DNA of 64,000 nucleotides, taken from contig JAHDRN010000005.1 in the NCBI GenBank assembly GCA_018433245.1, positions 124,001-188,000 on the forward strand, in the 5' to 3' direction. Origin of the DNA: Candidatus Proruminimicrobium quisquiliarum (GTDB lineage Bacteria > Elusimicrobiota > Endomicrobiia > Endomicrobiales > Endomicrobiaceae). Below are positions 1 to 64,000 of the stretch, in pieces (position 1 is the stretch's first letter; each line of letters starts with the position of its first letter). The notes beneath the pieces are model-generated. The model worked only from the letters and a program-made list of their open reading frames with translations. It made no database searches and had not been told where the DNA came from. The translations under genes and the position numbers were made by a program.

Positions 1-559
1 CACTGTTGCTAATCATAAATAATTGTGTAATATTTGCTAGATTTGCCGATGTTAAATTTGCATTTGTGGCAGTATTAAGAGGAACTGAAATTTCATGCCA
101 GCTGCCATCGGCAGAAAAACCATAACTGTTTAAACTGAACCATACTTCAGTAGAGGTTCCTATTTTTAATCCAACTTTATAAGTTGCAACTATGGAATTA
201 CTTGAACGGGCATAAAATTTTAAATATCCGTTGTAATATGACGACATATTCTTGGAACCGCCTGTATTTTGACAACTGATACCGGCTCCAACCCACCCGG
301 TAGTATTTATTGCAAATCTCATATATTTGCTTCCTTCCGGGACAGGAGAATCCGTTCTGTCGCTTATAACAAAACCGTTCCAATTATCCAGAGAGACGGC
401 GTCTGCGTCGGTAGCTGCCATTCCGTACTTTGCGCCGTTATAAGTTTCAGTCCAAATACCGTACACATTTCTGCCTATATTTGATGAAAAAGCGGAAGGA
501 ACTGCAAAAACTCCTATAAGAAAAACAATAACAGTTGATAATGTTTTCTGTATTCTCAT
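1..559 (-). CDS. Secreted surface protein, possible carbohydrate-binding fold (partial)
   Basis: The reading frame starts at ATG 559 and stays open to the window edge, so about 186 N-terminal residues are visible and the C-terminus is missing. It begins with a signal peptide: a basic start, a hydrophobic core, then a PSAFS cleavage region. The mature part has many aromatic and small polar residues (DNWNGFVISDR, GYLKFYARSS, GSWHEISVPL). This pattern is typical of beta-sandwich carbohydrate-binding or glycan-binding surface domains, but I recognise no specific family. It lies 73 bp downstream of two other secreted proteins on the same strand and may be co-transcribed with them. Function unknown; export is the only well-supported property. 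Confidence 0.7.
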   Translation of the reverse strand, partial: MRIQKTLSTVIVFLIGVFAVPSAFSSNIGRNVYGIWTETYNGAKYGMAATDADAVSLDNWNGFVISDRTDSPVPEGSKYMRFAINTTGWVGAGISCQNTGGSKNMSSYYNGYLKFYARSSNSIVATYKVGLKIGTSTEVWFSLNSYGFSADGSWHEISVPLNTATNANLTSANLANITQLFMISNS

Positions 560-632
560 TATATTCCTAAAAAAATAAATTGCAGTCAATCAAAATGTTT
601 CTATTCAAAACAACTTAACAAACAACAATCTT

Positions 633-1382
633 TTAAATTTTAACGCTGCCGTCTTTTAAAACTTTAAATTTTTTTAAAAAAACAAACTCTTTATCAAACG
701 ATTTTAAACGTATCTCTGCAAAATACTTTCCTTTCGGCAAAATACTGCTAAACTGCGTTTTGTAATTTCTCTTTGAACCTGTGTATACGGGAACCGTTTC
801 TCCTAAATTAACGCTCTGAATTAATTTTTTCTTTTTATTAAGAATGCTCATCTGCATACCCTGCGGACGAACATGCACGTTTCCCAAATTTTCAAGACTT
901 ATGTCAAAACTGACGGCGCTTGTGCTGCTCTGAAATACTTTTAAATTATCAAGTTTTATATCCGGTTTTTCTGTTCCCTTGATGACAAGATAAACCGGCA
1001 CGCTTATCATAACATTCAAAGATTCGCCTTCTCTCTGAACGGAAAATGACAGCATCCCTGACAAAGATCCGGTCATTGTTTCTTTAGGCGCTACTTTAAA
1101 ATGAACTTTACCTGGTTTGTCCGGAGAAAGTTCAATTTTATCAACATCAACTGTAAGCCAATCTTTTACAGTGATACCGTTGTTCCCGCTGTAATTTTTC
1201 CAGTCTTTTGTGGAAACTTTGGCGGAAACAACAGTATCATAAGTACTTGTTACATCTATTGACGCCTCATAAATTTCATCTGCAGGCATCACAATTTCAA
1301 ACTTTGAAGGGTCAACTCCCAGTCCCGCGTAAACAACGCTGCCGAACAATAATAGAATTAACCCTGCAAAGATTTTCCGCAT
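633..1382 (-). CDS. Secreted Ig-like protein, possible PapD-type periplasmic chaperone
   Basis: 249 residues with a clear signal peptide ending near VVYAG. The mature chain alternates short beta-rich stretches, with SPDKPGKVHFKV and GMLSFSVQ followed by VPVYLVIKGTEKP. This layout resembles the immunoglobulin-like N-domain of PapD-type pilus chaperones and related extracellular-polymer proteins. A second beta-rich half starts near residue 140 and the C-terminus is lysine-rich. Its ATG overlaps the stop of the upstream gene by one base (TAATG), implying translational coupling. The likely client is therefore the secreted protein encoded just upstream. No usher gene is visible. The chaperone assignment is inferred from fold-like patterns only. 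Confidence 0.6.
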   Translation of the reverse strand: MRKIFAGLILLLFGSVVYAGLGVDPSKFEIVMPADEIYEASIDVTSTYDTVVSAKVSTKDWKNYSGNNGITVKDWLTVDVDKIELSPDKPGKVHFKVAPKETMTGSLSGMLSFSVQREGESLNVMISVPVYLVIKGTEKPDIKLDNLKVFQSSTSAVSFDISLENLGNVHVRPQGMQMSILNKKKKLIQSVNLGETVPVYTGSKRNYKTQFSSILPKGKYFAEIRLKSFDKEFVFLKKFKVLKDGSVKI

Positions 1383-2080
1383 TATTCGTTAAACGACTCC
1401 AGTGTTATAGTTTGTGTTGCATAGTTGCCGGCAAAAGCATCTCTGAAATTTGCACCGAAGTGAATATACAATGTTCCGCTTGTAAACGGTTCAAATCCGC
1501 CTGCTGTGCCGTTCATATAAGTAAGATAACCCTGATCCGAAAGTATTGTATAATACGCTGCATCTGCTACAAATCCCGTATCACTCTTATCTTTCAAGTA
1601 GAAACCGCCTGTCTGATTTTCAGGAACAGGAGCTACTGTTACATTTGTTGTTGTAGAAACTTTCATACCCAATACAAATCTCTGGGCTCCGGACGAATTT
1701 TGTCTTATCAAACCTGCATAAGATTTACTTCCGCCGCCTAAATCGTAGCCGATTGTGTTTTTATAACCAGTAGCGTTATTGGCGTTATCCTGATACAACT
1801 GAACGGTTACGCCTGCTTTCTGGTTTGTTACCGCAATTTTGATTGCCGCGCTTGCATTCTTCCAGTTATCCGCGCTTGCAAAAGCTCCGCTGTAATCTGA
1901 CCATGTAATTGTGCCTACCGCCGTTGTATAATTGCTTGTTGCAACAAGTGACGGTACAAAACTGAAACTGCCGCTTACATCTACTTGTGCCGTATATGTT
2001 CCCTTAATAGCAGCTGATGCAATTTGGCTGAACAATACTACACAACCCAAAACCAACACCAAAGAAAAAAATTTCTTCAT
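1382..2080 (-). CDS. Secreted beta-rich surface/fimbrial-subunit-like protein
   Basis: 232 residues with a signal peptide (hydrophobic core, cleavage near QIASA). The mature protein is rich in Gly, Ser, Thr, Asn and Ala, with alternating hydrophobic residues and few charges, as in secreted beta-sandwich proteins such as spore-coat-U/fimbrial subunits or WxL-like surface proteins. It has no cysteine in the mature part. A strong Shine-Dalgarno (GGGAGGAAG) precedes ATG 2080. The stop overlaps the start of the Ig-like protein downstream. The pair looks like subunit plus chaperone, but I do not recognise a named family. Confidence 0.6.
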   Translation of the reverse strand: MKKFFSLVLVLGCVVLFSQIASAAIKGTYTAQVDVSGSFSFVPSLVATSNYTTAVGTITWSDYSGAFASADNWKNASAAIKIAVTNQKAGVTVQLYQDNANNATGYKNTIGYDLGGGSKSYAGLIRQNSSGAQRFVLGMKVSTTTNVTVAPVPENQTGGFYLKDKSDTGFVADAAYYTILSDQGYLTYMNGTAGGFEPFTSGTLYIHFGANFRDAFAGNYATQTITLESFNE

Positions 2081-2138
2081 CTTCTACTTCCTCCCTTTTT
2101 ATTTTACTGCAAAGACTTCCGACTCTTAACTAGTATAG

Positions 2139-2167
2139 AGTTTAATAAATTACTCGTATTTTGTCAA
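2139..2167 (-). promoter_or_regulatory. Sigma70-type promoter for the secreted-protein pair
   Basis: On the minus strand, TTGACA (2162-2167) is followed by a 17-nt spacer and TAAACT (2139-2144). The predicted start lies about 50 nt upstream of ATG 2080, leaving room for the strong ribosome-binding site. The -35 is perfect and the -10 matches four of six positions. Confidence 0.45.
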
Positions 2168-2205
2168 ACAATATGCCCGAATTTTACAAATATTTCACAA
2201 TTTAT

Positions 2206-3411
2206 TTAATGGTCTGCAAGCACTTTCATTGCTTCTCTTGCAATCATAAGTTCTTCATTTGTCGGGATTACCATAATTTTAACTTTTGAACCGTCAGCCG
2301 ATATAAATCTCTCATCCTGCCCTGGAGTATTGTTTTTTTCTATGTCAAGTTCAATATTTAAATTTTGTAAATTTTCACAAGCTTTTTCTCTTACGCTGGG
2401 CACATTTTCGCCTATTCCGGCCGTAAACGCTATACCGTCTATGCCGTTAAGAACACCGTAATACATGCAAATATATTTTTTGGCGCTGTAGCAAAGCATG
2501 TCAAACGCCAATTTTGCTCTTTTATTGCCGGCCTGTATCGCCTTAACTATTGTTCTCATATCACCGGATAAACCGGAAATTCCACGGAGGCCGCTTTCTT
2601 TATTTAGAAGATCATTCATTTCGTCTGATGTTATCTTAGGATTTTCAGCCATTATATGAACCAAGACCGCAGGATCAATATCTCCGCATCTTGTTCCCAT
2701 AACAAGCCCGGCAAGAGGCGTAAAACCCATAGAAGTATCTATAACTTTACCGTTTTTTATCGCGGTAATACTGCTTCCGTTGCCTAAGTGGCATGTAATT
2801 AAATTTATATCTTCCGGATTTTTTCCAAGCATAGCCGCGGCTCTCTGCATTACATATTTATGAGAAGTGCCGTGCATTCCGTATCTTCTTACGTGATCTC
2901 TTTTATAATATTCGTAAGGAACGGCATACATATAAGCATAATCCGGCATAGTTTGGTGAAATGCGGTATCAAACACCAATATAGAAGGTATGCCCGGAAG
3001 CATTTTTTCAACCGCTTCAATACCGGCATAATGATGGGGCGTATGCAGAGGAGCTATTGAAAAACATTCTTTAAGACCGGCTTTAACATTTTCATCCACA
3101 AGAACCGAGTCGGAAAATTTATCTCCTCCGTGAACTATTCTGTGCCCTATAGCATATATCTCGTCAACATTTTTTATGCTTCCTTTTTCAGGGTCAAGAA
3201 GGTGGCTTATTATCAATTCAACAGCTTCAAAATGATTTGAAACTTTACATAAAGTTTTTTCTTCCTCCTGTCCGACCGACTGCCTTTTGAAATAAGCTTC
3301 CGGAAGACCTATGCATTCAACCAGACCGCAGGCAATCTTTTTTTCGTGCGTCATTGAAAACAAAGCATATTTTACAGATGATGAACCGCAATTGACAACT
3401 AGAACTTTCAT
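2206..3411 (-). CDS. ackA: Acetate kinase
   Basis: 401 residues, the usual length. It interconverts acetyl phosphate plus ADP and acetate plus ATP in the cytoplasm, the substrate-level phosphorylation step of acetate fermentation. The N-terminal phosphate-binding strand [13 protein letters not shown], the HRIVHGG motif, [29 protein letters not shown] and the C-terminal [10 protein letters not shown] are all present. It follows ndk on the same strand with a 55-nt gap and an AAGGA ribosome-binding site. No phosphotransacetylase gene is next to it here. All family landmarks are intact. Confidence 0.97.
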
Positions 3412-3466
3412 TGTTTTATCCTTTATATTTTATTAATTAAAATTTATATTAACATTAAAAAGACCG

Positions 3467-3910
3467 TTATTTGCTTATCCAAGCGTCATAATTATAATTT
3501 AAAATTTCTTCCGGTTTAAAGAAAAAAGATATTTCTTTTTCGGCATTTTCCAAAGAATCCGAGGCATGAACCGCATTTTTTCTGTTATTTGTTCCGAATA
3601 AATTTCTTATTGTGCCTTTGTCGGCTTTCTGCGAGTCCGTTGCGCCTATAAAATTTCTCACTTTTGAAACGGCATTTTCCGATTCCCACACGCAAACTAC
3701 TATCGGAGCGCAATCCATAAATTCAACCAACGGCTGAAAAAACGGTTTTTCTTTATGTATTGAATAGAACTGCTCTATGACGTTTCTTGAGGGTTTTATC
3801 ATTTTCAAGGCGGCTAATTTTAGACCGAAATCATCAAAAGCCGTTATTATATTGCCGACTGCTTTTTTACCTACCGCGTCAGGTTTTATTATTACAAGCG
3901 TTTTTTCCAT
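3467..3910 (-). CDS. ndk: Nucleoside diphosphate kinase
   Basis: 147 residues, slightly longer than the common 140. It transfers the gamma phosphate from ATP to other nucleoside diphosphates through a phosphohistidine. It begins with the family signature TLVIIKPDAVGK and carries the catalytic histidine in NAVHASDS (about residue 115), with RNxxG-type and IRNLFG segments before it. It sits 9 bp downstream of the isocitrate dehydrogenase gene, so co-transcription is likely. Confidence 0.97.
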   Translation of the reverse strand: MEKTLVIIKPDAVGKKAVGNIITAFDDFGLKLAALKMIKPSRNVIEQFYSIHKEKPFFQPLVEFMDCAPIVVCVWESENAVSKVRNFIGATDSQKADKGTIRNLFGTNNRKNAVHASDSLENAEKEISFFFKPEEILNYNYDAWISK

Positions 3911-3919
3911 TTTTATCTC

Positions 3920-4972
3920 TTATTTTAATTTATCTATGATAGCCTGACCCATTTCTTTTGTGCCGGCATTTCCGCCCAGATCATAAGTAACCTGTTTTTT
4001 CTCCGATATAACTTCGGAAACGGCTTTTTCAAGTCTTTTTGCCGCGTCAGTTTCTCCTATATATTCAAGCATCAGTTTAGCCGAAAGAATAAGAGCCGTA
4101 GGATTAACCTTATTAAGCCCTTTATATTTAGGCGCCGAGCCGTGAACAGCTTCAAATACGGCGCAGTCTTTGCCGTGATTTGCGCCCGGAGCGACGCCGA
4201 GCCCTCCGACAAGACCGGCGCATAAATCGGACAATATGTCGCCGTAAAGATTAGGCAAAACTATAACGTCGTATAATTCGGGTTTTTGAACGAGCTGCAT
4301 ACACATATTGTCTATAAGCCTTTCTTCATATTCAACTTTGCCTTCAAATTCTTTTGCAACTTCTCTTGCGACTTTATAAAAAAGTCCGTCGGTACATTTC
4401 ATAATATTGGCTTTCGTAACTGCGGTAACTTTTTTTCTGTTGTGTTTAACCGCGTGGTCAAACGCAAATCTCACTATTCTCTCACAGCCGAAAACAGACA
4501 TCGGTTTTATTGAAATAGCGGATTCTTTTCTTATTTTGCCTTTTGAAATATCTATTATTTTGTTTGCTTCTTCTGAATTTTCGGGATATTCAACGCCGGC
4601 GTATAAATCCTCTGTATTTTCTCTGACTACGACCAAATCAATATCGCTGTATTTTGATTTTACCCCGGGATACGTTTTACAAGGTCTCAAACATGAATAC
4701 AAATCAAGTTCTTTTCTTATTGCTACGTTGACCGAACGAAACCCGGTGCCTATCGGAGTCGTTATAGGGCCTTTTAACGCAACTTTATTTTTTGCTATTG
4801 ATTTTAATGTGCTTTCGGGAAGAGGAGTTCCTTCTTTTTCCATTATATCAACGCCCGCATGCGCTATTTCCCATTCAATTTTTACGCCTGTGGCTTCAAC
4901 GACTTTTGCCGTAACCTCGGCCAGTTCGGGTCCTGTTCCGTCACCCGGTACCAGAGTAATTTTGTACGTCAT
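3920..4972 (-). CDS. icd: Isocitrate dehydrogenase, NAD-type (IDH/IMDH family)
   Basis: 350 residues, a compact member of the isocitrate/isopropylmalate dehydrogenase family. The start [13 protein letters not shown], the substrate loop [18 protein letters not shown], the RPCKTYPGV and [14 protein letters not shown] segments and the acidic metal site (LYGDILSDL) fit a short, eukaryote-IDH3-like bacterial isocitrate dehydrogenase better than LeuB. It would oxidise isocitrate to 2-oxoglutarate, probably for glutamate synthesis in an anaerobe. NAD preference is inferred from the family type. It overlaps the upstream glycosyltransferase by 4 bp (ATGA). Homoisocitrate or isopropylmalate activity cannot be excluded from sequence alone. 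Confidence 0.88.
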
Positions 4973-5727
4973 TTTTCAATCTCCTTATTTGTTATATTAA
5001 ACATTTCAAAATTTTTAAGTTTTAATTTAAACAATATATATTTAGCCAAAACCGCCAAAATACCGAGACCATATTCAACGCTTCTTATGAAATTTATTGA
5101 AGAGGCTTCGTCAAAATATTTTGCGGCGACCGGAATTTCTCCTATTCTGAAACCCGCTACGGCGATCTGCACTATTATATGCTGGTCAAAAACAAAATCA
5201 TCGGAATTTTTTTCAAAATCTATAGTTTCCAAAACTTTCCTTGAAAAAGCTCTGTAACCCGTGTGATATTCTCCCAGATTAAGCCCTAAAATTATATTTT
5301 CTGTTATCGTAAGACATCTGTTAAAAAAATATTTATAAAAAGGCATACCGCCTTTTAAAGCTTCTTTTCTTGTTCTGATTCTGTTGGCCATCATAACGTC
5401 GCATATATCGTTTTCTATAAGTCCGGCCAAAAACGGAACAAGTCTCGGATCGTATTGATAATCTGGATGAAGCATAACTACTATATCGGCACCCATTTCC
5501 AAAGCCGTTCTGTAACAAGTTTTTTGATTCCCGCCGTATCCCATATTTTTATCGTGTTTTATGACTTTTAATCCCAATTCTTTGGCTTTTTCAACGGTAT
5601 CGTCTTTTGAATTATCGTCAACAAGCAGAATATCGCTGAAAGAACCTACCGGTATTGCGTCTATCGTTTGTTTCAATGTTTTTGAGGCATTATAAGCCGG
5701 CATTACCACTATAACTTTACTTTTCAT
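4969..5727 (-). CDS. Family 2 glycosyltransferase, dolichol-phosphate-mannose-synthase-like
   Basis: 252 residues with a GT-A nucleotide-sugar fold: [12 protein letters not shown] at the start, [11 protein letters not shown] (first acidic motif), [10 protein letters not shown], and [12 protein letters not shown] (metal-binding region). It resembles polyprenyl-phosphate sugar synthases, which load a sugar onto a lipid carrier at the inner face of the membrane. There is a hydrophobic stretch near the C-terminus but no multi-span tail. It overlaps the flippase-like gene upstream by 11 bp and sits next to a Wzy-like polymerase, so a role in envelope polysaccharide or lipid-linked sugar supply is likely. 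Sugar and acceptor are unknown. Confidence 0.88.
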
Positions 5728-6730
5728 TTTTAACCTCTGAATTATTTTCTTCTATTGTCGCAAACTTAAACAAATCATAAAAAGAAACTTTTTCTTTGGC
5801 TATCCCTATAAATCCCATAACATAAAAGGCAACCATATCCGCAAAATGGAGTGAGGCAATGCATGTAAAAGCAACGGATTGTTCTATTCCAAAAACCCCC
5901 AATGCAACTACTCCCATAAATTCAACAGCCCCTATATAACCGGGTGCCGTAGGAATTATTACTCCAACTCCGATTACAACTATTACAAAAATAGCCTGCA
6001 TTACTGATATATCTACTCCAAACGCTTTAAAAAAGAGCATATAAGAATACGCTTCAACCACCCAAACAAAAAATGAAAGAATAAAAACTTTCAGTATGAC
6101 TCTCCAATTATCAAAAAAACATAATCCTGTTGTAAATTTTGAAAACATTGACATTATAATATCCAGTATTTTTTTAGATAATTTTATTTTTGATATTAAC
6201 CTTAAAAATTCTTCCTTTTTCTTTGACATAAAAAAAAGTACTATTGTTATTGTACCGAAAATCAAAGCACACATTAAAAATGTATTTTTTAACCATTGCG
6301 GTATATCAACAAAAATTGCTATCAAGAAAAAACAAATAATAAAAACAATTATATCTATAAGTCTTTCAATAACTACGGTTGCAAAAACGCCGCTTCTGGA
6401 AATTTGCAGTCTCTCTCCTGCAATTTTTGCGCGTACAAATTCTCCGAGTCTCAGAGGAAGAACATTATTCATAAAAAAACCAAAAATAAGGAAATGGAAA
6501 CTTCTAAAAACTCCTATTTTTTTTAACGGCAAAAGTAAAAAATACCACCTTATTGTTCTAACAAAAAATGAAGATACAAAAATCAGCATTGCAAGTGTTA
6601 TCCAATACAAATTTGCATTTTTTATCAATTCAAATGAATGTTTAAAATCAACGTTACGAACACTGAGATACACAAGCACAAAACTTGCTACCGCACCCAG
6701 AATAATTTTTAAAGTATGTTTTCTAATAAT
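5717..6730 (-). CDS. Flippase-like membrane protein (UPF0104/LPG-synthase TM family)
   Basis: Integral membrane protein with about seven to eight hydrophobic segments and the family landmarks RLGEFVRAK, VVIERLIDI and APGYIGAVEFMG. Relatives include AglD-like and lysylphosphatidylglycerol-synthase membrane domains. Here the neighbours suggest a role in lipid-linked sugar or envelope metabolism. The first conventional start is GTG 6679, but it would cut into the first membrane helix and has no ribosome-binding site. The frame is open upstream to ATT 6730 or 6727, preceded by AAGGA, and the added residues (KIIRKH then a hydrophobic run) complete a normal N-terminus. I therefore annotate an ATT start giving about 337 residues. 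The start is an inference; the family call is firm. Confidence 0.8.
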   Translation of the reverse strand: MIRKHTLKIILGAVASFVLVYLSVRNVDFKHSFELIKNANLYWITLAMLIFVSSFFVRTIRWYFLLLPLKKIGVFRSFHFLIFGFFMNNVLPLRLGEFVRAKIAGERLQISRSGVFATVVIERLIDIIVFIICFFLIAIFVDIPQWLKNTFLMCALIFGTITIVLFFMSKKKEEFLRLISKIKLSKKILDIIMSMFSKFTTGLCFFDNWRVILKVFILSFFVWVVEAYSYMLFFKAFGVDISVMQAIFVIVVIGVGVIIPTAPGYIGAVEFMGVVALGVFGIEQSVAFTCIASLHFADMVAFYVMGFIGIAKEKVSFYDLFKFATIEENNSEVKNEK

Positions 6731-6737
6731 TTTGTCC

Positions 6738-8342
6738 TTACAGTGAATTTTTAATTTTTTCAGCCTGTTCTTCTATATAAAAATTAAATTTATCATATTT
6801 TTGCGCTTCGTTGACGTATTTAACGGCATTTTCTTTATCTCCGTCGATCCAATACATCGAAGCCAGACTCATCTTCAACTGAGCGCTGCTTTTGTAAAGA
6901 TTTACCGCCTGTTTCGTATAATCTATCGCTTTTTCAATATATTGCTTTCCGTTTTCCCTGTCTGAATCATAAACGGCGAAATTAACATTGGCAAGCTGAT
7001 AATAATATTCGGGGTTTTTTTTATCAAGTTTTACAGCCGCATCAAAGTTTTTAATTGCAAACTTATACTGTTTTGAAAGATAAAAATCAAGACCTTTTTT
7101 ATAATATCTGTCAGCTATAACGGGTTTAAACGTAAAAAATAATAAAACCAAAAAAAACAAAGTAATCAAATACGTATTTATTCTCTCTTTCGGTAACTTT
7201 TTTATCTCCGGAAAAAAAACGGAGCAAAGAATAACAAAAAAAACCAGCATATTCGCAGGCACAAAAAAAGCATAATCAATCAGATTGAGCAACAAAAAAA
7301 AAGTTATGCTTATAAATATAACTTTATAATATAATTTATCGCCTCCGTATTTTATCTCATATAAAACTTTTTTGTAAAACGAAAACAAAAGCCATGAAAA
7401 TGATGCGACGCCTATTATACCAATATCGGCTAAAATTTGCATAAAAATATTATGAGCATACAACGTATTAAGAACAAATTCAGGTCTGAATGTCCTGAAT
7501 AAAACGGAAAAATTGCCGAATCCGTTTCCGAAAAAGATATTTTCTTTAAAAATTAAATATGCGGTCTTCCACCAGATTATTCTTTCCGCTATGCTGTTTC
7601 CGTTATAATTTTTTAATACGGAAACGTATGTCGTCGCACCTACAAGAATCAACAAAATCAAAAATATAAGTATTTTTGCATAATTTTTTTTTCTTTCTTC
7701 AAATAAAAAAATCAATGTTATAAACAGCGACAAAGCTATTGCTATTCTTGATTTTGTAATAAATATTGCAGCCAAAAATACTACCGCCATAACAATATAT
7801 ACTTTTGAAATAGTTTTTTCGCTGTCTTTTATAAGCAAAAAAAGCAATGGGTACACTAAAAGCAAAAAACCGGCTATAACATTAATGTTTAAAGCCATGC
7901 CTTGATAAAAAGAAACATTGCCCGAAAAAAAATCATGAGGAACCGATATAAACCTTGAAAGAACTATCATTGACAGCCATAAACCCACAAAAACAGGAAC
8001 TACAAATAATTTTTTTCTTACGGCTATTGAAAGAAACGTAACGTGAAAACCTGCCGCCAGGGCCGAAACTAAAACCAAAATATTATCCCTTACATTTACC
8101 TGATAATCGGCATTTATGTAAGACAGACAGGCTGCACCTGCCAGAAACAAAGCCGGCAGAATATAATGAATGTTTTTATATTCATAATTATTAACTAAAA
8201 ACAACAGCGATGCGGTAAAAATCAAAAATATCGCAACTTGAACTGATATTAAAAAAGAAAAACGGGACACTATTGAGAGAATAATTACCAGCGACAACAA
8301 AAAAAACACAAAACTGAAATTGATTTCATTAGACTTTTGCAT
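6738..8342 (-). CDS. O-antigen ligase/Wzy-like polymerase with C-terminal TPRs
   Basis: 534 residues. About ten to twelve membrane segments cover roughly residues 10-390. The Wzy_C/O-antigen-ligase core is visible: RIIWWKTAYLIFKENIFFG, NGFGNF, and AHNIFMQILADIGIIG. After the last membrane span, about residues 410-530 are soluble and contain tetratricopeptide repeats (KGLDFYLSKQYKFAIKNFD, NPEYYYQLANVNF). Such enzymes transfer or polymerise lipid-linked glycans on the periplasmic side. Its stop codon overlaps the ribosome-binding site of the flippase-like gene. Ligase and polymerase cannot be told apart from sequence. The TPR tail may bind a protein acceptor or partner. Confidence 0.87.
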   Translation of the reverse strand: MQKSNEINFSFVFFLLSLVIILSIVSRFSFLISVQVAIFLIFTASLLFLVNNYEYKNIHYILPALFLAGAACLSYINADYQVNVRDNILVLVSALAAGFHVTFLSIAVRKKLFVVPVFVGLWLSMIVLSRFISVPHDFFSGNVSFYQGMALNINVIAGFLLLVYPLLFLLIKDSEKTISKVYIVMAVVFLAAIFITKSRIAIALSLFITLIFLFEERKKNYAKILIFLILLILVGATTYVSVLKNYNGNSIAERIIWWKTAYLIFKENIFFGNGFGNFSVLFRTFRPEFVLNTLYAHNIFMQILADIGIIGVASFSWLLFSFYKKVLYEIKYGGDKLYYKVIFISITFFLLLNLIDYAFFVPANMLVFFVILCSVFFPEIKKLPKERINTYLITLFFLVLLFFTFKPVIADRYYKKGLDFYLSKQYKFAIKNFDAAVKLDKKNPEYYYQLANVNFAVYDSDRENGKQYIEKAIDYTKQAVNLYKSSAQLKMSLASMYWIDGDKENAVKYVNEAQKYDKFNFYIEEQAEKIKNSL

Positions 8343-8356
8343 TTATTATCTCTATT

Positions 8357-9184
8357 TTATCGTAAAAAAAGTTTAAACAGCAATTGTTCTTCAAAAATAA
8401 GGATTGTATTAAGCATAACTGCCGGAGGCGGCAAAAACAATGTCAGCATTGATCCGACCGCCAGATGAGGGCCGAAAGCTATTGCTTCTTTTCTCATAAT
8501 TTTTTTAAATAAAATCAGCGTAAAACCGACAATGCTTCCAAGCAAAGATGCTATAAATATGGCAAACAATACTTTTTCCCAACCTATAAATGCGCCGACT
8601 CCGGCCATAAGTTTTATATCGCCGCCGCCCATAGCATCCTGTTTCAATACCCACTTGCCGACTACGGCAATTATATACAACGATCCGCCGCCCACAATAA
8701 ATCCCAGAAAAGACTGAATTAATCTTTGTAAAACCGTATCAGCCAAAGTATAATTTAAAAAACTTGTTCCAAAACCGACTACAACAAGCAGTAAAGAAAG
8801 TTCGTCGGGAATAATCTGGAATTTAAAATCTATCGCCGTTATAACCAGCAGTGAAAAAGAAAATATACAAAATACCGGCAATAAATAAGAAAAACCGAAT
8901 AAATAATACATCAATAAAAATAAAATGGCGCAAATAATTTCTATAACCGGATAAATAATTGAAATTTTTGAACCGCAGCCTCTGCACTTGCCTTTTAAAA
9001 ATATATAACTTAAAACCGGAATATTATCATACCATTTTATTTGTTTTTCGCATTGAGTACAGCGAGATCTGGGTTTTATTACAGAAAGGTCTCTGGGCAT
9101 TCTGTAAATGCATACATTGGCAAAACTGCCGAAAAACAAACCGCATAAAAAAACTATTATAATTTCAAATATAATTTCAAACAT
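8357..9184 (-). CDS. pilD: Prepilin peptidase / N-methyltransferase
   Basis: About 275 residues from ATG 9184. A TTG 10 codons upstream is possible but would extend the overlap with the pilin-like gene. This membrane aspartyl protease cleaves type IV prepilins and methylates the new N-terminus. The cytoplasmic zinc site is present (CxxC at about 42/45 and 67/70, in RCTQC and KCRGC). The catalytic aspartates lie in AIDFKFQIIPDE and GGGDIKL. About eight membrane spans are seen. It is the last gene of the pilT/pilin group. Confidence 0.92.
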   Translation of the reverse strand: MFEIIFEIIIVFLCGLFFGSFANVCIYRMPRDLSVIKPRSRCTQCEKQIKWYDNIPVLSYIFLKGKCRGCGSKISIIYPVIEIICAILFLLMYYLFGFSYLLPVFCIFSFSLLVITAIDFKFQIIPDELSLLLVVVGFGTSFLNYTLADTVLQRLIQSFLGFIVGGGSLYIIAVVGKWVLKQDAMGGGDIKLMAGVGAFIGWEKVLFAIFIASLLGSIVGFTLILFKKIMRKEAIAFGPHLAVGSMLTLFLPPPAVMLNTILIFEEQLLFKLFLR

Positions 9185-9198
9185 GAAAATACCCCAAA

Positions 9199-9621
9199 TT
9201 AATATTCGCTCCAAACAATTCCGTTCGTGTCTTTATGGCTGCAATCAATCCAAAATTCCCCTTGCTGCCGCGTTTCGCTGTCTTTCGTTTGATACGCCCA
9301 TTTTCCGGAATCTCCGGTAGGCTCGGTTGTAATCTGATTATTTTTATCGTGATAAGGCGGACAGTAAACATCGGGAATATATTTTACATATTTCCCGTCT
9401 TTTGTTAACGCTTCGGCAAGATTTTCAGGAAAATTACCGTTATTGTCTCCGTAGTATACGGCTATTGCCGTTCTTAAAGCCGTCAAATTTGCTCTGGTTG
9501 TGGCTTCATGCGACTTTCTGACTATACTTACAAATTTAGGATATAAAATCATGGTAAGAAATAAAACAACGGCTATTCCTATCAATATTTCAACGATAAA
9601 AGAATTCTTTTTCATATCCAT
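9199..9621 (-). CDS. Type IV pilin/pseudopilin-like protein with atypical processing site
   Basis: 140 residues. The N-terminal hydrophobic helix (VEILIGIAVVLFLTMIL) is followed by an amphipathic segment (HEATTRANLTALRTAIAVYY) and a small globular domain, as in GspG/PilA-type major pseudopilins. The conserved Glu at +5 is there (E11), but counting back puts Asn at -1 and Ser at +1, where family members almost always have Gly and Phe. Cleavage by the adjacent prepilin peptidase may therefore be inefficient or absent. The mature part has two cysteines (VYCPPY, WIDCSH) that could form a disulfide. It lies between pilT and pilD, supporting a pilus or secretion role. Confidence 0.82.
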   Translation of the reverse strand: MDMKKNSFIVEILIGIAVVLFLTMILYPKFVSIVRKSHEATTRANLTALRTAIAVYYGDNNGNFPENLAEALTKDGKYVKYIPDVYCPPYHDKNNQITTEPTGDSGKWAYQTKDSETRQQGEFWIDCSHKDTNGIVWSEY

Positions 9622-9628
9622 TGTTTAA

Positions 9629-10708
9629 TTATCTCCCTTTAACCATATTGGTTAATAATCTTTCCAATTCCTCTTTTTTAGTAGAGTAATTATATGCCAC
9701 ATCTCTTGAAATCCTGTTAGCGATAACAGCCTCGTAAATAGACTGGTTCATTGTGTGCATTCCCCACTGTTTACCAGTTTGTATAACCGAATAAATTTGT
9801 TCAATTTTTGAATCTCTGATTATACTCTTAACGCTGTCATGAATAATAAGAACTTCGGAAATAAGAACCATTCCTTTACCCGTAAAATGAGGCAGAAGCT
9901 GCTGTGAAATTACGGCTTTTAACGTCATTGAAAGCTGCGTTCTTATCTGCGGCTGCTGATGAGCGGGGAATGAATCTATGATTCTGTTTATTGATGACGT
10001 TGCGTCCATAGTATGAAGAGTTGCAAATACAAGATGTCCAGTTTCTGCCAGAGTTACGGCTGCTGCCATTGTTTCATAATCTCTCATTTCTCCGATAAGT
10101 ATTATATCGGGATCCTGTCTCAGAACATATCTTAATGCTCCGGCAAAAGATTCCGTATCGGAACCTACTTCTCTCTGGGTAACAATACAGTTTTTATGCT
10201 GATGCAGATATTCTATCGGATCTTCAATTGTTATTATGTGACCGTTTCTGTTTTCATTTATATAATTTATCATTGAAGCAAGCGACGTGGTTTTTCCCGA
10301 ACCTGTAGCTCCGGTAATTAAAACCAATCCTTTAGGCAAATCAACTATATCATAAATAATTTTCGGAAGCCCCAAATCTTCAAATGTCTTGGTAGTATTC
10401 GGCAAAAATCTCATTGCAGCACCAATTGACCCTCTTTGTCTGTATACATTTAATCTTACTCTGCCTACGCTTTTTACCGGAAATGACGCATCAAGTTCAT
10501 GCTGTTTTTCAAATCTTTCAATCTGTTCGTTGCTCAATACGGAATAAATGATTTCTTCCGCCATTTCTTTCGTCAAAACAGTCTCTCCCATCGGGCGGAT
10601 AACCGTATCAACTCTCATCATAGGAGGAATCCCGACGCCAATATGTAAATCCGAAGCCATATTGTCGCATATTTCCTCTAAAAGCTCGTTCAAATCGTAG
10701 TTTTTCAT
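9629..10708 (-). CDS. pilT: Twitching motility ATPase PilT
   Basis: 359 residues, standard for PilT, the hexameric ATPase that powers type IV pilus retraction. Walker A GATGSGKTT (about 133-141), Asp-box IEDPIEYLH, Walker B DIILIGE (201-207) and His-box HLVFATLHT are intact. The C-terminal retraction motif (AIRNLIRE in model proteins) appears here in a degenerate form, SVKSIIRDSKI. Ribosome-binding site AAGGA precedes ATG 10708. It lies immediately downstream of coaD and upstream of the pilin-like gene. Assembly ATPase PilB, platform PilC and secretin PilQ are not in this window. Confidence 0.95.
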   Translation of the reverse strand: MKNYDLNELLEEICDNMASDLHIGVGIPPMMRVDTVIRPMGETVLTKEMAEEIIYSVLSNEQIERFEKQHELDASFPVKSVGRVRLNVYRQRGSIGAAMRFLPNTTKTFEDLGLPKIIYDIVDLPKGLVLITGATGSGKTTSLASMINYINENRNGHIITIEDPIEYLHQHKNCIVTQREVGSDTESFAGALRYVLRQDPDIILIGEMRDYETMAAAVTLAETGHLVFATLHTMDATSSINRIIDSFPAHQQPQIRTQLSMTLKAVISQQLLPHFTGKGMVLISEVLIIHDSVKSIIRDSKIEQIYSVIQTGKQWGMHTMNQSIYEAVIANRISRDVAYNYSTKKEELERLLTNMVKGR

Positions 10709-10712
10709 TCTT

Positions 10713-11201
10713 TTATATCCTTTGTTGATTTTTTAATTTTTTATAAACGGGCAAAGGAACCAGCTTTTTGAAATCCCCGTCAAGAATCGCTATTTCTTTT
10801 ACCATACTGGAGGATAAAAACGTATATTCCTGCCCCGGCATCAGAAAAACAGTCTCAATTTTTTTATTGAGAGTTCTGTTCATTAACGCCATCTGAAACT
10901 CATATTCAAAATCAGATAACGCCCTAAGCCCTCTTATAACTACAAATCCGCCTATTTTATCAAGATAATTGACCAAAAGCCCCGAAAAGGAATCTACTTT
11001 TATATTTTTCAAAAAACTCGTTGATTCTTTCATCATTTCCACTCTTTCTTCCAAAGAAAAAAGATGATCTTTACTGTGATTATGAGTTATTGCGACTACA
11101 ACTTTCGGAAATATTACGGACGCTCTTGCTATTATATCAATATGTCCGTTCGTAGGAGGGTCAAAACTGCCGGGATAAACGGCAATTAAATTATTATTCA
11201 T
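10713..11201 (-). CDS. coaD: Phosphopantetheine adenylyltransferase
   Basis: 162 residues. It catalyses the fourth step of CoA synthesis, 4'-phosphopantetheine plus ATP to dephospho-CoA. The nucleotidyltransferase signature AVYPGSFDPPTNGHIDII, the RGLRALSDFEYE segment and the SSSMVKEIA motif are all present. There is no Shine-Dalgarno upstream of ATG 11201. A consensus promoter instead places the transcription start on or beside the A of the start codon, so the mRNA is probably leaderless. The type III pantothenate kinase gene coaX, an earlier step of the same pathway, is also in this window at 56.2 kb. Confidence 0.97.
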   Translation of the reverse strand: MNNNLIAVYPGSFDPPTNGHIDIIARASVIFPKVVVAITHNHSKDHLFSLEERVEMMKESTSFLKNIKVDSFSGLLVNYLDKIGGFVVIRGLRALSDFEYEFQMALMNRTLNKKIETVFLMPGQEYTFLSSSMVKEIAILDGDFKKLVPLPVYKKLKNQQRI

Positions 11202-11207
11202 TGCGAT

Positions 11208-11236
11208 TTTATATCAAATTTCAAGTTTTTTATCAA
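11208..11236 (-). promoter_or_regulatory. Promoter of the coaD operon, predicted leaderless start
   Basis: Minus-strand TTGATA (11231-11236), a 17-nt spacer, then TATAAA (11208-11213). Transcription normally starts about 7 nt beyond the -10, which is position 11201, the first base of the coaD ATG. There is no ribosome-binding sequence between. Confidence 0.65.
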
Positions 11237-11274
11237 CATTTTCAAACGGAATACTGTTATTATTTGTTTTTTTT

Positions 11275-11283
11275 TGATAAAAT
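11275..11283 (+). promoter_or_regulatory. Extended -10 promoter for aspS
   Basis: TGATAAAAT: a TG dinucleotide one base before a TAAAAT -10 element, about 31 nt upstream of the aspS start. There is no convincing -35, which is tolerated with an extended -10. It is divergent from the coaD promoter. Confidence 0.4.
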
Positions 11284-11316
11284 CACGGTAGTTTAAATTT
11301 ATAAGCGAGGACTATG

Positions 11317-13107
11317 ATGAAAAGAAGTTGTTATTGCGGAAAAGTTGATGAAAGTTTTTTGGGCAAAGAAATTACAGTAAGCGGATGGGTTCATTCAAGA
11401 AGAGATCACGGCGGAGTTGTTTTTATTGATCTCAGAGACAGAGAAGGAATCGTTCAGATTGTATTCCAGCCTGAAAATAAAGAAATTTTTTCCGGCGCCG
11501 AAAAACTCAGAAGCGAATTTGTCATTTCCGTAAAAGGCGCAGTCAGAAACAGACCGGAAGGAACAATAAATCCCAATATGTTTACAGGTAAAATTGAAAT
11601 TGTCGCGCAGAAACTTGAAATAATAAATATTTGCCCCGCGCTTCCTCTTGAAGTTGACGATTATAAAGAAACTTCGGAAGAAGTAAGATTAAAATACAGA
11701 TATCTTGATTTAAGAAGACCTTCTTTTCAGAAGAACTTTATTATAAGGCATAAAATGCAGCAGGAAATAAGAAATTATTTAAACTCTGAAGGTTTTTTGG
11801 AAATTGAAACTCCTTTCTTGACAAAATCCACTCCGGAAGGAGCCAGGGATTTTTTAGTTCCGGCAAGAATGTCGCACGGAAGTTTTTACGCTCTTCCGCA
11901 GTCTCCTCAGATTTTTAAACAAATACTGATGGTCTCAGGATTTGACAAATATTATCAGGTAGCCAGATGTTTCAGAGACGAAGATTTAAGAGCCGACAGA
12001 CAGCTTGAATTTACGCAGATAGACATGGAAATGTCTTTTATTGACGAGACGGATATTATGTCGGTTGTTGAAAATATGCTGGCAAAAGTTTTCAAATCGG
12101 CTTTAAATATTGAAATCAAAACGCCTTTTGAAAAAATGCCTTATGATACCGCAATGCTGAAATACGGTTCGGATAAACCGGATACAAGATTTGAAATGTT
12201 TATAGAAGATTTTTCATCAGAACTTGCAAACTGCGGATTCGGAGTATTCAGCGGAGCCGTTGCCAAAGGCGGCGCCGTAAGAGGTCTTTGCATACCCTCA
12301 GGAGCAAAATTTTCAAGATCGGAAATAGACGGGTTGACAAAATTCGTATCCGAATACGGAGCTAAAGGTCTTGCATGGATGAAAGTTACATCCGGCGGAG
12401 CGGAATCCAATATCGTTAAATTTTTTAAACCGGAAGAAATAACAACAATTATAAATAAATTCAACGCAAAAGAAGGAGATTTGCTCGTGTTTCTTGCCGA
12501 TGAAGAAGAAACAGTAGCGCAAGGTCTGGGTGCTCTCAGACTGAAAATGGGCAAAGAACTCGGTCTCATAGATAAAAACAAATATAATTTCTTATGGGTT
12601 GTTGATTTTCCGCTTTTTGCATGGGATAAAGACGAAAAAAGATGGTCTGCAATACATCATCCGTTTACATCCGTCAAAGAGGAAGACAAAGATAAACTTA
12701 CATTTGAGGATGCCGGAAAAGCAAAAGCCAGAGCTTATGACGTCGTATTAAACGGAGTAGAATTAGGCGGCGGCTCTATCAGAATACATAAACCTGAAAT
12801 GCAGGCAAAAGTATTTGAACTTTTAAACATCTCTCAAGAATCGGCAAAGGAAAAATTCGGATTTCTGCTTGACGCTCTTACTTACGGAGCTCCTCCTCAC
12901 GGCGGCCTTGCGATCGGCTTTGACAGATTGTGCGCATTACTGGTCGGAGAAGAATCCATAAGAGAAGTTATCGCGTTTCCAAAAACTCAAAAAGCGATAT
13001 GTCCTATGTCAAACGCTCCGTCTCCTGTTGCCGAGAAACAATTGAAAGAACTCGGAATAAAAATTATGACGAAAGCAAACACTCTAAAACAAGAGGATTC
13101 AAAGTAA
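11317..13107 (+). CDS. aspS: Aspartyl-tRNA synthetase
   Basis: About 596 residues, the full bacterial type. It charges tRNA-Asp. Order: N-terminal OB anticodon-binding domain (GWVHSRRDHGGVVFIDLRDR), class II motif 1 and motif 2 region (FLVPARMS, QSPQIFKQ, RCFRDEDLRADR), the bacterial GAD insertion (about 285-410), and motif 3 (GGLAIGFDRLCALL). Two ATGs are adjacent. The second (11317) has better spacing, 6 nt, from GAGG. Whether it is discriminating or also charges tRNA-Asn cannot be told here. It is the first gene of a long plus-strand run. Confidence 0.97.
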   Translation: MKRSCYCGKVDESFLGKEITVSGWVHSRRDHGGVVFIDLRDREGIVQIVFQPENKEIFSGAEKLRSEFVISVKGAVRNRPEGTINPNMFTGKIEIVAQKLEIINICPALPLEVDDYKETSEEVRLKYRYLDLRRPSFQKNFIIRHKMQQEIRNYLNSEGFLEIETPFLTKSTPEGARDFLVPARMSHGSFYALPQSPQIFKQILMVSGFDKYYQVARCFRDEDLRADRQLEFTQIDMEMSFIDETDIMSVVENMLAKVFKSALNIEIKTPFEKMPYDTAMLKYGSDKPDTRFEMFIEDFSSELANCGFGVFSGAVAKGGAVRGLCIPSGAKFSRSEIDGLTKFVSEYGAKGLAWMKVTSGGAESNIVKFFKPEEITTIINKFNAKEGDLLVFLADEEETVAQGLGALRLKMGKELGLIDKNKYNFLWVVDFPLFAWDKDEKRWSAIHHPFTSVKEEDKDKLTFEDAGKAKARAYDVVLNGVELGGGSIRIHKPEMQAKVFELLNISQESAKEKFGFLLDALTYGAPPHGGLAIGFDRLCALLVGEESIREVIAFPKTQKAICPMSNAPSPVAEKQLKELGIKIMTKANTLKQEDSK

Positions 13108-13110
13108 ACA

Positions 13111-14586
13111 GTGAACAAATTAAACGATTGGATGAAATCAAAAATAAAAAACTGGCTGTTGTTTCTTGTCAGAAGATTAGATGAAAAATATCAAAATGTT
13201 CCCAGCATCAGGCTTTCTTCAAACAGTTCTTTTAACCGTAAGTTAAAAATTCCTTTATTATTTATTTTATCGATAACTTACTTAATTTTATATTTCATGC
13301 TGCTGATGCAAATTGGAATAAGTTTAAAAAACGGCATAGCCGTTTTTTTTGTATTGTCTATCATTTTCTTTTTTATTCTTTTCTACATAAGCAAACAGAT
13401 AAAGTTTTCAAAGATAGACACGGACACTGCCATACTGGCGAGTTTTATATTAATCGTATCTCTGTTATTGTTCCAGATATTTGATAAATCGCTGTCTCCC
13501 ATAGCTTTTCCTATGACGGCATTTTCAATCATGTTATGTATTTTGGTTTCTCTGCGGGTAAGTTTTATTTATATTTTCGTTATGTCTATTTTTATATCGG
13601 TAACAAATAATTTCAGCAACATAATATCAATGATACATCTGGTCGGGTGCCTTACTTCAATTATAGGTCTTAAAGAAATAAGAAACAGATCTCAATTTGT
13701 AAAAGTAGGCATAAAAGTATCTTTATCAATGATACTTTTTGTAATAGTTTTGTATCTTTTTAACATATATTCGCTTGAAGAAGTAAAATATAATATATGG
13801 TTTTCTTTAATGAGCGGATTTTTATCGGTTTTGATCGTTTTGGCCGCGCTGCCCGTTATGGAAACATTATTTTCAAGAACCACAAACATAAAATTGATTG
13901 AACTTGTTGATTTTAACAATATTCTTCTCAAAAGGCTGATGGTAGAAGCGCCCGGAACATATCACCATTCGCTTCTTACGGCATCTCTTGCCGAACAAGC
14001 CGCAACCGCGATAGGAGAGAATTCTCTTCTTGCAAGAGCATGCGCATATTATCACGATATAGGGAAATTAAAAAATCCCGAATATTTTATAGAAAACCAA
14101 AATACTAAAAAAAACCCGCACGACGAACTGTCTCCGTCTTTATCGGGACTTGTGCTTATATCGCACGTCAAAGACGGAATCGCTCTTGCAAAAAAATACA
14201 ATATAGACGACATAATTATTCAGGCAATAAACGAACATCACGGAACATCCATAATACAGTATTTTTACAACCGTGCGCTTGAACAAAATAAAGAACTCAA
14301 CGAGCAGGATTTCAGATATCCGTGCCAAAAACCGACTACAAAAGTGACAGCCATTCTTATGATAGCCGATTCCGTTGAGGCAATTTCAAGAATACTTCCG
14401 GATAAAAACGCCGGAAAACTCAGGGAAGTAGTTGAAAAGGTTATAAATAATAAATTTACCGACGGACAGTTTTCCGAATGTCCGATTACCCTTGCGGATT
14501 TGGTTAAAATAGCCGAAAATATGACAACAACATTATGCGGAATATATCATGCGAGAATTGAATATAAAGACATTGAAAAAAAATAA
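13111..14586 (+). CDS. 7TM-HD phosphodiesterase, PgpH-like, lacking the extracellular domain
   Basis: 491 residues. About seven hydrophobic segments (roughly 45-250) precede a cytoplasmic HD domain with the His cluster in PGTYHHSLLTAS (about 281-292), HDIGK (315-319), NEHHGT and ADSVEA. PgpH-type proteins of this design hydrolyse cyclic di-AMP. Usual family members are about 700 residues because a large extracellular 7TMR-HDED domain comes before the membrane part. That domain is absent here. The neighbour ybeY supports the assignment, since PgpH and YbeY genes are commonly adjacent. The first start is GTG 13111, 3 bp after the aspS stop; ATG 13132 is an alternative. Confidence 0.85.
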   Translation: MNKLNDWMKSKIKNWLLFLVRRLDEKYQNVPSIRLSSNSSFNRKLKIPLLFILSITYLILYFMLLMQIGISLKNGIAVFFVLSIIFFFILFYISKQIKFSKIDTDTAILASFILIVSLLLFQIFDKSLSPIAFPMTAFSIMLCILVSLRVSFIYIFVMSIFISVTNNFSNIISMIHLVGCLTSIIGLKEIRNRSQFVKVGIKVSLSMILFVIVLYLFNIYSLEEVKYNIWFSLMSGFLSVLIVLAALPVMETLFSRTTNIKLIELVDFNNILLKRLMVEAPGTYHHSLLTASLAEQAATAIGENSLLARACAYYHDIGKLKNPEYFIENQNTKKNPHDELSPSLSGLVLISHVKDGIALAKKYNIDDIIIQAINEHHGTSIIQYFYNRALEQNKELNEQDFRYPCQKPTTKVTAILMIADSVEAISRILPDKNAGKLREVVEKVINNKFTDGQFSECPITLADLVKIAENMTTTLCGIYHARIEYKDIEKK

Positions 14587-14998
14587 TTTGACGTCCGGAT
14601 TATTTTTTACGGGTTTTGATAAAAAGGTTATTCCTCTTATGAGAAGAACCGCTCTTTTTACGCTGAAAACGGAAAATATAAAAAAGTATCACATAAGTTT
14701 TACAATGATTTCGGATATCGCTATAAAAAGAATGAACCGGAAGTTCAGAAAAGTCAACAGAATCACGGACGTAATTTCATTTTTAGTTTCCGAAGAACAT
14801 TTTATGGGCGATATTTATATCTCCTCAAACAGACCCAAAATAAACGCAAAAAAATATTCAATGTCTTTTGAGAAAGAATTGTGTTATCTTGTTATCCACG
14901 GAATATTGCATCTAGAAGGATTTACGGACTATGACGTTAGAAATAAAACATTAATGTTTTCCAAACAGGATAAAATTTTTAAATGTTTATTTTCTTAG
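14549..14998 (+). CDS. ybeY: Endoribonuclease/rRNA maturation factor YbeY with an altered metal site
   Basis: Up to 149 residues. The frame opens at ATG 14549, 38 bp inside the upstream gene; TTG codons near 14573-14594 are alternative starts. YbeY acts in 16S rRNA 3'-end maturation and ribosome quality control. The conserved MNRKFRKVNRITDVISF block, GDIYIS and HGILHLEGF are present. The zinc motif is normally HGxxHLxGYDH; here the third histidine is Asp (D127, codon 14927-14929) and the preceding Asp is Thr. The site would thus be His-His-Asp, or non-functional. The stop overlaps the next gene by 16 bp. Confidence 0.87.
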   Translation: MRELNIKTLKKNNLTSGLFFTGFDKKVIPLMRRTALFTLKTENIKKYHISFTMISDIAIKRMNRKFRKVNRITDVISFLVSEEHFMGDIYISSNRPKINAKKYSMSFEKELCYLVIHGILHLEGFTDYDVRNKTLMFSKQDKIFKCLFS

Positions 14999-15981
14999 GT
15001 TTAATATTCTTAGTGCTTTTTTTTATATTTTCCGCTTTCTGGTCTGCTACGGAAATAGCATTAAATCATCTGTCAAAATACAGAATTAAAAAATTAATCG
15101 TATCTCATAAATCCATTGCAATTCCTCTAATCAAATGGCTTGACAGCCCTTATTATCTGTTAACTCTTATTCTCACGGGCAACGTTGTCTGCGATATGAT
15201 ATTAAGCTTTTTGGCGACATCTGTTTCCGTCGCGGTTTTTACAATGGTAGAAAGGCATATCGTTGAATTTTTTACATGGATAGTAATCACGTTTCTCGTA
15301 CTCTTAATAGGAGAAATCACTCCCAAAATATACAGTAACGCAAATGCCCAGAAAGTTACCGTGGCAACCATGCCGATTCTTACAAAGATTGAATATTTAA
15401 CAAAACCTCTGCTGTGGCCCGTATATAAAGTATTTGACATAATTTTCAGTAAAAACGGTAATAATCAAATACGCCCCACTTTAAGCAGCGATGAAATAAA
15501 ATCATTGATAGCCGAAGCGGATAAAGACGGAGTTTTTGATAAAGAAATAAGCATTATGATAGGAAGGTCTGTTAATTTTACAGAAACTTCGGCCTCAAGA
15601 ATAATGACGCCGTTTGAAAATATTGAATCGGTTAATTTAAATGAAAATAACGAAAAATTTATAGATATGATTGTTGAAACCGGAAGAACAAGAGTCCCGA
15701 TTTATGACGGCGTTAAAACAAATATAATCGGTTATATCCATATAAATGACGTTCTGCAAATTTTAAAAGAAAAAAATGAAAACTCAATAAAAGATGTCAT
15801 AAAACCGGCATATTTTGTGCCGGAAGATAAAAAAATAAACGAACTGCTGAAAGAACTCCAGTCGGGAAGAACGCACATCGCATTTATAAAGGATTTTAAA
15901 AATAAAATTTTAGGAATGGTTGCTCTTGAAGATATCGTGGAAGAAATAGTAGGAGAAATTTTAGACGAGTACGAATTATGA
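14983..15981 (+). CDS. CNNM/CorC-type membrane protein with CBS pair (copy 1)
   Basis: 332 residues. The N-terminal CNNM (DUF21) membrane domain covers about residues 1-170 with three to four spans (SAFWSATEIALNHLSKYR, LLIGEITPKIYSN). Two CBS domains follow (about 205-330: RIMTPFENIESV, RVPIYDG, AFIKDFKNKILGMVALEDIVEEIVGEI). It ends right after the second CBS and lacks the C-terminal CorC/HlyC domain seen in its neighbour. Relatives are linked to magnesium or cobalt efflux and to haemolysin-like annotations. It overlaps the next paralog by 4 bp (ATGA), and the two may form a heterodimer. Confidence 0.85.
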   Translation: MFIFLGLIFLVLFFIFSAFWSATEIALNHLSKYRIKKLIVSHKSIAIPLIKWLDSPYYLLTLILTGNVVCDMILSFLATSVSVAVFTMVERHIVEFFTWIVITFLVLLIGEITPKIYSNANAQKVTVATMPILTKIEYLTKPLLWPVYKVFDIIFSKNGNNQIRPTLSSDEIKSLIAEADKDGVFDKEISIMIGRSVNFTETSASRIMTPFENIESVNLNENNEKFIDMIVETGRTRVPIYDGVKTNIIGYIHINDVLQILKEKNENSIKDVIKPAYFVPEDKKINELLKELQSGRTHIAFIKDFKNKILGMVALEDIVEEIVGEILDEYEL

Positions 15982-17246
15982 TATTAATTATAATTAAATT
16001 GCTGGTTTTTATTATTCTTTTAACGTTTGTAGCATTTTTTTCGGCCGTTGAAACGGCATTAACAAGTCTTTCCCATTCCCACGTAAGAAGATTAAAGGAA
16101 AAATACAACAAATTCCATAAATATATTTATGTTTGGGAAAAAAATCCCGAAGATATCATTACGACTATTTTAGTATGCATGAATATGTCGGTTGTCGCCG
16201 TCGGGGTCGTTACTACATCGCTTGGTTTAAGCTTAATAGAATATTTTACGTTAAATAAAACCGTTTGGGTTGCAGTTTTTACAATATTGTCTATTATAAT
16301 AGTTTTAATCTTCGGATCAATTATTCCAAAAACAATCGCCAGATATAATGTGGAAATGTTATCTTTAAAAACCTTGCCGGTTCTTGTCAGATTATCGGAG
16401 TTTACCTCAAAGTTAAATATTTTTCTCGTTTCCATATCAACTTCAATGCTTAATTTTTTCGGTAAAAACACGGCAGAACCCGCGTCCATCGAGGCCGATG
16501 AAATTGATTTTTTATTGTCAAACGCGGAAGTGTCTCCGTTATCTCTCGCGTCAAGAAAAATTATAAAAAGAATTATTGAATTCCGTAAAACAAAAGTGAC
16601 GCAGGTAATGGTGCCAAGGTCTGAAATTCTTGCGGTTGACATTAATCAGCCTCAGGATAAAGTCATTGAAGATATTATAGCAACTCAATTTACCAGAGTT
16701 CCGATATATAAAGAATCAATGAACAATATAATAGGAATTATACATATAAAAGACTTGGCAATGACATGGAGAAGCGGAGGCGTTTTAAGGGTTGACGATA
16801 TCATTAAACCGGTTTATTACGTCCCGGAAACGGCTCATATAAAACAATTATTTATAAACTTTCAAAAAAACCACCAGCATATCGCCATAATTGTAGACGA
16901 ATTCGGTTCAACGATAGGACTTGTTACGATAGAAGATATTCTTGAAGAAATAATAGGCGAAGTATGGGACGAATATGATATACAGGAAAGAAATATTGTA
17001 AAATTAAAAGAAAATGAATATATTATAAACGCGTCGGAATCCATCGCAAACGTAAATGACGAATTAAAAATGTCCATTCCGGAAGAACATTTTTCAACGA
17101 TAAACGGATGGGTGCTTGAATGTTTCGGATATATACCGAGAGTTTACGAAAAAACAACGTGGAAAAATTATGAAATAGAGATAGACAGCGCGACTTCAAA
17201 AAAAATTAAAAGGATAATTCTGAGAAAAAAAGAAAATGTATTATAA
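15978..17246 (+). CDS. CNNM/CorC-type membrane protein with CBS pair and CorC domain (copy 2)
   Basis: 422 residues, a paralog of the gene before it. Membrane CNNM domain about 1-180 (FFSAVETALTSLSHSHVRR, FGSIIPKTIARYN), CBS pair about 205-335 (VMVPRSEILAVD, RVPIYKE, IAIIVDEFGSTIGLVTIED), then the small CorC_HlyC domain about 345-420. This is the complete architecture of the putative Mg2+/Co2+ transporter family. The overlap with copy 1 and the matching domain order suggest tandem duplication followed by loss of the last domain in copy 1. The 3' end overlaps recO by 11 bp. Confidence 0.87.
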   Translation: MILIIIKLLVFIILLTFVAFFSAVETALTSLSHSHVRRLKEKYNKFHKYIYVWEKNPEDIITTILVCMNMSVVAVGVVTTSLGLSLIEYFTLNKTVWVAVFTILSIIIVLIFGSIIPKTIARYNVEMLSLKTLPVLVRLSEFTSKLNIFLVSISTSMLNFFGKNTAEPASIEADEIDFLLSNAEVSPLSLASRKIIKRIIEFRKTKVTQVMVPRSEILAVDINQPQDKVIEDIIATQFTRVPIYKESMNNIIGIIHIKDLAMTWRSGGVLRVDDIIKPVYYVPETAHIKQLFINFQKNHQHIAIIVDEFGSTIGLVTIEDILEEIIGEVWDEYDIQERNIVKLKENEYIINASESIANVNDELKMSIPEEHFSTINGWVLECFGYIPRVYEKTTWKNYEIEIDSATSKKIKRIILRKKENVL

Positions 17247-17898
17247 TCTTAACGCTTTGATATTAAACACTTCAATTTCTTCCGAAGCGGATAAAACAAT
17301 AACCGTTTACACATGTAAATGGGGCAAAATACGGGCCGTTGTTCCGAGCGCAAAAAAAATAATGGCAAAACTTGCTCAGGCAACCGAACCGGTGACGGAA
17401 AGCGAAATAACGATTTATCAGCCCGGCGTAAACGCAAAACCGACCGTCACAGGCGCCAGAATATTAAATAACAACTCCGATGTAAAAAGCGATTTCAACA
17501 GATATTCTCTGGCTCTTTACGTAAGCGAACTGAGCGATAAATTTGCTCCTATAAATGTGCCAAATGAAAAAAAATATGATTTAATATCTAGAACCTGGCA
17601 GTTATTGGGTTCTTCGCCGGTTCCTTTAAGAGTTTTGACCGCTTTTTCTTTGAGACTTTTAAAAATATCAGGTTACAGCATGACCGATTATATTCTAAGA
17701 GAATCTGCAATGAAAAAAACAGACTTTTTTTGTCTGCAGAAAATATCAAACTGTTCCGGAAAAGAACTTGAAATGCTTGAAGGTTTTGAAAACGGCAAAG
17801 ACAAGATTATGTGGAGTTACGTTGAAAATTACATAAAGACCCACGTTCCTCAACTTTCCGTAGGCATATTTTTAAAAAAAATTAAATTTATAAATTAG
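17236..17898 (+). CDS. recO: DNA repair protein RecO
   Basis: 220 residues. RecO helps load RecA at gaps through RecFOR. The N-terminal OB fold ([31 protein letters not shown]) and the helical middle ([36 protein letters not shown]) match the family. It is shorter than typical 240-250 and has no four-cysteine zinc finger, which many RecO proteins also lack. It overlaps the CorC gene and precedes glyQ by 8 bp. Confidence 0.85.
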
Positions 17899-17906
17899 GG
17901 GATAAA

Positions 17907-18761
17907 ATGAATTTTCAGGAAATTATTATGAAGCTCCATAAGTTTTGGGCGAAAGAAGGATGTTTGATTTGGCAGCCTTACGATTTGGAAAAGGGAGCAG
18001 GGACATTTAATCCGGCCACATTTTTAAAATGTCTGGGATCAAAACCGTGGAATGTCGCTTACGTTGAACCGTCAAGAAGACCGACGGATGGAAGATACGG
18101 CGAAAATCCGAACAGACTTCAGCATTATTACCAGTTTCAGGTTATCATGAAACCTGCGCCAGCAAATATACAGCAGATGTATTTAAAAAGTCTTGAAGCA
18201 ATAGGACTTGATCCGAAAGAACACGATATAAGATTTGTGGAAGACGACTGGGAATCTCCCACATTAGGCGCATGGGGGCTGGGCTGGGAAGTATGGATAG
18301 ACGGAATGGAAGCGACTCAATTCACTTACTTCCAGCAAATCGGAGGCATTGAACTTAATCCGATATCAGTTGAAATAACTTACGGTCTTGAAAGGCTGGC
18401 TATGTATTCGCAAAAAAAAGACAACGTATACGATTTAATGTGGACCGACGAGGTAACTTACGGCGACGTTCATCTTGAAGATGAAAAACAATGGTCAAAA
18501 TATAATTTTGAAATCGCAAATACCGAAATGCTTTTGAAACATTTTAACGACTGGGAAGCGGAAGCAAAAAAACTTGTAGGTTTAAATTTAGTCTTACCGG
18601 CTTACGACGCAGTCATGAAATGCTCGCATTTATTCAATATGCTTGACGCAAGAAGCGCAATATCGGTTTCTGAAAGAGTAAATTATGTTTTAAGGGTAAG
18701 GACTCTTGCGAAAATGGTGGCTGAGGGGTATATGAAATTTCTCGGCGAAGATAAAAAATAA
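17907..18761 (+). CDS. glyQ: Glycyl-tRNA synthetase alpha chain
   Basis: 284 residues, standard for the alpha subunit of the bacterial alpha2beta2 enzyme; it holds the class II catalytic core. The family blocks [68 protein letters not shown] and [12 protein letters not shown] are intact. A GGGG ribosome-binding site precedes ATG 17907. glyS follows 25 bp later. Confidence 0.98.
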
Positions 18762-18786
18762 ATATTTAATATAAGGATAAAAAAAA

Positions 18787-20895
18787 ATGGCAAAAAACGC
18801 ATTACTTGAAATAGGAACCGAAGAAATACCAGCGTCATATATTGCGCCGGCTCTTGAACAAATGAAAAAAAACGCGGCTGAAATGCTAAATGCCGTCGGG
18901 TTAAAATTTGACGCAATAACTACATACTCAACTCCGAGAAGACTGATTCTGATAATAAATAACGTTGATGAAAAAAGCGAAGACAAAAATCAGGAATTTA
19001 ACGGCCCGTCGGTTAAAGCCGGAAAAGACGCAAACGGCAATTGGACACAGGCTGTTTTGGGTTTTTCAAAAAAACATAATATAAATCCGGAACAACTTCA
19101 AATTAAAGAAACTGAAAAAGGACAGTATTACTGCCACGTGCAAAAAATAAAAGGAATTAAAGCAGAAAAAGCCTTATCGGATATTTTTCAGGAAATAATA
19201 AAAAAAATATATTTCCCAAAAACTATGGTTTGGGAAAGTTCGCTTATGAAATTTGCAAGACCCGTCAGGACTATAGTCGCGATGTACGGCGGCAAGGTAA
19301 TTAAATTTTCAATGGCAAACGGCGCTCTTTCATCGTCAAATAAAACAATAGGCCTTCATACTCTTACGGCAAAACCTATAGCAATTGACGACGCTGACAA
19401 TTATAAGAATATTCTAAAAAACAACTGTGTGCTTGCAGACCAGACTGAAAGAAAAGAAAGAATAATAAATTCAATAAACGACGCCGTAAACACAATATCC
19501 TGCAAAGCGATTCTTGACCAAGACCTTATTGACGAAGTAAACCAGCTTGTTGAATATCCTACGGCGGTTCTGTGCAAATTCGACGAAAAATATCTGAAAC
19601 TTCCGGAAGAAGTTCTTATTACCTGCATGAAGAAAAAACAAAAATGTTTTGCGGTAAAAGATGAAAAAGGCAGACTTACAAACTATTTTATCGGTATAAG
19701 AAACGGCAATTCCGAACATCTCGACATCGTAAGAGAAGGATACCAAAAAGTCGTAATCGCAAGGCTTGCGGATTCTGAATTCTTTTATGCCAACGATTTG
19801 AAAAAAACGACTGAAAGTTCGCTTGAAAGGCTGAAAGGGCTTGTGTTCCAAAAAGAAATCGGAACCGTATATGAAAAACTTTCAAGAATAAAAGCTCTGG
19901 CTCAATTTATATCGGCAAAAAATAATCTGCCGTGCGATACAAATAAGATAAATAAAATCGTTGATTTGTCAAAAACCGATTTGGTCAGCGAAATGGTTTT
20001 CGAATATCCCGAATTGCAGGGAATAATGGGAAGGATTTACGCGGCGGCATCAGGACAGCCGGATGAGATTGCGCAAGCAATAGAACAGCATTACTGGCCT
20101 TTGAGCGCTTCCGGAAAATTACCGGAAACAATTCAGTCGGCAGTCATATCTCTGGCTGATAAAATTGATACCTTATCGGCTGATTTTGCCATAGGACTTG
20201 AACCTTCAGGTTCTGCCGATCCTTACGGACTCAGAAGAATGGCTATCGGTATTATCAGAATGATTGTTGAATATATTCCAAATGCAAATATTGAAAAAAT
20301 AATAGACGAATCTTTAAACAATTTACCTGAAAAAATAAAGCAACTTGAAACTTTTAAAAATGCGAAGGAAAGACTGATTAAATTTTTCTGGAACAGAATA
20401 GAAAACATTTATGAAAATGACGGATATAAGTTTGATGAAGTAAAAGCAGTTATTTTGCCGGCCCAGAAAAACGGTTTTAACGGCATAGGCGACATAAAAA
20501 TTAAATTGTCGTTCCTTCAGCAGGCCAGAAAACAAACTTCTTTTGAACAGATTATTACCATATTTAAAAGAGCAAATAATATTATTCAGCAGGCAAAAAA
20601 ACAAAATTTACAAATATCCGAAAATATCAATCAACAACTCTTAAAAGAAGAAGCCGAACAAAAACTTTATGAACAATATATTCTCACAGACAAACAACTA
20701 AAAGAATTATTGCAAAATAAAAATTATTTACAGGCTTTAAACACATTAAATGATATAAAACCGTGTCTTGATAATTTTTTTGAGAAAGTTATGGTTATGT
20801 GCGATGATAATGAAATAAAAATAAACAGAATCTCTTTAATAGCGGGTATTCTCAAAAGATTTAACTCTTTCGTTGATTTATCCGTATTGCAGTAA
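18787..20895 (+). CDS. glyS: Glycyl-tRNA synthetase beta chain
   Basis: 702 residues, the expected length for the tRNA-binding beta subunit. LLEIGTEEIPASYIAPAL at the N-terminus, TPRRLIL, GPSVKAGKDANGNWTQAVLGF, ARPVRTIVAMYGG, the HD-like centre around YPELQGIMGRIYA, and the C-terminal anticodon-binding (DALR-like) helices are visible. AAGGA precedes the ATG. It works with the glyQ product immediately upstream. Confidence 0.97.
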   Translation: MAKNALLEIGTEEIPASYIAPALEQMKKNAAEMLNAVGLKFDAITTYSTPRRLILIINNVDEKSEDKNQEFNGPSVKAGKDANGNWTQAVLGFSKKHNINPEQLQIKETEKGQYYCHVQKIKGIKAEKALSDIFQEIIKKIYFPKTMVWESSLMKFARPVRTIVAMYGGKVIKFSMANGALSSSNKTIGLHTLTAKPIAIDDADNYKNILKNNCVLADQTERKERIINSINDAVNTISCKAILDQDLIDEVNQLVEYPTAVLCKFDEKYLKLPEEVLITCMKKKQKCFAVKDEKGRLTNYFIGIRNGNSEHLDIVREGYQKVVIARLADSEFFYANDLKKTTESSLERLKGLVFQKEIGTVYEKLSRIKALAQFISAKNNLPCDTNKINKIVDLSKTDLVSEMVFEYPELQGIMGRIYAAASGQPDEIAQAIEQHYWPLSASGKLPETIQSAVISLADKIDTLSADFAIGLEPSGSADPYGLRRMAIGIIRMIVEYIPNANIEKIIDESLNNLPEKIKQLETFKNAKERLIKFFWNRIENIYENDGYKFDEVKAVILPAQKNGFNGIGDIKIKLSFLQQARKQTSFEQIITIFKRANNIIQQAKKQNLQISENINQQLLKEEAEQKLYEQYILTDKQLKELLQNKNYLQALNTLNDIKPCLDNFFEKVMVMCDDNEIKINRISLIAGILKRFNSFVDLSVLQ

Positions 20896-20913
20896 ATTTT
20901 CCAAACTATTATT

Positions 20914-22689
20914 ATGGGAAAAATTAAGAATTTTTTAAATACTAATCTGGCTTTTTTAATAGTTTTAACGGTTGTTGTATTTGCGATTTACGGTAAAAGC
21001 ATAAATTACGAATTAACAAAATATGATGACAGCGTATTAATAACAAAAACCATCAATTTTATCGCCGAAACTGCAAATATCCCTAAATTATTTACAACTT
21101 CCTGTTATTATTCAAATAATTATACATACTATCGTCCGATTTTAACTCTTTCTTTCGCAATAGAAGCAATCATGTTCGGCAACAATACAAAAGTTTATCA
21201 TCTATCAAATATAATATTATTTATTATAAGTATTTATTTAATGTATGTTTTCTTGTCAAGATTAAAGCAAAATCCAATTATTTTAAAGTTTATTTGTCTG
21301 CTCATTGCCGTTCATCCTATGTTTTCATCCTGTATTGCATGGATACCCGCAAGAAATGATACCCTGCTGATTATATTTTCATGTCTCTCATTTTTAAATT
21401 TGTTTAACTATTTAAAAAATAACTCAAATATAAGTTTATTTTTATTTTCAATATATTTCGGGCTTGCTTTATTTACAAAAGAAACTTCACTGATATTAAT
21501 CCCTATGTATGTATTTTTTATATATGTTTTTAAATTCAAAATAACAAAAAAACAAATACTCAAAACAATTACGATTTTATTTTCTATTTTAATTTTTTAT
21601 TTTTATTTAAGAAGCATTTCAGTACACCATATCAATATAAATATTGTTGAATGGTATAAATATGCTCCGAAAATATTAACGTCCGTAATGATATATATCT
21701 ATAATTTTTTAATACCTGCTTATATTCCGGTAATGATCTATAAACTCAACACCATCTTACCGATATTGATTATAAATATATCATTTTTATTATTTTTGTT
21801 TTTTTGTATTTATAAAAAAATTATAGATATTTCTACTATACTATCGGGTTTTGTTTGGTTGATTTTATGGTTATTTCCGACATTTTTAATACCTGATTAC
21901 ATATTATTATTTCATAGATTTTTACTGCCTGTAATAGGGCTTATTCTTATATTGTGTAAAATCACAAACAATATAATATTGGAGTATCCGGTATCAAAAA
22001 AATATCTTATTATAATATTTCTCATATTATTCGGCTCATATTCCTATGCTTCCTATATACAGTCCGATAAATATAAAAATTCTTTTATTTTTTGGGCTCA
22101 CGCATATTCTGATGCGTCTGATTATCATGTCGCCTGCCACGGATTTTCACAAAGATATTTAGAAATCGGAGATTATGAAAAATCTAAAAAATATTTATTA
22201 TTAGCCGAAAACTTCTCCCCGAACAGATATTTGTTGGATATTGCAGCCGTTTTGTTGTACGAAAAAAAATTTGAAGATGCCGAAAAATTGCTGTTTAAAT
22301 CTGCAGAATTGGTTCCTGCCACAAGAGATCTTGTTTACGGTAATTTAAGCAAATTATATATACATAAAAATGACGTAAAAAAAGCCCTTTACTATGCGCA
22401 AGCCGGATATAATTTAAACAAAAACGATATTGAGTTTGCGGAATTATTAATTACGGCATACAGATTAAACAATGAATTTGAAAAAGCTCTCAATATTTGT
22501 TTTGAGTTATTGAAGCACGACAAGACAAACGCTAAATATTATTATACCATAGGCGTATTATACGAAGCCCTTGCCGATTATAAAAATGCCTTAAAGTATA
22601 TTAGCGAAGGATTAAAATTTGCCCCTGAAAATATTAACCTTCTTGAAAAAGTGAAATATCTTAAAAATATACAAAAAAATTATGTTTAA
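20914..22689 (+). CDS. GT-C/TMTC-like membrane glycosyltransferase with C-terminal TPRs (pair A, copy 1)
   Basis: 591 residues. About ten to twelve membrane spans to residue 385, then a soluble TPR region (about 400-590). The first periplasmic loop has an acidic pair (TKYDDSVLIT), the usual catalytic site of GT-C enzymes. It is followed by YYRPILTLSFAIE, AVHPMFSSCIAWIPARND and LFTKETSLILIP. This order matches TMTC/PMT-like proteins, which transfer sugars from a polyprenyl-phosphate donor to protein. There is no clear Shine-Dalgarno. The gene is strikingly AT-rich with many ATA and TTA codons compared with glyS before it. The next gene is a close paralog. Protein O-glycosylation is inferred, not shown. 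Confidence 0.75.
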   Translation: MGKIKNFLNTNLAFLIVLTVVVFAIYGKSINYELTKYDDSVLITKTINFIAETANIPKLFTTSCYYSNNYTYYRPILTLSFAIEAIMFGNNTKVYHLSNIILFIISIYLMYVFLSRLKQNPIILKFICLLIAVHPMFSSCIAWIPARNDTLLIIFSCLSFLNLFNYLKNNSNISLFLFSIYFGLALFTKETSLILIPMYVFFIYVFKFKITKKQILKTITILFSILIFYFYLRSISVHHININIVEWYKYAPKILTSVMIYIYNFLIPAYIPVMIYKLNTILPILIINISFLLFLFFCIYKKIIDISTILSGFVWLILWLFPTFLIPDYILLFHRFLLPVIGLILILCKITNNIILEYPVSKKYLIIIFLILFGSYSYASYIQSDKYKNSFIFWAHAYSDASDYHVACHGFSQRYLEIGDYEKSKKYLLLAENFSPNRYLLDIAAVLLYEKKFEDAEKLLFKSAELVPATRDLVYGNLSKLYIHKNDVKKALYYAQAGYNLNKNDIEFAELLITAYRLNNEFEKALNICFELLKHDKTNAKYYYTIGVLYEALADYKNALKYISEGLKFAPENINLLEKVKYLKNIQKNYV

Positions 22690-22690
22690 T

Positions 22691-24466
22691 ATGAAAACTT
22701 TAAAAAATATTTTAGGAACCAATTTAGCTTTTTTTATAATCTTAACCGCCGTTGTTTTTATAATTTACGGCAAAACAATAAATTATGAATTGACCAAATA
22801 TGACGATGATTCATTGATTACAAGAAATATTTCATTCATTGCAAACCCTACTAATATCCCTGAATTATTTAAAACTTCATGTTTTTATAAGAAAAATTAT
22901 GCTTATTATAGACCGATTCTGACTCTTTCTTTTGCAATAGAAACAATATTATTCGGCAATAACTCCAAAATTTTTCATCTGTCAAATATAATATTATTTA
23001 TTTTAAGTATTTATCTAATGTATGTTTTTATATCGTGTTTAAACCAAAAATCAGTTATTTTAAAATATATTTGTATACTTATTGCAGTTCACCCGATTTT
23101 TTCATCGACGGTCGTTTGGATTCCGGCACGGAATGACACCCTGCTTCTTATATTCACATTCTTATCTTTTATAAATTTAGCACAATACATAAAATCCTAT
23201 ACTAATCTAAATTTATTCTTTTTTATTGTAACTTTTTTTATTGCTCTTTTAACTAAAGAAACTTCCTTAATTTTGTTGCCGACATATGTTGTTTTCATAT
23301 ACACTTTCAATCTGCAAATAAATAAAAATCAAATAATAAAATTAATTTTATGGATTCTGCCTGCCATTTTCTTTTATCTGTATTTAAGAAACATTTCAAT
23401 TTCAGGCAGCGGGATAAAGGATTTTGAACTTTCAAAATATACTTTAACAGCGTTAAAAGGAACAATGATTTATATATCTAATTTTTTAATACCTAATCAT
23501 ATCTCACTGATGATGTATAAATTCAATATTTGCGCAAAAACATTGCTTTTAAATATTTTGTTGCTTCTATTATTATTAATCAGTATTAATAAAAAAATTA
23601 TACATATTAAAGTTTTGTTGTTCGGTTTTTTTTGGTTCATTATATGGATTGCACCAACTTTTATACTAAATGATTATGTACTGCTTTTTCATAGATTATT
23701 AATACCCATCACCGGACTAGTTATTATATTTAATGAAATCATAAAAAATTTGATAACAAAATATACATTAATAAAAAAATATTTTTTGATTTTTTTTACC
23801 GTATTGTTTTGTGTTTATTCTTTTGCTTCATATATACAATCCGAAAAATATAAAAATGCGCCTGTATTCTGGTCTTATGCATATTCTGATGCTCCTGACT
23901 ATCACATAGCATGTCACGGATTAGGTCTAAGATTTATGGAAATAAATAATTATGAAAAAGCTTTAGATTTGATGTTTGCGGCCGAAAATTATTCGCCTAA
24001 TAGATATTTACTTGATATTGCCGCAGTCTTTTTATACCAGCAAAGATTTGATGAAGCTGAAAAAATTTTGCTTAAATCGGTAGAATTAAGTCCGGGAACA
24101 AGCGATTTGGCATACGGAAATCTCGCTAAATTATACGCATACAAAAAGGACTTTAAAAAAGCTATGGAATATGTTAACAAAACTTATGAATTGAATAAAT
24201 ACGATATTGAATTCACAAAACTTTTAATTACGATTTATACGATGAACGGTGAATTTAAAAAAGCTTTGGACATGTGTTTTTCCCTTTTGCAATATGACAA
24301 AAAAAATGCACAATATTATTATAAGATAGGTGAATTATACGAATTGATGAAAGATTACAAAAATGCTTTAAAATACGTTGAGGAAGGACTTAAACTTGCT
24401 CCCGAAAATATACAGCTTATTGAAAAAGCGAAATCTCTAAAAAAAATTGAAAATGATTCTGTTTAA
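22691..24466 (+). CDS. GT-C/TMTC-like membrane glycosyltransferase with C-terminal TPRs (pair A, copy 2)
   Basis: 591 residues if started at ATG 22691, exactly the length of its neighbour and aligned with it from residue 1. An in-frame ATG at 22682 is an alternative. The two proteins are closely similar along their whole length: TNLAF near the start, INYELTKYDD, YYRPILTLSFAIE, NIILFI, WIPARNDTLL, TKETSLIL, FASYIQSEKYKN, and the TPR tail with SPNRYLLDIAAVFLY. This points to a fairly recent tandem duplication. The GT-C acidic pair is kept (KYDDDSLIT), so both copies look active. The end overlaps the comEC-like gene by 14 bp. Confidence 0.75.
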   Translation: MKTLKNILGTNLAFFIILTAVVFIIYGKTINYELTKYDDDSLITRNISFIANPTNIPELFKTSCFYKKNYAYYRPILTLSFAIETILFGNNSKIFHLSNIILFILSIYLMYVFISCLNQKSVILKYICILIAVHPIFSSTVVWIPARNDTLLLIFTFLSFINLAQYIKSYTNLNLFFFIVTFFIALLTKETSLILLPTYVVFIYTFNLQINKNQIIKLILWILPAIFFYLYLRNISISGSGIKDFELSKYTLTALKGTMIYISNFLIPNHISLMMYKFNICAKTLLLNILLLLLLLISINKKIIHIKVLLFGFFWFIIWIAPTFILNDYVLLFHRLLIPITGLVIIFNEIIKNLITKYTLIKKYFLIFFTVLFCVYSFASYIQSEKYKNAPVFWSYAYSDAPDYHIACHGLGLRFMEINNYEKALDLMFAAENYSPNRYLLDIAAVFLYQQRFDEAEKILLKSVELSPGTSDLAYGNLAKLYAYKKDFKKAMEYVNKTYELNKYDIEFTKLLITIYTMNGEFKKALDMCFSLLQYDKKNAQYYYKIGELYELMKDYKNALKYVEEGLKLAPENIQLIEKAKSLKKIENDSV

Positions 24467-26081
24467 AAGACCCGTTATAACTATTTTTATTCTATATGCG
24501 CTAATTATAATATTCCTTGATTATTTCGGCCATTTTTCAGCCGTAAATAAAAGCAGCTTAATCGGATATACCGACAATATAAAAATTACATTGACAGGCA
24601 GAATAATAAACGAACCTGTTGTAAAAAATAACCGGCAGCAGTTTGTGTTGGAAACAACAAAATTAAACGACAGTCCGTTAAAAGAAAAAACTTTTGTTTA
24701 CGCCCCGCCGGCAAACGACTTAAAATACGGCGATGTTATAGAATTATACGGCAAACTGCAAATTCCGCCGTCTGCGGTTTTTCCGGGAAATTTTGATTAC
24801 GGCAAATATCTTAACAGACAAAACATTTACACGCTGTTTTTTGCATCTGATTTTGAATTTCTTGAAAAAAAACCGTCATTAATAAAATATCTTGCCTTAA
24901 AATCAAAAAATGACATTTCCGACAGATTCAAAAGATTTTTCAAACAGCCTTATGCCGCCGTTCTTGAAGCGATGATGATAGGAGAAAAATCATCCATAGA
25001 TAATGACACAAAAAATATTTTTATAAATACGGGATTAATACATATTCTTGTAGTAAGCGGCCTGAATGTCGGATTCTGCGTCGTAATATTTATATTTTTA
25101 TTCAAATTGTTTAATCTGAGGCTTAAATACGTCTATCTTCTTACAATACCGGCGATATTTTTTTATATGATTCTCACAGGTGCAAATCCGCCCGTAGTCA
25201 GAGCATCCGTAATGGCATTATGCATACTGATTTCTCTGATTATTGACAGAGAACCTCTTGTATACAACGCAATCGCGTTATCGGCTCTTATAATACTTAT
25301 TTTTAATCCTCAGGAATTGTTCACGGCAAGTTTTCAAATGTCGTTTGCGGCGACTCTTGGAATAATATATCTTTATCCTAAAATAAATTCGTCTTTGGGG
25401 CGAATTAAAAATAAATATTTAAGATGGTTATGGAATGTCGTAAGCGTAACTCTTGCCGCACAAATCGGTATTTTGCCCGTTCTTATGTTTTATTTCGGAA
25501 AACTTTCGCTGATATCTTTTTTGGCAAACATTTTGATAGTTCCGGCAGTAGGTTTTATAGTCGCGGTTTCTTTCATTTTTTATGCGGCTACTTTTATTTC
25601 ATCATGGATCGCGGTTTTATGCGCGGCTTTATTATCATTCGTCGTAAATATTATTCTTTCTGTAATAAGATTTATGGCGGATTTTAATTTTTCAATTATT
25701 TACGTAAAAATACCTTCGGTTACGGCCGTTATATTCTATTATTTTGCGCTGATAATAATGCTTGAATTCAGCCGCAGCAGAAAAATGCTTGCCGGGCTTT
25801 GCATTCTTATTGCGGCTGCTTCCGTATTATCTTTCCGCAATCCGGATTTTACGAAAACTTTTGAAACAAAAAAAAACATAACGACTCACATAAAACAAAA
25901 AAACGCCAATATCATAATTTTTAAACAGCTCAGGAAAGACAAGTATTATTTTTCAAATTTAAACCAATACCTGCACGGCAGAGGAATAGGTAAAATAGAC
26001 CAGTTCTGCACAAACAGCAAAGAAGACATAAGAACGAATATGACCGATATGGAAATAACCGAAGTGTTATACGCGGATTAA
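24453..26081 (+). CDS. comEC: ComEC/Rec2-family DNA-uptake channel, short form
   Basis: About 542 residues from ATG 24453; TTG 24447 is also in frame. ComEC forms the inner-membrane channel for single-stranded DNA in natural transformation. The N-terminal DUF4131/OB region (ITLTGRIINEP, YGKLQIPPSAVFPGNFDY) and the Competence membrane domain (HILVVSGLNVGF, LTGANPPVVRASVMA, SFQMSFAATLGIIYLYP) are clear. Longer homologues (700-800 residues) add a C-terminal metallo-beta-lactamase domain. Here only about 75 residues follow the last span and no HxHxDH motif is present. With pilT and pilD in the window, competence is plausible. Confidence 0.85.
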   Translation: MILFKRPVITIFILYALIIIFLDYFGHFSAVNKSSLIGYTDNIKITLTGRIINEPVVKNNRQQFVLETTKLNDSPLKEKTFVYAPPANDLKYGDVIELYGKLQIPPSAVFPGNFDYGKYLNRQNIYTLFFASDFEFLEKKPSLIKYLALKSKNDISDRFKRFFKQPYAAVLEAMMIGEKSSIDNDTKNIFINTGLIHILVVSGLNVGFCVVIFIFLFKLFNLRLKYVYLLTIPAIFFYMILTGANPPVVRASVMALCILISLIIDREPLVYNAIALSALIILIFNPQELFTASFQMSFAATLGIIYLYPKINSSLGRIKNKYLRWLWNVVSVTLAAQIGILPVLMFYFGKLSLISFLANILIVPAVGFIVAVSFIFYAATFISSWIAVLCAALLSFVVNIILSVIRFMADFNFSIIYVKIPSVTAVIFYYFALIIMLEFSRSRKMLAGLCILIAAASVLSFRNPDFTKTFETKKNITTHIKQKNANIIIFKQLRKDKYYFSNLNQYLHGRGIGKIDQFCTNSKEDIRTNMTDMEITEVLYAD

Positions 26082-26083
26082 TT

Positions 26084-27142
26084 TTATTTTTTAAAAACCT
26101 GCCGTAAAACAGCGTCTTTATCAATAAAATCTAAAGCCTTTTTAAAACTGTCTTCTTCCGATAAAATCGTGTAGTAATTTTCTTTTATAGACGGCGCCTG
26201 TTTTATCGCTTCAATAAATTCTTTTTTATCAAAACTTTCCGAAACAAAATTTATAAAACCGGTTTTAAGAAGAAAATCTTTTACAAGCTCGGCTTTATTA
26301 TTCTGCAAAAGAGAGCACAGATATGTCGCGACTCCGACCTGAAGCCCGTGCATTTTCGGGCATTTTGAAACATTATCAAGAGCATGCGAAATAAGATGTT
26401 CGCTGCCGCTTGCCGGTCTTGAATATCCCGCTATTTCCATCGCTATTCCGCTTAAAACAAGCGAATTTACAAGCCTGTACTGAAATTCGTTATCCTTAGG
26501 ATTATGAAGATTATCGCATGTAAGAATATCAAGAGAATTGTTTGAAATCAAAGCCGCAAAATCGCTGTAATCATCTTTCTTTTTCAAAAAAGCCTGTTTC
26601 CAGTCCCAAAGAGCCGTAATTTTTGAAATGATGTCTCCCACGCCTGAATATAAAGTCATCTCCGGAGCCTTGCTGATTATATCAAGATCTGCTACTATTC
26701 CGTACGGCATAGTTGATTTTACGCTTTTTCGTTTGCCTGAAACCAAAAGAGAAGCGTTCGGACTGCAAAAACCGTCGTTTGAAACAGACGTAGGAACGCT
26801 TATAAAAGGAAGTTTTAAAACGTGCGCGCAGTATTTGCTGTAATCCAGAGCCTTTCCCCCTCCTATCCCCAAAAGAACATTTGTGTCCGAAGGTATTTTA
26901 AAAGCGGTATGAATTATATTTTCTATTCCTATATCGTTTATCGTATCCTTGCATACAACCTGAATGTCAAAAAGCTCAAATCCCGAATAAAGATTATCGG
27001 CGACAAGCGATTCTATGCCGTCGCTGAAAAAAATTGCGACTTTCATATATTTTCTGTCAAAAAGGTATTTGCCTATTTTATGTATTTTCCCGTGCCCTAT
27101 TTTCAAAAGAGACGGAATATTGATAACTTTAGCCTGCGTCAT
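26084..27142 (-). CDS. Glycerol-1-phosphate dehydrogenase (EgsA/AraM family)
   Basis: 352 residues of the iron-containing-alcohol-dehydrogenase superfamily. The NAD(P) and DHAP region GIGGGKALDYSKY, then PFISVPTSVSNDGFCSP, and the metal-site segments GSEHLISHALD and HGLQVG match sn-glycerol-1-phosphate dehydrogenases rather than classic glycerol dehydrogenase. The reaction would be DHAP plus NAD(P)H to glycerol 1-phosphate, the archaeal stereoisomer, also made by some bacteria such as Bacillus AraM. SD GAGGAGG lies 4 nt before ATG. It overlaps the HAD phosphatase gene by 14 bp, so the two are translated together. No geranylgeranyl- or heptaprenylglyceryl-phosphate synthase is visible. Confidence 0.85.
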   Translation of the reverse strand: MTQAKVINIPSLLKIGHGKIHKIGKYLFDRKYMKVAIFFSDGIESLVADNLYSGFELFDIQVVCKDTINDIGIENIIHTAFKIPSDTNVLLGIGGGKALDYSKYCAHVLKLPFISVPTSVSNDGFCSPNASLLVSGKRKSVKSTMPYGIVADLDIISKAPEMTLYSGVGDIISKITALWDWKQAFLKKKDDYSDFAALISNNSLDILTCDNLHNPKDNEFQYRLVNSLVLSGIAMEIAGYSRPASGSEHLISHALDNVSKCPKMHGLQVGVATYLCSLLQNNKAELVKDFLLKTGFINFVSESFDKKEFIEAIKQAPSIKENYYTILSEEDSFKKALDFIDKDAVLRQVFKK

Positions 27143-27797
27143 AAAACCTCCTCAAATAATTCAATATATCTTTAAAATTTTCAAATTTTTCAGTTTTTAT
27201 ATTTTCTTTTCTGCACATATCAAGAAGAATGCTTTTTGCAAATACGGTTTTTGCTTTTTTTGAAGGAAGAAGATCAGGTCTTCCGTCGCCCGCATAAACC
27301 GTAAAATAACCTTCTTTATTTAATTTTTCAACCAAAGCCTCTTTTGATATTCCGGTATTTTCGTCGTAAAACGGATCGTTTTTATCCGGAGATATAAGGC
27401 GCAGGCCTTTTTCGGGCGAATATACTGCGTCGTTTGAAACAAGTTTGATTCCGTATTTTTTTATTTCGCCGCCTATTTTTTTCTCAATATAATATTTTGT
27501 GCCGGCGCTGCATATATATACCGGTATCTTATGTTTTGCGCAAAAATCCATAACATCGTAAAAATGCTTATCAATATGTATTGTGTCAATAAATTTATCC
27601 AGTTCATCCTGAGACAGACGTATCTGCGAAAAAATACCGGTAAGCGCGTCAATATGCGTTATTTTGCCTGAAACATAATCATGCCAGGGTTTAAGAGCTT
27701 CGGGCGATAAAAGTTTGTCTACCGCCATATTAAAAAAATCTTCTTTTGTTATAGTGCCGTCAAAGTCGCTTATTAAAGCAATTTTTTTATCAGTCAT
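27129..27797 (-). CDS. HAD-superfamily phosphatase, MtnX/phosphoserine-phosphatase-like
   Basis: 222 residues from ATG 27797. Longer starts up to 27851 are excluded because a good promoter lies over them. HAD motifs: SDFDGTIT (nucleophile Asp), CSAGTKYYI (motif II), a lysine region, and YAGDGRPDLLPS (metal-binding acidic motif). The cap type resembles MtnX and other HAD-IB phosphatases, which act on small phosphorylated metabolites. It is translationally linked to the glycerol-1-phosphate dehydrogenase gene, so the substrate may be a glycerol or polyol phosphate. That is inference; a methionine-salvage role has no support from the context. Confidence 0.82.
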   Translation of the reverse strand: MTDKKIALISDFDGTITKEDFFNMAVDKLLSPEALKPWHDYVSGKITHIDALTGIFSQIRLSQDELDKFIDTIHIDKHFYDVMDFCAKHKIPVYICSAGTKYYIEKKIGGEIKKYGIKLVSNDAVYSPEKGLRLISPDKNDPFYDENTGISKEALVEKLNKEGYFTVYAGDGRPDLLPSKKAKTVFAKSILLDMCRKENIKTEKFENFKDILNYLRRFYDAG

Positions 27798-27822
27798 TTT
27801 AGTACCCGTTTTTTTACCTTTA

Positions 27823-27851
27823 ATGTTATTGAAAAATAACCCGATTGTCAA
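27823..27851 (-). promoter_or_regulatory. Sigma70-type promoter for the HAD/G1P-dehydrogenase operon
   Basis: Minus-strand TTGACA (27846-27851), 17-nt spacer, TAACAT (27823-27828). The predicted transcript starts near 27816, about 19 nt before ATG 27797, which fixes that ATG as the start. Confidence 0.55.
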
Positions 27852-27933
27852 ACGGGCGGAAAATCATTTCTCTTGTCAAACTTAAATATAAATGTTTTAA
27901 TATACGAAATTTATTATTTTTACGGAGAATTCT

Positions 27934-29139
27934 ATGGATACAAAAAAATTAACGAATGAGTATTTGATGCAAACATATAAAAAATCGGATATTGCGGTCA
28001 GAAAAGCAAAAGGCCAGTATTTATGGACTGAAAACGGCAAAAAATACACCGATTTCTTTTCAGGAATCAGCGTATGTAATCTCGGACACTGCGATAAAAC
28101 GGTAATCGCCGCGATAAAAAAACAGCTTGATTGTTTTTTGCATATTTCAAATCTTTATTACGCAAAACCTCAGGCTGAACTTGCAAAAGAACTTGCCTTA
28201 AAATCGTTCGGCAAAGGCGCGAAAGTTTTTCTTGCAAATTCCGGAGCCGAAGCAAATGAAGGCGCAATAAAGATGGCAAGGAAATACGGAAAAGTAAATA
28301 AATCCAAAAGCAATAAGGAAAGATTTGAAATAATAACTTTTAAAAATTCATTTCACGGAAGGACTTTGGCGACTCTTTCGGCCACAGGGCAGGAAAAGTT
28401 TCATAAAATAATCACGCCGCTGGTTGATAAATTCGTATATGCGGATTTCAATGATATTGATTCCGTAAAAAAATTGATAAATTCAAATACCGTAGCGGTA
28501 ATGATTGAACCTTTCCAATGCGAAGGCGGAATGATACCGGCCAAAAAAGATTTTTTAAAACAATTAAGGCAGCTGTGCGATAAAAATGATCTTCTTTTAA
28601 TATTTGACGAAGTACAGTGCGGTATGGGAAGGACCGGCAAACTTTTCGCATGGCAGCATTACGGAGTAAAACCGGATATTTTTACGCTTGCCAAATCAAT
28701 TGCAAACGGTCTGCCTCTGGGAGCGGTTATATCCGATAAAAAAACGGCAAATCTTTTTGTTTTCGGCGATCACGGTTCAACTTTCGGAGGAAATCCCGTC
28801 GCATGCGCGGCTGCTTTGGCAGTTTTAAAACAGATGACTCCGAAACTGCTTAAAGAAGTATCGGCAAAAGCGGATTATTTTGTGAAAAAACTAAATGAGT
28901 TGAAGAAAAAATACCCTTCCGTTAAGGAAATCAGGAATATCGGTCTTCTTATCGGAGTAGAGCTTGATTTTACCGCCAAAGATATAGTAGAATTTTGTCT
29001 CAACAAAGGCCTGATAATAAACAGCCCTAAAGAAAACGTTCTAAGGTTTCTGCCGCCTTTTGTCATAACTAAAAAAGATATAGATTTTGCAATCAAAATA
29101 CTGGGGGATGCGTTAAAATGTCAGACATCAAAAAAGTAG
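27934..29139 (+). CDS. argD: Acetylornithine aminotransferase
   Basis: 401 residues, a class III PLP aminotransferase that converts N-acetylglutamate semialdehyde to N-acetylornithine. Visible: [59 protein letters not shown], the PLP lysine in [14 protein letters not shown], and [21 protein letters not shown] lies 7 nt before ATG. A weak promoter (TTGTCA at 27873, TAATAT at 27898, 19-nt spacer) may drive it. It overlaps argG by 22 bp. argB, argC, argJ and argF are not in this window. Confidence 0.94.
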
Positions 29140-30326
29140 TAGTAGCCTATTCGGGCGGGTTGGACACGTCAATTATTTTATCGTGGATTAAGGAACATTA
29201 CAATGCCGAAGTTATAGCATGCTGCGTAAACGTCGGACAGGACAAGGAACTCGCAGGTCTTAAAGAAAAAGCAATAAGAACAGGCGCTTCAAAAGCATAT
29301 ATCATAGACGCTCAAAAAGAATTTGTAACCGATTATATATTTCCGGCAATCAAAGCAAACGCTCTGTATGAAAACAGATACTTGCTCGGGACATCGCTTG
29401 CAAGGCCGATAATAGCAAAAAAAATCGTTGAAGTCGCAAAAAAAGAAAAAGCAGGCGCAATCTGCCACGGAGCAACAGGCAAAGGAAACGATCAGGTAAG
29501 ATTTGAACTGGCATTTAAAGCCTTAATGCCTGAAGCAAAAATAATAGCCCCTTGGAGAGAATGGGGAATAAAATCAAGAAATGACGCGATAGATTACGCA
29601 AAAAAAAGAAATATTCCCGTTCCGGTAACTAAAGCGAAACCTTATTCTTCAGACGCCAACTTATGGCATATATCTTATGAAGGCGGAATTCTTGAAAATC
29701 TTGAAAATGAATATGACGACTCAATGTTTCAGATGACGGTTTCCCCTAAAGAAGCGCCAAACAAACCGACTTATGTTAAAATAGATTTTGTTAAAGGCAC
29801 TCCTGTGGCTATAAACGGAAAATCTTTCAAACCTGTTGAACTTATAAAAAAACTCAACCAGGTTGCAGGCGCAAACGCCGTAGGAAGAATTGACATAGTT
29901 GAAAACAGACTCGTCGGAATGAAATCAAGAGGAGTATACGAAGCTCCCGCGGCAACTCTTTTGTATTTTGCCCATAACGAACTAGAATCTTTAACAGTTG
30001 ACAGAGATACCGCCCATTACAAAGAAATATTGTCTCACAAATATGCGGAACTTGCTTATAACGGCGTATGGTTTGCACCTATAAGAGAAGCTCTTGACGC
30101 TTTTATAAACGTTACTCAGAAATATGTAACAGGTTCCGTTACCGTAAGCCTTTACAAAGGCAATATGAAGGTAGTATCAAGAAAAGCAAAGCACCCTCTT
30201 TACTGGGAAGAACTTGCCACATTTGACAAGGATGCCGTTTACAACCAGAAAGACGCCGAAGGTTTTATAAACCTGTTCGGACTGCCTACAAAAGTGCAGG
30301 CAATTTTAAGAAAGGAATATAAATGA
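29118..30326 (+). CDS. argG: Argininosuccinate synthase
   Basis: 402 residues. Joins citrulline and aspartate with ATP to argininosuccinate. The PP-loop [12 protein letters not shown] at residue 9, then [31 protein letters not shown] and the [14 protein letters not shown] segment are all family landmarks. A GGGGGA ribosome-binding site sits inside the end of argD. It overlaps argH by 4 bp (ATGA). Confidence 0.98.
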
Positions 30327-31651
30327 AAAACTTTGAACAGTTTATAGGTTCTTTTTCTTTTGACTGGCGGCTTGCAAAAGCAGACATTGAAGGTTCCGTA
30401 GCTCATGTAAAGATGCTTGTAAAAACCAAAATTTTAACCGCTTCAGACGGAGCAAAAATAATCAAAGGGCTTTCTTCAATATTAAAAGATATTGAAAAGG
30501 GCCGGCAGCTCCCGAAAGAAGAAGATATTCATTACGCTATAGAAAAAGAACTTATAAAAAGAATAGGACCTGTCGGCGGCAAAATGCACACGGCAAGAAG
30601 CAGAAACGACCAGGTCGCAACCGATTTAAGAATTTATTTAAGAACAGAAATACTTTCAACAATAAAAATGATTTCCGCTTTACAGTCGGTTCTTGCGGAT
30701 AAAGCCGGAAAATCAGTTGACGTGATAATGCCGGGATACACTCATCTTCAGCCTGCGCAGCCGGTTTTGGGAGCGCATTATCTTTTGGCATACGCTTGGA
30801 TGCTTCAAAGAGATAAAGAAAGACTTGAAGACTGTTTAAAAAGAGTAACCGTTCTTCCTCTGGGCAGCGCCGCTCTTGCAGGAACGTCTTTTAAAATAGA
30901 CAGAAATTATACCGCAAAACTTTTAAATTTTGATTCAATAACGCAAAATTCGCTTGACGCCGTAAGCGACAGGGACTTTGCCTGCGAATATGTTTTTGAT
31001 CTTTCGCTTATATCGGCTCATTTGTCAAAACTTGCCGAAGAAATAATAATCTGGTCCTCGGCGGAATTCGGATTTATAAAAATCGGAGATATTTTTACGT
31101 CTGGCTCTTCAATAATGCCTCAAAAAAGAAATCCCGACTGCGCCGAAATAATAAGAGGAAAATCAGGCCGCGTATTCGGAGATTTAACCGCGCTTCTTAC
31201 AATAATAAAAGCTCTTCCTCTTGCATATAACAGAGATCTTCAGGAAGATAAACCGCCCGTATTTGACGCTGCCGATACAGTCAAACTTTGTCTTGAAGTT
31301 ATGACTGATATGATGAATTCATTTTCATTTAACGGCGAAAAAACATTAAAAAGCACTCAAAAAGGCTTTATTCAGGCAACAGAAATCGCAGATTATCTTG
31401 CCAGAAAAAATATTCCTTTCAGGACCGCCCATGCGACAGTAAAAAATATTGTAAATTACTGCATAAAAAAGGAAAAAACTCTCAATGAACTTTCAATAGA
31501 AGAATATAAAACTTTTTCAAATGAAATAGAAAAAGACATCTTTAAATTCATCAATATAGAAAATATAATAAACGCAAAAAATTCTTACGGCGGAACTTCA
31601 AAAAAATCTGTCTTAAAACAAATAGCGGATATAAAAAAATGTATAAAATAA
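30323..31651 (+). CDS. argH: Argininosuccinate lyase
   Basis: 442 residues, a fumarase/aspartase-superfamily enzyme that splits argininosuccinate into arginine and fumarate. The [15 protein letters not shown] motif, [26 protein letters not shown] and the signature loop [12 protein letters not shown] are intact. AAGGA overlaps the end of argG. The released fumarate could enter the fumarase/malic enzyme branch encoded near 57-60 kb. The 3' end overlaps the TolC-like gene by 13 bp. Confidence 0.98.
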
Positions 31652-32856
31652 AATTATTTGCCGTTTTATCTTTGCTTCTTGTATTCGGACCGAAAGTTTT
31701 TTCGCAGTATCCGGAAAGGATTCTTACTCTTGACGCCAGCATAAGACAGGCTTTAAATATCAACCACGATATACTTATTAACAAACAATCTGTTTTATTT
31801 GCCGAACAGAGAATTAAAAAAACAAAAACTTTGTATTACCCCGTTATAAATTTCAATCTTAACGTTTCTAAATTTTCAAATGACATTCCCACCGTCATTA
31901 ACTCCGAATCTCTTCCGAGCGTTACTTATCTCCCAAGCGGAACTCAGGATTTGTATTATTCCAACAGATTGTCTTTATGGCAGACAATATATAACGGAGG
32001 CAGAACTTCCGCCACAAACGAACTTGCAAAAGTGTCTTTATCCCAGGTAAAAAACAAATCTGATATAAAAACTAACGAAGTAATCGCGGAAGTAAAATCA
32101 AGCTTTTATAAAATTATTCTTATTCAGGAAAAAATCAAGTTTTACAGACAAACCATAGAAATTTTATCAAAAAATAAAAGACTGCTGAATGATGAGAACA
32201 ATTTAAAAGATAAACTTGAAATATGCGAATACGAATACGGCATCCAGATGCTTGATTTTTTAAATTTAATAGGTTTGGGTTTGGACACAGTCATTGAATT
32301 GTCCGGGTCCATAGAAATTGAAAATTTGGATTTAAACATAGACCAGTGTATTTTATGGGCTTACCAATTCAGGCCGGAAATGAAAAACACTCAATATCAG
32401 GAAACAATTGACGGAATAGAAGTAAATCTGCTGACTATGGAGAAATATCCGACAATTATGTTCGGCACTTCTTACGACTGGCTTATGGGAGATTCCAGAG
32501 GCATTGAAAAAGACTGGTACATTTCATTAAACCTCAACGTTCCCATATTTGACGGAGGTTCTTTATTCGCAAAGATAAAAGAAAAAAAGATACAGGCGCG
32601 GCAGGCAACGCTTGAAAGATCAAAAGAAGAAGAAAAAATAAAGCTGCAGGTAAGAAAAGCTTTCGCCAAATATTCTTTCTGGTATGAAAAAGCCTCAAAA
32701 AATACCGAACCGTCAAAACAAAAAGACATAATAAAAAATCTTGAAGAACAAATATATAAAATGGATGTGAAGTATAACTATCTTAAAAGCCTGTTTGAAC
32801 TTGAATTAGCCATAGGCAGACAAATATCCGAACTAAACCTTAAACTTGCAGAATAA
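31639..32856 (+). CDS. TolC-family outer-membrane protein
   Basis: 405 residues with a signal peptide ending near PKVFSQ. The chain has two alpha-helical hairpin regions with beta-strand segments (LSLWQTIYNGGRTSA and the matching LNLNVPIFDGGSLFA, the usual paired motif of outer-membrane efflux proteins). It is short: the first hairpin return is compressed, with a gap around residues 170-200. There is no adjacent RND pump or membrane-fusion protein. It is followed at once by a secreted patatin, so the pair may serve one export pathway, but this is speculative. Confidence 0.82.
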   Translation: MYKIKLFAVLSLLLVFGPKVFSQYPERILTLDASIRQALNINHDILINKQSVLFAEQRIKKTKTLYYPVINFNLNVSKFSNDIPTVINSESLPSVTYLPSGTQDLYYSNRLSLWQTIYNGGRTSATNELAKVSLSQVKNKSDIKTNEVIAEVKSSFYKIILIQEKIKFYRQTIEILSKNKRLLNDENNLKDKLEICEYEYGIQMLDFLNLIGLGLDTVIELSGSIEIENLDLNIDQCILWAYQFRPEMKNTQYQETIDGIEVNLLTMEKYPTIMFGTSYDWLMGDSRGIEKDWYISLNLNVPIFDGGSLFAKIKEKKIQARQATLERSKEEEKIKLQVRKAFAKYSFWYEKASKNTEPSKQKDIIKNLEEQIYKMDVKYNYLKSLFELELAIGRQISELNLKLAE

Positions 32857-32857
32857 T

Positions 32858-33802
32858 ATGAAAAAAAACATTCCTGTTATATTAATCATTACGGCCGTAT
32901 TATTTTTAAATAATATGGCTTTTTGTTTTGATCAGGAAGCTTTTCTTCAAAATTATCTTTGGGATAAAGTTTCAAGTCTGCCGGCTTCAAAAAGACCGAA
33001 AATTATTCTGGTGCTGGGCGGAGGCGGAGCCAGAGGTTTGGCCCATATAGGAGTAATCAAAGCTCTTGAAGAGGAAAACATACCGTTTGATATGATTGTA
33101 GGAACCAGTATCGGAGCGCTTGTAGGCTCTCTCTACTGCTCGGGAGTATCAACAAACGAACTCCAAAATCTTGCAAACAATATACGCTGGAAAGATATAA
33201 GCAATTTAAACACTATCTCAATGCTGACTCTTATTCTGTCCGAAAAACTTCTCTCAACAAAAAAACTTGAGAATTATTTAAGAAAAACTTTGGGAGACAA
33301 GCAATTTTTTCAGCTGGATATTCCTTTTGCGTGCATAGCAACCGATATATCAACCGGAGAACGAATTATCTTAAAAGAAGGCGATGTCGCATTGGCTACA
33401 AGAGCAAGTTCAACGATTCCCGGAATATTTGCTCCCGTAGAATACGGGCAAAGATATCTCGTTGACGGCGGTCTTGTTGAAAATATTCCCGTATCGGTAG
33501 CGAAATTATTTGAACCGGATATTATCATTACGGTCAGCGTAGCAGCAGATATTACAAAAAACTCATTCTCAAACGTTATGTCAACTTTGTATCAGGCAAT
33601 ATATATACAGGGACAGCAAAAGGATGAACTAAATCTTTCAATGTCCGATATTGTCATAAGACCTGACGTTAAAGAAGTCAGCGTGCTAGATTTAAACAAA
33701 GCGGAAAACTGCATACAATCAGGATTTGTCGCAGGCAAAAACAACGTAAATAAAATCAAAGAAATTATCATTAAAAAAATATATGAAAAACATAATGACT
33801 GA
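32858..33802 (+). CDS. Secreted patatin-like phospholipase (RssA/NTE type)
   Basis: About 314 residues from ATG 32858, one base after the TolC-like stop. An N-terminal hydrophobic signal (ILIITAVLFLNNMAFC) implies export. The patatin catalytic parts are complete: oxyanion hole LVLGGGGARGLAHIG, serine in GTSIG, and the dyad aspartate in VDGG. Such enzymes hydrolyse acyl groups from phospholipids. A periplasmic or outer-membrane location is likely. The final codons overlap the next GT-C gene by 20 bp. Confidence 0.88.
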   Translation: MKKNIPVILIITAVLFLNNMAFCFDQEAFLQNYLWDKVSSLPASKRPKIILVLGGGGARGLAHIGVIKALEEENIPFDMIVGTSIGALVGSLYCSGVSTNELQNLANNIRWKDISNLNTISMLTLILSEKLLSTKKLENYLRKTLGDKQFFQLDIPFACIATDISTGERIILKEGDVALATRASSTIPGIFAPVEYGQRYLVDGGLVENIPVSVAKLFEPDIIITVSVAADITKNSFSNVMSTLYQAIYIQGQQKDELNLSMSDIVIRPDVKEVSVLDLNKAENCIQSGFVAGKNNVNKIKEIIIKKIYEKHND

Positions 33803-35333
33803 TTATAAAAATTATAGCAACAAAAAAATCATATTTTTTCTAATTTATATATCTATATTTTTTTTTACTTTCTTTCTATACCATAAAACATTATCTTACG
33901 ATATATCAGGCATTGATGATGATACTTTTATAACGATGAATTTTAGCAATATATCAATTGCTGATATCTTTACAAATACCATTTTTTTAAATGATGTGTC
34001 ATCATATTTTAGGCCAATTCTATCTTTATCTGTTATGTTTGACAATTTGATATCCAACTCTTCTCCTTATGCATTTCATACGACAAATGTAATACTCCAC
34101 ATAATAGCATCTATATTGCTATTCTTTTTTTTAAAACGTTACTATTTTGATTTTTTAATATCTTTTTTTGCCGCATTGATATTTGCGGCTCACCCTATAA
34201 ATATTTTTTCAGTTGCTTGGATTCCCGGCAGGAATGATTTATTGCTTTTTATTTTTTTATTATCATCCGTTATATTTTTATTAGAATATCTAAAAACTCA
34301 AAAAAAATATTTATTTGTAATACATTATATATTATTTATAACGTCTTTATTAACTAAAGAAACTGCTTTAATTGCACCTGTTATATATATTTTTATTTTA
34401 TTATATAAAAACTTATCTAAAATAAACATATTGAGATTTTTTATATTATGGATAATAACATCTGCATTGTTTTTCATTGTGTATTCCAGCATATCAGCAA
34501 AAACATTCACAATGGAACATTGTTTCAACAATTTAATAGCAAGTTATAAAGTTTTTTTTGATTATTATTGCGGGGCATATTTTTTAAAAATACATTTTTC
34601 CGGATATGTTACAGATACCTCTTTTTATTTAGGAATACTTGCGTTTTGTATAAGTTTATTATTTGCGATTTTTTGTAAATTGACAATATATGAAAAATTT
34701 CTTTATTTTACACTGCCCATAATAATTATTTCTGTTAATTTATTGGCCGGACAATTATTTTATCAGGCAAGCAGAATGTATATACCATTAGCCTGTATTC
34801 TTATACCTTTTTGTTCATTTTTACAACAAATTAAAAACAAAAAAATAATATGTGTTATTTTTGCAGTCATAATATCAATATCATTTTTTTTAACAATAAA
34901 ACAATCAAAGTATTTTGAAAACCCTTTAACATTTTTACAAAAAGTAGATTCAGAAAAACCGAATTATAATACGGTTTTTGCAAATCTGTATTCTTATCAT
35001 CTATTGCAAAACGGGAATATTCACAAAGCTTCCGGAAAAATTAAAGAAATCGCAGAAATAACAGGCTATAAAAACACGTACAATCTGTATCTTTTGGCCG
35101 TAATCAATATATATGAAGGGAACTATCCACAGGCAATAAATATTCTTGAGTCTATTATCAATTTTGACAAAAAGGATATTTTGATTAAATTATTTATATG
35201 CTATAAATACGTTGGAAACGCGGATAAAAGCGCTTATTATTATAATCAGGCTGTTGAGCTTACCGGAACCCGCGAAATAACGGATAATTTGATATACCGG
35301 CAAGAGAAAGATTTGAAAAATGTTACATTATAA
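33783..35333 (+). CDS. GT-C/TMTC-like membrane protein with short TPR tail (pair B, copy 1)
   Basis: 516 residues. Multi-span membrane region to about 380, then a shorter TPR tail (HKASGKIKEIAEI, NYPQAINILESI, NADKSAYYYNQAVEL). The acidic loop pair is GIDDDTFIT, followed by YFRPILSLSVMFD, AAHPINIFSVAWIPGRND and LLTKETALIAP. It has the same motif order as pair A but is clearly more distant from it than from its own neighbour. Start ATG 33783 aligns with the paralog's MKNI; ATG 33795 is an alternative. Very AT-rich, with runs of ATA/TTA/TTT codons. Likely a polyprenyl-phosphate-sugar-dependent glycosyltransferase; acceptor unknown. Confidence 0.73.
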   Translation: MKNIMTDYKNYSNKKIIFFLIYISIFFFTFFLYHKTLSYDISGIDDDTFITMNFSNISIADIFTNTIFLNDVSSYFRPILSLSVMFDNLISNSSPYAFHTTNVILHIIASILLFFFLKRYYFDFLISFFAALIFAAHPINIFSVAWIPGRNDLLLFIFLLSSVIFLLEYLKTQKKYLFVIHYILFITSLLTKETALIAPVIYIFILLYKNLSKINILRFFILWIITSALFFIVYSSISAKTFTMEHCFNNLIASYKVFFDYYCGAYFLKIHFSGYVTDTSFYLGILAFCISLLFAIFCKLTIYEKFLYFTLPIIIISVNLLAGQLFYQASRMYIPLACILIPFCSFLQQIKNKKIICVIFAVIISISFFLTIKQSKYFENPLTFLQKVDSEKPNYNTVFANLYSYHLLQNGNIHKASGKIKEIAEITGYKNTYNLYLLAVINIYEGNYPQAINILESIINFDKKDILIKLFICYKYVGNADKSAYYYNQAVELTGTREITDNLIYRQEKDLKNVTL

Positions 35334-35342
35334 AATTTCAAT

Positions 35343-36896
35343 ATGAAAAATATTTTCAATAATTACCAAAATATAAACAAAAATAAATTCTTAACTCTGC
35401 TTTTATATATATTAATCCCTTTAATTATACTATCTCTTTATTATAAAACTCTTGCCTTTGACATTTCAGGACTTGACGACGATACATTTATCAAAATGAA
35501 TTTCATGCAAACTTCAATAACAGATGTTTTTAAGAAAACTGTTTTTTTAAATAATATATCTCCTTTTTATAGACCATTGCTGCCTATATCTTTTATGATA
35601 GACAATACTATATCAAACTCATCGCCATATGCTTTGCATACCACAAATATAATGCTGCATATAATTTCATGTTTTTTAATATTTTTCTTTTTTAAAAAAT
35701 ATTATTTTAATGTATTTTTATCATTTTTATTAACATTAGTATTTGCAACACATCCTATAAATATTTTTGCAGTAGCTTGGATTCCCGGGCGTAATGACTC
35801 ATTGCTGTTTATATTTACTATAATATCCTTCATTTTTTTTATTGAATATCTTAAAAACAAGAAAACATATTTAATATTATTGCATTTTTTTGCACTGACT
35901 TTGGGATTATTAACTAAAGAAGTCGCTGTTCTTATTCCTTTTATGTGTATGGGATATTATTTTATATTTCACAAAAACATACACCTAAATATCGGCAAAA
36001 TTATATTCTTTTGGTTTACTGCAATATTTTCATTTTTTATCATACATCAAATTATGTCTTCTCATATTATGCCGATAAAAAATTATTTTATACATTTGAC
36101 AAATTCATATAAAATCTTTTTTGATTATTACGCCAGTTTATATTTTTCAAATATACATTTTTCCCCATATGTAAACTATTTATCTTTAATTTTAGGAATA
36201 ATTGCTTTCATTTTGAGCTTTTTTTTAACATTGCTTTCAAAACTATCAATACCGGAAAAAGTAATTTATTTTGCATCTCCAATATTTATAATTGTTATTT
36301 CTCTTTTCTCATCTCAAGGTCTTTATCAAGGAAGCAGACTTTATACTTCTCTTTTTTATACTCTGATTATTTTAGGTTCATTTATTGAAAGTTTAAAAAA
36401 TAAAAAAATAATATATGCTTCCCTTATAATTTTATTATTTATAACAAGTTATTTAACATCTCAAAAATTTTATGTTTTTCAAAATACTGTTTCATTTTTT
36501 CATACAATAGATTCAGAAAAACCTAACTATAATATAAATTTGGCTAATTTATATTCCTATAATTTATTACAGAACGGACATTTTCAAGAAGCCTCTAAAA
36601 AAATTAAAGAAATTGCCGAAATAACAGACTATAAAGACAAATATAATCTATATTTATTATCAATAATTTATATATCTGAAAAAGAATATAAAAAAGCAAT
36701 AAAAATTTTAGAATCACTGAATTGTTTTGATAGAGAAGATATTATGATAAAATTATTTATTTGTTACAATGCTGTCGGAGACAGGACAAAAAGCCTGTTC
36801 TTCTATGGACAAGCGGTCAATATATATGGCGATGAACAAAGAATTCATAACTTAATAGTAAAACAAGAGGAAGATTTAAAAAATGTCAAAATATAA
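35343..36896 (+). CDS. GT-C/TMTC-like membrane protein with short TPR tail (pair B, copy 2)
   Basis: 517 residues, a close paralog of the gene 9 bp upstream. Shared blocks include DISGLDDDTFIKMNF, PFYRPLLPISFMID, NSSPYALHTTNI, THPINIFAVAWIPGRND, LLTKEVAVLIP, FFDYYAS, DSEKPNYN, LLQNGHFQEASKKIKEIAE and a common C-terminus ending QEEDLKNV. The GT-C acidic pair is kept. A tandem duplication is the simplest origin. Base composition is as AT-rich as in copy 1. It overlaps the TPR gene that follows by 14 bp. Confidence 0.73.
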   Translation: MKNIFNNYQNINKNKFLTLLLYILIPLIILSLYYKTLAFDISGLDDDTFIKMNFMQTSITDVFKKTVFLNNISPFYRPLLPISFMIDNTISNSSPYALHTTNIMLHIISCFLIFFFFKKYYFNVFLSFLLTLVFATHPINIFAVAWIPGRNDSLLFIFTIISFIFFIEYLKNKKTYLILLHFFALTLGLLTKEVAVLIPFMCMGYYFIFHKNIHLNIGKIIFFWFTAIFSFFIIHQIMSSHIMPIKNYFIHLTNSYKIFFDYYASLYFSNIHFSPYVNYLSLILGIIAFILSFFLTLLSKLSIPEKVIYFASPIFIIVISLFSSQGLYQGSRLYTSLFYTLIILGSFIESLKNKKIIYASLIILLFITSYLTSQKFYVFQNTVSFFHTIDSEKPNYNINLANLYSYNLLQNGHFQEASKKIKEIAEITDYKDKYNLYLLSIIYISEKEYKKAIKILESLNCFDREDIMIKLFICYNAVGDRTKSLFFYGQAVNIYGDEQRIHNLIVKQEEDLKNVKI

Positions 36897-37884
36897 ATTT
36901 CTTATATTATTAATTTTAATGTTTGTATTGCCGTCTTATTCATTTGCCGGCAATTTGATAGAGGAAAAAATTTTACTTGAAAAAACGGATACGGCTAAAA
37001 ACAAAAAAGAAGAAGTCGCGGCAAAACAAAATCTTATAAAATTTTATATAACAAACGGCAGATACGACGAATCAAAAGAGCTTTGCTTAAAACTTATTGA
37101 ACCCGATTCCAAATTGACGAAAAAACAAAAATTTCAGATTTATATTTATCTTATAGATACTTACAAACTTATAAACAATTACAATTACGCGATTGACGTT
37201 TGCAAAGAAGCCGAGTTTTTATATCCTAAAAACATTTTGCCGAAAATAATATTGGCCGATATTTACATGCAGAATATATTGTATGAAAATGCAAAAAACA
37301 AGTATCAGGAAGCTCTTTTAATTGATAAGAACTCAAGACATGCAAACGTGAAAATAGCCGACATATATGCCATGCAGGGCGCTTTTGATCTGGCATACAA
37401 ACATTATGAAGCGGCCCAGAAAATTCAGCAGGACGTATCCACTTCAATAAAAATGGCAAAAGCCGCTATTGAACTCGGCTTTGTAGATAAAGCGATAAAT
37501 ATGCTGGAACAGGTTTACTGCACGCAAATACATAATGACGTCGCCTTAACGCTTGCAAAACTTTATAAGGAACACGGAAGATTTAAAGATGCGGAAAAAA
37601 CGCTTTTACTGGCTTTGGAAGCTAACGGATATGATTTGGACGTATCGTTAAATCTGGCTTCACTGTATATTTTATTCCAGCACTATGAAAAAGCAAAAAA
37701 TCTGCTTTTATCTCTAAATACTAAATTCCCTGACATAGAAGTAATTGATTTTCTGCTTGCCGAAACATATTATTATTTATCCGATAAAAACACAGCACGT
37801 CGGATACTGAATAAACTTATTGCGTCAACAAAATCCGAATATATAAGAAAACATTCTGAAAATATGCTCAATACGTACAAATAA
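36883..37884 (+). CDS. Exported TPR protein
   Basis: 333 residues with a signal peptide (LLILMFVLPSYSFAG). The rest is built of tetratricopeptide repeats, for example NGRYDESKELCLKLIEP, NNYNYAIDVCKEAEFLYP, ENAKNKYQEALLIDK and GRFKDAEKTLLLALEANG. It is a periplasmic scaffold by design. It overlaps the last GT-C gene, so it may help present or bind substrates for those enzymes. There is no catalytic motif. Transcription ends just after it at a strong hairpin. Confidence 0.8.
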   Translation: MSKYKFLILLILMFVLPSYSFAGNLIEEKILLEKTDTAKNKKEEVAAKQNLIKFYITNGRYDESKELCLKLIEPDSKLTKKQKFQIYIYLIDTYKLINNYNYAIDVCKEAEFLYPKNILPKIILADIYMQNILYENAKNKYQEALLIDKNSRHANVKIADIYAMQGAFDLAYKHYEAAQKIQQDVSTSIKMAKAAIELGFVDKAINMLEQVYCTQIHNDVALTLAKLYKEHGRFKDAEKTLLLALEANGYDLDVSLNLASLYILFQHYEKAKNLLLSLNTKFPDIEVIDFLLAETYYYLSDKNTARRILNKLIASTKSEYIRKHSENMLNTYK

Positions 37885-37925
37885 AAAAAGACGCCTGTTG
37901 AAAACAAAAAACAGACGTCTTTTTT
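37883..37925. terminator. Bidirectional intrinsic terminator
   Basis: Stem GACGCCTGTT (37890-37899) pairs with AACAGACGTC (37910-37919) with one mismatch and a 10-nt loop. It is flanked by a run of A on the left and T on the right, so it works for both the plus-strand TPR gene and the convergent stomatin-like gene. Confidence 0.88.
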
Positions 37926-37939
37926 ATTTATATATTATT

Positions 37940-38848
37940 TTATTTGCTTTCTTTTCCTTTCTCTTTAAACAATTCAGCAATTCCGGCAACAGAACCCATC
38001 ACTCCGGATGTTTCCAAAGGCAAAAATATTTTTGTCGCGTTTCCGTCGGCGACTTTTGTAAGAGCTTCCATATATTTTATTGCCAATAGGTCATTTGTAG
38101 GTTTACCGGCATGAATAGCGTTATATATTGTGTCAATTTCATATTTTTGGGCATCAGCGACTCTTTTTATCGCTTCGGCCTGACCTTCGGCTTCAAGAAT
38201 AGACTGCTGTCTTTTAGCCTCGGCTTCCAAAATAACCGCCTGTCTTGCGCCTTCGGCTTTTAAAATAGCCGCTTGTCTGAACCCTTCCGCATCCAATATA
38301 TTGGCTCTTTTTTCTCTTTCGGCTTTCATCTGCTTTGACATTGAATCCGTAATATCTTTAGGAGGATCTATTTTTTGTATTTCAACTCTGGTAATTTTGA
38401 CGCCCCATTTATCTGTGGCTTCATCCATTACCGTTCTGAGCTGCGTATTTATCTTTTCTCTTGAAGTAAGAGTCGTATCAAGTTCCATATCGCCTATAAC
38501 GTTTCTTAAATTTGTCTGCGCAAGCTTCAATGCCGCCATTGCAAAATTTGCGACGTTATAAACTACTTTTACCGGATCGGTTATCTGAAAGTATATTATG
38601 GCGTCTACCGTAACGGTAACGTTATCTTTTGTGATAACATTCTGAGGAGCAACGTCCATTACCTGTTCTCTCATATCAATTTTTCTCAAATTCTGAAAAA
38701 GAGGAATGATTATATTAACACCCGCATCAACTGTTGCCGAATATTTTCCCAAAGTCTCTACTAATCCTTTTTCATACTGTTGTACGATTCTGACTGTATT
38801 TGCTATAAATATGATAACCACCACTAATGCAACAAACCATAAAATCAT
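37940..38848 (-). CDS. SPFH/band 7 (stomatin-like) membrane protein, QmcA type
   Basis: 302 residues. One N-terminal membrane span, then the SPFH domain (VQQYEKGLVETLGKY, DMREQVMDV, ITKDNVTVTVDAIIYFQITD, LRNVIGDMELDTTLTSRE), then a long Ala/Glu/Lys coiled coil with repeats of ILEAEAKRQ type. Such proteins oligomerise into membrane microdomains and partner with NfeD proteins. An excellent AAGGAGG precedes ATG. The NfeD-like gene is directly upstream, the usual pairing. Confidence 0.93.
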   Translation of the reverse strand: MILWFVALVVVIIFIANTVRIVQQYEKGLVETLGKYSATVDAGVNIIIPLFQNLRKIDMREQVMDVAPQNVITKDNVTVTVDAIIYFQITDPVKVVYNVANFAMAALKLAQTNLRNVIGDMELDTTLTSREKINTQLRTVMDEATDKWGVKITRVEIQKIDPPKDITDSMSKQMKAEREKRANILDAEGFRQAAILKAEGARQAVILEAEAKRQQSILEAEGQAEAIKRVADAQKYEIDTIYNAIHAGKPTNDLLAIKYMEALTKVADGNATKIFLPLETSGVMGSVAGIAELFKEKGKESK

Positions 38849-38859
38849 TTTCAGCCTCC

Positions 38860-39285
38860 TTAAATATTTTTCTTAACTACAAGTTTCGTGCCATCAACCG
38901 ACTCAACAAAAACTTTTTCTCCGATCCCTACGTTTTCATCACAGACGGCCAGCCAAATTTCTCCGGCAATTTTTACTTTGCCGTATTTACCGTCTTTAAT
39001 CTCATCAACGACATCCGCCTGAGCTCCTATCAACGCATCTACGTTTGTTTTTATTTTTTTCTTATCTATATATTTTTTTAAAAGAGGTCTGATAAACAGT
39101 ATTGATCCAAGCGAAACGGTGCAAAAAACAATCAATTCCACGTTGAAAGAAGCCCCCAACAGTGAAAAAAGCATGGCAAACAACGCGCCCGTTGAAAGGC
39201 ATAAAAAATAAAAAACTCCGGTCGTAATAATTTCAACGCCCAAAAATATTAAAAACAAAAACAGCCAAATATACCATGACATCAT
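38860..39285 (-). CDS. NfeD-like membrane protein
   Basis: About 141 residues from ATG 39285, chosen because AGGAGG lies 7 nt upstream. Longer frames would intrude on lepB. Two to three membrane spans come first, then an OB-fold soluble domain (ALIGAQADVVDEI, GKVKIAGEIWLA, GEKVFVESVDGTKLVVKK), the short-NfeD (NfeD1b) architecture. It anchors or modulates SPFH partners such as the adjacent stomatin-like protein. Its ribosome-binding site overlaps the lepB stop codon, implying coupled translation. Confidence 0.88.
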   Translation of the reverse strand: MMSWYIWLFLFLIFLGVEIITTGVFYFLCLSTGALFAMLFSLLGASFNVELIVFCTVSLGSILFIRPLLKKYIDKKKIKTNVDALIGAQADVVDEIKDGKYGKVKIAGEIWLAVCDENVGIGEKVFVESVDGTKLVVKKNI

Positions 39286-39296
39286 AATTAATCCTC

Positions 39297-40073
39297 CTAT
39301 GAAATAATTCTTATTCTTTTTAAAGGCCAATAAACTATTAACGCCCGGCCTTTCAAATATTTATCCGGCAAAGGGCCCCAATATCTTGAATCAAACGAAG
39401 CGTCTCTGTTGTCTCCGAGCATCATATAATGTCCTTCAGGTACGATTACAGGTCCGAAATTATCTCTTACAAAAGCCGGCGGCAGCGTCGCAAATTTACC
39501 CTCTTCCCATGCTTTCTGGTATTCTTCGCGAGTTTCAAACAAGTTAAAATTTTTATAAATTTCAGTGTCTATGTGCTGAACATACGGCTCTTTAATTTTC
39601 TTATCGTTTATATAAAGGTCCTTATCTTTTATTTCAACCTTATCTCCCGCAAAAGCCATACATCTTTTTATATAATCCTTGCTGATTCCTTCGGTTCTTT
39701 CAATTGTACTCAACGCTTCCGGAGGACATTTAAAAATAACTATATCGCCCTGTTTTACCTTTTTCATAGGCCAGATTCTTTTTCCGTCTGAAAACGGTAT
39801 TCTGAATCCATATACGAATTTTGTAGCAAAAAGATGGTCTTTTTCAAGCAAAGTTGATCTCATGCTGCCTGTGGGTATTTTAAAAGCCTGTATAATGAAA
39901 TACATTATTATTGAAGCTATTATAAGCGCTGTCCATCCGGTATCAACCCATGAATATACATTTTCAAAAGTTTTTTGCGCTTTTTCCGTTTTAACGAATT
40001 TTTTCTTAACGGCAAGCATAATCATTGCCAGAACAAACAAAATACATCCGATAATAAACAATTTTATTTCCAT
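39297..40073 (-). CDS. lepB: Signal peptidase I
   Basis: 258 residues. It removes signal peptides from exported proteins at the periplasmic face. N-terminal membrane segment(s), then the catalytic serine in KIPTGSMRST (S70), the general-base lysine in YIKRCMAFAGD (K136), and the C-terminal box GDNRDASFDSRYWGPL. The insertion between the two catalytic boxes (about 150-215) is typical of Gram-negative LepB. AAGGA lies before ATG. It follows lepA, an ancient and common pairing. Confidence 0.96.
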   Translation of the reverse strand: MEIKLFIIGCILFVLAMIMLAVKKKFVKTEKAQKTFENVYSWVDTGWTALIIASIIMYFIIQAFKIPTGSMRSTLLEKDHLFATKFVYGFRIPFSDGKRIWPMKKVKQGDIVIFKCPPEALSTIERTEGISKDYIKRCMAFAGDKVEIKDKDLYINDKKIKEPYVQHIDTEIYKNFNLFETREEYQKAWEEGKFATLPPAFVRDNFGPVIVPEGHYMMLGDNRDASFDSRYWGPLPDKYLKGRALIVYWPLKRIRIIS

Positions 40074-40104
40074 TTCTTTTTCCTTTTAACAAATCCTTTT
40101 ATTG

Positions 40105-41892
40105 CTAATCGTCAATCTGCAAAACAGCAACGAATGCTTCCGGCGGCAGTTCAACTCTGCCGAATTGTCTCATTTTCTTTTTTCCTTCTTTCTGTTTTTC
40201 AAGAAGTTTTCTCTTTCTTGTTATATCTCCTCCGTAACATTTGGCCAAAACGTCTTTTCTCATTGCGGATATCGTTTCTCTTGCTATAATTTTATTATTT
40301 ACTCTTGCCTGTATGGGAATCTCAAACATATGCCTCGGTATTATGTCTTTTAATTTCTCCGTGAGAAAATGAGCGGCAGTCTGTGCTTTGTCTTTATGAG
40401 TTATTACGGAAAAAGCGTCAACAACTTCTGAATTTACAAGTATTTCAAGTTTGACAAGATCGCCTAACTGCGAAGCGATATGCTCGTAATCAAACGACGC
40501 ATAACCTTTTGAAATTGATTTTAAAGAATCATAAAAACCGACTATTATTTCAGCAAGCGGCAATTCGTATTTCAATATGACTATTCTCATATCAAGATAC
40601 TTCATATCTGTTTGTTTGCCTCTTCTTTTCTGGCACAAATCCATAACTGCCCCGATATATTCGTTAGGGCATATAACCGTAGCTTTTACGTAAGGTTCCC
40701 ATATCTCCTGAATATCTGCATTTAAAGGGAATTTTGCGGGGTTATCAATAGTAACGTACTTATCTTTTACTTTTATCTTATATATAACGTTCGGAGCTGT
40801 AACAAGAAGATTTAAGTCAAATTCCCTTAAAAGCCTTTCTTTTACAATATCCAAATGAAGATGTCCTAAAAATCCGCATCTGTATCCGAATCCCAATGCT
40901 ACTGAGGTTTCCGGAACATAAACAAGCGAAGAATCGGACAACTGAAGTTTTTCAAGCGCCATTTTTAAACTGTCGTAATCAGACGAACTGTAAGGATAAA
41001 GACCTGCAAAAACAAAAGGATTTATTTCTTTATATCCCTCGTGCGGATGCTGCGTCGGCCTTAATAATTCGGTAATGGTATCACCTATTTTTATGTCTCT
41101 TATTGTTTTTATACCGGCGACGACATATCCGACTTCTCCCGCCGAAAGCTCATTTGATTCAATCATTTTAGGTTTTAAATAGCCGACTTCCAAAACTTCA
41201 TGTTCGGCATCCGAAGCCATAAATTTTATTTTCATTCCTTTTTTAATCTTACCGTCAAATATTCTGATTATGGTTATAACTCCTCTGTAAGAATCATAAA
41301 AAGAATCAAAAATCAAAGCTGAAAGAGGCTCTTCTTCTTTACCCTGAGGAGCCGGAACATTTGCTATAACCGAATCTATTATTTCAGAAATGCCTATTCC
41401 TTCTTTTGCGCTTGCAAGAATAGGTTCGGCATCAACGGACAATCCTTCTTTCATTTGTTCGTACGCCGCATCAACGTCGGCCGTAGGCAAATCAATTTTA
41501 TTTATAACGGGAATTATTTTAAGATTTGCGTTTTTGGCAAGCATAGTATTTGCAAGAGTCTGTGCTTCAACTCCCTGCGAAGCGTCAATTATAAGCAAAG
41601 CGCCTTCACATGCTTCCAGCGCTCTTGAAACCTCGTATGTAAAATCAACGTGACCGGGAGTATCAACAAGATTCAAAATATATTCTTTCCCGTCTTTATC
41701 TTTATAATTCATTCTTACGGCTTTGGCTTTTATTGTAATTCCTCTTTCTCTTTCAAGCTCCATTGCGTCAAGAATTTGGTCTTTCATTTCTCTTTTTGAT
41801 ATAGTTCCGGTATATTCCAAAAGCCTGTCTGCCAAAGTGCTTTTGCCGTGGTCTATGTGCGCTATGATGCAAAAATTTCTTATGTTATTCAT
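40105..41892 (-). CDS. lepA: Elongation factor 4 (LepA) GTPase
   Basis: 595 residues, full length. P-loop AHIDHGKSTL, G3 DTPGHVDF, G4 NKIDL, the EF-G-like domains and the LepA-specific C-terminal domain (FEIPIQARVNNKIIARETI, CYGGDITRKRKLLEKQKEGKKKM). LepA back-translocates or helps assemble ribosomes. Its own promoter lies just upstream; lepB, nfeD and the stomatin-like gene follow as one unit. Confidence 0.98.
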   Translation of the reverse strand: MNNIRNFCIIAHIDHGKSTLADRLLEYTGTISKREMKDQILDAMELERERGITIKAKAVRMNYKDKDGKEYILNLVDTPGHVDFTYEVSRALEACEGALLIIDASQGVEAQTLANTMLAKNANLKIIPVINKIDLPTADVDAAYEQMKEGLSVDAEPILASAKEGIGISEIIDSVIANVPAPQGKEEEPLSALIFDSFYDSYRGVITIIRIFDGKIKKGMKIKFMASDAEHEVLEVGYLKPKMIESNELSAGEVGYVVAGIKTIRDIKIGDTITELLRPTQHPHEGYKEINPFVFAGLYPYSSSDYDSLKMALEKLQLSDSSLVYVPETSVALGFGYRCGFLGHLHLDIVKERLLREFDLNLLVTAPNVIYKIKVKDKYVTIDNPAKFPLNADIQEIWEPYVKATVICPNEYIGAVMDLCQKRRGKQTDMKYLDMRIVILKYELPLAEIIVGFYDSLKSISKGYASFDYEHIASQLGDLVKLEILVNSEVVDAFSVITHKDKAQTAAHFLTEKLKDIIPRHMFEIPIQARVNNKIIARETISAMRKDVLAKCYGGDITRKRKLLEKQKEGKKKMRQFGRVELPPEAFVAVLQIDD

Positions 41893-41929
41893 TTTTATAT
41901 TCTGCCCTGTTTAAAATTATTGATTTGAT

Positions 41930-41958
41930 ATTATACAAGAAGTGGCGATTTTTATCAA
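41930..41958 (-). promoter_or_regulatory. Strong sigma70 promoter of the lepA operon
   Basis: Minus-strand TTGATA (41953-41958), exactly 17 nt, then perfect TATAAT (41930-41935). The start is predicted near 41923, giving a roughly 30-nt leader. Confidence 0.7.
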
Positions 41959-41972
41959 TTAAGTGTTTAAAA

Positions 41973-41981
41973 TGATATAAT
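41973..41981 (+). promoter_or_regulatory. Extended -10 promoter of the peptidase/efp operon, predicted leaderless
   Basis: TGATATAAT: perfect -10 TATAAT (41976-41981) with the TGn extension and no good -35. Seven bases further lies 41988, the A of the start codon of the Xaa-Pro peptidase gene. No Shine-Dalgarno exists in between. Confidence 0.6.
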
Positions 41982-41987
41982 ACTAGA

Positions 41988-43031
41988 ATGTATAATTTAA
42001 ACAAACTATCTGAAATATGCCTCGGCAAATTTGTTTTAATAACAAATCCAAAAGACATTTATTATCTGACCGGAGCCGATTTTGACGGATTTTGGCTTTT
42101 GACCTACAAAAAGAAAGTCTTCGCAGTAACTTCGGAAATGGTTAAAAACCAGGCTTCAGAATATTTTGGAAAGAATATTGCGGTGGTTGCGTCTTCATCT
42201 TCTCTCAGTTCCGCCATAATTGAACTCTGTAAAAAAAATAAAATTAAAGAAGTAACCGCGGATTCAAACATATTGAAACCGGTTTTTGACGCGGTATCTG
42301 AAAATCTGAAAAAAAACGGCATAACGCTGAAAACAGCTCCTGAAATAACAAAATACTTAAGAAGCATTAAAACTCCGGATGAAATAAAAAACATAAAAAA
42401 ATCATGCGATATAATTTCAGCCGTTTACGGTTACATTAAAAAATTTATAAAGCCCGGTATGACGGAACTTGACATATATTTTAAGATAGCAGAATTATTT
42501 GCAAAATATAAAGTTGAGCCGTCTTTTAAAACAATAGTGGCAAGCGGGCCGAACTCGGCAAACCCACACCATGTAAGCACAAGCCGTAAAATATTAAAAA
42601 ACGATATAATTTTAATTGATATGGGATGTGTTTATAAAGGCTATTGCAGCGATTTGACACGTGTTGTATTTTTAGGTAAAATCAACGTTCAAACTAAAAA
42701 GATATGGACATTGGTTAAAAATGCCCATGCTGTTTCTTTGAAAACTGTTAAAAACGGGCAAAAATGCCGTTTTGTTGACGAATCTGCAAGACTTGAGATA
42801 AAAAAAGCTGGGTTTGCGGATAATTTCATACACGGCACCGGACACGGAGTCGGGCTTGATATTCACGAATATCCTTCGGTTTCACAAAAATCAAAAGATA
42901 TTTTAAAACAAAATATGGTAATAACGATAGAACCCGGTATTTATTTTAACGGCAAGTTTGGCATAAGAATAGAAGACACGGTATTAGTCACAAAAAACGG
43001 ATATAAAATCCTGACTAATGCGCAATATTAA
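41988..43031 (+). CDS. M24-family Xaa-Pro peptidase (PepP/PepQ-like)
   Basis: 347 residues. An N-terminal creatinase-like domain (about 1-115), then the M24 pita-bread domain. Metal ligands are visible: Asp in LIDMGCVYKGYCSDLTR (two), His in GTGHGVGLDIHEYP, Glu in IEPGIYF and in GIRIEDTVLV. It would cleave Xaa-Pro bonds in cytoplasmic peptides. efp follows after 12 bp, a frequent neighbour of this family. No ribosome-binding site is seen and the promoter predicts a leaderless message. Confidence 0.92.
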   Translation: MYNLNKLSEICLGKFVLITNPKDIYYLTGADFDGFWLLTYKKKVFAVTSEMVKNQASEYFGKNIAVVASSSSLSSAIIELCKKNKIKEVTADSNILKPVFDAVSENLKKNGITLKTAPEITKYLRSIKTPDEIKNIKKSCDIISAVYGYIKKFIKPGMTELDIYFKIAELFAKYKVEPSFKTIVASGPNSANPHHVSTSRKILKNDIILIDMGCVYKGYCSDLTRVVFLGKINVQTKKIWTLVKNAHAVSLKTVKNGQKCRFVDESARLEIKKAGFADNFIHGTGHGVGLDIHEYPSVSQKSKDILKQNMVITIEPGIYFNGKFGIRIEDTVLVTKNGYKILTNAQY

Positions 43032-43043
43032 GGAGAAAACGTA

Positions 43044-43607
43044 ATGGTTTCAACATCTGACTTTAAAAACGGATTGGTAATTGTAGTTGATAATGAACCT
43101 TATCAGATAACATGGTTCCAAAATCACAAGCCCGGAAAAGGCGGCGCGGTGATGAGAGTAAAATTAAGACACGTAAAAAAAGGCGGAACTATTGACAGAA
43201 CTTTCAAATCCGGCGAAAAATTTGAAGCATTGAGCGTATCCAGACAAAAAAAACAGTTTTTATACGCCGACGGCGAAAACTATAATTTCATGGATATGAA
43301 TTCTTACGAACAAATCTCTATCCCGAAAGACAAACTTGACGGAAAAGAAATTTATTTAAAAGAAAATCAGGAAGTTGACGCAATATATCTTGAAGAAGAC
43401 TTAATAGGCATAGATATGCCTCTTATAATAGAGATGTCCATAATAGAAGCTGAACCCGGCATTAAGGGCGATTCAGTAACAAATTTAACAAAATTCGCAA
43501 AAATAGAAAGCGGAGCCGAAATAAAAGTTCCTTTGTTTATTAAAGTAGGGGACAAAATAAAAGTTGACACCAGGACCGGCGAATACGTTGAAAGAGTATC
43601 GCAGTAG
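43044..43607 (+). CDS. efp: Elongation factor P
   Basis: 187 residues, three OB-like domains. EF-P relieves ribosome stalling at polyproline stretches. The tip loop is HKPGKGGAVMRV, with Lys32 at the position that is post-translationally modified in many bacteria. The C-terminal KVGDKIKVDTRTGEYVERV is typical. AAGGAG precedes ATG. Modification enzymes are not in the window. Confidence 0.97.
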   Translation: MVSTSDFKNGLVIVVDNEPYQITWFQNHKPGKGGAVMRVKLRHVKKGGTIDRTFKSGEKFEALSVSRQKKQFLYADGENYNFMDMNSYEQISIPKDKLDGKEIYLKENQEVDAIYLEEDLIGIDMPLIIEMSIIEAEPGIKGDSVTNLTKFAKIESGAEIKVPLFIKVGDKIKVDTRTGEYVERVSQ

Positions 43608-43634
43608 TTTTGATTTAATATGAAAGAGGTTTTT

Positions 43635-44045
43635 ATGAATTCAAATGAAATAAAAAAGTTTTTGGAATCAATCAGAGAAACTGATATTGAAGAAATGGAA
43701 TTTGAATCCGGAGACACGTCGGTTTATTTAAAAAAAAGCGAAGTAATGAAAAAAGTTATTCCGGAAGCTCCTAAAAAACCCGTTGAAAAATCTCCGATAG
43801 TTCCGATAAAATCAACAATGGTCGGAACTTTTCACAGTTCTCCCGCTCAAGACAGACCGCCGTTTGTCGTTGAAGGAGATCATCTTGAAGTCGGACAGAA
43901 AATCGGAACGATAGTCGCGATGAGAGTCAATAAAGACGTCATGGCTACTACAAAAGGAAAAGTCACAGAGGTAAAAATTAAAGACGGTCAGTCCGTAGAA
44001 TACGGACAGGAATTATTTTTGGTTGACACATCGGATATCGTATAG
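43635..44045 (+). CDS. accB: Biotin carboxyl carrier protein-like AccB lacking the biotinyl lysine
   Basis: 136 residues from ATG 43635, which has AGAGG 5 nt upstream; ATG 43620 lacks a site. The chain has the BCCP layout: helical N-terminus, a short Pro/Lys linker, then the biotinyl domain (STMVGTFHSSPAQDRPPFV, GDHLEVGQKIG, KGKVTEVKIKDGQSVEYGQ). The biotin site is normally EAMKM. Here it reads VAMRV: arginine (AGA, 43923-43925) replaces the lysine that is biotinylated and valine replaces the glutamate. Spacing on both sides is unchanged, so this is a substitution, not a misalignment. accC follows directly. It may be a non-biotinylated regulatory homologue, or a decayed copy with the functional BCCP elsewhere. 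Confidence 0.88.
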   Translation: MNSNEIKKFLESIRETDIEEMEFESGDTSVYLKKSEVMKKVIPEAPKKPVEKSPIVPIKSTMVGTFHSSPAQDRPPFVVEGDHLEVGQKIGTIVAMRVNKDVMATTKGKVTEVKIKDGQSVEYGQELFLVDTSDIV

Positions 44046-44064
44046 TTAATATAGGAGATATTAA

Positions 44065-45414
44065 ATGTTTAAAAAAATATTGATAGCAAACAGAGGCGAA
44101 ATAGCATGCAGAGTAATCCGAGCTTCAAGAGAACTCGGCATTAAGACGGTTGCAATTCATTCCGAAGCCGACAAAACTTCAATGCACGTTAAAATGGCCG
44201 ACGAAGCCGTTTGCGTAGGTCCTGCCTCGGCAAGCGAAAGTTATTTGAATATCCCGAGCATAATATCAGCCGCCGAAATTACGGGCGCAGACGCCATTCA
44301 TCCGGGTTACGGTTTTTTAGCGGAAAATACTTATTTTGCCGAAGTCTGCGAAACATGCGGCATCACCTTTATAGGTCCTAAAAAAACTTCCATTGAGAAA
44401 ATGGGCGATAAAATTGAAGCAAGAAAACTGATGATAAAATCAAAGGTTCCGGTTGTTCCGGGTTCTGACGGTCCTGTATCAGCCGATGACCCTAAAATAT
44501 TTGAATTGGCAAAAAAAATAGGTTATCCGGTAATAATCAAAGCAACTGCCGGCGGCGGCGGAAAGGGAATGAGAATAGTAGTAAGCGAAGAATCTCTGAA
44601 AAATGCTATTCTGATGGCCCAAACAGAAGCAAAAGCCGCTTTCGGAAATCCGGATGTTTATATGGAAAAATACGTTGAAGAACCTCATCATATAGAATTT
44701 CAGATTTTGGGCGACGTACACGGAAAAGTAGTTTATCTTCCGGAAAGAGACTGTTCTATACAGAGAAGACACCAAAAACTAGTTGAAGAAAGCCCTTCTC
44801 CCTTTATAAGCGATTCTTTAAGAAAAAAAATGGGTAAAGCCGCAAAAAGCGCAGCCGAAGCGGTAGGCTACATAACGGTCGGAACTGTTGAATTTTTAGT
44901 TGATAAGCATATGAATTTTTATTTTATGGAGATGAACACAAGAATACAGGTTGAACATCCTATTACAGAAACAATTACCGGTATTGATTTGGTAAGAGAA
45001 CAAATCAGGCTTGCTGCAGGCGAGAAGTTGTCGTTTGATTCAAGCGATATAAAGATAAACGGTCATTCCATAGAATGCCGAATCAACGCTGAAGATCCTG
45101 ATAAAGATTTCATGCCTTCACCCGGTAAAATAGGACACTTATATTTACCCGGAGGTCCCGGAATCAGAGTTGACTCTCATGTCTATTCCGGTTATACAAT
45201 TCCTCCTTTTTACGACAGTTTAATAGCAAAAATAATAGCTCACGGAGAAACAAGACAGGAAGCGATCATAAGAATGTCCAGAGCTCTTAAAGAAACTCAT
45301 ATTGAAGGAATAAGAAATACTGCTTCCCTCCATTCAAAGATAATGGAAAACGAGCAGTTTCATAACGGAATCGTAGCAACCGACTTTTTGGCAAAACACG
45401 TTTTCAATAAGTAA
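44065..45414 (+). CDS. accC: Biotin carboxylase subunit of acetyl-CoA carboxylase
   Basis: 449 residues, full length. ATP-grasp enzyme that carboxylates biotin on [20 protein letters not shown] at the start, [27 protein letters not shown] (ATP lid), [31 protein letters not shown] and ECRINAEDP are all intact. It sits 19 bp after accB with a GGAGA ribosome-binding site. The contrast between a perfect AccC and an AccB that lacks the biotin lysine is notable. accA and accD are not here. Confidence 0.97.
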
Positions 45415-45442
45415 ACGGTAAGCAGAAAATATATACAAACTC

Positions 45443-45469
45443 AAAGCTCACCGTAAAAAGGTGGGCTTT
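45443..45469 (+). terminator. Probable intrinsic terminator after accC
   Basis: Stem AAAGCTCACC (45443-45452) and GGTGGGCTTT (45460-45469), ten pairs with one G-T, loop of 7 nt, then a T-rich tail (AGTTATTTT). It ends the pepP-efp-accBC unit before gmhA. Confidence 0.65.
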
Positions 45470-45491
45470 AGTTATTTTAGGAGAGGCTATA

Positions 45492-46070
45492 ATGGAAACG
45501 AAACAGATTATACAGACTTTCATAAATGACAGTATTGAAGCGAAGAAAAAAATGCTTTCTGAAGTACAGATTGTTTACATACAATCTATAGCCAACAAAA
45601 TAATAGAAGCATACCAGAACAACAAAAAACTCATAATATTCGGAAACGGCGGCTCAGCCAGCGACGCACTTCATTTTGCGGCCGAAATAGTATGCAGATT
45701 TGAAAAAAACAGAAAAGCGATTCCCGCAATCGCCTTAACCGAAAACATATCGTCAATCACGGCAATAGGAAACGATTTCGGATATGATCAGGTTTTTTCA
45801 AGACAGCTTGAGGCTTTTGCGCAGAAAGGCGATATTGCAATAGCGATAACAACTTCGGGAAATTCAATTAATGTAATAAAAGCGGTGGAAGTTGCAAAAA
45901 AAAAGGATATGTTCGTAATAGGACTTACGGGTGCGGACGGCGGACAGCTTAAAATAATGTCCGACATGTGCTACTGCGCGCCTTCAAAAAACACGGGCAG
46001 AATTCAGGAATGCCATATTCTTCTTATACATATAATTTCAAAACTCATAGAGGAGAAATTGTTTGCTTAA
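45492..46070 (+). CDS. gmhA: Sedoheptulose-7-phosphate isomerase
   Basis: 192 residues of the SIS-domain family. It makes D-glycero-D-manno-heptose 7-phosphate, the first step towards the heptose of LPS core. FGNGGSASDALHFAAE, ALTENISSITAIGNDFGYDQVF, TTSGNSINVIKAV and GRIQECHILLIH match GmhA closely. AGGAGAGG precedes ATG. It overlaps rfaE2 by 8 bp, so two heptose steps are co-translated. Confidence 0.96.
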   Translation: METKQIIQTFINDSIEAKKKMLSEVQIVYIQSIANKIIEAYQNNKKLIIFGNGGSASDALHFAAEIVCRFEKNRKAIPAIALTENISSITAIGNDFGYDQVFSRQLEAFAQKGDIAIAITTSGNSINVIKAVEVAKKKDMFVIGLTGADGGQLKIMSDMCYCAPSKNTGRIQECHILLIHIISKLIEEKLFA

Positions 46071-46536
46071 AACCAAAAAATTTCATTCGGCAAAAAAAAC
46101 TGCCGACATAATTAAAAAACTTAAAAAACAAGGAAAAAAAATCGTTTTTACCAACGGCTGTTTTGATTTGATACACGTCGGACACGTCAGCCTGTTTCAA
46201 AAAGCAAAAACTCTCGGAGACATTCTTATAGTCGCGATAAATTCTGATAAATCCCTTGCCGGGCTTAAAGGGCCGAAAAGACCGCTTGTTTGCCAAACGG
46301 ACAGAGTTAAGCTGTTATCGGCGATAGACGTTATAGATTACATCGTAATTTTCGGAGAACAGACCCCTTACAATCTTCTAAAAAAATTAACTCCGGATGT
46401 TCTTGTAAAAGGCGGCGATTATAAAATAGAAGATATCGTAGGGAGAGAATTTGTAAAAAAAGTTTACCGGTATCCTCTTGTAAAAGGCAAATCAACCAGC
46501 AATTTAATAAAACTTATAGTTGAAAGATATGGATAA
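46063..46536 (+). CDS. rfaE2: D-glycero-beta-D-manno-heptose 1-phosphate adenylyltransferase
   Basis: 157 residues, equal to the C-terminal domain of HldE, here as a stand-alone protein. It joins heptose 1-phosphate with ATP to ADP-heptose. The nucleotidyltransferase signature FTNGCFDLIHVGHVSLFQ and the LVKGGDYKIEDIVG and YPLVKGKSTSNLI segments are present. The start is TTG 46063 with AGGAG at 46051-46055, a well-placed ribosome-binding site; no ATG fits. The kinase half (RfaE1), GmhB and HldD are not in the window. Confidence 0.93.
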   Translation: MLKTKKFHSAKKTADIIKKLKKQGKKIVFTNGCFDLIHVGHVSLFQKAKTLGDILIVAINSDKSLAGLKGPKRPLVCQTDRVKLLSAIDVIDYIVIFGEQTPYNLLKKLTPDVLVKGGDYKIEDIVGREFVKKVYRYPLVKGKSTSNLIKLIVERYG

Positions 46537-46933
46537 AAAATTCATACGGATTTTAGACACAAACCTAAACAGATGCAAAGAAGGATTAAGAGTAATAGAA
46601 GACACCGCGAGATTTGTTTTTAACGATGAACAGATTTATAAAAAAACAAGACTCATACGCCACAGCGCTACAAAATATCTTGACGGCTATTACGGCAAAA
46701 TGCTTTTGTCAAGAGACAGCGTTAAGGATTCCGGCAGAAAAGTTTCAGAACAGCTCAGAATAAATCTTGAAAACATAACTGCCGCAAATTTTAAAAGAGT
46801 TCAGGAATCTTTAAGAGTTCTTGAAGAATATTCAAAAATAATAAATTTTGATACCGCTTTAAAGTTTAAAGCTTTAAGATACAAAGTTTATACGATTGAA
46901 AAAACTATGATGCTTAAATATTTTAAAAAATGA
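46529..46933 (+). CDS. thiD2: ThiD2-type hydroxymethylpyrimidine phosphate kinase, stand-alone
   Basis: About 134 residues from ATG 46529. Repeated motifs RILDTNLNRCKEGLRVIED and its echo ANFKRVQESLRVLEEYSK, plus RHSATKYLDGYY and LRYKVYTIE, match the ~130-residue domain often fused in front of thiamine-phosphate synthase (ThiE) and known as ThiD2. ThiD2 phosphorylates HMP-phosphate to the diphosphate for thiamine synthesis and lacks the HMP salvage activity of ThiD. Here it stands alone, overlapping rfaE2 by 8 bp and metH by 4 bp. The function follows from the family; no other thiamine gene is nearby. Confidence 0.78.
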   Translation: MDKKFIRILDTNLNRCKEGLRVIEDTARFVFNDEQIYKKTRLIRHSATKYLDGYYGKMLLSRDSVKDSGRKVSEQLRINLENITAANFKRVQESLRVLEEYSKIINFDTALKFKALRYKVYTIEKTMMLKYFKK

Positions 46934-49332
46934 AAAAAGAAGAATTTAAAAAATTATTATCCGAAAAAATATTAATTCTGGACGGAGCCACGGGAACGCA
47001 GCTTCAAAAACTCGGCTTTATGCAGAACGTCACGACAGCCGAAGAACTTAACATAAAATATCCCGAAAGAATAAGCGCCGTACACGCCTCATATATTGAA
47101 GCCGGATCTGACATAATATTTTCAAACACTTTCGGAGCAAACAAATTAAAACTGGCTCATTACTCTCTTGAGAATAAAATTGAAGAAATTATAGAAAAAG
47201 GCGTTCTTATAGCAAGAAATGAAGCAAAAAAAACAAATGCTCTTGTCGCCGGCGACATATCGTCGGTAGGTTCATATTTGCAGCCTCTTGGCCCCGTATC
47301 AATAGACGATGCGTTTGATGCTTTCAGGCAGCAGGCTTTTCTTTTAAAAAACGCAGGCGTTGACCTTATAGTTATTGAAACAATGACAGAAATCAAAGAA
47401 CTTAAAGCCGCGATTCTTGCCGCAAAAGACGTATACGACGGACCGATAATGGTTCAAATGACTTTTTCTTATGACGGCTCAACAGTAACAGGAACGGATA
47501 TTTTAAGTTTTATAGCGATGGCCGAAAGCCTTAAAGCCGACGCAATAGGAATGAATTGTTCGGTAGGTCCCGAAGAACTTTTAAAACTTGCAAAAATCAT
47601 GACGGCAAACACAAATCTTCCGGTTTCTTTTAAACCTAACGCCGGAATGCCGCAGCTTATAAACAGAGAAACAGTTTTTCCGGGAACAAAAGAAGAATTC
47701 GTATCGGTTGCCGTTAAAGCCTATCAAGCCGGAGTAAACATGTTAGGCGGATGCTGCGGAACCGATCCCGAATACATAAAACTTCTTTCGTCTCAGCTAA
47801 AAAACAAAAAACCGGCATACAGAAAGGAAGTTTCTCATCATCTTCTTTCAACAAGAACAAAAGCCGTTGACCTTGACTCGCTTAAAAGACCCGTAATAAT
47901 AGGAGAGCGAATAAACCCGACCGGAAGAAAAATATTTCAGGAAGAGCTTTCAAGAAACGTTTTTTCTCTTGTAAAACACGAAGCTAAAACTCAGGCAAAC
48001 GCCGGAGCAAATATTCTTGACGTAAATATGGGCGTTCCGGGAGCGGACGAAACGTCTCTTTTAATACAGGCCGTAAACGAAGTGCAGGAAATAGTAAATA
48101 TTCCTTTATGCATAGATTCCAGTTTTGAAAACGCGCTGTCGTCGGCATGCAGACACTGCGCCGGAAAACCGCTTGTAAATTCCGTAAACGGCGAAACTGA
48201 AAAATTAAAATCGGTTCTGCCTATCGTAAAAAAATACGGAACTTCCGTAATAGCTTTAACTGTTGACGAACAGGGAATACCGGCCACATGGCAGAAAAGA
48301 ATTGAAATAGCCGAAAAAATATTATCTTACGCCGATAAATACGGCATAGACCGAAAAGAAATTATATTTGATTATCTTACGTTATCGGCAAGTTCTTCAT
48401 CGGACCAAATTTCAGAAACTCTTAACGCCATAAAAGAATCAAAAAAAATATTCCCGCAGTGCAAAACAGTGCTCGGCGTTTCAAATGTCTCTTTCGGACT
48501 TCCTTCAAGACAGACTATAAATTCAACTTTCTTAAAAATGGCTTTAAAAGCAGGACTTGACGTTGCGATATGCAATCCGTCCGAAAACTGGACCATTAAC
48601 GACGAATACGCAAAAGCTCTTCTTGAAAACCGCGATCCTAACGCAAAAAATTACGTTTTAAAGCATTCAAACGCCGAAAAGAAAAAACAGGCGCAAAATA
48701 AAGTTTTTTCGCCCGAAGAAAAACTTTTTAACGCAATAATAGACGGAGACAAAGACTATGTCGTGCCGATAACCAGAGAAGTCATCAAAGAAATAAAAGA
48801 CCCTATGTTTATTTCAAACGAAATCATACTTAAAGCGTTAAATACAGTAGGTGAAAAATTTAATTCAAAAGAATTTTTTCTGCCGCAGGTAATACTAGCG
48901 GCCGAAGTCGCACAAACAGCCTTTGCTTTGATAAAACCCATGATAAAAAACAACTCGCAGAATAAAACATGCAAAATAGTAATGGCAACGGTAAAAGGCG
49001 ACGTGCATGATATAGGCAAAAACATAGTTTCGGCCGTGCTTGAAAGCTTCGGCTTTGAAGTTACGGATCTCGGCAAAAACGTTGAAGCCGAAACTATTAT
49101 TGAAAAGGCAAAAGAAATTGACGCGGATATAATAGGATTGTCGGCCCTTATGACTACCACAATGATAGAAATGGAAAAAATTATTGAATTGAAAAATATT
49201 GCCAACCTGAAAGCAAAAGTTATAATAGGCGGAGCGCCTGTTACGCAATCTTTTGCCGACAGCATTAAAGCCGAAGGCTATTCCAAAGATGCGATTGAAG
49301 CGGCCAACCTTATTAAAAATCTTTTAAAATAA
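46930..49332 (+). CDS. metH: Cobalamin-dependent methionine synthase, short form without reactivation domain
   Basis: 800 residues against about 1,230 for full MetH. Order: homocysteine-binding domain with zinc cysteines (MNCSVGPEE and LGGCCGTDPE, about 1-300), methyltetrahydrofolate-binding domain (VIIGERINPTGRK, NAGANILDVNMGVPG, about 315-580), B12 cap (about 600-680) and B12 Rossmann domain with KGDVHDIGKNIV (about 680-800). The C-terminal AdoMet-binding reactivation domain is absent; some thermophiles and anaerobes encode it separately. Overlap with thiD2 is ATGA. Together with nrdJ it shows the cell depends on cobalamin. Confidence 0.94.
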   Translation: MKKEEFKKLLSEKILILDGATGTQLQKLGFMQNVTTAEELNIKYPERISAVHASYIEAGSDIIFSNTFGANKLKLAHYSLENKIEEIIEKGVLIARNEAKKTNALVAGDISSVGSYLQPLGPVSIDDAFDAFRQQAFLLKNAGVDLIVIETMTEIKELKAAILAAKDVYDGPIMVQMTFSYDGSTVTGTDILSFIAMAESLKADAIGMNCSVGPEELLKLAKIMTANTNLPVSFKPNAGMPQLINRETVFPGTKEEFVSVAVKAYQAGVNMLGGCCGTDPEYIKLLSSQLKNKKPAYRKEVSHHLLSTRTKAVDLDSLKRPVIIGERINPTGRKIFQEELSRNVFSLVKHEAKTQANAGANILDVNMGVPGADETSLLIQAVNEVQEIVNIPLCIDSSFENALSSACRHCAGKPLVNSVNGETEKLKSVLPIVKKYGTSVIALTVDEQGIPATWQKRIEIAEKILSYADKYGIDRKEIIFDYLTLSASSSSDQISETLNAIKESKKIFPQCKTVLGVSNVSFGLPSRQTINSTFLKMALKAGLDVAICNPSENWTINDEYAKALLENRDPNAKNYVLKHSNAEKKKQAQNKVFSPEEKLFNAIIDGDKDYVVPITREVIKEIKDPMFISNEIILKALNTVGEKFNSKEFFLPQVILAAEVAQTAFALIKPMIKNNSQNKTCKIVMATVKGDVHDIGKNIVSAVLESFGFEVTDLGKNVEAETIIEKAKEIDADIIGLSALMTTTMIEMEKIIELKNIANLKAKVIIGGAPVTQSFADSIKAEGYSKDAIEAANLIKNLLK

Positions 49333-49335
49333 AAT

Positions 49336-49848
49336 TTATTTTACTTTCGGTATTACAGGCTTCCAAGACGTTGTGTCAGGCGAGATAAAATCCGGCGGGA
49401 AATTATTAACGTCAAACGGCTTCCATGTCTGGTTTTTGCCGAGGAAAGCGATTTTACCTCTTACGATTAAGTCGCCGTTCTCAGCTCTCCACATTTCGGA
49501 ATTGTATATTTTGCCTTTCGGCGGATTTAAAATTTTTCCGCTTTTATATTTTTCTCCGTCTTTTTGCATATCCCAAATTATATCCAAACTGCATACTGGA
49601 GGATTTCCTTCAATTTTATCGGCGTTATATTTTTGCAGATAAATTGTATCTTTGACCGTAACGCCGTCGGGTTCATAAGTAATTATAATTCTTCCGAAAA
49701 CTTTATTATCGTATTCGTAAATTGACACAATGCTTTTAGGCTTATCTGTATCGTCGTCTATTGTCTGCCAGACACCGATAACGTTTTTTGCAAAAATATT
49801 TGAACAGAAAAATAACGCCGAAACGGTTATTAATAATATCTTTTTCAT
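49336..49848 (-). CDS. Exported DUF2147-family protein
   Basis: 170 residues with a signal peptide (LLITVSALFFCSNIFAK). The DUF2147 pattern is clear: VIGVWQTIDDDTDKPKSIV, then NKVFGRIIITY, and a lower half with GKILNPPKGKIYNSEMW and GKIAFLGKNQTWKP. The family is a small periplasmic beta-barrel of unknown function. It lies 10 bp downstream of dcd and only 3 bp from the end of the convergent metH gene. AAAGG precedes ATG. Confidence 0.85.
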   Translation of the reverse strand: MKKILLITVSALFFCSNIFAKNVIGVWQTIDDDTDKPKSIVSIYEYDNKVFGRIIITYEPDGVTVKDTIYLQKYNADKIEGNPPVCSLDIIWDMQKDGEKYKSGKILNPPKGKIYNSEMWRAENGDLIVRGKIAFLGKNQTWKPFDVNNFPPDFISPDTTSWKPVIPKVK

Positions 49849-49858
49849 TTGATCGCCT

Positions 49859-50416
49859 TTAAATTTTAGCGGACGTTATTGTTTTCTGAGCCTGATATTT
49901 ACCGGCTCTGTCTGCGTAAGAAACTTCACATTGTCCGTCAGTACCCAAAAATAAAAGCTGGCCTATTCCTTCATTGGCGTATATCTTAACCGGAAGCGAA
50001 CTTATATTTGAAATAGCAAGAGTGGCATATCCCTCCCATTCGGGTTCAAAAGGCGTGATATTTACTATAATGCCGCATCTTGCGTATGTGGATTTGCCGA
50101 AAGCTATGGTTATAATGTCTCTTGGAATTCTGAAATATTCAACGGTTTTTGCAAGAGCGACCGTCTGCGGCTGCAATATTATAAAATCATCAACATGAAC
50201 CGGTAAAAATAAATTTTCGTCAACTTTTTTGGGATCAATAAAAGATCCGTCTGTTTTTTTCTGCATTATTTTAAATTCGCCTGAAATCCGCATATCGTAT
50301 CCGTAAGAAGAAGTTCCGTAAGATATATTATTTTTTCTTACCTGTTCTTCTGCGAAAGGCTCTATCATCTTTTTTTCAAGAGCCATTTTTTTTATCCATT
50401 TATCCGATTTAACCAA
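49859..50416 (-). CDS. dcd: dCTP deaminase
   Basis: 185 residues. Deaminates dCTP to dUTP for thymidylate supply. Landmarks: [56 protein letters not shown] and the catalytic Glu in that block. The start is TTG 50416 with AAAGGGAG six nucleotides upstream; no ATG is suitably placed. It lies downstream of nrdJ on the same strand, which fits a deoxynucleotide-supply cluster. The 242 bp between them hold no recognisable element. Confidence 0.94.
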
Positions 50417-50658
50417 TTTATACTCCCTTTAACATATTTATAGCTGCCGACATATTTTGCCTGTAACTGTATATTTTTAAAACTCATTTACTGCTTACGC
50501 TTAAATGTAAACTTCATTTCAAAAATATTTCGTTTCGTTCAAAATCGTTCCGGTCTTTAACAACTGAACGACACGTCCAAATTTAATACGATAAATAAAA
50601 CTTGAAAATTCAAAAATGCAGCAATAAATTTGAAGCCGTTATAAAAAAGATTAATATA

Positions 50659-52971
50659 TTAAGAGCATTTAGAATAACCGCATACGCAGCTTAAACAGCC
50701 TTCTCTGAACATTAATTTATTACCGCATTCCGGACAACGCATATTCTGCATTTCATCTTCGGTATTTATATCAGTCTCTATGTTTTTTTTAGCAGCAGGT
50801 TCGGAATATTTACTGTTTTCAGCCGTTAAAGTTTTTTTTTCAGTAAACAAATCGGGATCCGTTTTTTCAGCCAAATATGATTCTAATGCTTTGGCAATTG
50901 CGTCAGGACATGATAAAATTGCACCGTCTTCTCCGAAGGTAGGACTATCGCACCTTATACTTTTAAGCTGAGTAATAACTTCCTGAATAGCGACTCTTGA
51001 TCTTAAAGCAAGAGAAACAAGCCTGCTTATCGCTTCCGCTTGCGCCGACTTACATCCTCCTGATTTGCCAAGCTGCGCAAAAACTTCAAACGCACATTCA
51101 TTATCTTCGTTGATTGTAATATACATATGTCCGCAGCTTGTGCGTATCAAACGCGTTGAGCCTTTAACCGTGCTGGGTCTTCTTCTCGGTTTTCTTTCGG
51201 TCGGCTGCACCTGTACTATCTCGGCTGCATCTTTTTTATCTCCTACATTTAAAACCTGCATAGAACGGCTTCCGTCCCTGTAAACCGTTACGCCTTTGCA
51301 CCCGAGTTTATAAGAAAGCATATACGCTTTATCAACATCGTCTTTTGTAGCCGAATTAGGAAAATTAACGGTTTTTGAAACGGCATTATCAACAAATTTT
51401 TGAAAAGCGGCCTGCATTCTTATATGGTCTTCCGGAGATATGTCATGTGATGTAACAAAAACTCTTCTTATTTTTTCCGGAATTTCTTTCATACCGTGAA
51501 TCGTGCCTTTCTGGGCAATTTTATCCATAAGTTCTTTTGAATAAAAGCCCAAATCTTTTGCAATTTTTTCAAAATACGGATTCACCATAAACATTTCGTT
51601 ATTATCAAGGCAATTTGCTCTTTTATATACCAATGCAAATAAAGGCTCTATTCCGCCGGACGCGTCAGCTATTATTCCTATTGTACCCGTCGGCGCTATA
51701 GTCGTGGTAGTCGCGTTTCTTATCGGGTTGCCTTTCTTATAAACGCTGTATTTAAAGTTCGGGAAAGTTCCTCTTTTAAGAGCCATTTCCTCAGAAAATT
51801 CGTGCGATTTGTTTTGTACAAACGAAGCGACTTTCTCGGCAAGAATTATAGCTTCCGGAGAATTATACGGTATTCCCATCTGAACAAGCATATCAGCCCA
51901 ACCCATAACGCCGAGCCCTATTTTTCTGTTTGATCTTGTGGTTTCTCCGATTTTTGCAATAGGATAATTATTCATATCTATAACGTTATCAAGAAAATGA
52001 ACCGCTATTTTTACGACTTTTTCAAGTTTATCCCAGTCAACTTCCTCATCTTTTACAAAACATGACAAGTTGATTGAACCCAGATTGCATGATTCATAAG
52101 GCAAAAGAGGCTGTTCCCCACACGGATTTGTTGATTCAATTTCCCCTACTTCTATAGTGGGATTTGCAGCATTCATTTTATCTATAAATACAATTCCCGG
52201 TTCTCCGTTTTTCCATGCCTGTTCCACTATCTTATTATAGACTTCCCTTGCTTTTAATTTGCCGGCTATTTCTTTTGTTCTGGGATTATAAAGGTTATAA
52301 TCTTCATCATCTTCAACGGCAGACATAAATTCGTTTGTCACAGCAACTGAAATATTAAAATTATTCAAACTGTCGCTTTTGTCTTTGCATACTATAAAAT
52401 TCATTATATCGGGATGATCTACTCTTAAAATGCCCATATTTGCGCCGCGTCTGGTTCCGCCCTGTTTAATAGCCTCGGTTGCGGAATTAAAAACCTGCAT
52501 AAAAGAAACAGGCCCTGATGAAACTCCGTTCGTTGATTTTACGCTGTCGTTTGAAGGTCTTAATCTTGAAAAAGAAAAACCTGTTCCTCCGCCTGATTTA
52601 TGTATAAGCGCCGTATTTTTTAAAGTTTCAAATATTGAATCCATTGAATCTTCAACAGGAAGAACAAAACACGCGGCAAGCTGCTGTAAAGGTCTTCCGG
52701 CGTTCATTAATGTAGGAGAATTCGGCAAAAAATAGAGATTTGCCATAACCGTATAAAAATCTTTTATAGTTTCGTCTAAATTTGCGTCTTTATCGTATAT
52801 TTTATCTGCCTGGGCGATATTTTCCGCTACTCTCCAGAACAGTTCTTTTTCATCTTCCACAGGTTTGCCGTCGGCATCCTTTTTCAAATATCTTTTAGAT
52901 AAAACGGTTTTACCGTTTTCCGACATCGCCAGCCCGATTTTTTCAAACAATTCCTCTTTCAACTGCGTCAT
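50659..52971 (-). CDS. nrdJ: Adenosylcobalamin-dependent (class II) ribonucleotide reductase
   Basis: 770 residues. Reduces ribonucleotides using a B12-derived radical, independent of oxygen. Visible: KSGGGTGFSFSRLRP, RRGANMGILRVDHPD, the active-site region STNPCGEQPLLPYESCNLGS, GVMGWADML and ATTTIAPTGTIG. The C-terminal tail has a TSCGHMYI segment (TSCPEC-like family region) and ends with a zinc-ribbon-like cluster (MRCPECGNKLMFREGC). GGGGG precedes ATG. It is co-transcribed with the repressor gene nrdR upstream. Confidence 0.96.
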   Translation of the reverse strand: MTQLKEELFEKIGLAMSENGKTVLSKRYLKKDADGKPVEDEKELFWRVAENIAQADKIYDKDANLDETIKDFYTVMANLYFLPNSPTLMNAGRPLQQLAACFVLPVEDSMDSIFETLKNTALIHKSGGGTGFSFSRLRPSNDSVKSTNGVSSGPVSFMQVFNSATEAIKQGGTRRGANMGILRVDHPDIMNFIVCKDKSDSLNNFNISVAVTNEFMSAVEDDEDYNLYNPRTKEIAGKLKAREVYNKIVEQAWKNGEPGIVFIDKMNAANPTIEVGEIESTNPCGEQPLLPYESCNLGSINLSCFVKDEEVDWDKLEKVVKIAVHFLDNVIDMNNYPIAKIGETTRSNRKIGLGVMGWADMLVQMGIPYNSPEAIILAEKVASFVQNKSHEFSEEMALKRGTFPNFKYSVYKKGNPIRNATTTTIAPTGTIGIIADASGGIEPLFALVYKRANCLDNNEMFMVNPYFEKIAKDLGFYSKELMDKIAQKGTIHGMKEIPEKIRRVFVTSHDISPEDHIRMQAAFQKFVDNAVSKTVNFPNSATKDDVDKAYMLSYKLGCKGVTVYRDGSRSMQVLNVGDKKDAAEIVQVQPTERKPRRRPSTVKGSTRLIRTSCGHMYITINEDNECAFEVFAQLGKSGGCKSAQAEAISRLVSLALRSRVAIQEVITQLKSIRCDSPTFGEDGAILSCPDAIAKALESYLAEKTDPDLFTEKKTLTAENSKYSEPAAKKNIETDINTEDEMQNMRCPECGNKLMFREGCLSCVCGYSKCS

Positions 52972-52998
52972 TTTCGTACCCCCTGTATATAACCGTCT

Positions 52999-53469
52999 CT
53001 ATTTATTTTGATTTTTTACCGTTTTCTTTTTCAAACTTTTTAATTCCTGCATAAAGTGGTCTATATCTGCAAATTTTCTGTAAACCGACGCAAATCGCAC
53101 ATAGGCGACGGCGTCAATATCCCATAATTTTTTTAAAACTTTTTCGCCTATTACCGACGACTGTACTTCCATAAGATAATCACTTATCTCATTTTCAACT
53201 TCGCTGACGATTTTATCTATTGTTTCCGAAGATACCGGTCTTTTTTCACAGGCTCTTGCGATGCCTTCCCAAAGTTTTTTTCTGTCAAAATGCTCTCTTC
53301 TGCTGTCTGATTTTATAACCATCAAAGAAATTTCTTCGGGTCTTTCGTAGGTTGTGTATCTTTTTCCGCATTTATTGCATTTTCTTCTTCTTTTAATCGC
53401 AGATGTATGTTCTATTGGTCTTGAATCTAAAACCTGATCATCAAAACTGCCGCAAAACGGACATTTCAT
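52999..53469 (-). CDS. nrdR: Transcriptional repressor NrdR
   Basis: 156 residues. Zinc ribbon with C3, C6, C31 and C34 (KCPFCGS, KCNKCGKRYTTYER), then the ATP-cone domain (LMVIKSDSRREHFDRKKLWEGI, RPVSSETIDKIV, YVRFASVYRKFADIDHF). NrdR senses ATP/dATP and represses ribonucleotide reductase genes at paired NrdR boxes. It is first in the nrdR-nrdJ unit. Two such box pairs overlie its duplicated promoter, so autoregulation is likely. Confidence 0.97.
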   Translation of the reverse strand: MKCPFCGSFDDQVLDSRPIEHTSAIKRRRKCNKCGKRYTTYERPEEISLMVIKSDSRREHFDRKKLWEGIARACEKRPVSSETIDKIVSEVENEISDYLMEVQSSVIGEKVLKKLWDIDAVAYVRFASVYRKFADIDHFMQELKSLKKKTVKNQNK

Positions 53470-53539
53470 AGACAGTTATCCCTTTAATTAAAATTTAAGA
53501 ACATTATCGTTTATATTTAGAATTTATGCTTCAGAAACA

Positions 53540-53592
53540 TCTCTACATATTGTGTTTTGTGAAATACTACAACATACCTATTGATTTGTCAA
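53540..53592 (-). promoter_or_regulatory. nrdR promoter P1 with NrdR-box pair (repeat unit 1)
   Basis: Minus-strand TTGACA (53587-53592), 17-nt spacer, TAGTAT (53564-53569). NrdR-box-like sites: ACACAATATGTAGAGA (53540-53555), about 13 of 16 matches to the palindromic consensus, and a weaker site at 53571-53586 inside the promoter spacer. Centre-to-centre distance is 31 bp, the known NrdR-pair spacing. Confidence 0.72.
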
Positions 53593-53615
53593 GATTTTTT
53601 TTACATTTACGATAA

Positions 53616-53668
53616 ACTCAATATATTGTATGGCAAGAAATAATACAACATACCTATTGATTTGTCAA
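53616..53668 (-). promoter_or_regulatory. nrdR promoter P2 with NrdR-box pair (repeat unit 2)
   Basis: Direct repeat of unit 1 offset by 76 bp; the outer 25 bp (53644-53668 versus 53568-53592) are identical. TTGACA (53663-53668), 17-nt spacer, TATTAT (53640-53645). Boxes: ATACAATATATTGAGT (53616-53631) and the weaker spacer site (53647-53662), again 31 bp apart. The -10 is better than that of P1. Confidence 0.74.
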
Positions 53669-53699
53669 TAAATATCAAAAATAAATTTTTTTGAGGATT

Positions 53700-54152
53700 T
53701 TATAAAAGTTTTTGAGGAATTTTAAACACGCATTTTTTTACGGATGTTTTCCCGCATAAAGGAGCATGCGCGTCCTGAGGAAAAAAAACGGCAAATTCTC
53801 CCTTTTTAACGGTTATAAAAAAGTCCGGAGAATTTTTAAAAAAAGTTATGTCTTTTTTAGCGTCATATTTATTTACCGGTTTAAAAGTTTTATCATAAAA
53901 CTTCCAGCCTATTTTGTCGCTTCCCGAGATAATATACTGAAGGTCAACGTATTTTTTATGAGTTTCAAGAAGCCTTTCTTTTTCGGGCTTTGGCATTGAG
54001 TTTTGTATAACGGCATAAATCCCTCCGTTAAGTTCGTATCTGCCTTCTTTGACCGAAGTTTTTAGATTATTTTTGATAAAGTCAAATACAGGTTTTAAAA
54101 CCGGCATATACTCAAGTATTTTTCTTTTCTTTTTAAAAGATGATATTATCAT
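53700..54152 (-). CDS. YhcH/YjgK/YiaL (DUF386) family protein
   Basis: 150 residues, a small cupin-like beta-sandwich family that includes E. coli YhcH and EbgC. Typical pattern: YELNGGIYAVIQ, the ETHKKYVDLQYIISG metal-site region (EAHxxYxDLQxxxxG in the family), and FAVFFPQDAHAPLCG. Relatives are linked to sialic acid or beta-galactoside metabolism and may act as sugar isomerases or mutarotases. It overlaps the polysaccharide deacetylase gene by 4 bp and is last in that operon. The sugar substrate is unknown. Confidence 0.88.
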   Translation of the reverse strand: MIISSFKKKRKILEYMPVLKPVFDFIKNNLKTSVKEGRYELNGGIYAVIQNSMPKPEKERLLETHKKYVDLQYIISGSDKIGWKFYDKTFKPVNKYDAKKDITFFKNSPDFFITVKKGEFAVFFPQDAHAPLCGKTSVKKCVFKIPQKLL

Positions 54153-54829
54153 TGTTTCAGATCCAAAAGCTCGCTTACTGTAACAAGTTCATACCCGTCT
54201 TTTTTTATATCATCTATAAGCTGCGGCAAAAAGGCGGATAGTTTTTTGCTTCTTATTTTATCATGCATAAGAAATATTGCTCCGGCTTTTATGTTCTTTT
54301 TATAAGACTCGTACATCTGTTCCTGCGTAAGTTTTGTATTCCAATCGCATCCGAAAGACCAGTTTACCAACACATACCCCAGTTCTTTGGCAACTTTTTT
54401 GGCCGGCGGCCTTGAAAATCCGTTAGGAATTCTCAGAAGCTTCGTTTTATATCCGGTAATTTCATATATCAGTTTTTCATTTTTAATTATCTCGGACTTC
54501 ATCTTATCTTCAATATCGTCTTTGTCATATTTAAAAAAATTTACGTGCGAATACGTATGATTGGCAAGCTCATTGCCCGAATCAAAAATTTGTTTTATTT
54601 TTTCTTTATTCCCGACAGCGGAAAAACCGGATATAAAAAAGGTGGCTTTTATATTTTTTTCTTTGAGTATCATAAGTATTTCCGACGTGTTTATGCCGGG
54701 CCCGTCGTCAAATGTCAAAGCGATTTGTTTTTTTTTGCCGTCGCCGTTAGCATAAAATATATCGGCAAAAGACGACGCGGCGTTAAAAAACAAAAAAAAC
54801 AGGATTAAAAAATAAGATATTCTTTTCAT
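54149..54829 (-). CDS. Polysaccharide deacetylase (CE4/NodB domain), exported
   Basis: About 226 residues from ATG 54829, which overlaps the upstream stop (TAATG) and has AAAGG upstream. A signal peptide or anchor (ISYFLILFFLFFNAASSF) is followed by the NodB fold: IALTFDDGPGINTS (catalytic Asp pair), ELANHTYSHVNF (HxxxH zinc ligands), LLRIPNGFSRPP and the final block AIFLMHDKIRS. It removes N-acetyl groups from envelope polysaccharide or peptidoglycan. Confidence 0.93.
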   Translation of the reverse strand: MKRISYFLILFFLFFNAASSFADIFYANGDGKKKQIALTFDDGPGINTSEILMILKEKNIKATFFISGFSAVGNKEKIKQIFDSGNELANHTYSHVNFFKYDKDDIEDKMKSEIIKNEKLIYEITGYKTKLLRIPNGFSRPPAKKVAKELGYVLVNWSFGCDWNTKLTQEQMYESYKKNIKAGAIFLMHDKIRSKKLSAFLPQLIDDIKKDGYELVTVSELLDLKQ

Positions 54830-55416
54830 TACAGTACCTTTGATAAAAACGTCAGAATTCCGGCATTTAATATCTGCATCCAAAAATTATCGTTTAACGG
54901 CCACGGTATAGTTTCTATAAACGCCGCTATTAAAGCTCCCGCAAAAGCAAACTGCCAGGTCGGAAGCAAAAACAAACCTGCTATAAAGCAAACAATAAAA
55001 CATGCTAAACTTCCTTCCAGAGATTTGCCTGCATATATTTTATGTTTCCCCCACGCTTTTCCGGCAAGAGCCGCGACCGCGTCTCCAAAGGCCAAGTATA
55101 AAAAACTGGCAAGAACAAAATTTTTATTTTCAAACAAAAACATCGTAAAAAAAGCGCCTGACAATGTCCACGGCAATCCGCTTATCTTATGAGTTTCGGA
55201 TTCTCTGTGGACTCCGCCCAGTATTTTTAATATAAAAATATTAAATTTTTCATTTTTTGCGCGTATAATTTCTCCGGCAAGAACTGCAAGTATTATTAAA
55301 AACATACCCCAAAGAACAATTTTGAGAGGCATATACCAGTAAGCCAAAACATACAGCAAAGTCAATATATGAAAAGTTTTTCTTTTTATCTCATCGTTGA
55401 TGCATTGTCTGTCCAT
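54829..55416 (-). CDS. CTP-dependent lipid kinase of the SEC59/DGK1/VTE5 family
   Basis: 195 residues, about six membrane spans. IKRKTFHI near the N-terminus and LAFGDAVAALAGKAWGKHK followed by GKSLEGSLACF are the hallmark motifs of CTP-dependent dolichol, phytol and diacylglycerol kinases. The lipid acceptor is unknown. A polyprenol acceptor would fit the polyprenyl-phosphate glycosyltransferases in this window. The stop overlaps the deacetylase start by one base, and the gene follows the outer-membrane protein with a 3-bp gap. Confidence 0.85.
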   Translation of the reverse strand: MDRQCINDEIKRKTFHILTLLYVLAYWYMPLKIVLWGMFLIILAVLAGEIIRAKNEKFNIFILKILGGVHRESETHKISGLPWTLSGAFFTMFLFENKNFVLASFLYLAFGDAVAALAGKAWGKHKIYAGKSLEGSLACFIVCFIAGLFLLPTWQFAFAGALIAAFIETIPWPLNDNFWMQILNAGILTFLSKVL

Positions 55417-55419
55417 TTT

Positions 55420-56160
55420 TTAAAATCCTGCGCTTATGCTCAAAGTATAATTTGGAATCATATCATACCATGTTACGCTGACATCGGCGTTTATCATCAA
55501 AATACTTGCAGCCATACCGAGAGTATATCCCATAGTCGTATTCGTACCGGTTATATTCTGTCTGTTTGAAGATTTCGGAGTAAGAGACGTTTTACTCCAT
55601 CCTATTCCGGCATAAGGCATTACAAACGGGAGCTGGTCAAAAGTCGCAACCGTGGACAAACTTATATTGTTTGCGTCAAAATCATTACCGTTTGAACGCG
55701 TGGCCATCATACTGTAAAGTCCCTGAACCGAAACGGAAGGAATCACTATGAGCTGACTCTCATACAATCCGTATCTGGCTCCTAATCCGTAAATATTTGA
55801 ATCATATCCGAATCCGTACCGTCCTATCAGATCTATTCTGTAAGGCAGTCCAAATTCGGCGTGTATTATAGGCATATATAATAACTCACTGTCGCTTGCT
55901 CTCATTATTTCGCTGCCCATTTGTGTTCCGGATACTTTTAAATTAAATCTTATTTTTGAAAGTCCCAGACTTGCCGAAACGCCTATATTCCCGCCAAGCA
56001 TCAAAGACCCCATATCGGAAGAAAGATTATTCAACAACTGTTCGGCAACAGCATCTGTCGGAGCAGCGTTAAGCATTGAATTAAAAGCGTCAAAAGATGA
56101 AGCAAAAGAAGAAGATGTTACCGTAAAAAACAATATTAAAACTATAATAATTTTTTTCAT
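55420..56160 (-). CDS. Outer-membrane beta-barrel protein, unknown family
   Basis: 246 residues with a signal peptide (IIVLILFFTVTSSSFAS). The mature part alternates hydrophobic and polar residues in strands separated by Gly/Asn/Ser turns (GGNIGVSASLGLSKIRFNLKV, GRYGFGYDSNIYGLGARYG). It ends in Phe (SISAGF), the usual barrel-assembly signal. No specific family recognised. It lies between coaX and the SEC59-like kinase gene on the same strand. Confidence 0.75.
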   Translation of the reverse strand: MKKIIIVLILFFTVTSSSFASSFDAFNSMLNAAPTDAVAEQLLNNLSSDMGSLMLGGNIGVSASLGLSKIRFNLKVSGTQMGSEIMRASDSELLYMPIIHAEFGLPYRIDLIGRYGFGYDSNIYGLGARYGLYESQLIVIPSVSVQGLYSMMATRSNGNDFDANNISLSTVATFDQLPFVMPYAGIGWSKTSLTPKSSNRQNITGTNTTMGYTLGMAASILMINADVSVTWYDMIPNYTLSISAGF

Positions 56161-56170
56161 AAAAACTCCT

Positions 56171-56941
56171 TTATTTTTTATTTTGGTATATTATTCTTAT
56201 ACCTTCCAATGTTAATTCCGGCACAATATGTTTGATTTCGGGTATTTCTTTAACAATCAAAGTGGCAAGTCCGCCGGTAGCTATGATATTAACTTTAGGC
56301 CCAAGATTTTTTTTAAGCCTGAATAAAATTTCTTTTACCAATCCTATATATCCGTAATATAAACCCGATTGTATGCATTCAACCGTTGATTTGCCTATCG
56401 CATTTTCCGGCGGTTCTATATTTACCAACGGAAGTTTTGCGGTTCTTTGCGCCAAAGATTCGGCCGATATTGCAGGCCCCGGAGCTATTGCTCCGCCGAG
56501 ATATCTTCCTTTGGAATCTATGCAGTCAAAAGTCGTCGCGGTTCCGAAATCTATTACTATATCGGGCCCGCCGTAAATTTTATAAGCCGCAACCGCATCT
56601 GCGATTCTGTCAGCTCCCACGTCTTCGGGATTTCCGTAAGGGATTTTCAAACCGCCTGAATTTTTTCTGTTGATAAAAAACGCCTTTTTCCCAAAATAGA
56701 CCTGAGTCAATTCGGCAAAAACATTATCCAAAAGAGGAACTACGCTTGCAACCGCTATGACGGAAACTTTTTTTTCGTCTATGCCCGAATAATGAAAAAT
56801 ATCAAGAATTGTAATAGCATATTCATCCACGGTTTTTTTCTTTGAAGTTGCTATACGCCATATTTTAATAATGCCTTTTCCCTTTTTGTCGTATAAACCG
56901 AGCGTTATATTTGTATTTCCTATGTCTATTGCCAAAAACAT
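56171..56941 (-). CDS. coaX: Type III pantothenate kinase
   Basis: 256 residues of the ASKHA superfamily. First step of CoA synthesis. MFLAIDIGNTNITLGLYD (phosphate 1), GADRIADAVAAY, VIDFGTATTFDCID (phosphate 2) and GGAIAPGPAISAESL are present. The ATG directly follows the stop of the fumarase beta gene (TAAATG). Type III enzymes are not feedback-inhibited by CoA. Confidence 0.96.
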   Translation of the reverse strand: MFLAIDIGNTNITLGLYDKKGKGIIKIWRIATSKKKTVDEYAITILDIFHYSGIDEKKVSVIAVASVVPLLDNVFAELTQVYFGKKAFFINRKNSGGLKIPYGNPEDVGADRIADAVAAYKIYGGPDIVIDFGTATTFDCIDSKGRYLGGAIAPGPAISAESLAQRTAKLPLVNIEPPENAIGKSTVECIQSGLYYGYIGLVKEILFRLKKNLGPKVNIIATGGLATLIVKEIPEIKHIVPELTLEGIRIIYQNKK

Positions 56942-57466
56942 TTAATCCCTCTCAAATATATTTCCGCCTTTAGCGTCAATGCCTACCGTCAGCGGAAAAT
57001 CTTCAACATCCAGTCTATAAACTGCTTCCGGCCCCAAATCTTCAAAAGCGACCAGTTTTGATGATTTAACTTTTTTTGAAATCAACGCTCCCGCTCCGCC
57101 TGTGGCAAGAAGATATAAAGCTTTATTTTTTATTAAAGACGCTGCGACATCGCCGTTTCTGTTCCCTTTACCTATCAATATTCTTACACCTGCATCAAGA
57201 AGTGCCGGAGTAAAAACATCCATTCTGGAAGATGTCGTAGGTCCGCATGAACCTATTATTTTACCCTGACAGCTTGGACACGGTCCGCAATAATATATGC
57301 ACGCATTTTTTAAATCTATCGGCAGTTCTTTTTTATCTTTGATTAACCCGGCAAGCCTTCTGTGCGCCTGATCTCTTGCGGTATAAACAGTGCCGGTTAA
57401 TTCAAGTCTCATACCTGCCGTATAATTCTCAATATCGGTTAATAATTCTTTTATTGTTATTTTCAT
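56942..57466 (-). CDS. Fumarate hydratase (class I), beta subunit
   Basis: About 174 residues from ATG 57466, overlapping the alpha-subunit stop (ATGA). It corresponds to the C-terminal domain of class I fumarases and to TtdB: LTGTVYTARDQAHRRL, CIYYCGPCPSC, GSCGPTTSSRMDVFTPALL, LIGKGNR and FEDLGPEAVYRLDVEDFP. With the alpha subunit it forms the 4Fe-4S hydratase. Fumarase is more likely than tartrate dehydratase given the nearby malic enzyme. Confidence 0.92.
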   Translation of the reverse strand: MKITIKELLTDIENYTAGMRLELTGTVYTARDQAHRRLAGLIKDKKELPIDLKNACIYYCGPCPSCQGKIIGSCGPTTSSRMDVFTPALLDAGVRILIGKGNRNGDVAASLIKNKALYLLATGGAGALISKKVKSSKLVAFEDLGPEAVYRLDVEDFPLTVGIDAKGGNIFERD

Positions 57467-58305
57467 AGTATTATCGTTTTTTTTCTGTGGGAATGACATT
57501 GCATATTCACCGCAACCGGCAGCGAAGCTATATGACATGGTTTTGTTTCAATAAACAAGGCAAGAACCGTGCATTCCCCTCCTAATCCCATCGGTCCTAT
57601 TTTTAAAGCGTTAATTTCGGATAAAAGTTCTTTTTCTCTTTCATCGTATTTTTTATCTTTATTTTTTGAACCTATATCTCTCATCAACGACTTCTTTGCA
57701 AGAAGTCCCACCGAAGCAAAATCCCCGCCGATACCCACGCCTATTATTAAAGGCGGGCAGGCATTTGCCCCTTTCTGTTTCACGGAATCTATAATAAAAT
57801 CTTTTATTCCGTTCCAGCCGGCGGCAGGAGTCAACATTTTTAACGCACTTGCGTTTTCGCTTCCTCCGCCTTTTGCAATCATTGTTATTTCTATTTTATC
57901 GCCTTCAACAAAATCAACATAAATATTTGCAGGAGTATTTGTACCGGTATTTATTCTGTCAATCGGATCGGCGACGATTGATTTCCTGAGACAATATTTT
58001 TTATAACCGTTTTTAACGCCCTCGTCAATAATTGAATGTATATCCGAGTTATCTTCAAAAAATATATTTTTACCGCATCTTACAAAAAAATTCGCCGTCC
58101 CCGTATCCTGGCAAAGAGCAATTTTTTCATTTTTTGCGATTTGAGCGTTTTCAACAATCTCTTTTAAAACATCGTCTGAAAGAGAACCGTTATTGCGTAT
58201 ATTTTTATTTACGGCAACTAAAACATCATCTGATAAATTATAATTTATATCAGCGCATAAATTTTTAATTTTCTGTAAAATATCGTCTTTTCTTATATGC
58301 CGCAT
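57463..58305 (-). CDS. Fumarate hydratase (class I), alpha subunit
   Basis: 280 residues. Holds the iron-sulfur cluster: Cys65 in ALCQDTGT, Cys183 in NACPPLIIGVGIGGD and Cys270 in NMQCHSHR. Also GGGSENASALKMLTP and GPMGLGGECTVLALFIE. It interconverts fumarate and malate with the beta subunit. Oxygen-sensitive, in line with an anaerobe. The TPR lipoprotein gene lies 3 bp upstream. Confidence 0.94.
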   Translation of the reverse strand: MRHIRKDDILQKIKNLCADINYNLSDDVLVAVNKNIRNNGSLSDDVLKEIVENAQIAKNEKIALCQDTGTANFFVRCGKNIFFEDNSDIHSIIDEGVKNGYKKYCLRKSIVADPIDRINTGTNTPANIYVDFVEGDKIEITMIAKGGGSENASALKMLTPAAGWNGIKDFIIDSVKQKGANACPPLIIGVGIGGDFASVGLLAKKSLMRDIGSKNKDKKYDEREKELLSEINALKIGPMGLGGECTVLALFIETKPCHIASLPVAVNMQCHSHRKKTIIL

Positions 58306-58308
58306 CTT

Positions 58309-59268
58309 TTAATCTTTATGTAAGGATAATGACACTTCTTTCACGGTTTCCTCTTCTCTCTGTAAAGCCGCTATATCATTTTTATATTTCTGGTTAGTAG
58401 GTTCTATTTCTAAAGCTTTTTCAAAAAGTTTTATTGCTTGTTTTCTGTTTCCTGATTCTCTTTCAAGTCTTGCCATATTTGCATAGACATACATATGATT
58501 CGGACTTAATTCAACGGCTTTTTTAAATGAAGCCAAAGCTCCTTTACGGTCGCCGAAATTTCTTTTGGCATTACCCAGATGGTCATAAGCATCAGCTGAA
58601 TTCGGATTTAATTTTGTAATTTTTTCAAATGCGGCTACGGCATCTTTATAATTATCATCTCTTACGTCAATTGCATATCCTTTGCTTCTGTAAGCGTCTA
58701 CATTGACCGGATTAATGGCGATTGCTTTGTCAAAATCAGCAACAGCTCCTTTTTTATCTCCTATTCTGTTTTTTAAATTTCCTCTTGAAACAAAAGATTC
58801 ATCACTATTTGGATTTAATTTAATCGCCGTCGTAAAATCTTCAAGAGCTCCTTCATAATTACCCATTCTTTCTTTTACGCGTCCTCTATCACTGTAAGCT
58901 CTGAAATTCTTAGGCGATATTTCTATAACTTTATCAAAACTCTGTACAGCCTCTTTTAAATATACCAAAGTATTTTCCAACATAGCTCTGCTATAGTATA
59001 ATTGGTAATTTTGATCATCAAATTCAATTGCTTTTTTAATATCTTCAAGAGCGCCTTTATAGTCTCCTATCCTTTCCCTTATTTCTGCTCTTTGCCTGTA
59101 TGCTTCGGAATTTGTGGGGTTTTCATCAATTTGTCTGCTGTAATTATTAAACTCATTTTGAAATTTTTTTGCATAGTCGGATAAAAAATAATTTTCTGTT
59201 TGTTTGCCGCATGAGACAATAAAAACAGACAGTCCAAACATAACAAATAAGACTAAAACTTTTTTCAT
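58309..59268 (-). CDS. TPR lipoprotein
   Basis: 319 residues. A hydrophobic signal ends in a lipobox-like SVFIVSC, so the mature N-terminus should be a lipidated cysteine. The rest is about seven tetratricopeptide repeats of the form GDYKGALEDIKKAIEFDDQN, GNYEGALEDFTTAIKLNPNS and GDKKGAVADFDKAIAINPVN, ending in a short charged tail. It is probably a periplasmic protein-binding scaffold anchored in a membrane. It lies between malic enzyme and fumarase genes, which gives no clue to a partner. Confidence 0.85.
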   Translation of the reverse strand: MKKVLVLFVMFGLSVFIVSCGKQTENYFLSDYAKKFQNEFNNYSRQIDENPTNSEAYRQRAEIRERIGDYKGALEDIKKAIEFDDQNYQLYYSRAMLENTLVYLKEAVQSFDKVIEISPKNFRAYSDRGRVKERMGNYEGALEDFTTAIKLNPNSDESFVSRGNLKNRIGDKKGAVADFDKAIAINPVNVDAYRSKGYAIDVRDDNYKDAVAAFEKITKLNPNSADAYDHLGNAKRNFGDRKGALASFKKAVELSPNHMYVYANMARLERESGNRKQAIKLFEKALEIEPTNQKYKNDIAALQREEETVKEVSLSLHKD

Positions 59269-59288
59269 AAAACCTCCGTTTTAAACTT

Positions 59289-60626
59289 TTACTTTGCTTT
59301 CTTTATAAAACCTTTTTTCATCATATCAGAAGTAATAGCCCTGCTTCTTTTTATCATAGCCATCGCTTGATTATATAATTGATCATAAGACATTTTTCTG
59401 TCGGCAACTTTTTCTTTAATTGCCTTTATCCCGACTGCTGCTGCAACTCTGGGATATAATTGCCAGTCATCCATTGTAGGCAATATTTTATTCGGTTTTA
59501 TTTTATTATCGGCTATACATGCGGCCAGTTCCGATGCAGCCGTTATACACATACTGTCAGTTATTGTTTTAGCCCTGACATCTAAAGTGCCTCTGAATAC
59601 GCCGGGGAACCCAAGTGAATTATTAACCTGATTTTCAAAATCGCTTCTTCCCGTAGCTACAACGGCGGCTCCGGCATCTTTTGCTTCCCAAGGCCATATT
59701 TCAGGAACAGGATTTGCGCATACAAAAACTATAGGATTTTTCGCCATGGCTTTTATCCATTCTTTTTTTATAACATCGGGCCCCGGTGTTGACAACGCTA
59801 TAACAACGTCTGCATTTTCCATAGCTGATTTTGCTCCGCCTTGTATACCGAGACTATTTGTATCAACGCACATGGCCCACTTTTCCGGATGTGATAATTT
59901 TAATTCTGTTCTGCCTTTATGCAATGTATCTTTTGAATCCGTCATAATAACATTAGCAGGATTGGCTCCGTATAACATTATCAATCTTGCTATACATATG
60001 TTAGCAGAACCTGCTCCTACAAGAGCAATTTTAATTTTAGAGATTTTTTTATTGACAACTTTTAATGCATTTATTAATCCCGCTAATGTAACCAATGCCG
60101 TACCCTGCTGGTCGTCATGCCAAACGGGAATGTGGCATTCCTTTCTTAAAGTATGTAATATAGGAAAACATTTCGGCTGCGATATATCCTCAAGATTTAC
60201 TCCGCCGAAAGAAGGCTGAAGAATTTTTACCGTATTTATTATTTCCTGCTGGTCTTTAGTACCCAGACATACCGGAAACGCGTCTACTCCGCCGAGATAT
60301 TTATACAGCAAAGCTTTTCCTTCCATAACAGGCATTGAAGCTTCGGGGCCTATGTCTCCAAGCCCTAAAACTCTGGTTCCGTCGCTTACAACGGCGACTG
60401 TATTCCATTTATTTGTATATTCGTATACCATTTCGGTATTTTTGTGTATATCCATACATACTGATGCGACTCCGGGGCTGTACCATATTGCAAAATCATT
60501 AAAATCTCTTACTCTGCACTTTGGAACAATTTCAATTTTACCCTTGTAAAAAGGATGAAGTCTTCTTGCGTCCTGCGATGGTTTTTCTGCCGCTTTTAAA
60601 AGTTTTTTTGTATCTGTTTTTTTCAT
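59289..60626 (-). CDS. Malic enzyme (oxaloacetate-decarboxylating), short bacterial type
   Basis: 445 residues. Converts malate to pyruvate and CO2 with NAD(P)+. LHPFYKGKIEIVPKC, YSPGVASVC, VSDGTRVLGLGDIGPEASMPVMEGKALL-type block, HDDQQGTALVTLAGL, LVGAGSANICIARLI (Rossmann) and FVCANPVPEI are typical of the MaeB N-terminal half; the phosphotransacetylase-like tail of long MaeB is absent. Cofactor preference is unclear. With fumarase in the same run it forms a fumarate-malate-pyruvate branch. Confidence 0.94.
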   Translation of the reverse strand: MKKTDTKKLLKAAEKPSQDARRLHPFYKGKIEIVPKCRVRDFNDFAIWYSPGVASVCMDIHKNTEMVYEYTNKWNTVAVVSDGTRVLGLGDIGPEASMPVMEGKALLYKYLGGVDAFPVCLGTKDQQEIINTVKILQPSFGGVNLEDISQPKCFPILHTLRKECHIPVWHDDQQGTALVTLAGLINALKVVNKKISKIKIALVGAGSANICIARLIMLYGANPANVIMTDSKDTLHKGRTELKLSHPEKWAMCVDTNSLGIQGGAKSAMENADVVIALSTPGPDVIKKEWIKAMAKNPIVFVCANPVPEIWPWEAKDAGAAVVATGRSDFENQVNNSLGFPGVFRGTLDVRAKTITDSMCITAASELAACIADNKIKPNKILPTMDDWQLYPRVAAAVGIKAIKEKVADRKMSYDQLYNQAMAMIKRSRAITSDMMKKGFIKKAK

Positions 60627-60705
60627 ATTTTTTCCCTTTCCATAACGATGATACAGCCCGCTTAATTATATAAAAAATTAATTTAAATGTACATTGAACT
60701 CTCTG

Positions 60706-60734
60706 TTGCTTGAAGATAAAAAAAATAGTATAAT
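60706..60734 (+). promoter_or_regulatory. Promoter of tRNA-Ser
   Basis: TTGCTT (60706-60711), 17-nt spacer, perfect TATAAT (60729-60734), about 22 nt upstream of the tRNA. The weak -35 is compensated by the consensus -10. Confidence 0.55.
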
Positions 60735-60755
60735 GCACTGCATTAATTTATCAAA

Positions 60756-60842
60756 GGAAGGATGGCCGAGTTGGTTTATGGCGCTAGTCTTGAAAACTAG
60801 AGTAGGGTTTCCCTACCGGGGGTTCGAATCCCTCTCCTTCCG
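60756..60842 (+). tRNA. tRNA-Ser, anticodon UGA
   Basis: 87-nt class II tRNA. Acceptor GGAAGGA/TCCTTCC (60756-60762 with 60835-60841), discriminator G, anticodon stem CTAGT/ACTAG with loop CTTGAAA (anticodon TGA at 60791-60793), long variable arm GTAGGG/CCCTAC, T-loop TTCGAAT. The CCA end is not encoded. A T-run follows directly. Confidence 0.96.
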
Positions 60843-60865
60843 TTTTTTATTTGTCTTTTGTGCTC

Positions 60866-60949
60866 TTTTTTATTTTTTTAACACTGCGGATACCTTCTCG
60901 CTACCGCTCGGCTGTGCTAGATATACCATTGTGTTAAAAAAATAAAAAA
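60866..60949. repeat. Perfect 19-bp inverted repeat with 46-nt centre
   Basis: Left arm 60866-60884 (six T, A, seven T, AACAC) and right arm 60931-60949 are exact reverse complements. The 46-nt centre holds GC-richer words such as GCTACCGCTCGG. Too long a loop for an ordinary terminator; it may be a small degenerate mobile or repeat element beside the tRNA. Confidence 0.55.
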
Positions 60950-61197
60950 TATTCACAAAATACTTCATAAAAATTTGCATGTTAAAATTTATATTTCATT
61001 ACTTCCGGCTCCGCCTGTTCACAGTACACCCTTACCGCTTCGCGCCTCGTCTAAAATCAAAATACTTTGTAAAAATTATTCACCTCACTTTTGAAATACT
61101 TCATTTCGCCTATTCGTACTTTGTCTAAAAATTATTCCTATGTCCAACCCTTTTGAAACAAATTTCGCCGTTTAAAATTATAAATCATAAAAAACAC
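60950..61197. other. Non-coding stretch, no gene seen
   Basis: Together with the inverted repeat this makes about 355 bp without a gene between tRNA-Ser and the csoR promoter. Short GC-richer patches (GGCTCCGCC, CGCTTCGCGCC) alternate with AT-rich sequence, and ACTTTGT followed by AAAAATTATTC occurs twice (about 61062 and 61121). It could be decayed coding or repeat sequence. No open frame, tRNA or clear terminator. Confidence 0.5.
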
Positions 61198-61227
61198 TTG
61201 ACATACTATAGGGGGGTATGCTATGAT
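61198..61227 (+). promoter_or_regulatory. csoR promoter with CsoR-type operator
   Basis: TTGACA (61198-61203), 18-nt spacer, TATGAT (61222-61227). Within the spacer, inverted CATAC (61202-61206) and GTATG (61216-61220) flank a six-G tract (61211-61216). G-tracts inside a short inverted repeat are the operator style of the CsoR/RcnR family, so the repressor just downstream should bind here and block RNA polymerase. Confidence 0.78.
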
Positions 61228-61257
61228 ATCGATACAAAGCAATAAGGAGGCAAAACC

Positions 61258-61536
61258 ATGGCAGAGGAAAATATGCACAAACAGCAGATAGTCCCTTTAA
61301 ATAAAATTGAAGGACAGATAAAAGGACTAAAAAAAATGATTGAAGAGGACAGATACTGCGTTGATATAATAAACCAGATACAGTCTGTAATAGGGGCTCT
61401 TTCAAGAGTACAGCAGGAAATATTCAAAAAACATCTTGAGGGATGCGTTGCGGACACTTTTAACGGACAGTCTGAAAAAGAAAAAATGAAAAAAACACAG
61501 GAAATTATAGAATTAGTTTCAAAATTAAAAAAATAA
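61258..61536 (+). CDS. csoR: CsoR-family metal-responsive repressor
   Basis: 92 residues, an all-helical tetrameric repressor. KIEGQIKGLKKMIEEDRYCVDII and the HLEGC segment give Cys34, His59 and Cys63. This x-C-H-C spacing (25 and 4) matches Cu(I)-sensing CsoR rather than nickel/cobalt RcnR or formaldehyde FrmR. Metal binding would release the operator. AAGGAGG lies 7 nt before ATG. First gene of an operon that runs to the window edge. Confidence 0.92.
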   Translation: MAEENMHKQQIVPLNKIEGQIKGLKKMIEEDRYCVDIINQIQSVIGALSRVQQEIFKKHLEGCVADTFNGQSEKEKMKKTQEIIELVSKLKK

Positions 61537-61555
61537 ATTAAGAAAGGAGAAAAAA

Positions 61556-62026
61556 ATGAACAAAACAAAACTTATTCTTATAAACACATTAACTATTACA
61601 GTATTTGCATTAGTCCCTCTTTTTGGCGCTGACTGCTGTTCAACCGCAAACTCGGCAATGATCGCAAAAAACCAAACGGCTGAAATTAAAGAAACTTTGC
61701 GCGAAAATAAAAAAACTGAAATACCGCAAAACGGATATTTTGTATATAAATTTGCATCCAAACCTGCTATGGGAACAACCGTTTTGAAAATAAAGGTTTT
61801 TGACGCATCAGGGAAACAAACCAACAACTTAAAAATTACGGGAAACTACGGAATGCCTTCAATGCCTAAAGCGCATGACTCGGGAGAGGTATCGTTTCAG
61901 CTTAACAAAAAGGGAGATTATCTGCTTCCCGTAAATATAGTTATGCCGGGCCATTGGCAGATTGAAATTACCATTAAAAATGATACGGAATCTTTATTTT
62001 CAGGAAAAATAAACGTCAATATTTAA
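61556..62026 (+). CDS. Exported YtkA/FixH-like domain protein, putative metal-binding
   Basis: 156 residues. Signal peptide (NTLTITVFALVPLFGA) followed at once by vicinal cysteines (DCCS). A beta-sandwich segment of the YtkA-like/FixH type follows from about residue 65: TTVLKIKVFDASGK, GNYGMPSMPKAHDSG, GDYLLPVNIVMPGHWQIEI. The Met/His-containing loop GMPSMPKAH and the paired Cys could bind copper, in line with the CsoR gene 19 bp upstream. The family is also found fused to metal-efflux adaptor proteins. Function is inferred. Confidence 0.72.
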   Translation: MNKTKLILINTLTITVFALVPLFGADCCSTANSAMIAKNQTAEIKETLRENKKTEIPQNGYFVYKFASKPAMGTTVLKIKVFDASGKQTNNLKITGNYGMPSMPKAHDSGEVSFQLNKKGDYLLPVNIVMPGHWQIEITIKNDTESLFSGKINVNI

Positions 62027-62035
62027 GGAATTAAC

Positions 62036-63022
62036 GTGATTTTTAAAAATAAAAAAATATTATCCGTTCTTATTATACTGCTTGCATTTTCAGCAACTGC
62101 AAAAGCTTACGAGTCGCTTTTATATTATGAACTGCAGGCAGTAGGCGGATATAATTTGTCTGACGGGAAAACGGCATTGTATTCGTTTGACAAAAATGAC
62201 GTTATGCAAAAACCTTCAGCCGGCTTTGATTACATAGGACGCATTTCCGGAAATTCATCCGACAAAGCATCAATATTTCTCCAGGCCAGATTCGCCTACG
62301 ATGAAAACGGCAAAAACATTCAAGGCCAGCTGTACAATGCTTATATAAATTTAAAAATGGCAGGCGGAAATTTATGGGGCGGACATAATAAACCTGCTTT
62401 CGGGTTATCGTCCGTGCTTGACACTCACGCTCTTTTGATGCCGTCTCTCGTTTCATACGGATTCGGATTTGACAGAGACTGGGGCGCCGGTTTTTTAAGA
62501 GATACGCAGTGGGGAGCCGTTTCTTTGTCAATTACTTCGGGAAGCGGAATGCCTCTTTATACAAACGGCAATTATTTTCTATCGTCAAGAATTTCAAAAG
62601 GCGTTTTAAACAGAGATAACAGCGAATTCGGATTATCTCTTGCCAAAGGCGAGATTCTTGACATTATGGGCTATCATACAATGAGTTCTGAAAAAATTCC
62701 TTTTACCTCTTTAAGCGCAGATTACAGTCTTGTATTTGACAGATACAGTCTGCGAAGCGAATATTTAAGAGGATTCAAAAATAATGAAAATATTGAGGCT
62801 TTTTTTATAAGGTTCGGTATAAATGTATTTGACGAACAGCGCGGACTCATTGAATTCCAGCCTGCTTATATCAATAATGCTATGACGGAAGGTTTTTATA
62901 AAGCCGTCGGTTTTTCTTACTTATTATCATCCGTTCATACCGTAAGAGTTATGTATCATTCAAATCCCGTTACACACGATGAAACAATAGTTTTTCAATG
63001 GTATATTTATGGAAAGCTTTAG
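62036..63022 (+). CDS. Porin-like outer-membrane beta-barrel protein
   Basis: 328 residues from GTG 62036 with AAGGA upstream. Signal peptide ends near TAKAYES. The mature chain is built of amphipathic strands with Gly/Asn turns and contains a porin-like middle (GGNLWGGHNKPAFGLSSVLDTHALL, GRISGNSSDKASIFLQARFAY). It ends with aromatic strands (ETIVFQWYIYGKL). It looks like a phosphate-selective-porin/DcaP-type barrel, but I cannot name the family. Position in the CsoR operon suggests a channel for the exported or imported solute. Confidence 0.7.
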   Translation: MIFKNKKILSVLIILLAFSATAKAYESLLYYELQAVGGYNLSDGKTALYSFDKNDVMQKPSAGFDYIGRISGNSSDKASIFLQARFAYDENGKNIQGQLYNAYINLKMAGGNLWGGHNKPAFGLSSVLDTHALLMPSLVSYGFGFDRDWGAGFLRDTQWGAVSLSITSGSGMPLYTNGNYFLSSRISKGVLNRDNSEFGLSLAKGEILDIMGYHTMSSEKIPFTSLSADYSLVFDRYSLRSEYLRGFKNNENIEAFFIRFGINVFDEQRGLIEFQPAYINNAMTEGFYKAVGFSYLLSSVHTVRVMYHSNPVTHDETIVFQWYIYGKL

Positions 63023-63033
63023 GAGGACTTAAA

Positions 63034-63669
63034 ATGTTAAAAAAATTGTGTGCCTCAGTTTTTGCGTTAATATTTTCAGTTTCTTTATCATATTCTGCGG
63101 TAGGCTGCGATCTTAACGAACCGGACAGAGACGTTAAAAGACTTTTCCCCGATTCAACAGGTTACAAAACAAAATATGTTTCCATCGATAAGACAGGCGG
63201 ACAACCTCTGCTGAAAAAAATAGAAACAAGACTTGGCGATAATTTTAAAGGATTATATGAAACTATAGACGTTCCTTATACTCTTTATGAAATTTATAAA
63301 AACGATAAAATAATAGGTTATATCCACGGAGTAAACCAGAAAGGAACCTACGGCGGAATACAGGTTTTTTTGGCATTTGACACAAAAATGACGATTGATT
63401 CCTTTTACGTGCAGAAACTGACATCGCGCAAAGCAAAAGAATTCAGAACTCCCGAATTTGCGGCCCAGTTCAAAGGTCTGACATCGGACGATTTTGAAAA
63501 ATACGACGTTGCAAAACATTTTTCCAAACCTGACGGAAAAGTCAGCAAAATTAAAAATCCGGCAGTTGAAGCTTCAGACGATTTTTACTCAATACTCAGA
63601 GCAGTCAAAAAAAATCTCATTCTGACCGATGAATTTATATTTAAAAATAAGGAGGCTGAAATTAAATGA
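63034..63669 (+). CDS. Exported FMN-binding-domain-like protein
   Basis: About 211 residues from ATG 63034, with AGGAGG 7 nt upstream. Signal peptide (CASVFALIFSVSLSYS). The C-terminal half resembles the RnfG/NqrC FMN-binding domain: GTYGGIQVFLAFDTKMTIDSF, then a segment aligning with the E-T region, and FAAQFKGLTSDDF. Where RnfG/NqrC have the flavin-accepting Thr in SGAT/TGAT, this protein reads PAVEASDDFYS, so covalent flavin by the usual route is doubtful. It overlaps the ABC permease gene by 4 bp. Confidence 0.65.
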   Translation: MLKKLCASVFALIFSVSLSYSAVGCDLNEPDRDVKRLFPDSTGYKTKYVSIDKTGGQPLLKKIETRLGDNFKGLYETIDVPYTLYEIYKNDKIIGYIHGVNQKGTYGGIQVFLAFDTKMTIDSFYVQKLTSRKAKEFRTPEFAAQFKGLTSDDFEKYDVAKHFSKPDGKVSKIKNPAVEASDDFYSILRAVKKNLILTDEFIFKNKEAEIK

Positions 63670-64000
63670 ATATAATAAATCTTTCCTATAAAAACATTTT
63701 AAGAAAAAAACTGCGTTCTACCCTTACTGTTTTTGCCATAGCCCTGTCGGCATGGGTTCTCACAAGTCTTTTAGGTTTTAACAAAGGCTATGAAACCGCC
63801 CTTAATAAAGATATTGATAATATGGGATTTCAAATTCTTGTGGCGGCAAAAGGATGCCCTTACGAAGCGGCGACTTTGATGTTGAAAGGCGGGACAGGTC
63901 TTCGTTATATGGAAGAAAATATCACGGAAAAAATAACCGCTTATCCTGAAACAAATAAGGTAACTCCTATGCTTATGCAGGCTGTTTTTGACCCTAACAA
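63666..64000 (+). CDS. ABC transporter permease, MacB/FtsX-like (partial)
   Basis: The first 111 residues before the window ends. MNIINLSYKNILRKKLRSTL is a typical MacB/LolC-type N-terminus with a cytoplasmic amphipathic helix, then the first membrane span (FAIALSAWVLTSLL). The periplasmic part begins with ILVAAKGCPYEAATLMLKGG, including a single Cys that may matter for the substrate. ATPase, adaptor and any second permease would lie beyond 64,000. Translational coupling (ATGA) to the FMN-binding-like gene supports one export or uptake machine. Confidence 0.82.
   Translation, partial: MNIINLSYKNILRKKLRSTLTVFAIALSAWVLTSLLGFNKGYETALNKDIDNMGFQILVAAKGCPYEAATLMLKGGTGLRYMEENITEKITAYPETNKVTPMLMQAVFDPN

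Follow-up and report, generated by a model that had tools for sequence, protein, structure and literature searches.

A BCCP paralogue encoded beside accC in an Elusimicrobiota genome lacks the biotin-accepting lysine and is probably a BADC-like non-carrier subunit

ACC carries out the committed step of fatty-acid synthesis. The BADC proteins of the plant plastid are homologous to BCCP but have no biotinylation motif; they act on the BC-BCCP subcomplex (PMC11926652). They were called inhibitors, and in later work they are described as assembly 'glue' (PMC11926652; PMC7712654). Non-catalytic 'glue' subunits are also known from bacterial acyl-CoA carboxylases, according to work cited in PMC11926652. 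As far as the open-access papers searched show, non-biotinylated BCCP relatives that shape ACC assembly or activity have been described only in plants, and no precedent for a bacterial non-biotinylated BCCP paralogue was found there. Here we describe a candidate for such a protein in the window, a 64,000-nucleotide stretch of the Candidatus Proruminimicrobium quisquiliarum genome (Table 1).

Table 1. Features of the accB2 locus, in window coordinates.
Feature	Position	Strand	Basis or remark
pepP, Xaa-Pro peptidase, upstream neighbour	41988..43031	+	order kept in relatives
efp, elongation factor P, upstream neighbour	43044..43607	+	order kept in relatives
accB2, BCCP homologue without biotinyl Lys	43635..44045	+	136 aa, P0001; Pfam Biotin_lipoyl, NCBIfam BCCP TIGR00531
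N-terminal helix-hairpin module, residues 1-35	43635..43739	+	by homology the AccC/oligomer-contacting part; contact role inferred
Barrel-sandwich (biotinyl) domain with thumb region	43797..44027	+	fold predicted intact, AlphaFold model
Degenerate biotin motif VAMRVN (relatives EAMKII)	43914..43931	+	comparison with relatives
Codon AGA, Arg97 at biotinyl-Lys position	43923..43925	+	translation; alignment to E. coli BCCP
accC, biotin carboxylase, 449 aa, full length	44065..45414	+	TIGR00514; alignment to solved enzymes; single copy

Throughout, AccB2 denotes the accC-linked copy, which in this genome is the window gene, and AccB1 the BCCP encoded beside pnp. The translation of accB2 begins MNSNEIKK...GTIVAMRVNKDVMATTKGK... 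The start at 43635 is preferred over 43620, since a plausible ribosome site, AGAGG, lies at 43625-43629 and homologues likewise start at the equivalent position. AccB2 has a biotinyl domain (47.6 bits against Pfam Biotin_lipoyl) and lies in an operon with accC, and it lacks the third mark of a functional BCCP, a biotin-accepting lysine in (E)AMK(M/L/V/I). Against TIGR00531 it scores 90.9 bits, under the cut-off of 115.2, as does AccB1, just, with 114.3. The initial annotation had placed an arginine exactly at the biotinylated lysine with unchanged spacing, and this holds: in the phmmer alignment Arg97 stands opposite the lysine of EAMKMM in E. coli BCCP (4hr7_B), and the stretch is free of gaps. 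A base-calling error at this codon is very unlikely, as separate assemblies carry VAMRVN (G065) and EAMRVN (G077). Biotin acceptance at the usual site is therefore predicted not to be possible. In a Chloroflexus BCCP domain, biotinylation was abolished when the lysine was replaced (PMC11077971).

AccB2 could still be a carrier if it were modified on another lysine, such as K100, which lies three residues past the site in VAMRVNKDV. We consider this highly improbable. K100 is not a replacement, and was rejected as a compensating lysine, because relatives that retain the acceptor lysine also have it (EAMKIIKDV). Moreover, in the structural model it sits in the strand that follows the hairpin tip (residues 98-103).

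Biotin carriage appears to be provided for elsewhere. The source genome (G000; 1.94 Mb, completeness rated 100%) has three Biotin_lipoyl matches: AccB2, a GcvH-type protein and AccB1, whose gene adjoins pnp on contig C1 and whose motif, EAMKVMNEI, is intact. It also encodes a full-length BirA (323 aa) that has both the DNA-binding and the ligase part, and one copy each of AccA, AccC and AccD. A working ACC with AccB1 as its carrier is thus predicted to be encoded, and with all of these components present biotin carriage would be covered in trans. Of the explanations put forward in the initial annotation, that another BCCP exists elsewhere is borne out, and the genome search it proposed recovered both the intact BCCP and birA. 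Its suggestion that the AccB2/AccC pair serves a different, unusual carboxylase fared poorly. Nothing in the G000 genome was found to favor this explanation, carboxyltransferase-family matches occur only at the accA and accD places, the one Biotin_lipoyl match besides the two AccB proteins is of GcvH type, and no AccC paralogue was found in the genome save two long frames. With a single AccA, AccC and AccD, a second carboxylase was rejected, and we regard this explanation as extremely improbable. The two long frames (L037 and L038 on contig C23; lengths 1095 and 1101 aa, separated by about 17 kb) are weakly similar to AccC and have the size of the carbamoyl-phosphate synthase large subunit.

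The surroundings of accB2 are those expected of a BCCP gene. The order pepP-efp-accB2-accC is usual among relatives, and the genes are separated by 12, 27 and 19 bases, respectively. AccC scores 728 bits against TIGR00514 (cut-off 626.5) and aligns over its full length with biotin carboxylases of solved structure. Farther along the window, at 46930-49332, lies a MetH-like ORF of 800 aa that, judged from its translation, apparently lacks a reactivation domain, stopping past the B12-binding part.

The fold of AccB2 is predicted to be intact as well. In an AlphaFold model built from 45 AccB2 sequences, the barrel-sandwich domain has pLDDT values mostly of 94-98 and superposes on E. coli BCCP (1bdo/4hr7) at 0.7 Å over 75 columns and on Arabidopsis BCCP1 at 1.7 Å. 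Arg97 occupies the hairpin tip between strands 89-95 and 98-103. The N-terminal module is modeled as a helix (residues 3-14) and two strands (20-25 and 28-33), and a weak sequence match, as well as a profile match, links it to the N-terminal part of E. coli BCCP. This module is the best kept part of AccB2, with 32 of 35 residues identical between the two Lys-less genera.

Such a pattern could mean that AccB2 is kept mainly to regulate accBC expression rather than as an ACC subunit. Autoregulation of the operon has been proposed for E. coli AccB, and both the position of accB2 directly upstream of accC and the conservation of the N-terminal module would suit this role. However, the barrel-sandwich domain is strongly kept too, with 73 of 76 residues identical between two species of genus g1, which is beyond the need of a sensor that uses only its N-terminus. 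A role mainly in expression is therefore decidedly unlikely.

Selection on the gene was estimated from the comparison of G000 with G065 (the STB_19 MAG), the two species of g1; with dS near 1 the comparison approaches saturation, and all of its dN/dS values are approximate. The Lys-less accB2 has a dN/dS of 0.033 (95% CI 0.012-0.074), beside 0.039 for accC and 0.033 for efp. The live accB1, at 0.149 (0.085-0.253), lies above it. By this approximate measure the Lys-less accB2 appears to be under purifying selection as strong as that on accC. The initial annotation had read the open frame and well-kept domain as arguing against random decay, and these values agree: with the frame intact, a pseudogene is very unlikely. 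Between the same two species, AccB1 (L001:1252-1728) is the faster-changing protein, with 76% identity against 94% for AccB2, mostly in the linker.

The change in AccB2 is concentrated at the biotin motif. Columns invariant in 13 Lys-bearing relatives were compared with the three Lys-less genomes; three of the six in the motif had changed in all three genomes, versus one of 59 elsewhere (Fisher p 0.002, a description more than a test, as the motif was pre-selected by the finding and the lysine itself is one of the three changes). These comparisons suggest that constraint has been lifted from the motif and retained on the rest of AccB2.

Both paralogues occur in nearly all relatives in the Endomicrobiaceae (Elusimicrobiota); AccB1 is encoded next to pnp, AccB2 within the efp-accC operon. 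In this order the usual AccB2 motif is EAMKIIKDV. VAMRVN is found in G000 and G065, and EAMRVN in G077, of the neighboring genus g14. These three genomes form one group on an AccB2 tree computed without the motif columns (SH-aLRT 84) and are also grouped on the AccC tree (support 95). Because of this grouping, the simplest history would be a single loss of the lysine before the g1/g14 split, with the glutamate lost later in g1. The initial annotation had raised the possibility that the arginine is lineage-wide; it is found in these g1 and g14 genomes, but most Endomicrobiales keep EAMKII. The loss looks local, because the AccB2 of close relatives retains the lysine, and in most Endomicrobiales AccB2 is probably still a carrier. 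For that reason the loss in g1 and g14 could be a mild change of little consequence, which counts against the reading favored below.

Three other genomes depart from the usual arrangement. A Lys-bearing AccB2 in G059 (L072:2521-2961) has neither efp nor accC within the 5.3 kb examined, unlike the rest of the order. In G020 and G071 (MAGs 94% and 88% complete), a Lys-bearing AccB2 was found alone; the missing AccB1 is possibly an assembly gap.

Across the phylum, the AccB1/AccB2 pair is present in nearly all Elusimicrobiota examined, and AccB1 can serve as an internal control for lysine retention. Within these counts the AccB1 lysine is kept in 77 of 77 genomes, whereas that of AccB2 is absent in 19 of 102, spread over eight of 15 families (among these genomes, one is additionally represented by a spurious entry). 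On the AccC tree the loss amounts to seven changes, six of them forced by well-supported branches; in the group formed by Elusimicrobiaceae (f11) and family f14 the direction of change is ambiguous. The accC-linked motif reads EAMR in G084, G086 and G089, from other classes or families, ETMR in G110 and EAMQ in G102. In f11 and f14 the motifs are strongly altered: the lysine site is occupied by Ser, Gly, Ala or Asn, and some instead have a lysine inside a broken motif, such as EMNK. Every member of the Elusimicrobiaceae genus g33 that was read has a Lys-less AccB2. In another genus of this family, g27, six AccB2 proteins (L176-L178, L183, L187 and L192) have a lysine at the site within a broken motif (EMNK, ESHK or EAGK).

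This asymmetry might be expected if AccB2 were a surplus carrier in the course of being lost: AccB1 would leave the lysine of AccB2 free to drift, and the rest of the protein would follow. The lysine that is always kept in AccB1 and lost several times in AccB2, often by a single step to Arg, fits such a course. Against it, accB2 is kept in the accC operons that were read, constraint on the Lys-less g1 copies is as strong as on accC, and the Lys-less form persists through all g33 members that were read. Furthermore, the new motif is itself kept, with five of six residues common to the g1 and g14 forms. We consider gradual loss unlikely.

The reading we favor, and think probable from sequence and by analogy, is that AccB2 is a BCCP paralogue without biotin that works with AccC and AccB1 in a structural or regulatory role, much like BADC in plants. 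AccB2 would be an inert paralogue that still folds as a BCCP and has kept its N-terminal module and its place upstream of accC, and AccB1 would supply the biotin arm that is carboxylated by AccC and discharged by AccA/AccD. Most likely AccB2 would occupy subunit sites within the AccC-AccB complex and, without carrying biotin itself, act there as a scaffold or for tuning. We infer that it binds AccC and AccB1 physically and that it is without biotin in the cell; that it aids assembly rather than inhibits is our guess. The earlier proposal of a non-carrier partner that regulates AccC comes close to this reading and gains weight from the purifying selection and recurrent loss; the role of such a partner could be in regulation or in assembly.

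For the phylum as a whole, we lean slightly toward an ACC built on a divided BCCP, in which AccB1 is the obligatory arm and AccB2 a structural or regulatory subunit with a dispensable lysine; conversion to a non-carrier of the BADC kind would have happened about six times, among others in the sampled members of one Elusimicrobiaceae genus. If true, bacteria would have a recurrent equivalent of plant BADC. Since neighboring genera hold versions with and without the lysine, direct tests of the passage from carrier to scaffold or regulator would become possible, and such a system would be relevant to the question of whether BADC-type subunits inhibit ACC or assist its assembly.

Among known systems, AccB2 resembles the canonical bacterial AccB/BCCP (TIGR00531; E. 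coli 4HR7) in domain order, N-terminal module, thumb region, fold and efp-accB-accC position, and differs from it in the missing acceptor lysine and in falling under the family cut-off. As a non-catalytic assembly helper it would be comparable in role to the 'glue' subunits of bacterial acyl-CoA carboxylases, which are not known to be BCCP homologues. There is also a close likeness to the BADC of the plant plastid heteromeric ACCase (PMC11926652; PMC7712654), drawn from published descriptions and taken as one of predicted role: AccB2 is a BCCP homologue without the biotinylation motif, it coexists with a true BCCP and BirA encoded in the same genome, and it has been maintained after the loss of its lysine, under purifying selection and in two genera. 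Unlike BADC, it is bacterial and encoded beside accC, and little beyond its motif has changed, whereas the Arabidopsis BADCs are 25-30% identical to BCCP (PMC11926652). The losses in Elusimicrobiota are also separate and repeated. An inactive BCCP paralogue is thus familiar from plants; as far as can be told, the bacterial, recurrent and operon-encoded version is new.
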